Below, one piece after another: positions 1 through 64,000 of a stretch of DNA of 64,000 nucleotides. Where the stretch lies: positions 1 through 64,000 of the forward strand of contig JABLTG010000009.1 in the NCBI GenBank assembly GCA_016618085.1. Reading direction: 5' to 3'. Position numbers and translations under genes: made by a program. Below the pieces are notes generated by a model, which was given only the letters and a program-made list of their open reading frames with translations, searched no databases and was not told the DNA's origin. Source of the stretch: Neovahlkampfia damariscottae. Its lineage: Eukaryota; Heterolobosea; Selenaionea; Neovahlkampfiida; Neovahlkampfiidae. The first letter of the stretch is position 1. The number at the start of each line of letters is the position of its first letter.

Positions 1-300
1 AAAATTTTATTGGAAATCCAAAAACTGCCAGTACTGCTGGCGACGGTCCTATCCCGAAAGAAACCTTGATTTTAATGTCTGGTCTGATTAATCAGAATGA
101 ACGGAAAAGTCAGTTTTAAGATAGCGGTTGGTCGATTGTGATTGGACTATAACAACGTCTGAATATAATTTAATTTCATTTGTCGTATAGTTTTGAGTTT
201 TTAAACCTAAAAGGAGCACTACAACAATATATCCAGACGGCTTCGCTACAATTCCAGACAAGTCCAAATCCAAAATGATGAGTGAAGGAAATGGTTTCAT
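1..300 (-). pseudogene. MDP1-like HAD phosphatase, broken and cut by the window edge
   Basis: Read on the minus strand from an ATG at 300, the first codons give MKPFPSLIILDLD, resembling the start of magnesium-dependent phosphatase 1 (HAD superfamily, nucleophile DxD). Further MDP1-like pieces follow in different frames: a tryptophan followed by an SAPFRFKNSKLYDK stretch, then NEIKLYSDV in the first frame, then VASSTGSFW near the window edge, recalling the family's ASRT segment. The order of pieces fits MDP1, but the frame changes at least twice and no credible GT-AG introns explain all the shifts. Local base composition is visibly less AT-rich than the neighbours. It could be a pseudogene, a region with sequence errors, or a gene with introns I have not resolved. 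It is divergent from the TraB-like gene, with 46 bases between the starts. Confidence 0.4.
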
Positions 301-301
301 G

Positions 302-346
302 AACCAATGAAACTACAAATCCAATCATTGGTCAATTCAATTTTCG
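302..346. promoter_or_regulatory. Bidirectional promoter with CCAAT boxes
   Basis: The gap between the divergent MDP1-like and TraB-like starts holds CCAAT at 304-308 and the palindrome CCAATCATTGG at 321-331. The same pentamer recurs near most other starts in the window, so a role in transcription is a reasonable inference. Confidence 0.45.
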
Positions 347-1315
347 ATGAAGAGAAGTAGGTTTCAAATTCAGACTTTAAAATATAATAATCATGAAATA
401 AAACTGATTGGTGTCGAAAATTTCTCAAAAAAAAGGTTCTCTTTTTTTGCATTAATAATAAATAGTTGTGAGAATGTGAAAAAGTTAATCAATGAAACCA
501 AGCCTGATACTGTTTTTCTGGATTTAAGTATTCAAGAATTCACATCTATTTCAAAGGATATTGGCACCATAAAGTAAAAAAAATTAAAATTGAACTGTGG
601 AGGTACTTTCGTCCGAATTTTGAAGAAATCTCTTTTTTGGAGAAGAATAAATTAACTTTTGACAAAATAATGGATCATGAATTTGAATATTATCAAGCTT
701 TGATAGAAAAATACGGATTCAGTTCAAAATTAAAGTTATTAGCTTCACCAAAGTATAAACAAGCATATCAATATTTTTATCTGAAAAGATTAATTCGATA
801 TAATTTTGTAAATGAATTTATTTTAAATTTCAGGGAGAGGAATTTAGAGTAGCAATAGAAGAATCAAGAAAATTCAATTCAAACATTGTATTAATGAATA
901 GAGATTATGAAATGAAACTTAAAAGATTTTTCAACAATTCATCATTTCTTGAAATTGTGGGTAATTAAATACAATTATATTTATTTTTTAATCAAAGAAA
1001 TGTTCTACAATTTATGTATTGAGGATAAAAATATGTTGCTGAAGAGGTACAATTGAATCAATTACATTCTTAAATTTTTTCAGAGCTGCAATGAGAGAGC
1101 AAAATTTAACAGATGATAAAACCAGTGAAGACTTGGAACATTCCATAACACATAAAACATTTATTATTGAGGAATCAAAGTTTTGTGCAAGAGTTCTTCA
1201 ACAATTTCAATACAATAAGACAGCAGTTGCAGTAGTGATGAATGACAAAGTGAATGACATCATAAAGTATTACCATAGAACACCCAAAGGTAAAATAATT
1301 GATATCTTGAAATAA
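347..1315 (+). CDS. TraB/PrgY family protein with altered motifs
   Basis: A five-exon gene. Exon 1 (from ATG 347) encodes GVENFSKKRF..SCENVKKLI..KPDTVFLDLS, the fold-start of the TraB/PrgY/GumN family (usually GTAHVS...SVEEV...KPD.V.VEL). A 29-nt intron (574-602) joins it to YFRPNFEEISFLEKNK. Later exons give GEEFRVAIEESRKF..NIVLMNRDYEMKLKR, matching the family GEE(M/F)..A...GA.IVLGDR...TL.R block, and a last exon with AVAVVMNDKVNDIIKYYHRT, matching VVAVVGAGHV.GI. TraB-domain proteins are putative Tiki-like metalloproteases or mitochondrial outer-membrane proteins. Here the His of GTAHV, the GDR and the GAGH motifs are all changed, so catalytic activity is doubtful. Exon limits at 809-835, 961-1000 and 1046-1083 are my splice reading. 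Confidence 0.6.
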
Positions 1316-1368
1316 ATATTTTTCAATTATTTATTCCATTATTTTTCTATTTATAAAAACCGTTTTTG

Positions 1369-1373
1369 ATTGG
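1369..1373 (+). promoter_or_regulatory. ATTGG box of SRP54
   Basis: GATTGGTCC lies 35 bases before the SRP54 ATG. This is the commonest form of the repeated start-proximal motif (GATTGGTC) in the window. Confidence 0.4.
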
Positions 1374-1407
1374 TCCACGTTAAAAAAATTATTCAAACTC
1401 AATAAGA

Positions 1408-3069
<1,662 letters not shown>

Positions 3070-3202
3070 ATTTCTTTTAAATAATCAGTTTCTTTCGGAT
3101 AAACATTTTGTATGATCTCTCCTATTGGCTTGCTACCCGAAAAAATTTCTATTTATGGAGAAGCGAATCGAAAACAAATAGCAAAAAAAAGAAGAAAAAA
3201 AA

Positions 3203-3412
3203 ATGGAAACCGACAAAGTAATGACTCCAAACGAATTTTTAGAAAATGCCAATAAAGGTATTACATTTGAAGCAACAGCAATAGAAACGAATAAAACAGA
3301 AAAAGAACAAGATTTAGAAGCCTTACTCTCCAGTCCAAGAAGTGAGGAAAAAAAAGAGATTGATGATACCAAAAGTAAAATATTAGATATGTTCGACACT
3401 GAAAATAAATAA
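3203..3412 (+). CDS. Small acidic protein, function unknown
   Basis: An intronless 69-residue ORF from ATG 3203, rich in Glu, Lys and Thr, with a predicted disordered middle (EKEQDLEALLSS, EEKKEIDDTKSK) and a short helical tail KILDMFDTENK. No family recognised. An ATTGG at 3124-3128 and an A-rich leader precede it, and the next gene on the same strand starts 160 bases later, so it behaves like a real compact gene. The opposite strand is also open here, but that frame has no domain and low-complexity Ser/Phe content. Confidence 0.45.
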   Translation: METDKVMTPNEFLENANKGITFEATAIETNKTEKEQDLEALLSSPRSEEKKEIDDTKSKILDMFDTENK

Positions 3413-3572
3413 AAACATTGTAAAATTTCGTAATTTCTTTTCTTTTCTTTTGAAGACAAGCTGAGTAGTTGTTTGAACTGAAGGTATCTGTGACATGTAG
3501 AAATGACAGAATTTATTCCTTCTGAATATCTTTGATCCTAAAAATTCTATTGGTGAAAATAAAAACAAAACA

Positions 3573-3812
3573 ATGGACAGTGAGATTAACAAAGTGAATC
3601 CAAAACAGAAACTGATTGATATAGTAGATGAAAAATGGTTAAAAGATAAATTATCAGATGATGGTAAAACAAAAAAATCAACTAATCAAAAAGAAATTGA
3701 ACTTCCTCATGATTTTATTTTAAAAGAAGATGAAGAAGAGAATTTTCAAAATTTTACAAAAGAAGAAGAAACATGGAGTGAAGTAACACCTCATCTTCAA
3801 GAATTTGAATAA
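3573..3812 (+). CDS. ANAPC13: Anaphase-promoting complex subunit 13 (APC13)
   Basis: A 79-residue intronless protein. It starts MDSEINK, continues LIDIVDEKWLKDKLSDD, then IELPHDFI and ends EEETWSEVTPHLQEF. This follows the layout of APC13: an acidic start, the (L/I)DxxDxxWxxDxLP core, an (I/V)xLPx stretch and a Trp near the C-terminus followed by a helix. APC13 is a small structural subunit of the cell-cycle ubiquitin ligase APC/C that steadies the TPR arms. Similarity is by motif only; such small proteins diverge fast. ATTGG at 3549-3553 lies 20 bases upstream of the ATG. The stop lies only 2 bases from the stop of the convergent phosphatase gene. Confidence 0.6.
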   Translation: MDSEINKVNPKQKLIDIVDEKWLKDKLSDDGKTKKSTNQKEIELPHDFILKEDEEENFQNFTKEEETWSEVTPHLQEFE

Positions 3813-3814
3813 TT

Positions 3815-5506
3815 TTATTTGATATAAATTTTATACTTCGCTAAAACAGGTCTATGATCTGAGTTTAATTCTTTTGAATTCATTTTATAACAAACAACTG
3901 AATATTTTGATTTATCTCCTTTGATTAATATCCTATCACAATAAGATGGTATTCTTTTTTTTTCACTTGTGTCATAATCATTTGAATTCTTATCAAATTT
4001 ATAAGAAGGAAGAAATGTAATATTTTCTTCATGAAATCCTTGAAAAATAACTTTTTCTTTAATTTGAGCACGCAATTGATCATTTAAAATCAAATTTTTA
4101 AAATCTTTTTTTTCAATTAATTCGATGGTCTTTTCATAATTCAAATCAATTCGGAAATTTAAATCACCAAAAAAGAAGACAAAATCTTGTTGAAAAGGTG
4201 ACATTTTTTTTGCTTCTTCAAATAAATCTTCAGTCATAATATCAAAATAATTCTGAACTCGATCTTCTATTTTTTTTTGATGCGCTGCGAAATGAGAGTT
4301 GATGAAACAAAATGAATTGTTAAAAAATTCAAATCTATAAGCAATACATCCTTTATTACCCATACCCAACTGACCTAATGATACTCTTGAATATTTCAAA
4401 TTGAACAAATATGGTGAGTATTCTTTCTTGACAAAGATTATATGGTAAAGACCAACTAATTGTTGAGATACAACTTTTTGATATTTCTCTTCAGTGAATA
4501 CAGTATCTAATATTAAATCCCAATCTAATGATGCCTGAGATTGTTCTTTCACCATTGCAGTCACTGACATATCGATCTCTTGAAATCCAATAACAAATAA
4601 ATCTCCATCTTGTTTTTGAATCCAGTTCCCAATGTCAGGTGAAAAGTTCTCTGCACAATTCCATGTACATATTACCACTTTTAATTCTTTAATTTTGTGG
4701 AGTGAATTTGGGAGAGATGCAGGATTGAAATCAATCAATCCTACTTTTCTAACAACTGATTTTTCAGAAACAAATGATGAAGTTCTTGATCTCCTCGCTT
4801 TTCTTAATGAATTGGTAGTTGGTGTGTCTGATGCCAAAATTTTTTCTTCTTCAATGATTGGGTTCAAAATTTGTGTTAATTTTTTCGATTTTAACCTGAA
4901 ATGGCCTGTTTCAAAATCAATCTTTTTTTCTGAAGCCAGTTGTAAAACACCATGTTTTTTATATAATTCTAAAAGAGTTATTGAATATTTTTCAGGAATT
5001 TTCAAATAATTTGATGTCCAAGTGATTAAATCTTTTCCTTTAAAACAATCATGTAAAGTGATACCATCTTGTTCAAAATCCTCATGCTTTATATTCATTT
5101 TATCAATAAGTTCATCTATTTTTTCTTTTTGATTTCCATAAATTGTAATCTTTTTTAAAAAAGTATAATTATCATAAACTTCGCTATCCTCAAGTGAAGG
5201 AGCATAAAATAAAGTTGAATTGTTTGAAAATCTTTCAGTTCTTGAAGTTGGCTTTATCAATTTTATGTCTTGTAAAAGTTGTCCAAACAGTAATGACGTT
5301 TCTCGTTTTTGTAATTTTTGTTTGAACTTTCTGACATTTGTTTGTAAAGAAGGAATTTCATCAAAAGTTTGAACAACATTGATGAAATCTTTTGCCATAA
5401 ATGTATTGATATATTCTTTGTCTTGATATTTTCTGTCAAAGAGAGTTAATTGTCCTTTTCTATCAAAGGTCTTGAGAACTAAAAAGAATAACACCTCAGA
5501 TTTCAT
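3815..5506 (-). CDS. DEP domain plus inositol polyphosphate 5-phosphatase
   Basis: A single-exon 563-residue protein. Residues about 130-205 form a DEP domain (DGITLHDCFKGKDLITW.., LYKKHGVLQLASEK..GHFRLK), a module that brings signalling proteins to membranes or receptors. Residues about 270-560 form the 5-phosphatase catalytic domain: TWNCAEN, VIGFQEIDM, GMGNKGCIAYRFEF, INSHFAAHQKKIEDR, FFGDLNFRID, RIPSYCDRIL (Trp to Tyr in the usual PxWCDR) and SDHRPVLAKY. All metal and catalytic motifs are present, so it should remove the 5-phosphate from phosphoinositides or soluble inositol phosphates. No signal peptide or transmembrane helix is seen. The 110 N-terminal residues match nothing I recognise. 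The DEP/5-phosphatase pairing is not one I know as standard. Confidence 0.9.
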   Translation of the reverse strand: MKSEVLFFLVLKTFDRKGQLTLFDRKYQDKEYINTFMAKDFINVVQTFDEIPSLQTNVRKFKQKLQKRETSLLFGQLLQDIKLIKPTSRTERFSNNSTLFYAPSLEDSEVYDNYTFLKKITIYGNQKEKIDELIDKMNIKHEDFEQDGITLHDCFKGKDLITWTSNYLKIPEKYSITLLELYKKHGVLQLASEKKIDFETGHFRLKSKKLTQILNPIIEEEKILASDTPTTNSLRKARRSRTSSFVSEKSVVRKVGLIDFNPASLPNSLHKIKELKVVICTWNCAENFSPDIGNWIQKQDGDLFVIGFQEIDMSVTAMVKEQSQASLDWDLILDTVFTEEKYQKVVSQQLVGLYHIIFVKKEYSPYLFNLKYSRVSLGQLGMGNKGCIAYRFEFFNNSFCFINSHFAAHQKKIEDRVQNYFDIMTEDLFEEAKKMSPFQQDFVFFFGDLNFRIDLNYEKTIELIEKKDFKNLILNDQLRAQIKEKVIFQGFHEENITFLPSYKFDKNSNDYDTSEKKRIPSYCDRILIKGDKSKYSVVCYKMNSKELNSDHRPVLAKYKIYIK

Positions 5507-5918
5507 ATTTAAGGGCCATATATCTTTGAGAAATGAATCATCTTCCTCTTCTAAAAGAAAAATTCAAGTCAATTTTTTTTTTCACTTCTCACCAAACATT
5601 GTCAGATTTTTGAATTTTGATTGGCAGGAAATAAAACAGTTGGTTTTGGTCAAAAATATTTTTTTTTGGGTTTTGTCAATTTGATTTCGTTTGTTGACCC
5701 TCAATGAAAAAATTTTCAATCAACAATTCCTGAATTTTATTTTTTTTTTTGCAATTGTTGAAAATTGGGAAAATGGTGACTAAATCAAAGTATTAAATTT
5801 GACAATTTAAATACTTAGAATTGAACCGTAAATTTCAAAAAATAATTAAAAAAATTAAATCTAAAATTTATTTCAACAAGTGAATTCATTGGACAAAATT
5901 TTCACCTATCAACGGACG
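5507..5918. other. Intergenic, divergent promoters
   Basis: 412 bases between the divergent starts of the 5-phosphatase and the mitochondrial-type gene. It is AT-rich with long T runs. ATTGG lies at 5619-5623 and at 5888-5892, the latter 27 bases before the ATG at 5919. No coding frame with protein-like content was seen. Confidence 0.5.
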
Positions 5919-6533
5919 ATGTTGAAAAATTTAACAAAAAACGTTGTGAAAGTAACTAAAACCAACTCAATTCTAAAATCTTATAGAATTATTCAAAAAG
6001 AGGATATGTTGTCGTAGCTTCAAGAAAAGCTCCTGTTGGTAAAAAAAAAAAAAATTAAAAAAAAAAAAAAAGACACATCAAGGAAAGAATTTCCAATTGA
6101 AGACGAAGCAGCTGCACAATATGCAAGATCCGATTATGAATTAGGTCTCCTCAATATACTTTCATGCTTACGTTCAAAAGAATTTGACACAGTACCAAAA
6201 GAAATGGAAGTAAAAAAAAAAAAAAAAAAACTAATTTTTTTAAAACAGGAAGTCAAAGATTTAGCTCAATACAATGTCTTTTTCCAAAAAAATCTTGACC
6301 CAACTAAAAAAAATTTTGTTCAACACACTGTTTCAGAAGAAGAATTAACAGCTACATTTGGAAATGAATGGAAAGAAAAACTCAATGATTTCTTTTCAGG
6401 AAGATTAGATATTTCAAATATTGCAACTGAACAATATCTTAAAATGAATCCAGAAAAATATAAAGAAGTTGTAGAACAAAGAGCAACAAACTTTCTCAAC
6501 TATGCTATGGAAGTTAAAAAAAATTCAAAATAA
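5919..6533 (+). CDS. Probable mitochondrial protein of unknown function
   Basis: Four exons: 5919-5951, 5987-6038, 6073-6209 and 6249-6533. Spliced phases are consistent and give 168 residues. The N-terminus MLKNLTKNVVKNYSKRGYVV is basic, amphipathic and lacks acidic residues, as in a mitochondrial presequence. The body is helical and charged (EDEAAAQYARSDYEL, EEELTATFGNEWKEKL, ATEQYLKMNPEKYKEVV). It could be a mitoribosomal or respiratory accessory protein, but I recognise no family. The second intron (6039-6072) is almost pure adenine and the third (6210-6248) starts with an 18-A run; the third is 39 nt, a multiple of three, so retention would add a Lys-rich insert. If the second intron is not removed the frame closes at once, which supports splicing. 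Confidence 0.6.
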
Positions 6534-6541
6534 AAAAGTTT

Positions 6542-7026
6542 TTAATTTTCTTTATTAGAATAGTACTTTTCTAATTTTTCAATATAAGAACGTGTTTCAA
6601 AATCAGTTCTTGATAATTCTCTATTTACATTGAATTTCTCTCTTTTTGGAAAAGTTATTAAATTTTTTTTTGGTTTGGGTAGATACCTGTTTGTGTATTG
6701 GGTTTCAACTCTTGGTCTTTTTTTTGGTAACTTCAGATATTGATTCATACTGATAATCTAAACATTAAAAAAAAAAAAAAAAAATTACTGCTTGAAATCC
6801 TGGGTCTGACATTAATTTTTGCATCTGTTTTTTTCTATCAATCTATTATTTAAAATTTTATTAATTTTCTTTTAAAACTCTTTACTTCTTTTTTTTCTCG
6901 ACTTTTTTTCAGATACAAGAAGCCTCCAAAAGTGAAAAGTGAATAAACTATCAATGAGAGTGTATTTGAAACAAATGAGAATTTCCTATTCACCTTCTTT
7001 TGTTTTATTCTTTCTTCAAAATTCAT
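6542..7026 (-). CDS. Small single-pass membrane protein, unknown
   Basis: Assembled from three exons on the minus strand: 7026-6886, 6842-6789 and 6757-6542, with 43-nt and 31-nt GT-AG introns and consistent phases, giving 136 residues. It starts MNFEERIKQKKVNRKFSF, has one hydrophobic helix (LIVYSLFTFGGFLYL, residues about 22-40), then a basic tail with DPGFQAIISMNQYLKLPKKR and a helical end SYIEKLEKYYSNKEN. A short basic N-terminus, one helix and a long charged tail suggest an organelle or ER membrane accessory protein; no family recognised. Its ATG lies 4 bases after the TsaE stop codon. Its stop is 8 bases from the convergent gene's stop. Confidence 0.55.
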
Positions 7027-7031
7027 CCAAT
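7027..7031 (-). promoter_or_regulatory. ATTGG box touching a start codon
   Basis: On the minus strand ATTGG directly precedes the ATG of the small membrane protein and overlaps the first base of the TsaE stop codon (TGATTGGATG). If the box drives this gene, transcription must begin inside the TsaE coding region or further upstream. Confidence 0.35.
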
Positions 7032-7599
7032 CAATTATCAACAATAAAATCAAACTCTTTTGATGATTTCATAATATTTTTCCAATATTCATCTTTTATA
7101 GAAATATTTATAAACCTTTCCATTATTTCATCATCAGCCAATTTAAACTCTATGTTAACCATTTGTGAACTAATCAATAGTTTTTCTTTTAAATTTTCCA
7201 ATTTTGATGACCATTCAATAAGACTAATACCTTTTGATATTTCACTCCAATTTAATCTATATAAATCAATTTCTTCTTCAATTCTGTATAAATCAATATG
7301 ATGTATTTGAACGTTTTTTGGTTGGTAAATATTTTCAATCATGAAAGTTGGTGAGGTTATATTAATTTTTTCATGATGTAGATTTTGAATAAATCCTCTT
7401 GAAAATATACTTTTACCTGCTGATAAGTCACTATTTTAAAAGAAATTAGTTTTTAAATATCAAACCCATCCAAAAGAAAACTATCTCCTTTTCTGGCATA
7501 TTTTGAAAAAAAAATACCTAAATTTGAAGTATCTGATTCATCTTTTGAATGAAATACTATTTTTTGTGTTAAATTTTTCAAAGTGTTGTATTTTCTCAT
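7031..7599 (-). CDS. tsaE: tRNA t6A biosynthesis ATPase TsaE
   Basis: Two exons on the minus strand, split by a 35-nt intron at 7431-7465, giving about 177 residues. The P-loop reads GDLSAGKSIFSRGFIQ (family GDLGAGKTT), followed by ITSPTFMIENIY, IHHIDLYRIEEEIDLYRL and ISLIEWSSKL, all diagnostic of TsaE/YjeE. TsaE works with TsaD-TsaB-like partners to place threonylcarbamoyl on A37 of ANN-decoding tRNAs. In eukaryotes this bacterial-type protein would serve an organelle; the basic, Asn/Thr-rich start MRKYNTLKNLTQKIVF fits a mitochondrial presequence. The Thr after the P-loop Lys is Ser, still compatible with Mg-ATP binding. CCAAT at 7611-7615 lies 12 bases upstream. Confidence 0.88.
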
Positions 7600-7695
7600 T
7601 GTAAAAGTAACCAATCACAATAATTTCTAACCAAGAAATCGAATGATTTCATTGGAGGAATCACTTTTTTGAAAACAAACAAAAACAGTTAATCA
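7600..7695. promoter_or_regulatory. Bidirectional promoter of TsaE and ARL8
   Basis: 96 bases between divergent starts, with CCAAT at 7611-7615 near the TsaE ATG and ATTGG at 7651-7655 about 40 bases before the ARL8 ATG. Confidence 0.4.
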
Positions 7696-8266
7696 ATGGG
7701 TATTTTGTTTACAAAACTTTATGATTTTTTTGCATCAAAAAAATTAGAAATCTGTATGGTAGGGCTTGAAAATAGTGGAAAAACTACTCTCCTTAATGTT
7801 CTTAGCTTAGGACACGCAGTTGAAACGTTACCTACAGTTGGATTAAATGTAAAAGTTATGACAAAAGAAGGTATAAACATGAAAGTTTGGGATTTGGGTG
7901 GACAACCACGTATTTTATTTTATTTTTTTTATTCACTTTTTTATAGGTTTCAGAGACCAATGGCCAAAATACACTGCAAACGCGAATGTTATTTTATATG
8001 TGGTTGATTCACATGACGTCGAAAAACTTCCAGAAGCAAAAAAAGAACTTCATGCTTTGTTGGAAGACACAAATTTAAAAGGAATTCCTGTATTAATTGT
8101 TTTGAACAAAATTGATTTGGATCAAAAATACACAAAAACTGAAATCTCTAAACATCTCAATTTAGATTATTTAAATGATAACCCTTGGGCTGTTGTACCA
8201 ATAAGTGCTCTTCGTGGTACAAATATCGTTGAAGTTGTTGACTGGCTTGTTGTACAAACACCTTAA
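7696..8266 (+). CDS. ARL8: ARL8-like small GTPase
   Basis: Two exons around a 37-nt intron at 7910-7946. The protein starts MGILFTKLYDFFASKKLEIC and has G1 GLENSGKTT, switch I TLPTVGLNVK, G3 WDLGGQPRFRDQW, G4 NKIDLD (usually NK.D) and a C-terminal VPISALRGTNIVEVVDWL. The order and the GLxxSGKTT and PTVGxN signature fit ARL8, which couples lysosomes and related organelles to kinesin and HOPS. The glycine at position 2 leaves N-myristoylation formally possible, whereas ARL8 usually uses an acetylated amphipathic N-terminus. An Arf-like protein of another class is the main alternative. Confidence 0.82.
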
Positions 8267-8418
8267 AATAAAATTTTCCATTATTTATAAATTTTAACAT
8301 TTTTGATGTTTTCTGAAATTAAAAATTTTACAAAAATAATACAAAAAAAATCTAAATTCCACCAATTACAATTTGTTTCCCGCCAAATTTTTTCTCATCA
8401 AAGGAACCAGTGAACAAT

Positions 8419-11124
8419 ATGACTTCACATAATCCAAGCTCATATGAGAATCAAAAAACTTCTATTCAGAAATATCAAGAATTATTTGATCTTAATGACA
8501 CAGATGTGACTCAATCTCAACTTTTATTCTCAAGATTGCAAGAAAGCTCAGCTTTGATGTCCGTTTTTGATACAACAGTAAAATATTTTTTATACTTTAA
8601 TAACCTTTCAAGAATGATCGGGAAAAACTACTTTCAATCTCCGCGATTTTCATGGCATCACATTTTGTTGATAATAAACTCATTGTAGAAGGATTACCAC
8701 TGAAAGATGTATTCTCTAAGACAGATATCAGGTAATATTCAATTGTTTAATTTCTTCTTTTAGTATTGTAGATTTTTTCGAAATTTTAAATGCTTGTTGC
8801 TCTGCTTGTGATTTTGAAAATCAAGAATTTTATTTTCATTTCAAAAAAGTACAAAAACAATTTGTTGTTGCTGCAAGTTTATATGAACATAATTTCAAAT
8901 ACTTTTCGAATTTCTTCATCACTGAAAACGATGACTTGAAAAAATTTTGTTGGTTGCTTTTTCTATCACTTCAAGGTAGATTCCAATAAATAAATCATGT
9001 AATTCTAACTTTTCAAGGTACATTTACAGATTTATTACTGGATTTTTATACGTCTCAAAAAATATTCGCTCATTTGATATTACATTTATGGAAAATACTA
9101 CCAGAAGGTGTAAAGTCAACAATGGAAACAACAGGTATTTCTATTTTTTTTGGAATTTTAATATTTTCAAAGTATCCATTTTGTCGACTTTGTTCCTCTC
9201 AGAAGAGGAAATTATTAATGTCAAATCTGTTTTTGACGAATCAATTGATTTTACTTTTAAAAATATCTTGAACCTTAAAAATCATGATGTCATTCAAATG
9301 GACAAAATATCAACATACAATGATGCTTTAACTGAAAGTTTTGAAACAAAATTCCCAATAGATTTTAGAATGATACAAAACACAGACAAAGTCGGTTCTA
9401 TTGAAAAATTAATATCTGCACCAATTTATCAACTCAATCCTCAAAAAATCCTCGAAGTTTTTTTTTATTTTAATTTTAATTTTTACTTTAGAATTCACCA
9501 ATAAAAAATGAGAAACCAAAATCGGTATTTGATGCAACACTTAGATCTATAAATTTACTTCATGCTCAACTTGAAGATTCAACTGAAGTTCCAAATGAAA
9601 AATTAAATAAATTCCTGAACATAAAAGACGACATTAAAAATAGAGTAATGAATAGAGTCAGTTCTTTTGTAGGTAGGTTTTAAAATTTTCTTGTAATAAT
9701 TTTACCAAGATAAAATCAATTTTGAATACTGTCTTGACAATGAAGAATGTACATTAAAAAAAAATTTCGCAAAAAAACTCTATTATGAGTAAGTCATCAA
9801 CAAAATTTTAATTTTAATTAAAAAGTACACTTTTGAAAATGTTATTAGGTGAAGAACATAGACTAGGACAAACAGACTTTTCAACTTTATTGAATAATGA
9901 AAACTTCAATAGATCTTTGATTGTTTGTTCAATAGAAACTATTTTATTCGCTTATAACTGTAAAGATACTGTTGTATTTCAAGATTTATTGAATACATTT
10001 GATTTACAAGCTTTTGATTTTTGTAAAATTATTGAAAGTTTTGTGTTACATAATGCATGGGTAAGTTTTTTAATGTTTTTTTTAATACTCTTTAAATAGA
10101 TGTCAAGTTCATTTAAAAGACATTTTAGAACTATTGAAGAGTCTTTATTTGATTCACTTTCATGGAAAGATGGTTCTGTTTTATATCAAAGAGTTGAAGC
10201 TACAAAACTTGAACAAGAAGTACCAACACAAAAACCAATGGATACACCTTTAGCAAAAAAGAAAGCTTCTTTTATGGTATTTGATTCACCTGGGCCTTCA
10301 AATCAAATTATTAAAAAAAAGTCTCATTCTCTTGATGTAAGAATTATTTTGTTTAATTCATATCACTTTTATAGTTCTTTTTTAGAAAGATTTATAAAAT
10401 TGTTTATAAAAGATCAACTGATTTATGTTCATTTTTTCAAAGTTTTCCTGATCCCACTGAACAAGTTTGTGCAATAGTTCATCACATTCTCACAAATAAT
10501 ATTGAATTTATGAAAAATAGAACTTTAGATCAAATAATTTTATCAAGTGTTTATGCATTATTTAAAGTGAACAAGATTGAAATTAGATTTAGAGATATCA
10601 TTTACAATTATAAAATAGTATGTGAAAATAACAGACAATTATCACCAATTGAAGTTGGAAGATCACTTTGGTCAATTCCTTTGAATGAAGAAGAAAATGG
10701 TGATTTAGTTAAATTCTATAATAGTGCATTCATTCCAAAGCTAAAGAATTTTATTTTGAATATTCCTCAAAATCAATCAAAGAGTTATTTACCAAAACAA
10801 CAAGTTGCTCCAAATTTATTTGTATCACCTTTAAGAAGAACAAGTGGAAATACACCTGTGAAATCATCAACTGTTTCATTTCCACAGATGACACCAAAGA
10901 CAAAAGCTTTGTTTTCATTTGGGGAAGGTTTTTCGAATAAGGAATATTCAACACATGGATTTTCAAGTCCTGGTCCAAAGAAAACTCCAAATACAACACC
11001 TTTGGTTCCACCTTCAACTATTACACCAAGTAGTGGTAAAAAATCATCAAAAAGAGCATTATCATTTGATAATGAAGAACAAGATGATTCTGTTAAAAAT
11101 AAATTGAAAAAGTTGAAACAATAA
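8419..11124 (+). CDS. RB1: Retinoblastoma-related pocket protein
   Basis: A gene of about ten exons encoding roughly 780 residues. After ATG 8419 the N-terminal cyclin-like region runs through DDREKLLSIS-type helices and SQKIFAHLILHLWKILP. Pocket A contains PKSVFDATLRSINLLHAQL, KLYYDTLLKMLLGEEHRLG, SLIVCSIETILFAY and a CKIIESFVLHN helix. A spacer with SP/TP sites (VFDSPGPSNQ) follows. Pocket B reads FFRKIYKIVYKRSTDLC, IEFMKNRTLDQIILSSVYA and LVKFYNSAFIPKLKNFIL. The C-terminal tail is Ser/Pro/Thr rich (SPLRRTSGNTP, GFSSPGPKKTP), as expected for CDK phosphorylation. It should bind E2F/DP and repress G1/S genes. Introns are about 31-45 nt; the exact exon limits between 9000 and 9830 are less certain. 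Confidence 0.9.
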
Positions 11125-11241
11125 ATGATCTCATCATTAGATTAATATTACTTATTTTTTTGGTCTTTGATTTTTAACTTATTTAATTATAATTATTTAT
11201 TTAAATTTCATTTTCCGACGGAATAACTAATTGAGATGAAT

Positions 11242-12778
11242 TTAATTCACTTCCATACTTTGTTTGCTAGATTTTTTTTCCATAAAATAATCTAAAATTA
11301 AAAATCCACATAAAGTGACGAAACCAATGACACCAAAACCAGCCACAAATGCATAGAATAATCTCCAACTTTGCTCAATAATTTTACCAGCAAACATACC
11401 AAATAACATGGATCCTAAATAACTACCACCATCTGTAACTCCAATTAAAAATGCACTATAAGGTCCACCAAATGAAATTGCTATTGAAAAAAATGTTAAT
11501 TTTTGTTTGTTTTTTCATACCAAACACTCCTTGACTTTTGTTAAATCGATGTTATTTATTTTTTTTTTTCTTACCAAAGATAATAAGGAGGTGCTAAAAC
11601 AAAGAAACTGAAACCAAATATCGTTAATGCAAATGGAAATGGTATTTCAACACCAAAAACAGCAACCGCAATCATACAACCTGTAGACAAAACTGAACCG
11701 CAAAGAAGGTATATTATTTTGGTAATTGGATAATTAATTAATAAATCATAGATGAAACCACCAACAAAAACACCAATAACAGCACTTAATGAACAAACTG
11801 ATGAATATAAAGCAGCGTCACCTGAATCTAATTTATAAACTTCTGCTAAATATAAAGGAACGTATTCTTCATTAAAACTAAAAAGTGCAGTCATTGAAGT
11901 TTGTGCTAATAACATTAAATAAACTCTTGGACTGATAGCAAAGTATAAAATAGCAGCAAATATTCCTTTGTCATTTAAATCATGAATTTTTTCTTCTTCG
12001 TCTTCAAGCACCTCTTCTTTTGTATCTACATAAAGATTAACATCACTAGGTGAATCTTTTAATGGATATGCTGTAATTGCTACAATTATAACAATCAAAA
12101 TTGCGCAAATCCAAAATGAGTGTCTCCATGAAAGTGTAGCGAAACTTTTTAAAAGTAAACCAAGTCCAATTCTTCCTAAGAAATCACCTAAAGATCCACA
12201 TGATGATAATAAACCATAAACTCTTCCAATAACTTTCTTTGGAAACCAATTACCAACAATTTTTGTCATGGCCATCCAAGAACAAGATTGAGCAAATTTC
12301 ATTAAAGACCAAAAGAATACCATTAATCCAAAATTATATGAAAAACCAAAACCAACACTAGCACCAACAATTATCATTTGTGTTGAAAGCATAGCCCATT
12401 TACCACCAACAACATCTGTATAATAACCTAATATTAATTTTCCAAGTAAATAAATTCCAATTCCTGCTGAAATAATGTAACCTTTTTAACATTGTATTTA
12501 AATTTTTTTTTTAACACACCTGAACGTTCCTTGTTGAAAACTATTTTTGGATCATTTATGAGTAAATCAAATGAAACTGATAACAGAGCCCATGAACAAT
12601 AAACTGAAGTGACTCCAAGTGCTACACAAATAAAAGTAACAATTTGCCAAAAATAGAGTTTGAATGAGGATTGATTCTTTGACAAACTTTCCTCTTCATA
12701 AACAGGTGTATGATCGATGCTTTTTACTTCTGGTAACAAATTTGTATCCTCTGTGTTATTTAAACCATCTCCATCCAT
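11242..12778 (-). CDS. MFS transporter, sugar-phosphate/glycerol-3-phosphate type
   Basis: Three exons on the minus strand: 12778 to about 12519, about 12480 to 11575, and about 11480 to 11242, giving about 465 residues with roughly 12 hydrophobic segments. The signature QSCSWMAMTKIVGNWFPKK followed by GRVYGLLSSCGSLGDFLGR is the GlpT/UhpT/SLC37 (organophosphate:phosphate antiporter) pattern between helices 4 and 5. A long acidic central loop (EEVLEDEEEKIHDLNDK) separates the halves. The C-terminal exon reads GGPYSAFLIGVTDGGSY and ends in a short charged tail. The substrate is probably a phosphate ester such as glycerol-3-phosphate or a sugar phosphate; which membrane it sits in cannot be told. 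Confidence 0.8.
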
Positions 12779-12880
12779 TTCAATTTTATTGAAGGAGCTT
12801 TGATTGGTTCGAAAATTTTGACCAATTGGAAGAATATTTATCCATCATTGGAAGAATATTCATTTTTAGAGATGAAGATT

Positions 12881-14452
12881 TTATTCAAAAGTGAAAACAG
12901 TATTCGTTTCATTGATGATTGAAATAGAATCAGAAGTAACAACAACATGATTCATTGCTTTAGTTGGAATAACGAACGAATCAAAACTTGGTTTTGGATT
13001 TTCAATTAGAAAATCATGAAATATTTGACTTTTTAATTTATAGATATACCAATGATCCTCACCATCAAAAAGTAAAATCTTTCCTTTGAACTTTAAAATG
13101 ATTGAATTTGAATCTTGAACAAAATTTGGATTTGAATCATTCCAATTAGACCAAGGTTTCTTAGGTGAATAATGATCATCCAAAGGGAGATATTTAAAGT
13201 GATTTAGAGTCCATTCATTCATATCAAAGTTATATTGATATATTTCTTGTTTATCTTCTTTTGAAATTCCAAAAACCAATAAAACATCATTGAACAAAAT
13301 ATGTGAGAATTTGGTAAATCTGGATTTCAACATTGGTGATTTTTTTAATGAAATATCAACTTCATCACCAAATGGAGAATTTCCTTTAGATTCATTGAAT
13401 ATGGTCCATTGGTTTGATTCCAAATCAAATTTCAAAATGGAATTAAAATTTTTGATTTTTCCATCATGTTCATAATTGCCACCAAAAACAAATAATGAAT
13501 TTTTGTGAATCATTGAAAAATGATATTTTCTTGGTTCAATATCTAATGACTTGAATATTGACCATTTCTTTTCATTGATATCCAATATGTATAAATTGTT
13601 ATCTGCTGATTTTCCATTTAAATATTCACCTCCAAAAACATATAACTTGTTATTGTGATAAGAAATAGAACAATAATTTCTGTTTGATGGATATTGTCCT
13701 TCCGTCTTTACACTTGAAATCCAAATTCCATTTGAAAATTCAACCAGTCTTGATAATTTAGGATTGAAAAAATAAAAGACTTCATTTGATCTAATAGTAT
13801 AAACAAATGATGAAAAAAAAGTTTTTGAATCATCAAGGAACGAGTTTTGATCACATAAACCATTATAAACTTGATAATTTGCTTTAAAATTGAATAACTT
13901 TGGTTTGTCTGTTTCAATGAATAAATCTTCAAATACTGAAGAACCTTTCAAGACTTTGATGTAATTTTTGGTGATTTTTAAATTCATATTTGATATATCT
14001 GTTTCAATTGAATAAACATTTTTTTCTATTTTCTTGATTGATTTGCTGGAGTGGTCTTCTTCTATCGGTTTTTTTGCATTTGGTCCAAATATTGAAGATT
14101 TGTAAATCCAATTGATTTTCATATTTTCTTTATCAACATTAGTCACTTCTATTTCGTGTGTATGTTTTTTATGATTTTCTGTCGTGTGAACTTTTTTGTA
14201 TTTTCTTGAAATTTTCCACCTTGATGCTTTTTCACCATAAAGTGATTCAATAGTTTTTCCATTAAAATTTGGTGGCGATAAATGATTAAAATCTCTGAAG
14301 TAAAGAAATTCCCAAAAAAAATTTTTTGAAAGTTTTTTCTTAAATGTTTTGTTGCATTGTTGATGCAAAATGGCTTCCTCTGAATCTAAAAAATGGTAAA
14401 TATATGAAATATCGAATGAATTTAACAAATCTTTCAATGTTTTTTCGCTCAT
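12881..14452 (-). CDS. F-box-like kelch-repeat protein
   Basis: A single-exon protein of about 523 residues. The first 60 residues (LKDLLNSFDISYIYHFLD, EAILHQQCNKTFKKKL, WEFLYFRDF) resemble a degenerate F-box. From about residue 260 there are kelch blades: YCSISYHNNKLYVFGGEY, NLYILDINEKKWSIF, YHFSMIHKNSLFVFGGNY, ILKFDLESNQWTIF, SHILFNDVLLVFG and IYQYNFDMNEWTL. Each has the hydrophobic-(V/L)(F/Y)GG and spaced Tyr/Trp pattern. It probably acts as the substrate adaptor of an SCF ubiquitin ligase; the substrate is unknown. The frame opens at GTG 14455 but the first ATG is at 14452. ATTGG lies about 45 bases upstream. Confidence 0.72.
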   Translation of the reverse strand: MSEKTLKDLLNSFDISYIYHFLDSEEAILHQQCNKTFKKKLSKNFFWEFLYFRDFNHLSPPNFNGKTIESLYGEKASRWKISRKYKKVHTTENHKKHTHEIEVTNVDKENMKINWIYKSSIFGPNAKKPIEEDHSSKSIKKIEKNVYSIETDISNMNLKITKNYIKVLKGSSVFEDLFIETDKPKLFNFKANYQVYNGLCDQNSFLDDSKTFFSSFVYTIRSNEVFYFFNPKLSRLVEFSNGIWISSVKTEGQYPSNRNYCSISYHNNKLYVFGGEYLNGKSADNNLYILDINEKKWSIFKSLDIEPRKYHFSMIHKNSLFVFGGNYEHDGKIKNFNSILKFDLESNQWTIFNESKGNSPFGDEVDISLKKSPMLKSRFTKFSHILFNDVLLVFGISKEDKQEIYQYNFDMNEWTLNHFKYLPLDDHYSPKKPWSNWNDSNPNFVQDSNSIILKFKGKILLFDGEDHWYIYKLKSQIFHDFLIENPKPSFDSFVIPTKAMNHVVVTSDSISIINETNTVFTFE

Positions 14453-14533
14453 CACTTCGTTTGTCCAGATTCGGTGAAAAAAAATAGTGGAGTTTCATTG
14501 GATATCGGAGAAATTTATAAATAACAACAAGAA

Positions 14534-15673
14534 TTAAGACTCAACTTTATATTTCACTTGATGAACTGAATTGTTCATAAAAAGTTTTGAACCTAAAAAT
14601 TTGTGTGGTTGGGAATTGAATGACGTATCAATTGCCAAGCATGAAATTGAAAGTTCTTGAATATTTTTGGGAACTTTGAATTCTTTTTTCCATGATACCA
14701 ATCTAAACTTCTCATTATTTCTTATTTCATCAACTTCTTCATAATTTTCTCCTTCATCGAATGAAACCAAAACTTTGGCAATTTTTTGACAATTTCCTGT
14801 GAAAGCAATACCTTGAATATTTAATTTATCATCTTCTTTGAGAACAACAGAGTCATGAGGAATCAATATTTTACTGTTAACATTCAAATCCTTTAATTTT
14901 TCATCATTGAATAACAAAGATAAGCTAGGAATAGATTCGTCTGCTATGGTCATAATTGTAATTCTTGAAAGCCATTTAACTGAATTACATGCTGCATATC
15001 CAGGTACAATCACTCGAATTGGATAACCATGGCAAGGTAAAAGTTGTTGGTTGTTCATTTCATAAACCAATAAAACTTCATTTGATATTCCTTTAGAAAA
15101 TGGAATAAAATTTTCAAAATGAAATTTTTCAAAATTATCTTTCATAATTTCATCAAATCCTTCAAAACAAATAACAATGTCAGATTCATTTTTTATCAAT
15201 TTGATCATTTCAATCATTCCTGAGTCATTTAAGACTTCATTCAATCTACAACCAGTAAAAATAGTATTTCCTATGAAATTTTCTATTTGGTTTTCTGGGT
15301 TTGAATTTTCTATATTGGATGATTTGTTATTTCTTCGAAAACCTGAACCAACTAGACAAGTTTCTGATGAATATTTTTGAAATTTATTTTTCAGTTCTTT
15401 CAGATTGTAGGAATTTTGTTTTTTAGATGAACCAAGGTCAATTTTAATTTCTAGTTGATAATTTTCTTCTTTTATTTTTGGAATATTTCCATGGTTATTT
15501 ACAAAGAAACTGGAAGTTGGAGTTATTGATTTTTTCATTAAAATGTTGTTTGAAGGTTCTATTTTCAAAGGAAATGAAGAGATGATTGTCATAGAATCTG
15601 CATCTTTTCCATTGTACTCTTGGTTTTGTTTCATTTTTTTTGAGATCAATTTGATGTTATTGGATGATTTCAT
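14534..15673 (-). CDS. Sulfite-oxidase-family molybdopterin protein, active-site Cys not seen
   Basis: A single-exon 379-residue protein. ITPTSSFFVNNHGNIPKI matches the start of the Mo-cofactor domain (TP...FF.RNH..VP). GISNEVLLVYEMNNQQLLP, CHGYPIRVIVPGYA and SVKWLSRI match the conserved core of sulfite oxidase and plant-type nitrate reductase. The last 110 residues fit the dimerisation domain (GIAFTGNCQKIAKVLVSFDEG). At the position of the molybdenum-binding cysteine motif CAGNRR the protein reads GSGFRR, so the ligand Cys appears lost, and the RNH Arg is Asn. There is no cytochrome b5 domain. It is thus either a degenerate paralogue, a molybdopterin-binding protein without oxidase activity, or a member of a divergent subfamily. 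Confidence 0.75.
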   Translation of the reverse strand: MKSSNNIKLISKKMKQNQEYNGKDADSMTIISSFPLKIEPSNNILMKKSITPTSSFFVNNHGNIPKIKEENYQLEIKIDLGSSKKQNSYNLKELKNKFQKYSSETCLVGSGFRRNNKSSNIENSNPENQIENFIGNTIFTGCRLNEVLNDSGMIEMIKLIKNESDIVICFEGFDEIMKDNFEKFHFENFIPFSKGISNEVLLVYEMNNQQLLPCHGYPIRVIVPGYAACNSVKWLSRITIMTIADESIPSLSLLFNDEKLKDLNVNSKILIPHDSVVLKEDDKLNIQGIAFTGNCQKIAKVLVSFDEGENYEEVDEIRNNEKFRLVSWKKEFKVPKNIQELSISCLAIDTSFNSQPHKFLGSKLFMNNSVHQVKYKVES

Positions 15674-15967
15674 TCAAAGAAATCAATGCACTGCAAAAGT
15701 ATGTTACAAATCTTAGAGTTTCTCTGTGGTAAACTTCAGTTTTCTTTGAAGGTAAAAATTGTTCAGTAAAATCACAAAGTGATTTTATTCAAAACCACAG
15801 ATTTCCAATTTCTGAGTGAATGACATATTCAAGAGATGGAAATTCCTCTTGATATTGATACAAGATGCGGAAATTTGTAACATGAGTTGACAAAAAAATG
15901 ATGCCTGTTCAACAACATCAACTTCATTTTAAGATAAAAAAAGAAGCTGATTGGATCAAAAATAAAA
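15674..15967. other. Intergenic with short palindrome
   Basis: 294 bases between divergent genes. A perfect hairpin TAAAATCAC-AAA-GTGATTTTA lies at 15767-15787. ATTGG lies about 15 bases before the + strand ATG at 15968. Nothing else is seen. Confidence 0.4.
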
Positions 15968-16982
15968 ATGAGAATTGTCAGTAAAAGTGATGTTCTGAAT
16001 TCAATTTCAATGAAAGAAGCCATTGAAGTTATGGAAGAAGGCTTTTGTCAATTCCATGAGAAAAAAGTTCTTCAACCTCTTCGGACAATTTTGAACACTT
16101 CCAATGGCGTAAGGATTTTTCTTTTTTTTAATTTCAAAGCCTACATTATTTATGCCTTCTAGTGTGGAAAAGACTTCAAGTCTTGGTTTGAAAGTTGTTT
16201 CTGTGAGAGGAGAAAATCCAAAAAAAAACTTACCATCAGTTCCTGGAGCCATTATTATTGTAAATGAAGAAACTGGTGTTATTGATGGTGTAGTTGATGC
16301 TTCAGAATTGACAGCTATTAGAACAGCTGCTGGATCATCTGTAGCCACAAAATATTTGGCAAAAGAAAATACCAATAAAATTGTGTGTTTTGGTTCAGGT
16401 GCCCAAGCAAAATGGCACATTAAAGGAATGATATCTATAAGACCTATGGTTCAAAAGGTTGTCATTTATAGCCGTAAAATCGAAAATGCGAAGAGTTTAT
16501 GTGAAACATTATCAAAAGAATATTCCAATGTAGAATTTACTTCTACTGATGATGGAAACAAGGAAATACCAGATGCTGATATTATAATAACTGCAACTAA
16601 TACAAGTATACCACTTTTTGATGGTAAATTATTGCCAAAAGGAGTTCATTTAAATTGTGTTGGAAGTTATACACCAAAAATGCAAGAAGTTGATGAAATT
16701 ACCATTCAAAGAAGTAAAATATGTGTTGATGATTTAGAATCAGTTTTAGAAGAGGCTGGTGATATTATCATTCCACTTGAAAAAAAATTAATTGATCAAT
16801 CACAAATCAAAAGTGATTTAGGCAAATTGAGCTCTGAAAAAAAAAGTTTTAGGGATTCAGATTTTGATATTACATTATTCAAAAGTGTTGGGTTATCTTT
16901 TCAAGATATTGTTATTGGGCATTTTGTGTTAAAAGCATGTGAAAAAAATGGATTTGGAACGATAGTCAATTTAGATAAATGA
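15968..16982 (+). CDS. Ornithine cyclodeaminase / mu-crystallin family enzyme
   Basis: Two exons, 15968-16108 and 16140-16982, with a 31-nt phase-0 intron; 327 residues. Family hallmarks: PTLFMPSSVEKTSSLGLKVV, GVIDGVVDASELTAIRTAA (catalytic/substrate RTAA), the Rossmann fingerprint VCFGSGAQAKWH, DADIIITATNTSIPLF and HLNCVGSYTPKMQEVD. Members are NAD(P)-dependent: ornithine cyclodeaminase makes proline, mu-crystallin (CRYM) reduces ketimines, and others act on alanine or lysine. Substrate cannot be assigned from sequence alone. The family is common in bacteria, and the compact form would also fit an old transfer. Its stop is one base away from the convergent F-box/SPRY gene. Confidence 0.88.
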
Positions 16983-16983
16983 T

Positions 16984-17967
16984 TTATTCTTGATCCAAAT
17001 AGTGTTGCATTCCTTGTAAAAACTCATTTACTTGTTGATCATTTGATATTTGATCAAATTCACCAAGTAACTCATTCAATCGAAATAAGTTTAGTTGTGT
17101 TTCTTCTTCCATTTCTTCATCTTCTTGTTCCAACAAATACTCTACTTCTTCTTCTAACTTTTCTAAAGATAATTTTGAAAGATCAAATTGAAAATCCTTG
17201 TTTCCAAAATTTGCTTTTATTTTACAACTTCTCCAAAGTCCAACACACGGATACAAGTCATCAATTTCACTTTCACAAGCTATCCCCATAAATTCTCCAT
17301 TTTTGGTGAAAAATACCTTTGATTTTGGTTTCCAATATCCACAACCAATGACATCATTTTTACCAAATCGCTCATGACGGTTATTTCCAAAGGCTGATTC
17401 AATAAAAAAATTACCATCATCACCATGATAACCAACACTCCCTTTTTGCCATCCTGGTTGTCTTTTTAATGGGTATTTTTTGTGAACTAAGCCAACAGAA
17501 TTTATATTTCCAGCAGGTGAATCAACAATTGAAACTTCAAAATAAAATATGTCACACTTTGAATGAATTGGTTGGACAGTTTTTACCAATCTATCTGATT
17601 CAATATCGTATATTGCTGTGAAACTTGTGCTATCATTGATTTTTATGGCATTAAATTTCGTAGAAAAATGATAACTTTCTGTAACCGGATACAACTTTTG
17701 AAAGAGCTTTTTTAATTGTAAACATTTGTTATTTGTGTATATATCTAAGTTTTTTTCTTGTAATTTTATCAGATTTTGTACATTTTGAGGTGACAGTTGC
17801 GATTGTGTTTCACATCTTTTCAGCCAGTTTTTTTCAATTGAAGAATAGAAAAACCATTTTCTATTTATAAGAGAAACAACTTGTATTAACTCTTCTTCTG
17901 GTAAAAATTCTATGATTTCCATAATCATTTCGTCTGGAATTGTTTCCATGCACCACTTCATGTTCAT
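16984..17967 (-). CDS. F-box/SPRY domain protein
   Basis: A single-exon protein of about 327 residues. The F-box is at residues about 8-50 (IPDEMIMEIIEFLPEEEL, VVSLINRKWFFYS). The SPRY domain is at about 115-270: FYFEVSIVDSPAG, VGLVHKKYPLKRQPGW, SVGYHGDDGNFF, VIGCGYWKPKSKVFFTKNGE and LYPCVGLWRSCKIKANFG. A helical acidic tail follows (LEEEVEYLLEQEDEEMEEE), perhaps CTLH-like. F-box links to Skp1-cullin ligases and SPRY would bind the substrate, as in Fbxo45. The frame stays open to 18030, but there is no ATG there; the ATG at 17967 lies 31 bases after an ATTGG at 17998-18002, so I chose it. Confidence 0.85.
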   Translation of the reverse strand: MNMKWCMETIPDEMIMEIIEFLPEEELIQVVSLINRKWFFYSSIEKNWLKRCETQSQLSPQNVQNLIKLQEKNLDIYTNNKCLQLKKLFQKLYPVTESYHFSTKFNAIKINDSTSFTAIYDIESDRLVKTVQPIHSKCDIFYFEVSIVDSPAGNINSVGLVHKKYPLKRQPGWQKGSVGYHGDDGNFFIESAFGNNRHERFGKNDVIGCGYWKPKSKVFFTKNGEFMGIACESEIDDLYPCVGLWRSCKIKANFGNKDFQFDLSKLSLEKLEEEVEYLLEQEDEEMEEETQLNLFRLNELLGEFDQISNDQQVNEFLQGMQHYLDQE

Positions 17968-18039
17968 TTGAGGATTAAATTTGGATAAAATGATCTGATT
18001 GGCTGGTTTTATTGATTTTCTTTCTTTCAAAAAAATTAT

Positions 18040-19188
18040 TTATTCAAGATGTTCTTTCATTATAGATACTTCTACGGATTCAATTTCAACATAATTTTTT
18101 TTTTCTTTTCCTCTTTTGGATGCAAATTCAAGAATTTCTTTGGCAATATTCAATCCTGTGGCTATTTCAAAACCTTCAAAACCAGGAGACGCATTAATTT
18201 CACAGATTTTATAACCATTTTCATCTATTAAAAAGTCAACACCACAAATGTCAAGTCCAACGGACGCAGCAGTTTGAATTGATAAAGATTTCAATTCATC
18301 ATTTAATTCAACTTTTTTGACCATTCCACCTTTGTGAAAGTTTGATTTATAACCTGTTTTTGCAATTCTCATCATTGCACCAATCACTTTTCCTCCAATA
18401 ACTATCACCCTAATGTCCCTTCCTGATGAAAATTTGATGAATTCTTGAATGACTAAAGTTTTTGATTCGTCCAATAATTCTGAAAGATCTTTTAATTCTT
18501 CTTCACCATTGATTTTCATTATTCCTTTTCCTTGTGAACTTGTTGATTTTTTCAAAATGAATGGATAGGAAAAATTTTTTTCAATGAAAGCAGGTTCCAT
18601 TGGAAATTTCACCAACATTGATTTTGGTATTGGGAATTTTTTTGAGCTCCAAACTTGATAACAAGAGAATTTATCACTTGCATAAGTTAAACTTCTCCAA
18701 TCATTTATAATTTCAACTCCAGCACGTTCAAAATGTTTCAATGCACTCTTGGCTAGATAATCTAATTTTGAACCAAATCTTGGAATAATAGCTGAAGGTA
18801 GATTATCTTTTTCAATCTTTTCACCTTTATAAAAAATAATTGTTCCTTCTTTTGAATCAGTTACCAAATCAAAATTTGTTGAAATTTTCCACTCTAATTG
18901 TATGTTCATTTCGTAAGCTGTTTGCATCATTCTTTTAGTTCCATAATTATAAAAGTCATTGATTCTAATGATCCAAATTTTTTGACTTGGATTTTCAAGT
19001 TTCCTTTCATAAAATTTTGTGTCTTGAGCATTGTAAAAAAGTATTTTGTTTTCACTGCGAAAAGAAGGTTTTAAGTTGTAATTCAAATAGGATTTTGGTA
19101 TTCCAACTTCTACTTGTTCCTTTTCTTCATTTCCATTTTCTGTTGAAACGATTAGAGGAATTCTGAGTTTTTCTTTTTCCTCTTTCAT
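18040..19188 (-). CDS. RimK-like ATP-grasp ligase
   Basis: A single-exon 382-residue protein. The ATP-grasp core is at about 150-350: SDKFSCYQVWSSKKFPIPKS, YPFILKKSTSSQGKGIMKI, VIQEFIKFSSGRDIRVIVIG, AMMRIAKTGYKSNFHKGG, AASVGLDICGVDFLIDENG and CEINASPGFEGFE. These are the motifs of the RimK/RIMKL/GshB-like group that adds amino acids (usually Glu) to a carboxylate: ribosomal protein S6, N-acetylaspartate or coenzyme tails. The N-terminal 150 residues form the usual pre-ATP-grasp fold (IWIIRINDFYNYGTKRMM). The substrate is unknown. ATTGG lies about 25 bases upstream of the ATG. Confidence 0.88.
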   Translation of the reverse strand: MKEEKEKLRIPLIVSTENGNEEKEQVEVGIPKSYLNYNLKPSFRSENKILFYNAQDTKFYERKLENPSQKIWIIRINDFYNYGTKRMMQTAYEMNIQLEWKISTNFDLVTDSKEGTIIFYKGEKIEKDNLPSAIIPRFGSKLDYLAKSALKHFERAGVEIINDWRSLTYASDKFSCYQVWSSKKFPIPKSMLVKFPMEPAFIEKNFSYPFILKKSTSSQGKGIMKINGEEELKDLSELLDESKTLVIQEFIKFSSGRDIRVIVIGGKVIGAMMRIAKTGYKSNFHKGGMVKKVELNDELKSLSIQTAASVGLDICGVDFLIDENGYKICEINASPGFEGFEIATGLNIAKEILEFASKRGKEKKNYVEIESVEVSIMKEHLE

Positions 19189-19337
19189 GTCGGTTATTGT
19201 GAGAAGTTGATTGGATAATTTCTGAGAACCTAATGATACAAATAAAATAATTTCTGAATGATATTCTTTAAGAACTTACTTCAGAAATTTAACACAAAAC
19301 TATTGGTCCAAAAATCCAAACAAAAAAAAAGAAACTG

Positions 19338-20424
19338 ATGGAAGGAGAACCGAGCAAAGAATTTCTAAACCTTCTGAACTCAATTGAAATGAGAATTATG
19401 GATAGTAAAAAACATACTTTATTTTTATTTTCTTTTAAAGCCAGCACACCACAAGGTTCTGGAATTCAAAATATTCTACACAGAATTGACGATAATTTAC
19501 AATGGTAAAAAATATAAAGCTAAATTTGAAAGGAATACTGTACTTGATAAATACTCTTTGCTCCTTAGTCAATTCAATCAAATAGAAGGAGCGTTAAAAC
19601 AAAATGAAGAATTATTAAAACACACAACTCTTCTACCAAAAGAAAGACATGAAAGACCTGAATACGGTAAAAATAAAACTGTAAAATAACAAATAGTACC
19701 TGAATTAATGTCTGTTTATATGCCAGATATGGATGATTTGAATCAACCTGTGTTAGATGTTTCATTTGATTCAAATCAAATTATTGAACATAATAATTTT
19801 TGTTCTAGGTTACAAGATGAATTTTTAAAACAATTAAAAACAACAAATTTTAAATACAAACCAAAACAAATTGAAAAAAAATCAGAAAATCCACTTTTAG
19901 AGTCAATTTTCACTGGGAAAGGTTTGAAGAAAGAAGTTATTGAAAATGAAAAGAAAAAACGTTCAGATACATTGAGACTATCACCAAAAGAAGAAACAGC
20001 TGAAGTTAAAGTTCCAAAACCAAAAAAAAGAAAACGTGAAACTGCACCTCAAATACCACATCAATCTCATATAGATTTGTCAAATTCACAACAACCACAC
20101 GTGATGCATCAACAACATTCTACTATGATGCACATGCAACAACCACCAATGACTCAAAATAATTATAATAATCTCTCAAGACAAGTTCAAAATAATTTTA
20201 ATGTTTATTTCCGTCCTCAACCTCAAAATCCAACTAGACCAGTTCAAGGAAATCAAAATTATATGGTATATCCACAGCAATCACAACAACCACAGCAAAA
20301 TCCTAATTTTTATACAAATCCAGGTTTGGGTCAATTTCAGCAAGGGATGAAAGGTCAACAAACTTCACAAAATTTTCAAAGACAAAAAGTTCAAAAAATG
20401 AATCAAAATCAAATGAAAAAATAA
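19338..20424 (+). CDS. MED8-like Mediator subunit (tentative)
   Basis: Exons 19338-19404, 19441-19455 (15 nt, may be skipped in frame), 19484-19666 and 19697-20424; 330 residues with the micro-exon. The N-terminal 130 residues are helical: SKEFLNLLNSIEMRI, then LDKYSLLLSQFNQIEGALK, then LLPKERHERPEYVPELM and PDMDDLN. A helix with SxFxxLSxQLxxLxxxLK followed by a proline-containing linker is typical of Mediator MED8. The rest is a basic nuclear-type segment (PKPKKRKRE) and a long Gln/Asn/His/Pro-rich low-complexity tail, common in transcription regulators of such genomes. An unknown transcription factor is the alternative. ATTGG at 19302-19306 precedes the ATG. Confidence 0.4.
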
Positions 20425-20472
20425 ATGGTGAGATGCTTGATTGCGGAGTTTTTTATTACCATTTTTATTCCT

Positions 20473-20477
20473 CCAAT
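20473..20477 (+). promoter_or_regulatory. CCAAT box that decides the PPS-like start
   Basis: CCAATC lies downstream of the first in-frame ATG (20425) and 41 bases before the second (20518). Since such boxes sit just upstream of starts elsewhere in the window, the second ATG is preferred. Confidence 0.35.
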
Positions 20478-20517
20478 CAAATCATACATCTACTTGATCC
20501 TTTGCAACTGTGCTGTC

Positions 20518-23347
20518 ATGAGTGTTTTTAACTTTTCAGATATACCCAAAACAGACCATTTTTCAGTGAAAAAAATTGGTGGAAAGGCGTATAATCTTAT
20601 TAAATTAATGTCAGGTGATTTTCCAGTGCCAGAAGGGTTTTTAATTCCAACAGAAATTTTTTCTAATTTTTTGAATTTGAACAAAGAAGAGCCTCTATCA
20701 GAAAAAATAAAAAAAAAATTGTTGGAATTAAAAATGGAAGGAAAATGGCAAGTTGACTTAAGTCTTGTGAAAAAAATTAGTGAAGAGATTTCTGATTTTA
20801 TTTTAGAACAAGAATTTCCAAAAGAATTGGAAAGTGAAATACTTGAAAATATCAAAGAAGAATGTTCATATGCTGTTCGGTCAAGTGGCACTGATGAAGA
20901 TTCTTCTGACTTTTCATTCGCTGGACAATATGACACTTTTTTGAACATAAAAAAAGGAAAAATCATTGAAAATATCAAAAAATGTTGGACTTCTTTATTT
21001 TCTGATCGTTGTATTCTTTATAGAATTCAAAATAATTTGATTGAAAATGAGCTTCCTTTGATTTGTGTTGTAATTCAAAGAATGATCTTTTCAGAGAAAT
21101 CAGGAGTTATGTTTACTGCAAATCCCGTGAATAACAATCACAATACTATTTTTATTAATGCATGTTTTGGTTTAGGTGAAGCCTTCGTCAGTGGAAAAAC
21201 CAATGCTGATACATATCTTGTGAACAAAAAGTCAATGAAAATCATGGAAAAAAAAATTGAAGAAAAAAACTTATCAATTATTCAACTAAATGACGGAGGT
21301 ACGATTGAAAAAGAAGTGGATGAAAAATTGAGAAAAACTCAAGTTTTAACAGATTCACAAATCATAGAATTATCAAAAATTTCTACTCAAATCCTGAATC
21401 ATTATAATGGATATCAACAAGATATCGAATGGGGCTTCGAAAATGAAAAGTTTTATATTTTACAATCAAGAGAGATAACATCTTTATTTCCTTATCCTTC
21501 AAAAATTTCACATTCTCTTGAAGAAGAAATCAAAAATGTTGATGATCCTTTAAAACCTATCGGAGACAAAAACTATCATATTATGTTGTCATTGAATGCT
21601 TTTCAAGTAAATTTCATTAAATCTCATTTTTTAGATGTACGAAGAACCATTTAGACCTTTAGGATACAGTGTCATGTCAATGTTAATTCCTGCACTTCAA
21701 AGTTCATTTCATGTTGCTGGTGGTAGATTATATATGGATGCAACTCCATTTCTATCAACTTCATCAGTTGGTAATTTAGATGCAACGTATCCAAAAAATA
21801 CATCAGTGATTGTAAAGAAATTCTTGGAAACTCCAGAATGTAAAAAACATACAGGATCTGCTCCTGTAGGTGCAATACTTCAAACAGCATTTGGTTTCAT
21901 GGGGATGGGTGTATCAACAGGATTTACGTATCTCACAAGTGGAATAGATGGATTAATAGATCATTATTTGAGAGATTTCCCTCCAATGATTGAAAAAGTT
22001 GTGAACAAAAAATTAGACGAAAATTCGTCAACTTTACAAAAAATAATGTTTGTGAAGGAACAATCTGGAGCTCTTTGGAAAGCAGGTTTACAATCAGCAG
22101 GAACATTTTTTCCAATTTCAAAACTTGAAACTGTTCCACATCAAAAGAATTTATCTTATTTAACTGGGATTTTAAATTCATCAACTGAAATGGGATTAAG
22201 AGTAGGTGATTTATCAGATATTCTCAAGAAATATAAATCCGTCAAAGAAATAGTTGAAAAGCATTTGTCTGAAAAAACTAAAGAAATAGATGTAATACTA
22301 GCTTCATTTGACGATGAAACTGATGAAGGAAAAGTACTGTTTAAAAAAGAATTTTTAAAATTCATGGAGGATTATGGATATCGTTGCCAAGGTGAAATTG
22401 ATATTACCAATGAAAGATGGTTTGAAGATCCAAGTTTTATTCTCTCAACAATTAACATTGGAACATCAGAAGAAATTGGAAATCATAAAAAAAAATTCAA
22501 AGAATCTGAAGAAATTGGAAAAATTGAAATTGAAAGAATACTGAAAGAAGTTCAAGAAGATGCAAAAAAAAGTGCTTGGAACAAATTGAATTCAAATTAT
22601 ACAAAAAATCATGTTGCGAAAATTGAAGCTGAAATAAATTCATTCAGAAGATTGATGACAATTCGTGAAGATCCAAAGAAATATTCACAAAAGGGATTTT
22701 ATGAATTGAAGAAAATTATTCATTCAATCTCTGCAGATATCATTAAAATGGGTCATTTTCTTGAACAATCTGACATTAACTTTTTGACATTGGATGAAAT
22801 AATTCAATTGGTGGAACAAGAATTCAAAAAAGAAGATATTCAAAAATTGATAGCAAGAAGAAGAAAAGACTTCCAAAACTATAAGAAAATGAAAGCACCA
22901 GTAGTGATCACACATGATGGAGAAATTGGATTCGTAGATGCTGATAAAAATTTGAAAGAAAATGAATTTCAAGGAGTTGCTGTGAGTAATGGAACTGTTG
23001 AAGGAATTGCCAGAGTATTAAAGAATCCATTGGACAAAATTGAAAAGGGTGAAATCTTGGTGACTGCATATACAGATCCTGGATGGACTCCTATATTTCT
23101 TCATATTTCTGGATTGGTCACTGAAGTAGGAGGTCCTTTGACTCATGGTGCTGTAGTAGCAAGAGAAATGAATATTCCAGCTGTTGTCGGTTTAAAAGAT
23201 GCAACAGAATTTATCAATTCTGGAGATAAAATTCAAATTGATGGAAGTACAGGAATTGTGACAATAATTAAAAAAAAGTCCGAATTTGAAACATCAGAAA
23301 AAGAGGAAATTTTTCTTACAAAAGAGGAGATTTTCGTTGACCAATAA
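20518..23347 (+). CDS. Rifampin-phosphotransferase/PEP-synthase-like dikinase
   Basis: Two exons around a 28-nt intron (21607-21634), 933 residues from ATG 20518. The N-terminal ATP-grasp domain shows KIGGKAYNLIKL, VPEGFLIP, YAVRSSGTDEDSSDFSFAGQ, MIFSEKSGVMFTANPVN, GLGEAFVSGKTNADTY and QDIEWGFENEKFYILQSRE. A long helical middle follows. The C-terminal swivelling domain has GTVEGIARVLKNP, TDPGWTPIFLHISGLVTE and GGPLTHGAVVAREMNIPAV, with the phospho-carrier His in the THG motif. The protein ends there and has no PEP/pyruvate TIM barrel, so it matches the ATP-domain/substrate-domain/His-domain plan of rifampin phosphotransferase rather than true PEP synthase. The natural substrate is unknown. 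A frame-extending ATG at 20425 would add a hydrophobic 31-residue leader. Confidence 0.85.
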
Positions 23348-23356
23348 AAACTTTTT

Positions 23357-24277
23357 ATGTTAATTCCGCTTACTTACACAAAAAGTTGTTTTGCTGAACT
23401 AATGGAAGTAGAAGACCTACTTTTGGAGATCATTTCATTCTTTAATGCTGAAGAAATGATTTCTTTTGAGAGCACTTCAAAATACTTCAACAAAATTTCG
23501 AGTGAAAACAACAAACAATGGTTTGTCATTGTCAATGTGTTTCATACATACTCAGAAGATGTTTCATACAAAAATGAATATATAAAAAACCGTCCTGAAC
23601 CTTTAGTATTAAGAAAACCAACGGATTTCATTGTTGAATATTCCAAATCATCTAAAAGTCAAGTTTGATAATTAAAATCTAATTTATTTTAAAGTGTCGA
23701 ATGTGCAGAAGAAATTTAGAAGAAAAAGAAATGAGGTTTGGAAGAAAAGGTTTCATGGGAGGTTTCAATTATTTCCATGTAGAAAAATGTGGATTAACAA
23801 TAATGAGTAATCAATTTAATTTTGCAAAAGAAATTCCTGGTTTTAAATCTTTGGATAAAATAGACAAAGAAAAGTTATCAAATTTATTTTTAGATTTTAC
23901 AGGAAATAAGGAAATTGTATCGATTTCGGAAGATGCTGTTGTTTGTGACTTTTGTGAAAGATTAATAATCCATAATTTTTATGAATTTGATGGAAAATTG
24001 TATTGTACTGATTGTAAAAAGAGTTCTTCAAAAAAATCATTCAAATTGATTAAATTCAAAGGTGAACTATTTTTTTTTTATTTTTAATTCTGTTCAACAA
24101 GAAAAATATCAATGCTATAAGTGTTCAAGTTACTTAAAATCATTTTATTTTGTTCAGAACAAGTGCATTTGCCTTTGTGAATCTTGTTTTGATGAAAAAG
24201 AATCTGATGGTGCAGTGATGGAATTTAATCAAAAAAGAAAACTAGGAAAACCCAAATCACAAAGAAAGAAGAAATAA
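23357..24277 (+). CDS. F-box protein with PARP-type and LIM-like zinc fingers
   Basis: Three exons: 23357-23662, 23695-24061 and 24102-24277, 282 residues. Residues about 15-55 are an F-box (VEDLLLEIISFFNAEEM, FESTSKYFNKISSENNKQW). Then FIVEYSKSSKSQCRMCRRN, EEKEMRFGRKG, FNYFHVEKCGL and IPGFKSLDKIDKEKL follow the plan of a PARP-type DNA-nick-sensing zinc finger (Cys-x2-Cys...His...Cys, then GFxxL). Next come paired CxxC units (VCDFCERLIIHNFYEF, KLYCTDCKK, YQCYKCSSYLKSFYF, CLCESCFDEK) resembling a LIM domain. The tail is basic (KRKLGKPKSQRKKK). It may target a ubiquitin ligase to damaged DNA; that is inference. A later ATG at 23402 starts the F-box itself. CCAAT at 23341-23345 overlaps the upstream gene's stop. 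Confidence 0.7.
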
Positions 24278-24399
24278 ATCAAAACAATGGGAAGTTAGAC
24301 AAATTGGGGTTTGAAACCAATCAATTTGAAGAAGGGAAATGAAAAACTTTTCAGGTGATGGGATTCGAAATTTAATTGTCAAAAAAAAAATTTAATTTG

Positions 24400-24455
24400 A
24401 TTGGTCTTTACTGATGATTTGTCCATTTAAGCAAGTAAAAATGACAGTAACCAAT
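24400..24455 (+). promoter_or_regulatory. Paired ATTGG/CCAAT boxes before the RGS fusion gene
   Basis: GATTGGTC at 24399-24406 and CCAATC at 24451-24456 lie 77 and 22 bases before the ATG at 24477, in opposite orientations. Confidence 0.4.
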
Positions 24456-24476
24456 CAAAATATTCACTGTTAAAAC

Positions 24477-26840
24477 ATGAGAAAATACTGTTTTGCAAAA
24501 CTTATCAAAAATGAAGAAGCGTATGAACTACTCGCTCAATACCTGGAATCCAATTTCTGCTTGGAATTGTTGAACTTTGTGGAGCATGTGAATGATTTCA
24601 ATCTTGTTGTTTCAAGTGGAGCCAAAAAAACAAGAGCCATTGCTATTTATGAAACATTCATTAAATCAAACAGCGATCAGGAAGTGAATATTGATCATAA
24701 AGTGCGAAAAATCACAGAAGATTTGTACAAAGACGCAATGAATGAAAAAATAGCTTTTGACAAAGTTTATCGTGTGGCTTATAAATCAATCTGTTTAGAT
24801 TTGTTACAAACTTTCACAGCTTTTGTTCTTTCACCTGCAGCTGTTGAATTCTTCAACAAAAAAGAAAAAGAACTTTCACCAACAAAATTTGCTTTTGAAT
24901 TTTGTAACACAGAAGAAGAAGAAATAGAATTCATCAAAACTATGGACACATATAAAGAAACAAAAGATGATTTTGTCATTGACGTTGACTATGTATTCCA
25001 ACAACACAAATCAGATGACTTATTAACAGTAAATGTCGACATCACAAAAGAGGAATTGGAAGATGTTTTTTCAACTCACCCAGGTAGCTTATCACAAAAA
25101 CCATTTTCAACAAAACTATTATTCAACAAAATGATTGTTGATTTAATGAAAACATTTAGTGGCGTACAACTTTCTGAAAAACCAAAAATGAAAATTGAAA
25201 AAAAGAAAACAGGTTTATTTTCAAAAAAACCAAAAGAAGAAGAAAAAAAAGAAGAAAAAAGACAAAAAGTATTCGAAAAAACAAACTTCAACAAATGGAT
25301 TGCAAATTATTACAACATTGAAATTACTCACAAAGCTATTCCAAAAATCATGAACTTACTCATTAAGTATAAAATAATTGAAGAATACAAGGATGAAAAA
25401 TCAAACAAATATCCAGATTATTACACTTTTATTCACAAAAAAAAACTTGTGATTGTTGGAAATGGATTTGCAGGTAATAACTTGGGAAAGGAGTTAAGGG
25501 ATGACTTTGACATCATCATCATTGATAAAAAGAACAAATTCAAGTTTAACATTGGATTTTATAAATTATTCTCAGATCCAACTTATATTGATAAAATTGA
25601 GTTGGAAAATGAAACAGTTACAAAAGGATGTACTTTGATTAAAGCAACAGTCAAAGCAATCTCACCATCTTGCGTTTATTTATGTGACAAAGTTGTCCCT
25701 TTTGATTATTTATTTGTTTGTACTGGAAGTAGTTACAGTATTCCTTTCAAAATTAATTTGGAACCTTTTGCTCCAAGATTCAATACAAGTTTGTTTGATT
25801 TTAATGAAGAAGTGCAACAAAAGCAAATTAAAGTTATTACACCTTATGATCCATCACTTGCTATTTCACATTTTGCTGATATCAGAGACGCTGAACATGT
25901 TATCATTGCCGGAACAGGTCCAGTTGGAATTGAAATCATTGGTGAACTTGCATATAAATATCCAAACAAAAGAATCACTGCTATCACTCAAAGTGGTACT
26001 ATTATGGATAGACAATCATCAAAATGTCATCAAGCAGCAATGAAGATTATCAAAAAGTTCAAAAATCTTGAAGTCATTTTCAACGCAAGCATAACAAGAA
26101 TTGAAAAGACTTCTGTTTTTTATAGAAAAGTTACGATTGAAGAAAAGGTAAAAGGAGTTGAAATTGAACTAAAAGCTGATGTTGCAATTTTGTGCTTGGG
26201 ACTTCGTCCAAATACTCGTGTTTTCAGAACTTTCATGTCAGATTCTTTGGGACCTACAGGTTTTGTTAAAGTAAATGATTTTTTTGAAGTACAATATGGA
26301 AGTCAATATTTGGGTGATAAAAAATTGATGGAAATGCTCACAAAAGAAACAAAAAAGCAACAAGAAGAATATCTCAAACAATGTGAAAAAACTTCTGATT
26401 CAATGGAGAAAGAGGAATTACCTGAAGAAGAACCTGAAAACACAAACATGGAAGAAACTATAGGAAATATATTTTACAAGTTATTAGCACCAGATCCAGA
26501 AAATATTTATGGAAAAGAAGAAATGGAAAATGTCTATTCGAATATTTTCGCACTAGGTGATATTATTGATTCTCCTGATGAAAAATTAGGATATTTCGCA
26601 AGAACTCATTCCACTGCTGTGAAAGAAACAATTTTATTGAAAGAATTTTCTTTGACAAAAGAAGATTATTTGAAAAATCGTCAGAGATATCCAAAAGGAA
26701 AATTAGTTGTTCAAATTATTAACATTGGAAATGAAGGTTTAGTGATGAAAGGAAAAAATTTGTATTCACATGGTGGATTTGCTAAAAGTTTAAAAAATGC
26801 ATTTGAATATGTATTTGTTGGAATGATGCTACCTTCATAG
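24477..26840 (+). CDS. RGS-DEP-FSP1-like oxidoreductase fusion
   Basis: A single-exon 787-residue protein. Residues about 1-135 are an RGS domain (LLAQYLESNFCLELLNFVEH, RAIAIYETFIKS, FDKVYRVAYKSICLDLLQTF), normally a GTPase activator for G-alpha. Residues about 195-325 look like a DEP domain broken by a Lys/Glu-rich loop (FNKWIANYYNIE, AIPKIMNLLIKYKIIEEY, YPDYYTFIHKK). From about 322 on it is a two-dinucleotide-domain flavoprotein: FAD motif KLVIVGNGFAGNNLGKEL, YLFVCTGSSYSIPF, NAD motif VIIAGTGPVGIEIIGELAY, ILCLGLRPNTRVF and IFALGDIIDSPDEK. It is closest in plan to AIFM2/FSP1 (quinone reductase) and NDH-2-like enzymes. An insert of about 75 charged residues precedes the last FAD motif. It ends close to VFVGMMLPS with no membrane anchor. 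Confidence 0.85.
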   Translation: MRKYCFAKLIKNEEAYELLAQYLESNFCLELLNFVEHVNDFNLVVSSGAKKTRAIAIYETFIKSNSDQEVNIDHKVRKITEDLYKDAMNEKIAFDKVYRVAYKSICLDLLQTFTAFVLSPAAVEFFNKKEKELSPTKFAFEFCNTEEEEIEFIKTMDTYKETKDDFVIDVDYVFQQHKSDDLLTVNVDITKEELEDVFSTHPGSLSQKPFSTKLLFNKMIVDLMKTFSGVQLSEKPKMKIEKKKTGLFSKKPKEEEKKEEKRQKVFEKTNFNKWIANYYNIEITHKAIPKIMNLLIKYKIIEEYKDEKSNKYPDYYTFIHKKKLVIVGNGFAGNNLGKELRDDFDIIIIDKKNKFKFNIGFYKLFSDPTYIDKIELENETVTKGCTLIKATVKAISPSCVYLCDKVVPFDYLFVCTGSSYSIPFKINLEPFAPRFNTSLFDFNEEVQQKQIKVITPYDPSLAISHFADIRDAEHVIIAGTGPVGIEIIGELAYKYPNKRITAITQSGTIMDRQSSKCHQAAMKIIKKFKNLEVIFNASITRIEKTSVFYRKVTIEEKVKGVEIELKADVAILCLGLRPNTRVFRTFMSDSLGPTGFVKVNDFFEVQYGSQYLGDKKLMEMLTKETKKQQEEYLKQCEKTSDSMEKEELPEEEPENTNMEETIGNIFYKLLAPDPENIYGKEEMENVYSNIFALGDIIDSPDEKLGYFARTHSTAVKETILLKEFSLTKEDYLKNRQRYPKGKLVVQIINIGNEGLVMKGKNLYSHGGFAKSLKNAFEYVFVGMMLPS

Positions 26841-26858
26841 TTGATTTAAATAAACTTT

Positions 26859-28183
26859 CTATAACAAAACAAATGAACTATCTCCTGCAAGTATGATTTC
26901 TCGGACTTTTTTCTCTTTTAATGATTCTAGGAGTATTGGATGTTTCTGGAAATCACTGACTGAATTTCCTAATTGACCAAAGAGATTATATCCCCAACCA
27001 TAAACCTCAAATGATTCTAAAAATAAACTGGATAATATTTGATTGTTTTACCTGTTAGAACCATCGAGTGATCACCACCACAGAATATCTTCATTATTTT
27101 ACTGTGACCAAATGAATATTTCAGTAGTGTAGGTGTGAAAATATTGTTCAAATGGGATAATCCCAACTGACCAGATGCATTGTTCCCCCAAACATAAATT
27201 TCGTCATTATCTTGAGTCAAAATTAACAAAATATAATACCTGTCAAAACTAAATTGTGTTGAGAACCACATGCAATTTGTTTGATAATTTTATCTTCAAA
27301 AAAACCGAAAATTTGAGGTTTCATGTCTAAATTCCATAAAATCATTTCATTGTTCTCTTTATGTTTTGATGAATCATTTTTGAAATTACCTGTAACAGCT
27401 ATGGTATGATTACTACCACATTCAATATCTACCACTGTTTTTCCATTTACATCCATCATTTTTGGAGTTTTAAATTTGAGAAAATCAATTTGATCCCAAT
27501 TGAAATGCCAAATATAAACATTATTTGATTCTTAAAAGTAAGAAATTAAGTCTTTTTTACCTGTCAAAATTACTCCGTGATTTGATCCAATACACAATTT
27601 TTTGATCTTTTTATCAAATTTAAAGATTTTAGGTTTATCATATTCACAAGTTGCTCCCAAATCAGCAGAATTCTCTCCAAAAACATAAATTTTGTTGCAT
27701 TCTATCATTTTTTAGTTTTTTTTTCTAAAACTTGTAAATACTAAAGATATACTTCCTTTTGCTTCTATTGTGTCAATTTCTTCATCTTCAAAAAAGTTTA
27801 GTTGAATTGGTGTCTTTTCTCTCATTTTTCCTTCAAATCCAAGTTGATTAGAAAGATTTGAACCACAAGCATACAATTTATTTGAAGCTATAGTAAAAAT
27901 TAATTTTTCTCAGTGATCTCTTACCTGTCAGAAATAGAGTGTGCTGACCACTTGATGATACTTGTTTTATTTTTTCATTGTTGAAAAATTCTAACAAAGT
28001 TGGAGTTTCTCTGTCAATGGTGTCACCAAATCCAAAATGTCCAAATGAATTTTCACCAAAGGCATAAATTGAATTAAAAACTGGGTCCTGGTGATACATT
28101 TTCCAATTTAGTAGAGTTTGATAATATGCGTAGTCATCAATACTCATAAAATTTGTCCTCACCAAGTTAAATCTTTTCTCCAT
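26859..28183 (-). CDS. RCC1-repeat protein
   Basis: A gene of seven or so exons on the minus strand. Blades in order: YAFGENSFGHFGFGDTID ending in GQHTLFLTG; LYACGSNLSNQLGFEGK; YVFGENSADLGATCE ending in GSNHGVILTG; a blade ending in GSNHTIAVTG; ILWNLDMKPQIFGFF ending in GSQHNLVLTG; YVWGNNASGQLGLSH ending in GGDHSMVLTG; and YGWGYNLFGQLGNSVSD ending AGDSSFVLL. Seven blades make a complete RCC1 propeller. Such proteins can be guanine exchange factors or adaptors; nothing here says which. Five introns start right after the LTG/VTG codon that closes a blade. The open frame reaches 28198 but the first ATG is at 28183. No CCAAT box is seen near this start. Confidence 0.8.
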
Positions 28184-28356
28184 ACTTTGATAGGTCAAAT
28201 ATAGAAACTCAATGTTATGATGTATAAGTCAAACTGGCCTTTATTGTGTTTAAATCAGAGTATAGTATACTATTTGTGACGAAATTGAACTGATTTATTT
28301 TGAAAACTCTATGAAAAAAAAAAGAGAACTTATGTCAACAAATAGAGGAATAAATT

Positions 28357-28719
28357 TTAATTTTTTAAAATAATCTTTTCATTTTCAACAATACTATCAA
28401 TATTATATTCAAATTCACCTATTTATTAGAAAATATTTTTTCTGATACCTTCTCCTTCATCGTCTTTTAAATTTAAAATTGAATTTTCCAATTTCCATTT
28501 TCCTGTATGTTCAAATAATTTATAAAGTGTTTGAGTTCTCAAATATGTTCCGTCTTTGTTGAATTCAAAAGTAAATGCGCAATCTGCTTTTGAGACTTTT
28601 GATTTTTCAATATTTTCGAATTCTGTATTTTCTTCTTCAAGAGCACCCCAGGTAACACCTTTAAATGGATGATTAATGTTTTTGTCTTTATTCTTACCAA
28701 CTAATAAATCTGAAGACAT
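28357..28719 (-). CDS. Small lipocalin-like protein
   Basis: Two exons on the minus strand around a 30-nt intron (gtatcag..aaatag), about 110 residues. It reads NHPFKGVTWGALEEEN, then ADCAFTFEFNKDGTYLRTQ, then LFEHTGKWKLENSILNLKDD and, after splicing, EFEYNIDSIVENEKIIL. The sequence GxW near a dGTy strand and GtWkle..iLnL strand is the pattern of short lipocalin-like or META-type beta barrels that judge nothing but fold. No signal peptide. Without the splice the frame ends after six further codons. Confidence 0.5.
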
Positions 28720-28809
28720 GGAAAGATGTAATTGGACAATTAATTTTTCCGAACTTTACTAAAAAAAAAAAAAAAATCAATTTTGATCAAAGTTAAAATT
28801 GTACTGAAT

Positions 28810-30331
28810 TTATTTTTTCATTATTTTTTCAATATCTTCAATTTCTTTTGGAACATTTGTCAAATTTTCAAAACCATTTTTTGTGATTAAAATGTCATCC
28901 TCGATTCGAATTCCACCAAAATTCATAAATTTTTTAATTTTTTCAATGTTCAAAAATTTCTTTTGTTTTTCATTAGAAAATGCTTTTTCAAGCATATTTT
29001 TAATAAAATATAAACCTGGTTCAACAGTAATAACCATTCCTTCTTCAAAAATTGGAGAACATCTCAAATATTGAATTCCAGGTCTTTGAGGAACAATCAC
29101 AGATGAATCTCTATTTGGTGGATCATGAACATCAATTCCCATGAAATGACTAAAAAGTTCAAAAAAAAATAAACAAATCAAACCCTAAACCATGAGGAAA
29201 GAATAAAGATGGAATATCATTCTCAATCAATTCATCATATTCTCCTTTAATAAAATCTAAATCAATCAATCCTTCACAAATTATTTTTTCTGCTAAAATA
29301 TGCATATCAACCCATTTAATACCTGGTTTCAAATTTGAAATGACTGTTTTTTGAGCATTTAAAACAATTTGATAAATAGATTTTTGATCATTTGTAAATT
29401 TACCATTGACTATTTTGAAAAAAAGTTAAAAAATTAAATCAATTGAAATCTACCTGGAATTGTACGTGTAATATCAGAAGCATAACATAAATATTCACAA
29501 CCTCCATCGGTCAATAATAAATCACCATCTTTTAACATTTTATCATTATTAACATAATGTAAAACAGCTCCTCTATTTCCACCTGCTACAATACTTGAAT
29601 AAGCTAAATGTTTCATTCTTTTTGAAGATTAATGTTGATATTTCTTACCCATTTTTAATACAATGACCAGTGAATAGACCATCATAAAAACATTCATTGG
29701 TATTTGGTTTTAATTGTTTCATAATTTCAATATGAGCTTCTCCACTGATTTTATTTGCATGTTTTAATAATTCAATTTCTTCTTTTGTTTTGAAGATTCT
29801 TAATGATTTTAATTCTTCATATAATCTTGTTTTATTGATTTGAATTTCATTTGGAATTAAAGATTTATCTAATAATGTTTCAGACAATGTAAATAGTTCT
29901 TCAACTTTCCATTCTTTAAGAATTTTTGATAAATCTTTTAAAAAGAGGCTTCAAGAATTGATATTAACATTTTTTTGAATTTTACACTTCGTCAACTTTT
30001 GTTTCATTCTTGTAATCTTCGATTGTTGTTGATTCACCGCACCAAAGTGCATGTTCTTCTGACAATTCTTCAACGAACAAAATGCATTTTTTGGTTGATG
30101 GATTTAATAAGCAGAATGAATTTGGATCTGGATTTCCTGTGATATACCTGTTCATTTTTAATCATTTTGAATTGTTTCAAACCAAAAATTTGATTCTTGA
30201 CGGAAAATAATATCAACATCAGTGTTGTATCTTGTTTCTGATTTTCCACCTTGTAGAAATATAGCTGATGTTGATTTTACGTCTTGAAATTTTTTATAGA
30301 GTCCTTCTCTTTGCACGCTTCTGTTGAGCAT
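28810..30331 (-). CDS. PEPD: Xaa-Pro dipeptidase (prolidase)
   Basis: A gene of six or seven exons on the minus strand, about 470 residues from ATG 30331. N-terminal domain: [38 protein letters not shown] and [18 protein letters not shown]. Catalytic pita-bread domain: [50 protein letters not shown] (metal Asp pair), [14 protein letters not shown] (metal His), [12 protein letters not shown] (Glu) and [12 protein letters not shown] (Glu). All five dimetal ligands are visible. The order and the [12 protein letters not shown] and GGIRIEDD blocks match human PEPD, which cleaves X-Pro dipeptides with manganese. A paralogue lies at 57251-58909. Confidence 0.9.
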
Positions 30332-30676
30332 TGTTCAATGAATTTGATTTTTGAAATAAATGTAATTGGCTCATTATACGAAGTATCAAAGTATTTTGAA
30401 AATTGAGAATAAAACAAAGTTAGGAGTATTTTTTGAGCTCGTTTCACTACTGCTCTTTTGGACTTATTTTCCGTTTTAACATTTTTTGATAATTTTCTGT
30501 AAATATTCCAAAAACATCAAAATTAATAATTTTTAGCTTCTAAAATAATTTTCCACCAATAATTAAAAGCCCTATAATTAGAATAACCAATCATTTTTTA
30601 CTTCATGTTGGCATAATTTGATTGGCTGTTAATTCCTTTAAAAAACAAAAACTCAAACCGAAAAACAAAGTACAGA
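30332..30676. promoter_or_regulatory. Divergent promoter region, prolidase and Arf
   Basis: 345 bases without a gene. CCAAT occurs at 30556-30560 and 30587-30591, ATTGG at 30621-30625 (52 bases before the Arf ATG), and another ATTGG near 30368 close to the prolidase start. An A/C-rich unstructured leader precedes the Arf ATG. Confidence 0.4.
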
Positions 30677-31213
30677 ATGGGTCAATCATTGGTATCATGG
30701 TTTAAAGAATCTTTCCTCAAAGGAAAAGAAGCAAGAATTTTAATGGTCGGACTTGACGCAGCTGGAAAAACTACAATCCTTTACAAACTCAAACTTGATG
30801 AAAACGTAACAACAATTCCAACTATTGGATTCAATGTAGAAACAGTACAATATAAGAAAATCACTTTCACAATGTGGGACGTAGGTGGACAAGACAGAAT
30901 TAGACAACTCTGGAAACATTACTACGCAAACACTAACGCCGTCATTTTCGTTGTTGATTCAAACGATAAAGACAGAATTAGTGAAGCTTGTGATGAATTA
31001 CAAAAAATGATGTCAGATGATCAACTCAGAGACTCAGTTTTATTAGTTTTGGCTAACAAACAAGATTTACCTCATGCAATGAATGCTTCAGAAATGACTG
31101 ATAAATTAAAATTAAGACAATTAAAACAAAAATCTTGGTTCATTCAACCATGTTGTGCAACTACAGGAGAAGGTTTATTCGAAGGTTTAGATTGGTTGTC
31201 AAATCAATTATAA
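30677..31213 (+). CDS. ARF1: ADP-ribosylation factor (Arf1-type GTPase)
   Basis: An intronless 178-residue Arf. [13 protein letters not shown] is the myristoylated amphipathic N-terminus (Gly2). Motifs: G1 [14 protein letters not shown], switch [16 protein letters not shown]3 [18 protein letters not shown]4 [11 protein letters not shown] and G5 [16 protein letters not shown]. Near-universal conservation makes this a secure call. It recruits COPI and other coats at the Golgi. Codon use is richer in C-ending codons than most neighbours, consistent with high expression. Confidence 0.97.
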
Positions 31214-31376
31214 AACAATTAACAAGTTCTTTAATTTAAGGAAAAAAAAATAAAAAATTTTCAAACTATAATTTTATCATTTTTTACAAGTCACAGATAA
31301 CTTCAACTAGTTTTTGGAGTGTTCGAAAAATCAACTTTTTAATTGATAAAAAAACTCCGAGATTTTTTTTTTTTTG

Positions 31377-31381
31377 ATTGG
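31377..31381 (+). promoter_or_regulatory. ATTGG box of ketopantoate reductase
   Basis: GATTGGTC lies 29 bases before the ATG at 31410 and follows a long T run. Confidence 0.4.
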
Positions 31382-31409
31382 TCAGTTTTTTGCAAAAGTT
31401 TGAGTAGAA

Positions 31410-32624
31410 ATGAAAGTAGCAGTTATCGGAGCAGGATGTGTAAGTTCTAAATGGGTTTTATAAATCTTTTTTCAGATTGGAACATACGTTTCTGGGTTAT
31501 TCCATCACTTCTTTAAAGAAGAAGTTATTTTAGTTTCAAGAAGAAATATGGAAGAAATAAAAACCATCAAGTTAACAAATCAAATAGCTGATGATATTGA
31601 AATCCAAGTTTCACAAAAATTCAAATATGTCAACGAAATATCACAAAAAACAATCGGAGACTGTGATATTGTGCTTGTTTGTGTAGAAACTTTACACACA
31701 GAAGGAATTTCCAAGCAACTAAAAGATGCCCTAAAAGATGATGCTTGTGTACTCAGTTTACAAAATGGAATTGGAAACGCAGAAACTTTAAAACAAAATT
31801 TACCAAAACAATATGTCTTACCAACAATCGTATTTTTCAACGTTGTAAAAAAAGAAACTGACAAGAAAAGTGCCCTTCATTTTCACAATGGAACAGGAGA
31901 CATGTTACTAAAATTCGGATTACTTCCAATTCAAGATTCTAGAAAACTACCAGAACAATATTCAAAATGGATTAAAGAAAGAGCTATCGATAAAAGTTTG
32001 AAGATTTTATGTTTAGAAGAAGAATTTATTCAACATCAATATCATAAATTAGTGATCAATTTAATGGGTTCAGTGAATTGTTTAAATGGAAAAACTATCA
32101 TTCAAACAATGGTAAACATAACATTTCAATCAACTTTATGTTTATAGTCAGGTCCTCTTTATCGTACGATCATTGCATATATGATTTCAGAAGCTTTAAC
32201 AGTATTAGAAGCAGCTAATATCAAACCTAAATCAGATGATTTCACCAAGAATTTAAGAGTTTTAAGTTGGGTATTTCTATTACCAAATTTTCTATTTATG
32301 AATGTCGCATCAAGTACATTTAAAATTGATGAAAATGCAAAATTTTCAATTCGACAAATGTTTGAAGCTGGAAAAAAAACTGAAATTGATGACCTAAACG
32401 GACACATTGTAAAATTAGGTAAAAAATATAAAGTACCAACTCCAATCAATTCAAAATTAGTTGAATTAGTGCACAATGCAGAAGAAACAAGAATTGCAAA
32501 CTTTGAAGAAGATAGTCTTTATGAAATGATTTTTAAAAAAGAACCTTTTTCAATATTTAGATTTTTAATTAATTTTCTCCTCATTGGATATACTATTTTT
32601 TTCATTTACAAAAAATTTTTCTAA
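31410..32624 (+). CDS. 2-dehydropantoate 2-reductase family, membrane-tailed
   Basis: Three exons, about 378 residues. The first, very short exon MKVAVIGAGC is joined by a 37-nt intron to IGTYVSGLFHHFF, completing the GxGxxG NAD(P) fingerprint. Then come DCDIVLVCVETLHTEG, CVLSLQNGIGNAETL (the family's NG.G.....L motif), LHFHNGTGDMLLKFG, HQYHKLVINLMGSVNCLNG (catalytic Lys and Asn region) and the C-terminal substrate domain with PKSDDFTKN and GKKTEIDDLNGHIV (ExDxLNG motif). The enzyme makes pantoate for coenzyme A, or acts on a related 2-keto acid. The final 20 residues (FLINFLLIGYTIFFIYKKFF) form a hydrophobic helix with a basic end, as in tail-anchored proteins. Its last 60 bases overlap the convergent ASH gene. 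Confidence 0.85.
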
Positions 32625-35600
32625 TAAAAATTTGAAACATTTTTCTTTCTTTTTTGCTGGGAAATATGAAAGAAATCTATTCAATTGATCAATCCATTTT
32701 TTCAATTCCAATGAAAAATTTTGATCAATTGACGAATTAGATGATGATGTTGAAAGTGGTGATAAATTTGGATCTGAATTCAAATCATAAGGTGATCCTT
32801 TTGCAATCAATGGAGAACTACCTTGTGAATTTGAATTTGAGTTGAAAAGTTTGTTATGAAATAACATTTCAAATAATAATTTTGCTAAATCAAAAAATGG
32901 TTCTGAAACTCTTCCCTTCAAACAATAATAAATCAATTCATCAATCAAATAAATAAAATCAAAAAATAAATTTTCTTTGATTTTATGAGATGAAAAATTT
33001 GTTAAAAAAATGATGATTTGTTTTTCTAAATGTGAGAATGCGTATCCTGTTTTAGTCCCAGGAGCTGTATAAAATTGACGAACACTTCCTCTTGTTAATT
33101 TCAAATCAATAACATATTTTTCATTTAAATTTTCAACATTATAGATGAATAAATGCTCTTCAATATATTGCAATTTTAAGAAATTTTGATTTTCCAAAAT
33201 TTTTTTGATGTTTGGTTTTATAGTGATTTCTGTTTCTCTTTTTAATTGATATGCAATTTGATCAATGTCAAAATATAAAGAACTTGTTTTAATAAAGAAT
33301 TTCATTTTTTTTTCTTTCAAATTTTTGATTTTAATTTTACCAACTTTTGGTTTTAAATTTTCAAAATTTTCATTTTCCCCTTCACTAATAAACAATAATT
33401 CTTGTTGAAATACTTTCATTGAAGGTTCATTAATCTTTGCTTTAAGTTTAAATCTTTCTTTATAATCTTTTAAAATTCTACATTTGATTGAAATTTCAAT
33501 CTCTTCTGAACATTTTTCTTTTAAAATTTTTGTTGGTTTATACATAATATAAATTCTAATTGATTTATTTGCATCAATCAATAAATTATCAAATGACTTT
33601 AAAGAAGTCAAAGATAATGAAAAATGTAACTCTGAAAATTCTTCATCATGATTTGAACTTAAATGAAATTCTAATGGAATATCCATTTGATTGAAAATAT
33701 CAATAGTATGATGATGTATCATTTCATTTAAAAAAACATTTCCTAAATCCATAATTGATTTTGATTCAATTGGTTCTTCATCAATATAAATTTTAAATGC
33801 ATTTAATGAATCAATTAAATGAGCAACAACTGTTTCCATATGAATTCTAATGAACTTTAAATCTTTTGGATTATTCAAATTTTCAATAACAATATAAGTC
33901 ATAAAATTATTTAATTCTTTCTTTAAAAATTTTAAAGTAATAATTTGTGTTTCAAATTTTTCTTTAAGAATTCCTTCAACTCTACTTAATTTCAACCATG
34001 ATTTTTCTTCATCTTCATATCCAGTTAAATAGATTTTATATGAAATTGAATTTTTAGTTGTATTTTCTAATGAAATATCCCATTCTAATTCTTCAGATAG
34101 ATAGTTTTGTTGACCTAAATCTATCTCATAATTTTCAAATGAATCACCAACACTAATCATATTACATCCTTTCAATTGTAATTTTGATCCAATTTGTTCA
34201 CCTTCTAAACCTGTAATTCCACCCAATACATTCAATTGTTGATGATGACTCATTCTTCTTGGTGATTTTAAAGGATGCATATTATCAAATTTACCAGATT
34301 CTTCAGTAGGTGTATTTGATATTGTTACGAATTGAACTGGTATTTTTTGTTTTGAAAGAGGATGAAATAAATCAATAACTTCAATATAAAATTCATCATT
34401 TTTATCATCCAATTTTGTAGGTGAATTTTCATCAGGTGTATTAGTTTTTACAAAAATACTAATTGTCAAATGATTTAATTTTGACATTACAGCCTCTTCT
34501 GGAATAATTCTTATTTGTCGAATATTTGATGATTTTGGTATAATTGGTATTACTTTAAAATTCAAATGTGAATTTGAACTTAAATTTTTGATTGTCAAAA
34601 CATCCATATATTGATCAAAATGATCCATTTCATTATGTAAAATCAATCTGTTGGTTGATAATGAAAAAGTTGAATTTTGTTGAATGGTACCAAATACTTT
34701 GATATTTTCAACTGGTTGTTCTTTTGATCGCATGATAATATCACCAAAGTAAATTTGATTATCATTTTCATTTGGATTTTCTTTGGTTAAAACTTTATGA
34801 ATTAAATGTTTTGGTATTTTTGTTCCTGGGATTGAATAACATTTCACTCTAACATCAAACATCGTTTTTGGTAAAAATTTATGTGATTTCAATGGTAAAG
34901 TGGTCAAATGATCCATTAATTCTAATTTTAAAAAGTGTTTGATTTCAGGAGATGATTGAATTGAAAATGAAACATCAATTGAATCATTTGATTCATTTTG
35001 AATAGTAAAAAAGTTATCTGTGAATTTTTGATCCAATGAAGGTATCTTAATAGTTGGTAAAGCAAAACAATCTTCATTTTCTAATCTTCTATATTTCCAA
35101 ATACAAGAAGTAACTTCACCTGTTAATTTAAAAAGTAATTCATTTTCTGGGTTGAACAAATTCCTTAATTTTACAATATGCTCAAATTCTCCAATTTGAT
35201 GTTGAAACTTACTAGATAATAATACACCAGTGAATGAATTGGTTTCAAATGGTAGAATTGTTAATGAAGAATTTTCAAGAACTACAAATTCATCTTCTTC
35301 ATTTTGTTCAAGTATTAAATTTGTTTCTGATAAATTCTTAATCATCATGGTAAAGCCAACGTATTCCCAATGATTTATATATCCAATTTTTCCAATTTCA
35401 ATTTCATTGAATACCAATAACCCTTCAGAGATGCATGCAAAAATATGAAGATCTATTGATTTGACAACATTAATTTCATTTGTTTCAGTATTCACAGAAA
35501 TGAATTGTAAATTACCATTAATTTCTACTTTCTTTCCTGTTTTTAGTGTTTTTAATGATTCTTTATCTAATTTTTCAATTAATTTTGAACCATCAATAAA

Positions 35601-38600
35601 AACAACAACTTGAACAGTTGATTCTGATTCAATATCAAAAAATTCATGATAATACAAATTGGAATCTTTTTTAAAATCAATTTCTTCAATTGATTTTTGA
35701 TTTTTAGTTTCAATTTTTAAATTAAAATCAGTGACAGGAATCAAGGATAATAATTTCTTTGAAGTATTTTTCAAAATGAATGTTTCTGAAAATTCTGGGA
35801 AATTTAAATTTTTTAAATCTTCTGAACTCGAAATTCTTGGAATATAGAGATTTTTAAAGAGCAATTCTTCAACATTTCTTTCTGAATTTCTTGGTAAATT
35901 TGTTTTAATTGAATCATCATCAACGAACATTCGAACAATAATTTCTTGAATATCATTGGTCATTTCATTCTCAACAATGATTTTTGCAACATTCAATCCA
36001 AATGATTCTGTTTGAAAACTAAATTTAATTTCATCCAAATATGGTTTATTCATTTTTGAACCATTCAAATAACCTTCATATGATTCCAATTTCAATTGAT
36101 CATTTGAAACTTTTAATTTATATTTTAAAGGTAAATTCTTATTCAAATTTTGTAATTTAAAAGATCCTTCATAAACAGATATTTTATCAGTTCTTCCTAA
36201 ATCAATTAAATTTGAAGATGTGCTTAATATGGATGACCCTGTGAGACATTTGAATTTAATTTTTCTTTCATTGACAATTTGTGATTTATTTTCAACATTT
36301 TCAATTACTTTAAACATCAAACCTCCTTGTAGTAATCTACAATTACCTTTTTCTAAATCATATTTATTGAGAAACGGTTTTAGTCCGATATATATTAAAT
36401 TAGTTGAATTTGGTTCAAACTTCAATTGTTCTTTACATTCTGCTGATAAATTCTTATCTCTAAAAATTGAAATTTGTTTTTTGATATTAGTTGAAATATC
36501 AACGTTGTAATTTTCATTTGAAACATTTTTCATATGAATTGGAATTACTTTTGAATATTCTTTTGTTGAATCCAAGTAACAGTAACCAAAATCAAAAATA
36601 TCATTTTTTAAATCTGGAAATTCAATTGGTGAATTTATATCTTGTTTTGAGGTCACAATAATTTCATGTTCAAATTTTGAAGGTAATTCTTGAACCAAAA
36701 TTGAAAATCTTTGAACACCAATTGCATTTGGAGTATAAGTAAAATGAATATCAATTGAATCATTTTCTTTTAAATCACCATTCTTTTTTGAAAATGATAA
36801 TTTTGATTTAGTATCCATTTTTGGATTAAGAACCACAAAAGTAATATTCTTTTCAGAATTATTCTTCAAATTAAATTTTCCATTTTGAACTTCACCTATT
36901 TTGATATTCCCAAAATCAATATTCTTTGGTGAAATAGATAAAAAATCTTTAGAATTTGTTGAATTTGAAACTTCATTTTGATTCAACAGTTTCTTTGGTG
37001 ACTTTTTTGATAAATTTTGATTATTGAAGTTTTCATTATATTGAACTTCCAACTTCAGTTTAATCACTTTTTTAACATCTTTATTCTTCTTTTCATATAA
37101 ATTGAATGATATATTTCCTGATTCAACTATTGGTTTTGATTCACCTATTGGCTTTATTGAAATCAAAATAGTTTGAATTTTCAAAGATGGAATTGAAAAA
37201 TAAATACCATTTTTAGTCTTTCTATATTTCTTCTTTTTTTCATCATCTTCATCATAATCAGATGCTGATCTTGTTTCTTCTTCTGTAATTCCTAAGATTT
37301 TCTTTAAGTCATCAATCCTTTTTTGAAGTTCAACTGCTTTTTCTTTCTTTCCTTTTCTGATATAGATCCTAAGTTTATGTTCACATTTTTCATATTCAGC
37401 TTCTAATTTTTCAACTTCAACATTATCTTCACTTAATTCTTCAAATTCATATTGATAATCAAATTGATAATTAAATTCATTTTCAAATTCTTCAAACATT
37501 AAAGTTATCTTATTTTTTGATGTATTTTGAATCACTATTTTTTTCATTGTTGAATAAGAGTTTAATATCACTGAACCAAAATTAATCTCTGATTCTTTAA
37601 TAGTAAATCTTTCAGGTTGTTTAACAATTGCTTTTACTTTGATTAGTGTATCATCTTGTGCATTTAAAACATTCAATATATTGATAGTTTCCATAAATTT
37701 TCCTGAAAATGATGGTTTGAAATTGAAGATTAATTCTCGATTACCATATGGTCTAATGATTCCATAATTCCCAGAATCAAATTGTAAATCACCTGATGAA
37801 ATAGATCCTGTTTTAACAACTTTATACATTAATGGATATTCACTATAATTCGTAATTGGTATTGTTTTTCTCTTTTCTTCTGTATTTAAAATTTCACCAA
37901 AATTAATATTTTTTTGTGAAACATTCATTACTAATTGACAAATTTTAGCCATCAAATTCAATTCTCTCACTGGAATTTCTTCAATCATTTCTTCCAATTT
38001 CAAATCAATATAAAGAATTTCATTAAATGCTCTAAATGATTCAATTACATTATTTCGAAATTCTTTTTTTGGAGTAAAAGTAACATAAACAATAATTTCT
38101 TCTAAAGGTTTCAGAACCACCTTATTGGTTGATATCAATATTTTTTCATCAATCAATAAATTCAATGTTTTCTTTCTATTTCTCATAAATTTTACTATAA
38201 GTTTCTCCAATTCAGTATCTTGAAAATTTGCATCAAATTTCAATGGATCATCAAATGATGATTTTAAATGACTTAAAATTGAAGATTGAAGAGATTGATT
38301 TTCTTGACTAGAAGGTGAAATTTCTTTTTGAATAGTTTTTGTTTCTTCTTGTGATAACATTTGTTGAATCATTTCTTTTTGTTTTAATTTTGAAAATCTT
38401 TTTTCAAGTAATCCGATCACTTTTTCATTTTTGATTTCTCTATTTTTTTGAATATAAAACTGAATTTCTTTTGGAGATGATGAATTCAAATTTAATTCAA
38501 TTTTATCTTTAGAAACATTTTTTAAAATGAATGAATTTAAGCAAGTTTGATTAATAATTACATTTTGAAAATCAATAGACTTTGCATAATTATGTTGTGA

Positions 38601-40155
38601 TTTTGTTAAAACTTCATAAAATTGTGAATGAAATGTCAACATATTTGGATCAATATTATTTGAACGAATAGTGATTATATTCAAATTTTTTGGATTATTC
38701 AAATTGATCAATGTAATTGATTTCTTATAAACTGGATTTATTTTTCTTGGTGAAATATTTATCAAAATATCAATTATTTGATTTGGATTGATTGTTGTTT
38801 CTTGATTTTGTAATGAACATGTTAAAACATGTGATTTCATTTCACATCGAATAGTTGCTGGTAATTGTGATTTATTTACAAGTTGAAGTTTTTTTGTTTT
38901 TACTGTTCCAATATCTGAATCCCCAAAATTAATTTCATCTTCAATTAATTCAACAATTGAAGTACAAATACGTGAAGTTACAAGTAATTTTCTTGAAAAC
39001 TTTTCTTTTCCTTTATAATCCACACATTTCATTAAAATTCTAATATCTTTTTTTTTCAACAAAGTTTCATCAGTTTTTTCTGGAATTGGTGTATAACAAA
39101 CACCAATTTGAATTACAGCTCCTGGTGAAAAACTAATTTCTTCAATGAACCTACTTTCTGACTTTTCTTGTTGTTCATTTTCTACTAATTCTGAAATGAT
39201 TTCAAAATAAACTTCATCAGGTGATGTAGATGTTAAATGAACATCGAATTTTTCATCTGAAATATTTTTTAAAAAAATCTTTTTCACATGAAATGAGTGT
39301 GTATAACAATCACCAAAATTCAAATTTTTGATAACACCACCAGATTCATCTTGAATCATTAATCCATGAAATTGTGATACATCCATTACAATTGACCTTA
39401 AAAAAACCTCATGAACATTTTTATCATCCAATTCATTTTTTATAAAAATAGATGTTTCAAAATCTCCTACAGTTTCAATCATCAATGAAACTGAGATTCT
39501 TATATGTGAATATCCTGGTATTTGTGTATTCTTTTCAATTACAGAATTGGTTTCGTAATTTGTTAGTTCAATAGAATAGTGTTTGTTTTTTTGAATGTCA
39601 ATTGAAAATTGTGCTGGAATTTCGGATCTATTCCAAATTGAAAAATCTCTATTAATTTTCTTTCCTACAACTGAATCACCAAATTCAAGTTCATTTGTGT
39701 CTGTTTCAATGAATGATTTACAGGTAGAAACTTCAATTTCCAATTCTTCGTGTTGTGTTTTTGATGATAATTTTATGAAACCTTCCAAATGTTTATATGA
39801 ATATAATTTAGCATCTTGTTCTTTTTCAATGTATTTTGGTTCAAAAACGAGGAAAATTTCTTTTTTTGCTTTTTTTTCAATTTTGACTGAATTAATTTTA
39901 TCAATGAGATTAAAAATCTTGAAAAAATTAATTGAAATTGTATATTACTTCATTATAAAATATTGGTGTTTGAAATTGTTCATTTACGTTTGAATTTTGG
40001 AAAGAAATTTCTTTTAGTGAAGATTCCAAAGAGATTTCAATAGTTTGGTCATTTAAGTTTTCAATCATTAATTTTTGAAACCTTCTTTGGTTAGTCAAAG
40101 GTACTTTATTAAATTTGATTTTTGTTTGATCAACTTTGAACTGTTTTTTCCTCAT
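32565..40155 (-). CDS. Giant ASH-domain (HYDIN/CFAP-like) ciliary protein
   Basis: About 2,519 residues in two exons; the only intron is a 31-nt one near 39932-39962 and exon 2 is about 7.4 kb long. The protein consists of repeated Ig-like ASH/MSP modules, each with a strand LEFGDSVVG / INFGDSDIG / IDFGNIKIG followed by about ten residues and a (L/I)xNxSxxPxxF-type strand. I count at least twelve (for example NFGDCYTHSF, NFGEILNTEE, NFGSVILNSY, DFGYCYLDST, EIGKIGYINH, DLGQQNYLSE, DLGNVFLNEM). A charged coiled segment (EAEYEKCEHKLRIYIRKGKK) lies near the middle. ASH arrays occur in HYDIN, CFAP47, CFAP65 and CFAP74 of axonemes, and in centrosomal proteins. I cannot choose among these. Its presence implies cilia or flagella at some stage. 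Confidence 0.75.
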
Positions 40156-40352
40156 TGAAATTTTTGACCAATGAACTCCAAATCAAAAGATGTTTAAAAA
40201 AAAGGTACTATATTTCATTAAAATTTGCGATTTTTTTAATTTCCATCAAGAAATCCGTCAATCAATCATTGGTCAATGAACCTTAAAAATATAGTTGTTC
40301 TGATTGGTCAACTTCATCAACAAAAAAACGTCACTCAGATAAAAAACAAAGA
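40156..40352. promoter_or_regulatory. Bidirectional promoter, ASH protein and Rho GTPase
   Basis: 197 bases between divergent starts. CCAAT at 40168-40172 is 13 bases from the ASH start; ATTGG at 40268-40272 and 40303-40307 (GATTGGTCA) precede the Rho start by 80 and 46 bases. Confidence 0.45.
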
Positions 40353-41055
40353 ATGTCATCTGAACTCTGTAAAGTTGTTATTGTAGGAGATGGTGCTGTT
40401 GGTAAAACATGTTTACTTTCAGTGTACTCAACAAACGAATTTCCAAAGGACTATGTTCCAACGTAAAAAAAAAAAAAATTTAAATTTGAAATTCTTATAG
40501 TGTTTTTGACAACAATGACGTTTTAGTAAAATATGCACCACTTGATAAAGTTGTGAAAGTTGGTCTTTGGGATACAGCTGGTCAAGAAGAATATGGTAAA
40601 AACAAAAAAAAAATAATTTCCTTCCTTCGTTTTTAGATAAATTAAGATATCTCAGTTATTTAAATGCTCATTACTTCATTATCTGTTATTCTATTGATAG
40701 TCGCAGTTCATACGAAAATGTTGTCAACAGAGTAACCGAAAAACAACATTTTTGACATTTTTATTTTTTTTAGTGGTTACCTGAATTGAAAAAACATGCA
40801 CCAAAATGTAAAATTGTTTTAGTTGCTACAAAATTGGATTTGAGAGGAAATGCAGAATTCGAAAAAAAACTTGAGGAAGAAGAAAGAGGTCCAATGGTTA
40901 CTTTAGAAGAAGGTCAATCTAAAGCAGCAGAAATTCAAGCAAAAGCATTTTTTGAATGTTCAGCGATGGAAAATAATGGTGTTCAAGAAGTTTTTGAAAA
41001 AATTGTTGAACTTTACTTTTCCACTAAAAAAAGTGGAGGTTGCTCTTTGTTGTAA
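40353..41055 (+). CDS. Rho/Rac family GTPase
   Basis: Four exons with introns of about 40 nt, giving about 192 residues. [20 protein letters not shown] is the Rho P-loop; YVPTVFDNNDV is switch [19 protein letters not shown] is switch [11 protein letters not shown] is G4 and the Rho insert region follows ([13 protein letters not shown]); [15 protein letters not shown] is G5. The C-terminus GGCSLL is a CAAX box ending in Leu, predicting geranylgeranylation. The effector loop is altered at the conserved Tyr after FDN (Asn here), and LVKYAPLDK replaces the usual V..DG turn, so effectors may differ from canonical Rac/Cdc42. Confidence 0.9.
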
Positions 41056-41277
41056 TTAAAAAAATATTTTTTATAGTTGAAAATATTTCTTTTTTTTCTT
41101 TTGTTCCAATGTTTCAATTTGTCTGACATTGTCACCTTTTTATTTTTTTAACGGAAATTTTAGTTGTTATGAAATAGAATGTTCAACTTTGGAATTAATT
41201 TTTTATTTGTAAATTTGTATTCTCTAAATTATATTTTTTGATTAAAATATTCCAAATGGTATTCGCATCGTTTTGAA

Positions 41278-42261
41278 TTAATAATTTTGGTACTTTTCCG
41301 ATAAGTAGTAAGTCTTTTTTAAATCTTTCGATATTGAATAATAGGTTTCTAAATAGGCAATTAGTTTTTTTAAAAAGACAAACTTGAATTCATGATGGTA
41401 GAGTATTTCTTTTGGATTTTTTGAAATAGCCAGTTCATAAAATTCTAATGCTTTTTCGAAATCAGATTCTCTATACTTGATACTACCTTTGATATAATAA
41501 CTTCTACTATTATAATCTGTCAATAAAAGTAATTCATCTCCAATGTCGTTAGCCATTTTTAAATTTTCGACTGAAGAGTTTATAGGTTTCATTAATAAGC
41601 TGATACATTTTTCCAATATTTTAATTTTAAACTGTATGTTTTTAACCAGAGACTTGCATTTTAAAGAATATCCTAAAGCCATTGAAAAATTTGAAAATTC
41701 GTTTTTTTCGTCACTAAAAAACTCTACAGCATCCCACAAGCAACCTAAATCATTATATTCTGTTACTATTAATATAGATTCTAATATCTGTTTATATTTT
41801 ATTTGCTCGAATTCTAAACGCTTCAAATCATTATTTTTATAAAATAAAATTTTTTCTTTGTAAAGTTGAACTTGTTTCTTCAAAAGACGCAAATTTTTTG
41901 TATTTAACTGATAAAATTGATCATATAAAGCTAATTATAAGAATAAAAAAAAAACATACTTTCTGTATCAAATGAATGAAGGTAAGGTTTAGTTTTTTTA
42001 TACAAGTCATCCAGCAAAAATAAAGAATTTAATAAATCATCTTCATTCAATTCTTTATCTTCTATTAATGATTTCTCAAGAAATAAAACTAAATTCTATA
42101 ATTAATTGTTTAAAACAAACCCATTCTTCGTTTTCCGATAATTCATGAACTAATTCTCTTTTCATTTCAATATTTGTTGGATTTATATGAGTACATATTG
42201 ATAACATTCTCTTTCTTGCTATTTTTTCATTTGAAATTTTTTGACCGTTGCACTTCTTCAT
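41278..42261 (-). CDS. TPR-like helical protein, unknown
   Basis: Three exons on the minus strand. Exon 1 (42261-42121) ends HELSENEEW; a 25-nt intron (42096-42120) leads to NLVLFLEKSLIEDKELNEDD and LFLLDDLYKKTKPYLHSFDTE; a 29-nt intron leads to LYDQFYQLNTKNLRLLKKQV and the rest. Spliced, the frame is open through about 300 residues, whereas unspliced reading stops soon after each intron. The C-terminal part contains a TPR-like hairpin (SYYIKGSIKYRESDFEKALEFY followed by LAISKNP). The remainder is all-alpha and Lys/Leu/Glu rich. No specific family. Convergent with the Rho gene, divergent from PIG-A with only 65 bases between starts. Confidence 0.6.
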
Positions 42262-42326
42262 CTTTCCAAATTAATAATTAACCAATCAACAAAACCGGAA
42301 AAATAAAAAAAAAAAAAATTTTGTTT
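42262..42326. promoter_or_regulatory. Very short shared promoter
   Basis: Only 65 bases separate two divergent ATGs. It holds a single CCAATC (42283-42288) and an A run before the PIG-A start, so both genes probably share this box. Confidence 0.45.
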
Positions 42327-43698
42327 ATGAAAGAAGAGAAAAAATGGAACATCTGCATGGTTTCTGATTTCTTTTATCCACAATTTGGTGGTGTAGAAAG
42401 TCATATTTATAATTTAGCCAACTGTTTCATACAAAGAGGACATAAAGTAATTATTTTAACCAAAGCAACAGAAAATAGAAATGGAATCAGATACATGTCA
42501 AAAAATTTATTAAAAGTATATTATATTCCTCTATTTATGGTCAAATCAAGTTATGGTGTGGATACAGTTCCAACTTTATTTTGTAACATTAGTCTTTATA
42601 GAAACATCTTCGTCAGAGAGAAAATAAATATCGTTCATGGTCATCAAAGTAGTAGTACAATGGCACATGAATCATGTTATGCAGCTATGTTAATGGGTAT
42701 AAAAACAGTTATTACAGATCATTCATTATTTGGTAATTTGACTCTGAATGTTTTTTTTTTAATTTTTTTTTTAAGGGTTTGATGGTTTATTAGAAATTCA
42801 TTTCAACAAAGGACTACAATTTTCAAATATGTTAATTGATCATTTTATATCAGTTAGTAATACAGGAAAACAAAATTACATTTTAAGAACAGAATTAAAA
42901 CCACAATTTTGGGATAAGATTTCTGTTATACCAAATGCTATTGATTCATCTTCATTTGAACCATTAAAAGAAGAAAAAAGAAAAACAGATCGAATAATAA
43001 TTGTAATAGTTGCAAGACTAGTTTATAGAAAAGGAGTTACACTTTTAAAAGATGTTATACCACAAATTTGTCAAAAACATACGAATGTTGATTTTTTGAT
43101 TGGTGGTGATGGTGCTTTGAAATATTTATTAGAACAAACTGTTGAAGATCATTATTTATATGATAGAGTCAAATTGATAGGTGCAGTGCCAAGTGATGAT
43201 GTTCGGAATATTTTAGTCAAAGGAGATATTTTTTTAAATTGTTCATTGACTGAGGCATTTGGTATTTCCATTCTCGAGGCTGCATCTGCTGGTTTATTGA
43301 TAGTAAGTACGAAAGTGGGTGGAGTGCCTGAAATATTACCCAATGAAATGATGAATTTAGTTGAACCAAAAGTCAGTGAAATTGTAAATTGTCTTTCTTC
43401 AATTCTTTCAAATTTTTCGAGCTATAAACTGAATAGATCTGAAATGCATGAAAGAGTCAAAAAAATGTACAGTTGGAGTAATATTTGTGATAGAACTGAA
43501 AGAGTTTATGAAAGAATTAAAAGTTTACCAACAAAATCTATAAATCAGAGAATATCTGAATTCTTAGATCCAAATAATTTTAATGTAATTTTTGGAATGT
43601 TGTTGTGCTTATTTTATTTGATTATGATTTTATTATATAAAACTATTGAATATTTTGATCCAGAAGAAGAAATTGACATAACAATAGATAAAAAATAA
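42327..43698 (+). CDS. PIGA: PIG-A, GPI anchor GlcNAc transferase catalytic subunit
   Basis: Two exons, 42327-42732 and 42776-43698 (43-nt intron), 442 residues. It opens [20 protein letters not shown] and continues [109 protein letters not shown] and [17 protein letters not shown] (the E-x7-E retaining-GT4 motif). This matches PIG-A/GPI3, which transfers GlcNAc to phosphatidylinositol on the ER membrane, the first step of GPI synthesis. One C-terminal membrane helix ([14 protein letters not shown]) and a short acidic cytosolic or lumenal tail complete the normal topology. Confidence 0.93.
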
Positions 43699-43701
43699 AT
43701 T

Positions 43702-45219
43702 TTATTCTAATTTAATTTTCTTTTTTGGTGGTTCTTCTTCAATTGTAATTGGTTCATTTATTCTTTTTTCATTTTGGACAACCTCTTCTGTTTTTTCTTC
43801 TTTTTGATTTTCTTCTTCAACTTCTTCTGGAACTTCTGGAATTTCTTCTGTTTTAATTTCTTCCTTTTCAACAATAGATTGATTTTGTGCTTCATCTTCA
43901 GGATAATTTTGAATAATTTGATTTTGTTCTTCTTGTTGTCTGTATAAATCTTCTAAACAACTTAAATGAGTAGCTAAATTGGTATTATCATCAATAACTG
44001 CATTCAAAAATTTCCATTCATCAGATTTTCCATCATAATTCTTTTCAAATGTTTCCATACAAACAGGACATGTATCATTAATATCATCAGTTGCAATTAA
44101 ATAAATGTCTTCTAATTTAGCATTTAAAGAAGTTTCTTTTTCTTTTTGATTAAAAAAGATTTCACCTGGAGATTCAGTTGTCATTGTATCAATCTTTTCT
44201 TTCCAGTCCTATTGAAAAAAAAAAAAACAATTAAAATAAAAATTTTGATTTACTTTTTCATCTTGATACCATTTTCTTGATAAAACTAATGTCTTTGATT
44301 TGCTTGTTGCAGTTCTGAAATGTTTGTCTAAATGTTTTGCATATTTTTCATTAGAATGATATCTTAATCCACATGTCGAACAGATATATTGATAACCTTC
44401 ATATAATTCTTTAACAGCTGGTTTTAATGAACTTCCAAATAGACCAACACTTGTTAAACTATTTATTAATTTTGTAGGTGAAGGAATAACTTGATGATGA
44501 ATTGGTTGTTGAGATAAAATAGAAGAAGGAGGAGGAGCCATCATTTTATTATCGAAATTGCTCACACCACCTACTATACTTTGTTTATTTACATGAGATT
44601 CCAATTGACTTAATAAATGTAAAACATTTGGATTCTTTTTAATATCATCACCTTTTTCTGATATTTGTTTTTGAATTTCTTGAATTAAATTCGAAGTCTC
44701 CTTTGAGTCAAAATTGGAAGAAGAATTTACTTTTGGCGCGAAAACATTTGGGTTAACATGAATCATTCTATTATATTCATTCTTTTTTGTTAATGATGAT
44801 ATTCTTGTTTCAATGGAGTTTACAGTTTCAGTTGAAAAAATCTAGTGAAAAATAGTTAAACTTTTCTTCAAAAAAAGTTTACTTACTTGAGGCCAAGTTT
44901 TTAATAATTTTAAAAAATAAGTTTTCATATTTTCATCTGATTGAACTTCAAAAGATGAACAAAATGAATTTATAATATTTTTTCCAAATTCTTGAATGAA
45001 AGGACCTCCTACGTTTTTACAGATGGAATCTACTAAATATAAAACAGTTAATTTTTGTGAGTTAGGAGCTTCTTTGAGTCTTTTTTCAATAGCTTGAACT
45101 ATTGGTTTAAAGGCTGCCATATTTTCTTCGGCAATCATTGTCAAACTATTAATTTGTGGTTTAGAATTTTGTTTGAGTTCAGAAAGAGCTTCAGAATAGG
45201 TTTCAACATCAAAGTACAT
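43702..45219 (-). CDS. PCF11: Pcf11, cleavage and polyadenylation factor
   Basis: Three exons on the minus strand, about 450 residues. The N-terminal CTD-interacting domain: YSEALSELKQNSKPQINSLT, AAFKPIVQAIEKRLKEAP, LTVLYLVDSICKNVGGPF and YFLKLLKTWPQ. After a linker with Pro/Gln-rich sequence come YQYICSTCGLRYHSNEKY and KHLDKHF, the first Pcf11 zinc finger, followed by SRKWYQDEK..DWKEKI. The last exon carries DTCPVCMETFEKNYDGKSDEW, LNAVIDD and THLSCLEDLYRQ, the second finger. This is the domain order of yeast Pcf11 of CF IA. It binds RNA polymerase II CTD and promotes 3'-end cleavage and termination. The acidic Glu-rich tail (EVPEEVEEENQKEEK) ends in PPKKKIKLE. Its stop lies 3 bases from the PIG-A stop. 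Confidence 0.9.
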
Positions 45220-45320
45220 TTTTTAAATTTAAATTTCTGATTTATTTATTTATAAAATATAACGAAACTTTTCCTTTGACTCAACCCTCGTTTCGAAAAA
45301 TTGAAAATTGTTTTAAATTG

Positions 45321-45364
45321 ATTGGTCAACGTATTTGTAAATATCTGAGTTTTTTTCCACCAAT
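45321..45364 (+). promoter_or_regulatory. ATTGG and CCAAT boxes of RPA49
   Basis: GATTGGTCA around 45321-45325 and CCAAT at 45360-45364 lie 71 and 32 bases before the ATG at 45396. The first may also serve the divergent Pcf11 gene, 102 bases away. Confidence 0.4.
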
Positions 45365-45395
45365 AATTGATCGATTTATTTACACACAAAATTTG

Positions 45396-46669
45396 ATGTC
45401 AAAAGTAAACTTTTCAGTTAAAAAATTGGATGTTGATGAATCACCAATACTTGGTAACAATTAAAAATATAATTTTTATTCTTCAGTTTCTTTTGATTCA
45501 GCTCCACCTTCAACAAAACATCTTTCAAATGTTGGATTTGATATTTTTGAAGATAAAATAAATAAAAAAAGAAAAATAAAAGCAACTCATGATGATATTG
45601 AATATGAAGGAGAATCAATAAAAACAAAAAATAATTATGCCATTGGAATTTTTGATAAAACCAGCAAAAAGTTAAGAATTATACCTGTTTCAAAATATAC
45701 AGTTCAACAAAAAATTAAAAAAGATACACCAATAAATGATGATGAAGAAGATGAAAAAGATTCAAAAAAGAATGATTTTGTTTCTGCAAGAGTTCAAAGA
45801 ATGGTTCAAAAAGATAAAAAATTCAATATAAAAGTCAATCCAAAAATGGTTATAAATCCAAATGAAACAAACGATGTAATTAATAGAGATTATCTACCAC
45901 TATTTGATCAAAATACAGAAATTAGAAGTGAAATATACAAAATTGAATCAAGTAAGAAAAATAAACCAATGAATAACTTTCAAATTTGTAGTCATTTCAG
46001 ATGAAGATTTTAAACATTTAGGATATTTAAAAGGAGCATTAGATTCACAAGAATCATTACAAAAAATTTTGAACGACAGATAGTAAAAGTACTATTTTTT
46101 TTTAACACATCATAGTTTTCCTGGTTTTATTTTAAAATTATTAGAAAAAGGAATCAAAGAAAAAGAAAAGAAAAAGAGAAGTGTAAAATACTTTCAAACA
46201 CTTGAATATTTTGGATTTTTATTTCTTTTGGTTTTCAAAAATGGTCACAGAAAAAAAGATTTTGAATATTTGAAATCGACTCTTGGAATTCGTCATGATG
46301 AATTATTAGAATCAATTTTGGAAAAATTTTCAGATAAATTTCATAAATCAGATGGATCAACATTATATCATATTGAACCATATTATAATAAATTAATGTG
46401 TCATGTTGCTATTTTGTTCTTACATCTTAATGATTTTAGGTGTAATACAAGTGAAATTTCACAAGAAATGAAACGTCCAGATGAAGAGTAAATTCAATAT
46501 TTTACTAAATATCATTATTAGAATCACTAAATATTTCAAAGAAGTAGGATGTGAATTAAGTAAAAAGTCAGAAACTGATGAAAAAACAAGAATTAGAAAA
46601 ACATATTACATTGCTAAACTTTCTGCGCCACTTACATTCCCAAGACAAATGTTGAAAAAATTAAAATAA
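45396..46669 (+). CDS. POLR1E: RNA polymerase I subunit A49 (PAF53/POLR1E)
   Basis: Five or so exons with 30-40-nt introns, about 375 residues from ATG 45396. Matches to the A49 family: NNYAIGIFDKTSKKLRIIP (dimerisation domain strand), FVSARVQRMVQKDKKFN, then NETNDVINRDYLPLFDQNTE and EIYKIESSDEDFKHL (family LPP.d..A..p.eVY.l..ii...e), the tandem winged-helix region FEYLKSTLGIRHDELLE, YNKLMCHVAILFLHLNDF, and the C-terminal ITKYFKEVGCELSKKSE and YYIAKLSAPLTFPR. A49 pairs with A34.5 as a built-in TFIIF/E-like module of Pol I. The introns after 45960, near 46084-46114 and 46487-46521 are my reading of the frame joins. Confidence 0.85.
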
Positions 46670-46859
46670 AACCAACATTTTATTATGTTGCAATCTTTAT
46701 TCTTTTTTTTTTTTTTTTTGGTTTCTACTCCAATCTGTTGAAATTCTGAGAAATTTATGATAGTTGGACAATAGATGAAGATTGAAAAAAGAAATAGATT
46801 TTTAGAATATGTCACAGAGGCTAGGTTTGATCAATAAATAAATAAATTTTTAGATTATG

Positions 46860-47604
46860 TTACAATTTCATGATATTTGTCAATGATTTTGTGAATTTCG
46901 ATGCCAATGAATTTTTTCTTGGTGTTGGGGCAGTAACATAAGTAACCCGTTCATTATCTTCAAGCATTCTCCCAAAATCTTCACGTGAATGAATAAATCT
47001 GTGGTAATTTTCTGTTTTGATCAAAAATTTAATTTCATCTTCACAAATTTTGAATAAAACTCTGGTTGGTTTCTCTAATTCATTTAAAACTGTATTCCTT
47101 TGTTGTTGGTTCAAATTTACTTCTTTTTGTGAATCAGGAGCAAGATATGTTTCATAAATACGCTTTGCAAGGATCTTTCTATCTTCCGGAGATTTGAGTT
47201 TTTTATATTCCAATATTTCTTCAAAGAAAAGGATATTCTCAGCACAATAAGTCTTTTCAGAACTTATCCGTAGATGTTCTCTTAAATTTTCATTGTCCAA
47301 CATATAATTCAAAGTGTACTTTTTCAAATATTCTATCATGGAAAAATGAATATGTTAAAAATGTTTTACTTGGAAAATCTAAATGTGTTATTGGTTCTCT
47401 CTTATTTTCGGGTGAACTTAGAAACTTTTTGAGTGAAAATCTATTAGCAGAGTTCGTCTTCTTTTTTTCAGGTTTTTCTTCTTTTTTCAATTCTGTCGGA
47501 GTTGTTAATGTTTGTGAAATTGATTTACTGTTCAAATCTGATTCTTCATCAACACCTTCTACAACTGATCCAAAGTCATCACCAAAATCATCAAAACCCT
47601 CCAT
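46860..47604 (-). CDS. RGS domain protein
   Basis: Two exons on the minus strand around a 37-nt intron near 47340-47370. The N-terminal 75 residues are acidic then basic and disordered (MEGFDDFGDDFGSVVEG, KKEEKPEKKKT). The RGS domain follows: KYLKKYTLNYMLDNENLREH, CAENILFFEEILEYKKL, ILAKRIYETYLAPDSQKEVN, LNQQQRNTVL and RVLFKICEDEIKFLIKTENY. It should accelerate GTP hydrolysis on a heterotrimeric G-alpha. A Ser/Thr-rich tail ends in SLTNIMKL. Together with the RGS-FSP1 fusion this makes two RGS genes in 64 kb. Confidence 0.85.
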
Positions 47605-47830
47605 TTCTGTTGATGGTCAAAATCGATTGGTCAGTTGGATTCACCTTTTTTAGCTTTTTGGAAAGAATTTTAGAAGGAAGGGACCTTATTTGGTGAGAGT
47701 TTAAATTTAGCCAACGTCCAATCAAAAAATGAAACAATCCTTCTTCACCACAGAAGAAAAAAAAAGTTCTTTTGTTTGAAAGAGTTTTGTCAATAAAAAA
47801 CACTCCAGTTTGGGATAAATTGAAGAACCA
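47605..47830. promoter_or_regulatory. Divergent promoter, RGS and fumarate reductase
   Basis: 226 bases between starts. ATTGG at 47626-47630 (22 bases from the RGS start), CCAAT at 47718-47722 and a third CCAAT at 47828-47832 overlapping the fumarate reductase ATG (CCAATG). Confidence 0.4.
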
Positions 47831-49316
47831 ATGAAATTTTTTTATTTATTTTCAGCTCTGGTTGTTGTGGTTTTGTTAATGAGTCAGAAAAAAGAAAAAA
47901 TAGTCGTAATTGTTGGTGGTGGATTGGCAGGTTCATGTGCAGCTATTGAAGCAGCAAAATCAGGAGCAATTGTTCACTTGTTTGAAATGGAAAAAAAAAT
48001 CGGTGGAAATTCAGCAAAAGCAAGTTCTGGTATGAATGGATGTAACACCAAAATACAACAAAAAAGTAATATATTGGATACAAAAGATTCTTTTTTACAC
48101 GATACACTTAAATCTGGAAAAGGAAATTCAAATGAAAAATTAGCAAATATTTTAGTTGAAAATTCAGCAAAGTCAGTTGAATTCTTGCAGAGTTTTGGTA
48201 TAAAACTTGATGAATTATGTCAATGTGGAGGTCACTCAACTATCAGAACACACAGATCAAAACCTTCTGAAAAACCAATAAATATTGGTTTTGAAGTAAT
48301 GAGCACTTTAACAAAAGAAATTGAAAAATATGATAATATCAAAGTTCATTTAAACACAAAAGTGGACACATTATTATATAAAAAAAAGGTTAATGGCGTG
48401 AAATACCTTCAAGAAGGAAAAGAAAATGAATTGAAAGCAGATGCTGTTATTTTGACAACAGGTGGTTTTGGAGCAAATTCAGAAATATTAGGAAAATTCT
48501 CACCAAAATATAAGAATTTCCCAACAACAAATGGTGTATTTGCTCAAGGAGATGGTATTTCTTTGGGTGAACAAGTTTCAGCTCAATTGATTGATATGGA
48601 TCAAATTCAAATTCATCCAACTGGTTTTATTAATCCAAAAGAACCTTTGAAGAAATCAGTAATTTTAGCACCAGAAGCATTTCGAGGAGTAGGTGCTATT
48701 TTGATCAATTCAGAAGGAAAACGATTCGTTGATGAATTACAAACAAGAGATTTTGTTACTCAAGAAATTTTACAAAACTGTAAGCCAATAACAGAAAATG
48801 GGTACCCAACATCGTATATGTTATTGGATGATCAAATCATCCAATCATTTGGTGAGTCAATTTGTAATTTCTATAAAAGTTAGAATTTTGATTCTTTTCT
48901 AAAATGTAGAATTTGGGTTGATTAAAGAATATCAAAATTTTGAAGATTTTTCAAAGAAAGAGAACATTCCATTTGATAATTTGAAAGCGACAATTGAAGA
49001 GTATAATAAGAAGAATTGTTCTTTTGGCAAGAAAGTAAAATCAAATTTTATTAATTATTAGGTTTTTTTGAGAGAATTTGATTTGAATCAAAAATTGAGT
49101 GTCGGTTTGATTACTCCTGCGATTCATTATACAATGGGTGGATTGAAATTTAATGAGAATTCACAAGTTATTAATCAAAATGATGAAGTTATTGAAGGAT
49201 TATTTGCTGCTGGAGAAGTAACTGGAGGACTTCATGGAAAAAATCGTTTGGCCGGAAATTCTTTGTTGGAATGCGTCGTATTTGGAAGAATAGCAGGAAA
49301 ATCCGCCACTTTATGA
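47831..49316 (+). CDS. Soluble FAD fumarate reductase, Osm1/Frd1-like
   Basis: Three exons, 47831-48851, 48910-49034 and 49062-49316, 466 residues; the second intron is 27 nt. A hydrophobic N-terminus ([15 protein letters not shown]) suggests a signal peptide or anchor. FAD motif [20 protein letters not shown], then [26 protein letters not shown] (substrate His/Arg), [58 protein letters not shown] and [21 protein letters not shown] (final FAD motif). All residues of the yeast Osm1/Frd1 type active site regions are present. The enzyme reduces fumarate to succinate to reoxidise FADH2, for example during oxidative protein folding or low oxygen. No cytochrome or FMN domain is attached. Confidence 0.9.
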
Positions 49317-49422
49317 AAAATTTAGTTTAGAAAATAAAATTTATTTCTAAATTCAAAATGTTGACTGAATATGGATAAATGAATTTTGATTGGTGAATTC
49401 TTCATCAAAAAAAAAACTGAAA

Positions 49423-50232
49423 ATGTTTGAAGTACCTGATGAGATACTGGTTGAATGTTTTAGTTTCTTATCACCTTCAAAAATATATAAAAATGGAAGT
49501 TTAGTTTCAAAACGATGGATGAATGTGCTACAAAAGGATTGTGTTTGGAATTTTTGGTACATAAAAACTTTTAGAACAGAAATACAGAAAAATAATGAAT
49601 ACACACTCACTAATAAAGAAATATATAAAAATAATTTAAAAATATATTACAAATGCCAAATATGTAAAAATGGAACACCAAAAGAAAGAATATCAAATGA
49701 ATTGATCTTACCATGTGAATGTAATTACTTTTGCCATTCAAACTGTATCATAAAAAAGAAATTCAATTTTTGTGGAAAATGCCATTCCACTTATGAATCA
49801 AAGTTCAGTTTTTCAATTTCAACTTTCAGTTTAATTTTATCATATATTGTATTATTAGGTGGAACACAGGCAATAATAGCCATTTCACCTTTTATTTTAG
49901 GTTGTATAAATTTAAAAAAGAAAAAATTTTCTTTGGTTTTGAATCGAAAAACCTTCAATGATGGTTATAAAGTTTTAGGAAAATTAGGTTTATTATGGTG
50001 GTCTATAAGTACTATTTACAAATTTAAATCATTAACTCATTCAATTATAACATTATTTGGAAGTTATTATATGTCTTTTTCTGATTCAAAATTATTCGGA
50101 ATTTTAGTTGTTCATTTTTTTCAAACCAATTTATTAAAAAGGTTTAAAAGAAGTTTGGATGAGAAATGTTTACATATTTTTTACAAAGTCAAAGATTTAA
50201 AAGAAGAAAATGAAGATGTTTTTTATTTGTAA
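49423..50232 (+). CDS. F-box protein with RING-CH finger and membrane helices
   Basis: An intronless protein of 269 residues from ATG 49423. An F-box fills residues 1-45 (VPDEILVECFSFLSPSKIY, GSLVSKRWMNVLQKDCVW). Then a C4HC3 RING-CH finger: YKCQICKNGT, LILPCECNYFCHSNCII, FNFCGKCHSTYES. Three to four hydrophobic segments follow (LILSYIVLLGGTQAIIAISP, LGLLWWSISTIYKF, HSIITLFGSYYMS, GILVVHFFQTNLL). RING-CH plus membrane helices is the plan of MARCH ubiquitin ligases. An F-box on the same chain is unusual. The frame stays open upstream without an ATG; ATTGG at 49389-49393 lies 30 bases before the chosen start. Confidence 0.75.
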   Translation: MFEVPDEILVECFSFLSPSKIYKNGSLVSKRWMNVLQKDCVWNFWYIKTFRTEIQKNNEYTLTNKEIYKNNLKIYYKCQICKNGTPKERISNELILPCECNYFCHSNCIIKKKFNFCGKCHSTYESKFSFSISTFSLILSYIVLLGGTQAIIAISPFILGCINLKKKKFSLVLNRKTFNDGYKVLGKLGLLWWSISTIYKFKSLTHSIITLFGSYYMSFSDSKLFGILVVHFFQTNLLKRFKRSLDEKCLHIFYKVKDLKEENEDVFYL

Positions 50233-50457
50233 ATTTTTGGTAAAAAAAAAAGTTATAGTTCCATTGCATGATTTTTCAAATATTTCTGTTCTTCTTGTTG
50301 CATGAGTTATCAGACTAGTCCAAAAAACAAATCTCCAATTTTTCGTAGGTCTAGATGACAGGAGACTTTAAGGAATTTTTTAGACTCACAGTATCTACTT
50401 CAAATCTTAAATTAGTGGAACAAAATCACAAATCAAAGGATCTGTGAACATTTATTG

Positions 50458-50766
50458 TTACCATCTATCATATTTACTACATTCGCTGTCTTGGTCTTCA
50501 TCATAAACACTCTTTGCATGAATTAAATGTTTTTTTAATGCTTCTTCTGCTGTATCACATTCATACTTCATTTCTGAATCATTCCATTTGAATAGAAAAC
50601 TACCTTTGGAAACTTGAGTCAATTCAGTTTTTGATTTTTTTTTTGATAAATAACTAGGAGTATAAAAGACAAAAACACCATCATCAGTATTGAAGCATTC
50701 TTTTTTGGTACAAAATTCATCTGCTTTAATGACTTTTGAAAGGAGTGATACAGAAAGTGGTTCCAT
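50458..50766 (-). CDS. Small protein, unknown
   Basis: An intronless protein of about 102 residues beginning MEPLSVSLLSKVIKADEF. It has strands FVFYTPSYLSKKK and SFLFKWNDSEMKYECDTAEE and an acidic end DEDQDSECSKYDRW. No family recognised. The open frame extends upstream to 50823 without an ATG, and ATTGGTC at 50785-50789 falls inside that extension, which supports the ATG at 50766. Confidence 0.5.
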   Translation of the reverse strand: MEPLSVSLLSKVIKADEFCTKKECFNTDDGVFVFYTPSYLSKKKSKTELTQVSKGSFLFKWNDSEMKYECDTAEEALKKHLIHAKSVYDEDQDSECSKYDRW

Positions 50767-50847
50767 TTTGACCTTGTGTTTTTTATTGGTCAATTTTTGA
50801 TTACTCCTTTTCAAGTCTTTCAATTCAAAAACTTCAAAAATTTATTT

Positions 50848-51866
50848 TTATAAATATTTTAATTTTTCATCAGAATGTGTTTCAGCAACATCATAAAACC
50901 AATCTTCATCTTCACCTGGATCTTCACAAACGTATTCAGAACCATCAAAATTTTTTCTAATTCCAGGATAAATATAAGCATCATAAAGATAATGAGAAAA
51001 ATCTTCTTGATTTAAATTTGGATGAGTAAATGGTTCAACTTTTTCTTTATGTACTTTTGGTAATTCGCTCCAATGAACACCAGGATAAATATGATGAGCA
51101 GCATGATAACCATTATTCATTGCCCACCAATTTAAAAACCAACCTGTAAAATTTCTTGAATGATTATGTTTTCCTTCTTCTGTATATTGTTGTAAACAAC
51201 CATCATGTTGAAATAAATTCATTGTTGTGATTGCATATTTACCAAACATTTGAGGAATATAACACAATAACAAATACTTTTTATAATCTGTATAAATCAA
51301 TAATCCATGAGAAATTAATAACGCTACAATTTCAAGACGAACTTGTTTCCAAATTGGTCTATTTAAACGTCTTTGTGCTTTGAAGTACTTCCAATCATTA
51401 CTCATTGTATCTTTTACAATCAAATAAAAAAATACAATCAAATTTAAAGCATTCCATTTTTGATCAACTTTTGAAGTTCTCATAAAATCTTTTTTTGTTT
51501 GTGTATGTTTATGATGTGATAAATTATGACCTGGTACATATGTTGAACTTGGATGTCCAAAACTAATTGATAAAATGATATTCATTAAAGAGTTCAAATG
51601 TCTATTGTAAAATACTGGAACATGAACAATGTTGTGATTTGCAACTGTAACAGCAAAACATGACCAAGCACATAAAATTGTAAAAATAAAGTTTAAAGCG
51701 TAATATAAAACTTAACTTTTAATTTTTTTTTTTTTTTTTCTTTACCTGTATTGGTTTGAAGTTCGGAAATATATTTCCAATGTACATAGGTGAACATCCA
51801 GTATGAACTTATTATTAAAAGGGTTCTTATGTCGATTGTATGTCTCAGGAGAAAATTCTTTGCCAT
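50848..51866 (-). CDS. Membrane fatty-acid desaturase
   Basis: Two exons on the minus strand with a short A-rich intron near 51715-51746, about 325 residues. Exon 1 starts MAKNFLLRHTIDIRTLL. The three histidine boxes are present: NHNIVHVP (HxxxH), GHNLSHHK (HxxxHH) and YHAAHHIYPGVHW (HxxHH). Hydrophobic segments include LYYALNFIFTILCAWSCF and VALLISHGLLIY. These di-iron enzymes place double bonds in acyl or sphingoid chains using oxygen and a cytochrome b5 type donor; regioselectivity cannot be read here. The C-terminus is acidic (DPGEDEDWFYDVAETHSDE). Presence implies an oxygen-using lipid pathway. Confidence 0.87.
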
Positions 51867-52261
51867 GAAAATTTTGATGTAACTATTTTTCCGTTCGTCT
51901 TCTAAAACGGAAAGTTGAATTTCATTGGTGGAGAAGAGAAGTATAAATTTGGTTTTTTTTTATTTCTTCATTCTTGGAATTATTTTGTCTGTGCTTTTTG
52001 TTATTTTCAAACAACAATGACGAGTTTTATACGTCCTAAATTTATTGCAAAGAGAAAAAAAGACACTTGTTTATTTAAACCAATCAGAACCATTGTAGTC
52101 CGCCCAATAAAAAGTCTCTTCAATTGTACTTAGTTTGTTATTCTAGTACAACGTCAACAACAAATTGGTATTCAACAAATTGAAAAAAACTCATTTTCAA
52201 ATTTGAATGTTCAATATTCAACTTTCTTTAATCATTTGATTGGTGATTCACTCAATTCAAA
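51867..52261. other. Intergenic, desaturase and eS30-like promoters
   Basis: 395 bases. ATTGG lies near 51923 and at 52239-52243, CCAAT near 52080 and 52108. A short frame from ATG 52018 (34 codons, MTSFIRPKFIAKRKKDT) is basic but too short to call. Nothing else is seen. Confidence 0.4.
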
Positions 52262-52453
52262 ATGACAACACGAAGAAAGTTAATCTTAGCAAAAGCTGGT
52301 AAAATAAAATTCTTCAGCACACCTAAAGTTGAAAAACAACCAAAAGAAATAAAACCAAAAAAAGGAAGAGCAAAAAAACGAGAATTGCACAACAAGAAAA
52401 ATGGATCAAATTTTGAAGAAGATCAAATGAAAAAACACATTTCAAAGAATTAA
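52262..52453 (+). CDS. RPS30: Ribosomal protein eS30-like
   Basis: An intronless 63-residue basic protein. LAKAGKIKFFSTPKVEKQP followed by KKGRAKKRELHNKK aligns with eS30 (LARAGKVRGQTPKVxKQ...KxGRAxxRxxYNRRF). The length fits the mature protein without the ubiquitin-like FUBI leader of animals. The core RGQ before TPKV is replaced by KFFS, and the C-terminus (GSNFEEDQMKKHISKN) is not the usual F-x-N-x3-P tail. So it may be a diverged or second copy rather than the main 40S subunit gene. ATTGG lies 19 bases upstream. Confidence 0.65.
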   Translation: MTTRRKLILAKAGKIKFFSTPKVEKQPKEIKPKKGRAKKRELHNKKNGSNFEEDQMKKHISKN

Positions 52454-52466
52454 ACATTTTAACATA

Positions 52467-55400
52467 TTAATTGAATTTGTATTTCATATTATTTACAAAA
52501 TACGTTAAAAGTGCAGGTATCAAAGTAAACAAAAATGATAAAATACTTGTTCTTAAATCTCCAGTAGTGATGGACCACCAGGTATTCAAACTATCAATTT
52601 TGAACCAATAACCAAAATATCCCATGTCACACTGTGCTTTCCAGTATCTGCATTTTGATGTGAAATACATCAACGATTTTTTCAATTCATCCAATTCTTC
52701 TTTTGATAAATCTGATGTTGGATAGTTAATGATTTCTGTCAAATCTCTTTTATATCCAAGTGCTAAATTTAAGATTCTGTACAATGATGATGAAATTAAA
52801 CTAGCAGGTAAAATCAAATATCTAATAACAGCGATTTCCAACATCAAAACTAAAAATATCATTTGGACAATTTCTGATGTGAGTTGAGTATTGACAAATA
52901 ATGCAAAAAGACCAAATGAAAGAGAAATGAATTTTGATGATCCCCAAGCAAAAAGGAAGGTGTACTTGATGTAAGTTGCTCGAACAAATATCAAAGAATA
53001 TACATGATTCATAATTGTGTTCCATTGATCAATAGTGTTCTTATTGAAAGTTTCTTTAAATTTAGATATATTGAACAATTCTGATGTTTTTAAATGAACT
53101 GCAAGTACATTATCACTTAAATCTTCAATAATATTCGAAACTGAAATCCAGGAATACATAAATGGATACCTAAAATTTAATTGATAACAAACGTCTTACA
53201 ATAAAAAGAATCCAAAAATGAAATTGAACATAACAATTAAAGTAATGATATAATTTGGATAAATTTGGAAACTACAATTTGATTTGCAAAATAGCACTTT
53301 GTTCAGATGATTAGTTGGTCAGTTATCTTACATTCATCAAATATCAAATAAAATATTGGAATTCCAAAGAATAAAAAGTAAGTTCCTGAAAATAAAAAGA
53401 AGAAATAGTTTTTGAAGCATCCAGCATCAATAAATCTTCCTTTGTATTTTGCAACAATCATTGATGATTTCAAGTAACTTCTGTAATCAAAAATATCCTT
53501 TCTTAGAATATCTGATTCATTTACAACTAAAGTTCCATTTGAACATTCATATGATTCAATTTCTTCCAGATCATTGATGAAATCTTCATGCTCGAAAATT
53601 TGAATTCTATCTGATTCATTTTGTAGAACAACTCTATCTGGAATTACAACCACACATAATTTCTTTGATATTGTTGAAGTACTCAATAACTCCCAATACT
53701 CACTCGATTTCATTTGTTGAGTTGCAAGTGAGAAATACGAATTTTCATTGATTTTGGTTCCAATTGTTACTTTCTTTGTCCATCCCAAAAGAGATCTTGT
53801 TTTTTTGAAGAAAAATGTGCTAACAAATCTATGAAAAAGGGTTGGACAAATGAAAATTAATTCTTACTTTCTAGTTGAATCTGGAAATGAAAAGAATAAT
53901 GAAATTGAAAATATTAAACTTAGAAATGGCAGAAAATAAACTCTAGTCAATTTGACGTCTAATGATTGTTGTTCAAAATAAAAGAATAAAATTAAACTCC
54001 CTAATCCTGTAATTCCAAGAATCAATAGAATTGAAACGCAAAATATGATTACTTCCAATGGGAAATAAAATATAATCAACCATTTTTTTGAACATTTTCT
54101 TTTTGGTTCTTCACCAACAAAAATAACAGTTTCATTATCCAATGATGTTCCTCTATCAGGTGATTCTGTTGTTGTTTTGATTTCATATCTCTTCAGTGAG
54201 TTTTGACCAGATGCAATATGTACAAATCTATACCATCCAATTATTATGAGTAACAAAAAGAAAATGATAAGAACAGTTGAAATATACAATATCAATTCTC
54301 CCATGAATTTTTTGAAAATGATAGATCTGAAGAAATTCGATAACAATAAACAAAAATACATCAAAGATGAATAAGTTGAATATGGATAAGCAAAATAATC
54401 ATTCTTCAAATTTCTGATAATAATCATTGGAATTGAAAATAAAGTGATTTCGACCAAAGATGATGAAAACCCATAAATACACGAAAATAAAAAGAAATTC
54501 CATGTGTTGATTGAAAGTGTTCCAAAAGCAAAAAGATATTGACTTGATATACAGCCTATTAATCCAATGATCACTTTGATGTTAAATGAAAGAATTCTTA
54601 CAAGATCTAAAATGAAAAGGATGCTTCAGTACAACTTGATGCAATTTCTTTCTTTCGACATCAAAATAGGAAATATGTTCAGTGTCAAGTAAACTCCCAA
54701 TAAAAGGCATGAATAAAGATTTCACTAAATTAATGATAAATACTTCGGTAGAATATAAATGTCTTGACTGTTCAATTTCAAACGTAATTTGATCAATTCT
54801 AATTGGAAATAAATTCATACTAAATGATGTAGCAAAGTATAAAAATAAATGAATAAATGAAAATACAACCAAAAATAATATCACTAACACTTTTGTTGTT
54901 CTTGTCCAAGATTCTTCAAAAAATGGATGAACAGCATATTTGTTTTCCCGAAATGCAGAGCGTAATGATAAATCTACAACTGGGAGTGAAAATGATAAAG
55001 TTATCGAAAATAAACATAGTGCGAAACATATCCAAATGAAATTATGTTCATTCAAAATTTGAGAAACAAAAGTTGAAGAGCCTTTTACCTGTTTTGATGA
55101 TTAGAAAATAAGAAAATAATATTCACCATTGAATTTATGATTAATACAAAACTTAAAGCGAAACAAAAATTCTTTTGGTAAAATATTCTTGCTATGTAGA
55201 TAATATGATGAAAAATATGTACAACATCAAATATTGTAAAAACTACTCGTGAAACAATCAATAAATGAACAGAATGAATTTCATATGAAATATTGATTAC
55301 TAATTGAGATAGAGATATTCCAATGATCGACAAAATGTAATAAAAATATGGGTATTTGAATTGTGAATAAAAGATTTCTAATCCATATTGAAAAATGATC

Positions 55401-55897
55401 GAATTCTGATTTTCGCAGATTAAATTTAGTTATTGAGTTTTTACCAGTTTTAACATTGGAAAAATAACAAAAAAATTGATGATTGCTCCAACAAATAGCA
55501 CCAAAAGCATTATCAAAGCAGGAATGTAATAAGTGTAGATTAAGATGGAATCTAATTCATACCAGTCATAATTCTGGAAAATTTTAGTTCGAAAAACAAT
55601 TACCAAGACTATTTTAGTTCGAAATGTATCAGTCAGCATGTTTCCTTGACAAAGTGTTGGTCCTAATCTTGTTATTGTCAGGAATAATAAAATGAGAGCA
55701 GAATTTAAAATAAATATTCCGTTCGATTCAAAGTTATACCTCACCTTAGTGGACTTTAAACTGGGATACGACGCTTTTTTTGTAACTTTGACTGTTCTTA
55801 ATTTTTGAAGAACAGCATTGAGCTTCAAATCGAATTTTTTTGAAGAAACTGGAGTTACTGAAGCTTTTTGAGAACTATTTAGATCATCAATTGTCAT
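52467..55897 (-). CDS. Large polytopic membrane protein, unknown family
   Basis: At least seven exons on the minus strand, with introns of 28-40 nt (for example 54574-54601, 28 nt), about 1,060 residues. Spliced frames join cleanly. There are roughly 18-20 hydrophobic segments, e.g. ILNSALILLFLTI, IPALIMLLVLFVGAIINFFV, LLIVSRVVFTIFDVVHIF, WICFALCLFSITLSFSL, LGITGLGSLILFFYF and ILSFLFTLIPALLTYFV. A soluble stretch (NESDRIQIFEHEDFINDLEE) lies between TM groups, and a helical linker SDLSKEELDELKKSL near the end. No transporter, channel or receptor signature recognised. In frame there is no ATG at 55948; ATG 55897 is 17 bases after a CCAAT (55914-55918, plus strand). Confidence 0.6.
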
Positions 55898-56573
55898 TTT
55901 TGAACTTATATTCCCAATTTGTACTACCAACCGATTTTTTTCATCCACTCATTTTTGTTTTAAAAATAAATATCTGAAGCACCAATGAAAAAGAATTGTC
56001 ATCCACAATTTTCAACAAAATAAATACCTTTGTGGATTTTTTGACAATACATTTTCAATTAATCTTGAACAACCTTTCACTTAAAAATAAGCCAAAAAAA
56101 ATCTAGTTTACCACGATTCAAAAAGTTGTCTCAACTCCAGTATTTGAAAGTTTATCTCAGTTTTAACCTTTTTCTACTGACATGATTCCAAAACCACCTA
56201 AAATGCTCTCCTTTGAAAATTCACAAGTATTTTTCATAGCAACTAAAAATAAAAAAAAAATCCACTTGAGAACAGGAAATTTCTGTTAAATTTCAGTTTT
56301 CCAGTCTTTTTTTCATCCTTCTAAAAATTTTTGACACAATACAAACCTTAACACAAGAATATGACCAATCAAAAGAGACGATTTACTTCTGTTTCAGAGG
56401 TAATTTGGAGCACAACTACGATCATGAACGAATCCAAATGGAATAAATTCCTGACGCTCAAAACAAGCTGAAAATTGATTCAGAATTCTCAATACTATTC
56501 GAATACAGATTAATTTCACAAAATATGCTAAATTCCTTTTCGCAATTCGACATTTTGTGTAAGAGTAACAACA
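55898..56573. other. Intergenic upstream of tRNA-Glu
   Basis: About 675 bases, AT-rich, with CCAAT near 55982 and 56362. No coding frame, repeat or RNA gene was recognised apart from the tRNA that follows. Confidence 0.4.
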
Positions 56574-56644
56574 TCCGATGTAGTCTAGTGGCAGGATATC
56601 TGGCTTTCACCCAGGCGACCCGGGTTCGATTCCCGGCATCGGAG
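56574..56644 (+). tRNA. tRNA-Glu (anticodon UUC)
   Basis: A 71-base cloverleaf. The acceptor arms TCCGATG and CATCGGA pair perfectly, with G as discriminator. The D arm is GTCTAGTGGCAGGAT-like, the anticodon loop CTTTCAC between CTGG/CCAG stems gives TTC, and the T arm has CCGGGTTCGATTCCCGG (B box). No intron and no encoded CCA. It is far richer in GC than its surroundings. Confidence 0.95.
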
Positions 56645-56858
56645 TTCAAATTTTTTTGTTTTTCCTTGTGGTTGACTATTCACAACAAATCGTCTAAATC
56701 TTGTCAGAACTTTGATTGAAAAATGGATGCTCAATGATTAAGTGAGAAAAACACCTGATGAAGATAGATTTGGGTTCCTGAATTGATACAAAATTGTCCA
56801 AAAGTAAAAAAAGAAACAATTAATGGTTTCATCAAAAGAGTCAGATTCACAACTTTTA

Positions 56859-57191
56859 TTAAAAACCTTGTGGAGGTTGATTATCCAAAATTTCAATTAA
56901 TCTATCATTTTCACTTGTCGCTGTTTTTTCTTTGGAAGAACTATCATTTTCTTCATTTCTATTGACATCTTCCACCATTCTATCTTTTAAATAAACAGTG
57001 ATTGACAATAAGCCAAATAAAACAAAACCTATGATCAATGAACTCAATGATTGAAACAACAAAACACTACGCCAAAAAACTGATGTATTTCCAACAAGCA
57101 AGAGACATGAAATGATTGAAATCAAAGAAAATACTGCAGATGCAACACTTAAAATCCAGGAGAGAATATTCAATTGCTTTCTATTCATCAT
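56859..57191 (-). CDS. Small membrane protein, unknown
   Basis: About 110 residues in one exon. Three hydrophobic segments (ILSVASAVFSLISIISCLLL, SVLLFQSLSSLIIGFVLFGL and the following SITVYL) are followed by an acidic cytosolic-type tail (DVNRNEENDSSSKEK, DRLIEILDNQPPQGF). No family recognised. It lies 59 bases downstream of the PUB-prolidase gene on the same strand, with no CCAAT box in the gap. Confidence 0.5.
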   Translation of the reverse strand: MMNRKQLNILSWILSVASAVFSLISIISCLLLVGNTSVFWRSVLLFQSLSSLIIGFVLFGLLSITVYLKDRMVEDVNRNEENDSSSKEKTATSENDRLIEILDNQPPQGF

Positions 57192-57250
57192 CAAATAAAA
57201 CAGAGTTGAGGATAAAAATGATGAATTTAAAGATGAAAATAAAACTAAAT

Positions 57251-58909
57251 TTAGTGATTTTTTTGATTCATTAATTCTTCCAAATCTTTGATTTCTTTTG
57301 GAACATGAGTTAAATTTTCAATTCCATTTTTCACAATCAAAATATTATCTTCAATTCTAATGCCTCCAAAATCAAAATATTCCTTACATTTTTCGATATT
57401 AAAAAATCTCTTTTGTCTTGGATCTTCAAATGCCGCTTCTAAACTCTTACGCATGAAATAAATTCCTGGTTCAACAGTGATCACCATTCCGACTTTTAAT
57501 CTAATATCATAATCAATTGTTGGTGCATCATGAACATCTAAACCAATAAAATGACCTAGTCCATGTGCCATAAACAATTCAGGAATACCATTCTCAATAA
57601 TATCTTTGAATTTTCCTTTCAAAATTTTTAATTTTAAAAACTCTCGAGCAATCACATCAAGAGCCAAAAAATACAAGTCCAAATATACTATACCTGGTTT
57701 CATTTGGTCAATACATAATTTTTGAATCTTCAATACTATTTCATAAATTTCTCTTTGACTTTTAGTAAATTTTCCGTTGATTGGAATCGTTCTGGTAATA
57801 TCAGAAGAGTATCCATTTAATTCAGCACCGCAATCTGACAATAGTAATTCACCATTTTTGATCACTTCTTTATTCCTATTATAATGAAGGATTGCTGATC
57901 TTGAACCTCCTCCATTTGTACATGGATAAGCAAGAAATGTGCATCTAAATCAATAAAAAATGAATGAAAAAATACCCTTGTTGAATACAATAAGATGTAA
58001 AAACACCTTCATAAAATGACTCATTTGTATTTGGTTTGACTGATTTGATAATTTCAATATGAGCTTGACTACTGATTTTATTGACAATTTTCATTAACCG
58101 AATCTCATCAGGAGATTTAATCATTCTTAATTTTGTCATTGTTTTTTGTAAAATTTCTTTGTTAATTTTGATGTTCTTTAATTTTCCTTTAATTTTTTCT
58201 TCATCCTTTTCCAATATTAATAAATTCTGTATTTTGTTCTGGTTCAAATATTTTGGTAAATCTTTGATATTCAGACTAATAGAGAATTTAGAATCATTAA
58301 TTTGTTTACATTTTATCACAATTAATGATATTTTTGTATTCTTCTTTTGTTGGAAATTCACCATCCCATAAACTGTCATTTTCTGTTTCTTCAATGAACA
58401 TGATGTATTTTTTTGTTTCTGTGTCTATAAAACAACAACAGTTTGGGTTCAAATTTCCTGTCAAATACCTAAACATGTTAAAAAAAAAAATCAAACAAGA
58501 AATTTGACTCTTGTCGGAACTTTAGCAATTTATCTGTTGAATATTGATATTTTTTTTCACCTCCAAATATCAAAATTCCACAATGCTTGAGCTGTTTAAA
58601 TTTTTCCAATAAGTTCATTCGATTCTTTGAACTACTTTTTCGTGAGAATAGTGTGATGAATAATTCTTCTTCTATCTTTTTTAATTTCTCAAAATTTTGT
58701 GGAGTGGATTTGATTTTGAATGAATTTTTGTCAAAAATGAATCCAGAAAACTTCAAGAATTCTAACATTTCTATTGAAAGTGTTTCATGTTTAATACTCA
58801 TTTCTTTCTGTGAACTATTCAGAAATTTGTTTATTTGAATCAAAAACTGTTCAATTGATTCTGGATTTTTTTTCAAAACACTCAACATCAGATGTTTTGT
58901 TTCAAACAT
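57251..58909 (-). CDS. Prolidase paralogue with N-terminal PUB-like domain
   Basis: About five exons on the minus strand, about 520 residues. Residues 1-95 look like a PUB/PUG domain (ESIEQFLIQINKFLNSS, IEMLEFLKFSGFIFDKNSFK, NFEKLKKIEEELF), a p97/VCP-binding module. Then the prolidase part: [108 protein letters not shown] and [12 protein letters not shown]. All metal ligands (Asp, Asp, His, Glu, Glu) are kept. The catalytic half is clearly paralogous to the prolidase at 28810-30331 (shared [30 protein letters not shown]). The PUB call rests on pattern only. Confidence 0.8.
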
Positions 58910-59260
58910 TTTTGAATTGGAAATGATTGGACAAAAATAAAACTACAATTCTCCTTGTATTTGAGTTTATTTTAGATTTTTTTGCACCCTTATGAAACGA
59001 TGTTTCTGCTCTAAAAATATCTCCTATAAATTCTTTTCATATTTTTTCGGTTTCATTTGTTTTCTTGGTATTACCAGAGCCATTTTATTGATCAAATTTT
59101 ATGAAGAAAATTTTTGACAATTTTTTGACAACATTTTCATCCTTCGGAGTCTTTTTCTGGGCTGCTGTTAAAATTTAGCTTTTGGCTTGACGAAGTGTGA
59201 AAAATCGACCAACAAATTTCCAATGCAGAAAAAATGTTTTGATTGGCTAACATTTCTTTA
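58910..59260. other. Intergenic, gene-poor
   Basis: AT-rich, with a few ATTGG pentamers (near 58925 and 59240) and no recognised gene. The second lies just before the relic described next. Confidence 0.35.
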
Positions 59261-60340
59261 TGTCAACAGAAAAAAAAGAAAGGTTTTATTGGGATAGAAT
59301 TCCACCAGAAGTAGATTTCTTGTTGAAAAATTGGACAAAAAAGTCTAACAGTTAAAATTTTCAAAAAAATTATTAGTTTCTATTTAGAAAGAGTTCAATA
59401 GTTAATTAGAAATTCAAAATCAAACAATTATAAATTTAAAAACTCAAATTCAAACTCTTGAAGAAAAAATCTATTTCTAAATTAAAAAACACATATTAAA
59501 AGAAATTGAAAATGATAAAAAAATACTAGCTGAAAGATCAGTGAGAGATTTTTTATTTGATGTTTTTAGAAAAATTACAAAAATTAATTATTCAAAATTT
59601 GTTTCAAAAAAAGACAATAATATTATTAATGTAAATGAAATGCATATTTAATCAACAAATCTTTTTAAAGTTATTTATTAGTTTATTCATTCACTATCAA
59701 AATAAAAAATCTTAATTCAAAAAGCTTTCATTTCAATATGGTTAGTATTTTCAATAATTGTTGATTAAAACTTAACTAAAAATATTCCCCAAAAAATGAT
59801 AAATATTATAATAAAAAGTGCTGGTGTTGATGTTTCTTTATTACCAATTTTAAAGTATTTTCAAATTATTCTTTGTGATTACACTATTCATGAAACAATT
59901 TGGAGTTTGTATAATGGATTTTTAAAAGAAATAAATGTTTAAATTACAAAAAATCCAAATAATGTTGTTGTAAAAACTCTTAATAACATTGACATTTATG
60001 ATAAAGCTAAAATTCAACAATATCTTAATCAATCAGCAATGTGGCATGGAATGTAAATGATTTTCAAACTATTTGTAAATGAGATAAAAACAAATGTTTT
60101 TTCATTAAAGTGCCTAAAATATTTGAATCATTTGAAATTTCAAATTAAAACACAAATTTCTAACAAAATTCAAACTTCAATTCCTCACCAAAATTCAATT
60201 TATAAAAATTCACTTCCAAAAGACATGTTTTTTTCTTTTAATTGCTATTGAAAATATTGTTTCAAAAAAAGTGTTTAAATCAACTTTTATTAAATCACAA
60301 AAACATTATCCATCAAAGTTTATTATTGTTGATTAACGGA
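59261..60340 (+). pseudogene. Decayed or alternatively coded protein gene, unknown family
   Basis: Codon structure remains obvious over more than 800 bases. Protein-like stretches include NLKTQIQTLEEKIYF (coiled coil), ILAERSVRDFLFDVFRKI, FVSKKDNNIINVNEM, SAGVDVSLLPILKYFQ, DYTIHETIWSLYNGFLK and NNIDIYDKAKIQQYL. One frame carries this text from about 59.4 to 60.25 kb. It is crossed by about seven stops, all TAA or TAG with no TGA, and read as glutamine the coiled coil would be uninterrupted. A host-like start (ATTGG then ATG, MSTEKKERFYWDRIPPEVDF) lies at 59261. Near the 3' end the protein-like text changes frame (IAIENIVSKKVFKSTFIKSQ). It may be a dying host gene, or DNA from a lineage reading TAR as Gln. 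The family is not recognised; no reverse transcriptase, capsid or transposase motif is seen. Confidence 0.45.
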
Positions 60341-60902
60341 ATTGTGTGTTGGCTTGTTTATTAAAGTGAGACAAAAATAGTTTCTAAAGAAATGTGATTG
60401 GACAATTTTTCTTAATCAATTTAAAACTATATCAAACCACTTTTGAAAGTAAAATAAACACATCAGATTATATTTAGAAAAATACAAAAATAGAATATGT
60501 TGACCAATCAAAATCCTTTAAGAAGAATTTGATGGGTGACTTTAAATTAGTCACCTGATTCACCAATCAAACCAAAAGGCTTAAAATAGTACTTTTCTTG
60601 CAGATCCTGTGGTATGTTCAAAATCCAATATCTGAGGTGTAAGCACTAAAGAGGGAAAGAAACATGTGATGAGAAAAGAAGATCTCTTAGATTTCTAAAA
60701 AAAGGAAATAACAAATGCATTCGGAAAGGGATCACATAACAAAAACCGAAGACAAAAGAAACAAAATAAGGTTATTTCAACAATCAAAAGTTTCAGAAAA
60801 ATATGTACAACAAAGACCAACAATCTATATCACGTAGAAACTGTTTCAAAAAAACAAAAACCTGATACGTTTGATATTCAAAAAATTCTTCAATAAATTA
60901 TC
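60341..60902. other. Intergenic with palindrome, possible untranslated RNA
   Basis: About 560 bases with no coding frame. A perfect hairpin GGTGACT-TTAAATT-AGTCACC lies at 60535-60555, flanked by CCAATC on both sides. The stretch 60590-60770 is less AT-rich than typical intergenic DNA here. I could not match it to U snRNA, SRP RNA, RNase P or snoRNA landmarks. Confidence 0.3.
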
Positions 60903-61271
60903 TTAATCTGAATAATATTCGTCATTGTAATCATCATCATAACTATCTGAATCATATTCTGATTCATCATCTTCGTATCCATAATTTTGTTCATCATAAT
61001 CTTCGTTTTCTTGTTGGTCTTCGTATTGTCCACCATAATCTTGGTTTTCATCAATTTCATAAGATTCACTTTCATATTGATCTGAGTACTCACTTTCTTC
61101 AGAGAATTGTTCTGATTCTGTTTCTCTGTCATAGTGAGCATAAGTGTCTGCTAATTCTCTTGCTTCTACGTATCCATCAGCATCAATATCTATACCATGA
61201 GAATGCATGAAATTGTGTGTTCCACCAAAGGATTCATAGATTGAGTTTGTAGATGATTCTTTGTCAGACAT
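60903..61271 (-). CDS. Acidic Asp/Glu/Tyr-rich protein with EF-hand-like loop
   Basis: An intronless protein of about 122 residues from ATG 61271. IDIDADGYVEARELAD matches a single EF-hand calcium loop (DxDxDGxVxxxEL). The remaining 80 residues are a low-complexity acidic run (EESEYSDQYESESYEI, DYGGQYEDQQENEDYDEQ) ending DDDYNDEYYSD. One lone EF-hand with an acidic tail may bind calcium loosely; no function can be named. CCAAT lies about 30 bases upstream. An antisense-like alternative frame is Met/Thr/Lys-only low complexity and was rejected. Confidence 0.6.
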   Translation of the reverse strand: MSDKESSTNSIYESFGGTHNFMHSHGIDIDADGYVEARELADTYAHYDRETESEQFSEESEYSDQYESESYEIDENQDYGGQYEDQQENEDYDEQNYGYEDDESEYDSDSYDDDYNDEYYSD

Positions 61272-61324
61272 CACGTTTTTGTTTTGTACAGTTTTGGGTA
61301 TTTGACCAATTAAAAATGAACAAT

Positions 61325-62848
61325 TTATTTTCCATATTTTTCTTTCAATTTTTCATAAAAATTCTTTTTTAATTCATCTTTAACAGGTTCATGATATTTA
61401 GATTTTGTTAATTTGTCGAATTCAATCAAATCATAAAGTTGAAAATTTCTCAAATTCAAACCTTCATAAGATCGTGATCTTCTAAACAAACTCTTAAAAT
61501 TGAAATGATTGAGTGTCAATGAACGTAATGAAGTCACTAATGCATTATCAAATTGATTTAATTTTAAATAACACTCAGACATATTACTCAAAATTAATGA
61601 TCTTTCAGCTGTTTGATTGAATGAACATACAGCCAAACAATTTTCATAAATTTCAATTGCTTTTTCAAAATTTTGTGATTTGAAATATGAATTTCCTTCT
61701 TGTTTCATTTTAATCACATCATCTAAAGATTCAAGTGGAATTTGATCTTTCATTGCTTTGACCATTTCTGTTGATTTTAAATTGAAGTTAAGAGTTGAAA
61801 TTTTTTGATGGTAAAAAGAATTCTTTGATTCAACAAGAGAAATCAAATAATCATCTAAAATTTCACAAAAAATTTGATTTAAATTTCCAGTTGGTTCTTC
61901 CAAGAAAGATTGAAAAATTTTTTCCAAAGATTCATGATATTTTTCAAAAAAACCAGAAAGATAAAATCTCATTAAAATCTTTAAAACTTCTTGATTTTTA
62001 ACTAATTTCTTTTTAATTTCAATTTCTTTGATTAAATTTTCTAAAGTTATAATTAAATTTCCAATAAGTAAATCATTCAAAGGTAATAATTGAAAATTGT
62101 ATTCTAAAGAATTAAAAAAATAATCTTCTTTTAAAAAATAATCTTTGAATTCAATTTCAAGAGAGAGCCACCTTAAAATTGATGATGACCATTGTAACAT
62201 TTCAATACCCCAATCAATTGAACTTTCTTCAATAGATTTTTTATCTCTATTGAATTTTAAAATGTAATATTTATGGTAATCATATTTTATCTCATTTTGA
62301 TATTCTTTGTAAACTTTTTCAATTGAATATTTGTACCAATAAAAAAAATCTGAAATTAAGTTTTTTTGATTATAGATTCCTTGATCACCCCAATGTACAC
62401 GAGTATTAATGATATTCAATGCAGCATAAGATTCTATCCAAGTATTTCCTGGTTTATCCATAGGTTTTAAAAATGATAAAATTTCATTTAATCCTCCTAA
62501 AGAATATATTTTTTTTTGGAATTCTGTATTTGCATTTATCAATGACTCTAAATAATTCAGAGTTTGAAAAGGCAAAAATCTATTCTTTTCTTTCATAATC
62601 CAAATATCATCTTTACTGTTTTTCAATATAGAAATCAAAACTTCAATTAAACCACATTTGACTAATAATTCATCATCTTCTTTTGAAGCTCCATCAAAAA
62701 GTGAAGAAATTGTTTCAAAAGCACCTTTTTCCATGTTTTTAAATCTTTTTTTAATAATTTCTTCTCTTTTTTTTTCATCTTTTTCTTGAAAAAAAAGGTT
62801 CACCACAGCACAAGTGAGATAAACGTTTTGAGGTTCTTCGTTACTCAT
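61325..62848 (-). CDS. Armadillo-like plus TPR protein
   Basis: A single-exon 507-residue protein. Residues about 1-340 are all-helical and Leu-rich with ARM/HEAT-like hairpins (GLIEVLISILKNSKDD, SLGGLNEILSFLKPMD). Residues about 385-500 contain TPRs: VIKMKQEGNSYFKSQNFEKA with IEIYENCLAVCS, then SLILSNMSECYLKLNQFDNA and SLRSLTLNHFNFKSLFRRSR. The spacing and Lys/Asn/Arg positions resemble the Hsp90/Hsp70-binding TPR clamp seen in UNC45-like, RPAP3 and Sgt proteins. It may be a co-chaperone. CCAAT overlaps the start codon (CCAATG at 62847-62852, minus strand). Confidence 0.7.
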   Translation of the reverse strand: MSNEEPQNVYLTCAVVNLFFQEKDEKKREEIIKKRFKNMEKGAFETISSLFDGASKEDDELLVKCGLIEVLISILKNSKDDIWIMKEKNRFLPFQTLNYLESLINANTEFQKKIYSLGGLNEILSFLKPMDKPGNTWIESYAALNIINTRVHWGDQGIYNQKNLISDFFYWYKYSIEKVYKEYQNEIKYDYHKYYILKFNRDKKSIEESSIDWGIEMLQWSSSILRWLSLEIEFKDYFLKEDYFFNSLEYNFQLLPLNDLLIGNLIITLENLIKEIEIKKKLVKNQEVLKILMRFYLSGFFEKYHESLEKIFQSFLEEPTGNLNQIFCEILDDYLISLVESKNSFYHQKISTLNFNLKSTEMVKAMKDQIPLESLDDVIKMKQEGNSYFKSQNFEKAIEIYENCLAVCSFNQTAERSLILSNMSECYLKLNQFDNALVTSLRSLTLNHFNFKSLFRRSRSYEGLNLRNFQLYDLIEFDKLTKSKYHEPVKDELKKNFYEKLKEKYGK

Positions 62849-62873
62849 TGGTCAGAGATAAAAAAAAATAAAA

Positions 62874-64000
62874 TTAATTTTTATTCAAATTTTTTTCAAA
62901 TAAATAAAGAAAAGAAGGTAAATGACCTTTTACAACTCTCCATTCAAAATTTTCATGATTATAAATTTTTTGTTTTCCACAATTTTGTGAAGTAAGAAAA
63001 CAGTATCTTTTCTTTTTTTCATCCAAATCTAAATTCACATCAAATTCTTTCTTTTCTGCCATTTCATTCAATTTATTACAAATATTTTCACGTAATGGAT
63101 AAAGAACATCTCTTAACATATCATCTGAATCAATCCAAAACCAACATGATCTGCGAATTGGTAATGAAACGATTTTAATTTTATTTGAATCATAAACATC
63201 TGTATATTCACATGTAATCATTTCTTTTTGGAAATCAGCTTCAATACTTTTTAACAATAAATCATTGAACAAAGTTGTTTTTTGATTTCCTTTTTCTCTT
63301 TGAAAGTCTAATAATAAAGTATTGTGTAAAGAAAAAGGTTTCCAATGTGCAGCTGATGATTTAGTTTTATTTTCACTTTGATGTAATGATTCTGCATGAT
63401 AAAACCACCTCCATTCTAAATTGTTTGAAAAATTTGGTTGTGGATTATATCCTCTTTTAACTTGAATTCCAACTGTAAAAGGACTTGCATGTTGATCAAT
63501 TTTATCATTTTTCCAATCAATCATTCTTCCTGGAAATGTTTCTTTTATTGAATAATCATAACATTTGAATAATTTAGTTTCTCCATTTTCTTTAATTTCT
63601 TTATCATAATGATGTTCTTTTTTAAATTGAGAATATGAATATCTGAGAATATCATCTTTTGAATGAAAAACAATGAAATGTGTTTTGTTAGTCAAATCAA
63701 TAATTTTTTGTTTGGAGAAAGAATTTTCTTTTAATGTTATTTGGTATTCTTTTTCTAAATATTCAGATAATCTTTCTGTATATGGTACTAATTTTGGCTC
63801 TTGTCTTGCATAAGAATCATTTTGTTCAAAATAAAACCAAGTTCCGCGAAGAATTTCTCTTGGCTTTGAAGATAGATCAAAATTATTAACCTGTTGTCTT
63901 CTTCCTTTATAAATTGAATATTTTTTATCGAAAATTGGTAAAACTAAACAATCTTCTTTTTTTTCGTCATGTTCTTCAATTAATTTTGAAATTTCTTTTT
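62874..64000 (-). CDS. DDHD/SEC23IP-family protein, 3' part only
   Basis: An open frame of at least 375 codons that runs off the right window edge; the start lies beyond 64000. Near the edge, LRGTWFYFEQNDS followed by LVPYTERLSEYLEKEYQ closely matches the RGTWFY...PYTEEFSEKLEAEY segment of DDHD phospholipases (SEC23IP, DDHD2). Downstream, EWRWFYHAESLHQ and AHWKPFSLHNTLLLDFQRE match the N-terminal WWE-like segment of the same family (HWFYxK...WxPFS..DS..LE), and IRRSCWFWIDSDDM is a second RGTWF-like element. So the module order is repeated, yet the lipase GxSxG and DDHD catalytic regions are absent from the part seen. The family acts in ER-Golgi lipid traffic. Confidence 0.6.
   Translation of the reverse strand, partial: KEISKLIEEHDEKKEDCLVLPIFDKKYSIYKGRRQQVNNFDLSSKPREILRGTWFYFEQNDSYARQEPKLVPYTERLSEYLEKEYQITLKENSFSKQKIIDLTNKTHFIVFHSKDDILRYSYSQFKKEHHYDKEIKENGETKLFKCYDYSIKETFPGRMIDWKNDKIDQHASPFTVGIQVKRGYNPQPNFSNNLEWRWFYHAESLHQSENKTKSSAAHWKPFSLHNTLLLDFQREKGNQKTTLFNDLLLKSIEADFQKEMITCEYTDVYDSNKIKIVSLPIRRSCWFWIDSDDMLRDVLYPLRENICNKLNEMAEKKEFDVNLDLDEKKKRYCFLTSQNCGKQKIYNHENFEWRVVKGHLPSFLYLFEKNLNKN

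Follow-up and report, generated by a model that had tools for sequence, protein, structure and literature searches.

The DNA analysed here (the window, 64,000 nucleotides) is an AT-rich, gene-dense nuclear region of about 27% GC. A gene model trained on the window alone, using codon usage, splice sites and intron length, produced 39 genes and 61 introns. The introns were mostly 25-59 nt long (median ~36); their donors resembled GTAAG and their acceptors were rich in T. The products encoded in the window included an Arf GTPase with a nearly full-length Pfam match, RGS-domain proteins, a fatty acid desaturase, a PPDK_N protein and an inositol phosphatase-like protein with a DEP domain, together with a gene which, by eye, was taken to be SRP54-like. 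In addition, a single frame of 787 aa at 24477-26840 contained both an RGS domain (E 2.3e-12) and a pyridine nucleotide-disulphide oxidoreductase (E 9.3e-20). The 32 confident genes ended in TAA (26), TGA (4) or TAG (2), and the TAA of the Arf gene coincided with the end of its Pfam profile. No in-frame stop was found in the ~14,900 codons of the window genes other than the relic described below. The use of all three stops at gene ends and none within genes showed that the host code is standard, as the sequence-only reading had stated for these genes. The sole tRNA seen in the window was a tRNA-Glu and no suppressor tRNA was seen there.

A gap between intact genes, with host genes on both sides, contained the coding-like relic (Table 1). 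The coding signal of frame 0 began at ~59325 and ran to 60230. Within this frame, TAA codons were located at 59346, 59403, 59478, 59649, 59703, 59766, 59940 and 60054 and TAG codons at 59385 and 59679, while the earliest TGA was at 60249. The total of ten TAA or TAG codons (TAR) was reduced to eight when the candidate intron was taken out. The initial description of a coding-like frame crossed by TAR and free of TGA was thus upheld; it had given a figure of about seven stops. The predicted product of ~350 aa has an N-terminal heptad region and is helical in the remainder. The heptad pattern at 59325-59477 in frame 0 had P = 0.001, and the initial part by itself was not significant.

Table 1. 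Features of the relic locus (positions in the window).
Feature	Positions	Strand	Description
TGATTGG promoter-like motif (CCAAT-box-like)	59240..59246	+	13 nt upstream of relic ATG 59260
Relic N-terminal part, frame 1: MSTEKKERFYWDRIPPEVDFLLKNWTKKSNS	59260..59352	+	6.0 bits, 28 codons, stop-free
Relic body, frame 0	59340..60230	+	Coiled-coil-like start, then mostly helical; 8 TAA and 2 TAG, 0 TGA
Candidate 41-nt GT-AG intron	59351..59391	+	Removal would bring frames 1 and 0 into one reading frame
T7 homopolymer	60228..60234	+	Point where the frame-1 coding signal takes over from that of frame 0
Relic C-terminal part, frame 1: ...AIENIVSKKVFKSTFIKSQKHYPSKFIIVD then TAA 60334	60232..60336	+	7.3 bits, 34 open codons

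Scored with host codon usage over 59343-60230, frame 0 reached 46.8 bits with 10 stops in 296 codons. Over the same interval, the other two frames of the plus strand had 28 and 32 stops (-31.5 and -14.4 bits), and the three of the minus strand had 33, 28 and 24 stops (-52.7, 19.3 and -13.7 bits). When TAA and TAG were set neutral, the model called a gene from ATG 59260 to TGA 60249 with 33.6 bits. The maximum among 600 simulated sequences of matched composition was 8.4 bits under an order-2 null and 20.5 bits under an order-3 null. The frame at 59340-60230 on the plus strand is clearly coding-like, well beyond chance. That AT-rich intergenic DNA came to look coding-like in one frame by accident is very unlikely, since the whole-gene score exceeds both simulated maxima and the asymmetry among the frames is strong, although TGA-free, TAR-laden frames are common and a cruder local codon test, which gave no credit for absent stops, produced only P ~0.01. 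The other gaps of the window held no comparable multi-stop frame except where a gene on the opposite strand explained it. A similar TAR-laden run at 11327-12291 was explained as such an antisense shadow. For the relic, the shadow of a minus-strand gene was ruled out because the minus frames were all closed. Tiny introns placed over every stop were also rejected, as the host splice-site and length models gave no positive-scoring standard-code gene and several TAR codons of the relic, e.g. that at 59478, were without a GT close upstream.

The start of the relic carried host features. TGATTGG in either orientation was present at most 60 nt upstream of 11 of the 33 confident host starts compared with 3.5% of random positions. 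The window contained 25 copies of TTGATTGG/CCAATCAA against 6.6 expected (e.g. at 59240, 24451, 19207 and 7033), frequently 10-60 nt upstream of start codons and in both orientations, a placement which suggests that it is probably a core promoter element of a protist with short 5' leaders. A mobile element with terminal inverted repeats was rejected because the repeat pair at 59237-59253 and 60497-60513 was this common TGATTGG motif of the host. The candidate intron scored 11.8 in the host model, which exceeded 15% of the 61 host introns; only 1.5% of random GT-AG pairs attained such a score. Alternatively, the first frame change may have arisen by insertion or deletion in the A5/A6 runs (59326-59342), a reading favoured by the continuation of the frame-0 heptad register across 59351-59391. 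The second frame change, at the T7 run, is likely an indel. The frame-1 tail at 60232-60333 continued beyond TGA 60249 with P = 0.0036 in simulation, uncorrected for the choice of point, and this coding-like tail argues for a true indel under any code.

A live host gene in which TAA and TAG are read through, edited or recoded would agree with the intact ATG, the promoter motif and the sound codon structure. However, it was judged the least probable of the explanations, given the complete lack of in-frame stops in the other genes and of a suppressor tRNA in the window, and the second exception that the C-terminal frame change would require.

The window contained over a dozen TGA-free runs of at least 300 codons with at least 9 TAR. 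When host genes were decayed neutrally in simulation until they carried 10 stops, the mean number of TGA was ~2, and 9-14% of trials had none. The decayed genes retained 0.135-0.19 bits per codon, compared with 0.158 observed in the relic, and Gln was the source of just 7-22% of their TAR codons. With such runs common and a P of 0.09-0.14 under decay, the missing TGA hardly carries any weight as evidence, in agreement with the caveat that had been attached to it at the outset. The relic has the in-frame TAA and TAG without TGA of a TAR=Gln gene (NCBI table 6), yet this pattern is frequent by chance here. Overall, when a genome is near 25% GC, finding stops of the TAA and TAG types alone is poor evidence that a variant code is in use: roughly a tenth of randomly decayed genes would be free of TGA, and frames with many TAR but no TGA often arise by chance.

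The relic contains 10 TAR and 16 CAR codons, so that TAR would make up 38% of its Gln codons (10/26) under a TAR=Gln reading, or 36% (8/22) with the intron removed. According to values copied or calculated from the tables printed in PMC10942620 and PMC1805757, the TAR share is 74% in Tetrahymena, 63% in Paramecium, 90% in Pseudocohnilembus and 58-60% in Oxytricha/Stylonychia (PMC10942620), and 62% in weakly expressed genes of Spironucleus (PMC1805757). The share in the relic has P ~0.02 if the true share is 60% and 0.001 if it is 70%. TAR is therefore not the major or dominant Gln codon that it is in AT-rich genomes with this code (10:16 versus 58-90%). Some MMETSP (transcriptome-based) ciliates have a TAR share of just 27-36%, and for that reason the 38% of the relic lowers the probability of the TAR=Gln reading but does not abolish it. 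CAA and CAG together amounted to 4.5% of relic codons, a value inside the host range (median 3.3%, 95th percentile 6.0%), and an ordinary supply of Gln therefore does not require the TAR codons. With TAR counted as Gln, the Gln content was 7.3%, close to the 9.6% to which Gln sums in the codon table of Tetrahymena (PMC10942620). High Gln content was dropped as an argument against TAR=Gln because ciliates with this code are Gln-rich too.

The relic resembles the nuclear genes of ciliates, hexamitids and some oxymonads that are written in a TAR=Gln code (NCBI table 6) in its in-frame TAA and TAG without TGA and in the raised Gln once TAR is read as Gln. It differs from them in that its host genome is standard-code, that CAA exceeds TAA by ~2:1 where AT-rich members show the opposite and that its coding signal appears to extend past the TGA in another frame. 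The origin of the relic in a TAR=Gln lineage (ciliate, hexamitid or oxymonad), with the gene now dead DNA in a standard-code genome, is improbable. Eight TAR without TGA, a reading from ATG 59260 to TGA 60249 that is free of frameshifts once the 41-nt intron is removed, and the Tetrahymena-like Gln content are consistent with it, and the strongest argument for foreign DNA is the GC of the relic, which is lower than that of the host. Against it stand the TAR share, the host promoter motif and host-like candidate intron, the coding-like tail and the abundance of comparable TGA-free frames in the window. It is marginally less probable that the interval from ATG 59260 to TGA 60249, interrupted by one intron of 41 nt, is a complete gene in the TAR=Gln code which was transferred into this standard-code protist and stands behind a host promoter motif. 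If true, a TAR=Gln gene in a standard-code genome would be a gene transfer across a genetic-code barrier. The proposal of a TAR=Gln donor, for which a codon-usage comparison had been suggested, is opposed by the TAR:CAR ratio, the host features and the C-terminal frame change. No good evidence for a different genetic code was found in the relic, which is most likely an ordinary pseudogene.

The GC content of the relic was 20.3%, which made it the AT-richest kilobase of the window, and host intergenic DNA had 27.6%. Part of a host gene of 2589 aa was equally AT-rich. Mis-assembly, in which DNA of a second organism would have been incorporated into the contig, could explain this low GC and the lack of a relic homologue within the window. 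However, the host-type promoter motif and candidate intron lie at the relic's own start, the flanks are host genes on both sides and no repeat that could drive a chimera was found at the edges, and mis-assembly is accordingly very improbable. The dinucleotide indices of the relic (TpA/ApT 0.72 and (CpA+TpG)/(ApC+GpT) 1.59) were both ordinary for the window and no CpA depletion was found in it. The relic shares many TAA and TAG stops with the RIP-mutated repeats of fungi but has neither their CpA/TpG depletion nor their TpA excess, and RIP or CpA-to-TpA decay was rejected on the ordinary indices. The suggestion that decay proceeded mainly by C-to-T change was not sustained by these results, and unbiased decay reproduced the pattern.

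No relatives of the relic were found in the window, Pfam, PHROGs, the PDB, IMG/VR, GTDB genomes, phages or plasmids. Weak Pfam matches were under the cut-offs (Mrx7 E 0.12, PapB 0.008 and PND 0.015), and the AlphaFold2 model of the relic protein, made without an alignment, was uninformative with a mean pLDDT of 41. With its coding-like frame, several stops and frameshifts, and its place in a gap between intact genes, the relic resembles pseudogenes known from protists and yeasts, both unitary ones and those derived from duplicated genes; the Hemiascomycete set (PMC2876123) is an example. In contrast to those pseudogenes, no intact cognate was found for it in the window or the databases searched, so that its assignment to this class does not rest on the usual similarity to an intact CDS. 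The disabling mutations in its coding-like frame comprised 10 or 8 TAR and one or two frame changes.

The relic is best explained, with a probability of about three in four, as a nuclear pseudogene of the host lineage whose product matched no family in the databases searched. We infer both the loss of function and a native rather than acquired origin. Under this explanation, a nuclear host gene, its ATG closely preceded by the usual promoter motif and its coding sequence probably split by a single short intron of host type, would have lost its function. Nonsense substitutions (~8-10) would then have accumulated in it, along with one or two indels in A/T homopolymers. The restriction of its stops to TAA and TAG would result from the AT-rich DNA. 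TAA would predominate because it is one step from the commonest codons of AT-rich genomes (AAA, GAA, TTA, CAA and TAT), and TGA would be reachable from far rarer codons. Frame 0 had just 10 stops where each of the others had 24-33, and the decay simulation matched both the residual codon signal and the absence of TGA. A decaying host gene, one of the origins first proposed, is also favoured by the host promoter motif, by a candidate intron and a codon signal that both fit the host, and by a shift of the reading frame that coincides with a homopolymer at least once. Three results weigh against the pseudogene. The one or two frame changes are few next to 8-10 nonsense changes, and the simulated 0.12-0.20 substitutions per site might lead one to expect a larger number of indels, although this depends on how often they arise in the host. 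Decay toward the intergenic GC would not reduce GC to the value observed, and an intact paralogue or homologue was absent from the window and the databases searched. As a pseudogene, the relic matters little outside annotation.

No RNA family reached threshold in the relic region. Downstream of the relic, three TGATTGG motifs were located within 60395-60580 (60395 on the plus strand, 60510 and 60569 on the minus strand) with no called gene adjoining. From 60600, where no Rfam match was obtained, the sequence was GC-richer (0.33) and may contain an unannotated RNA gene.
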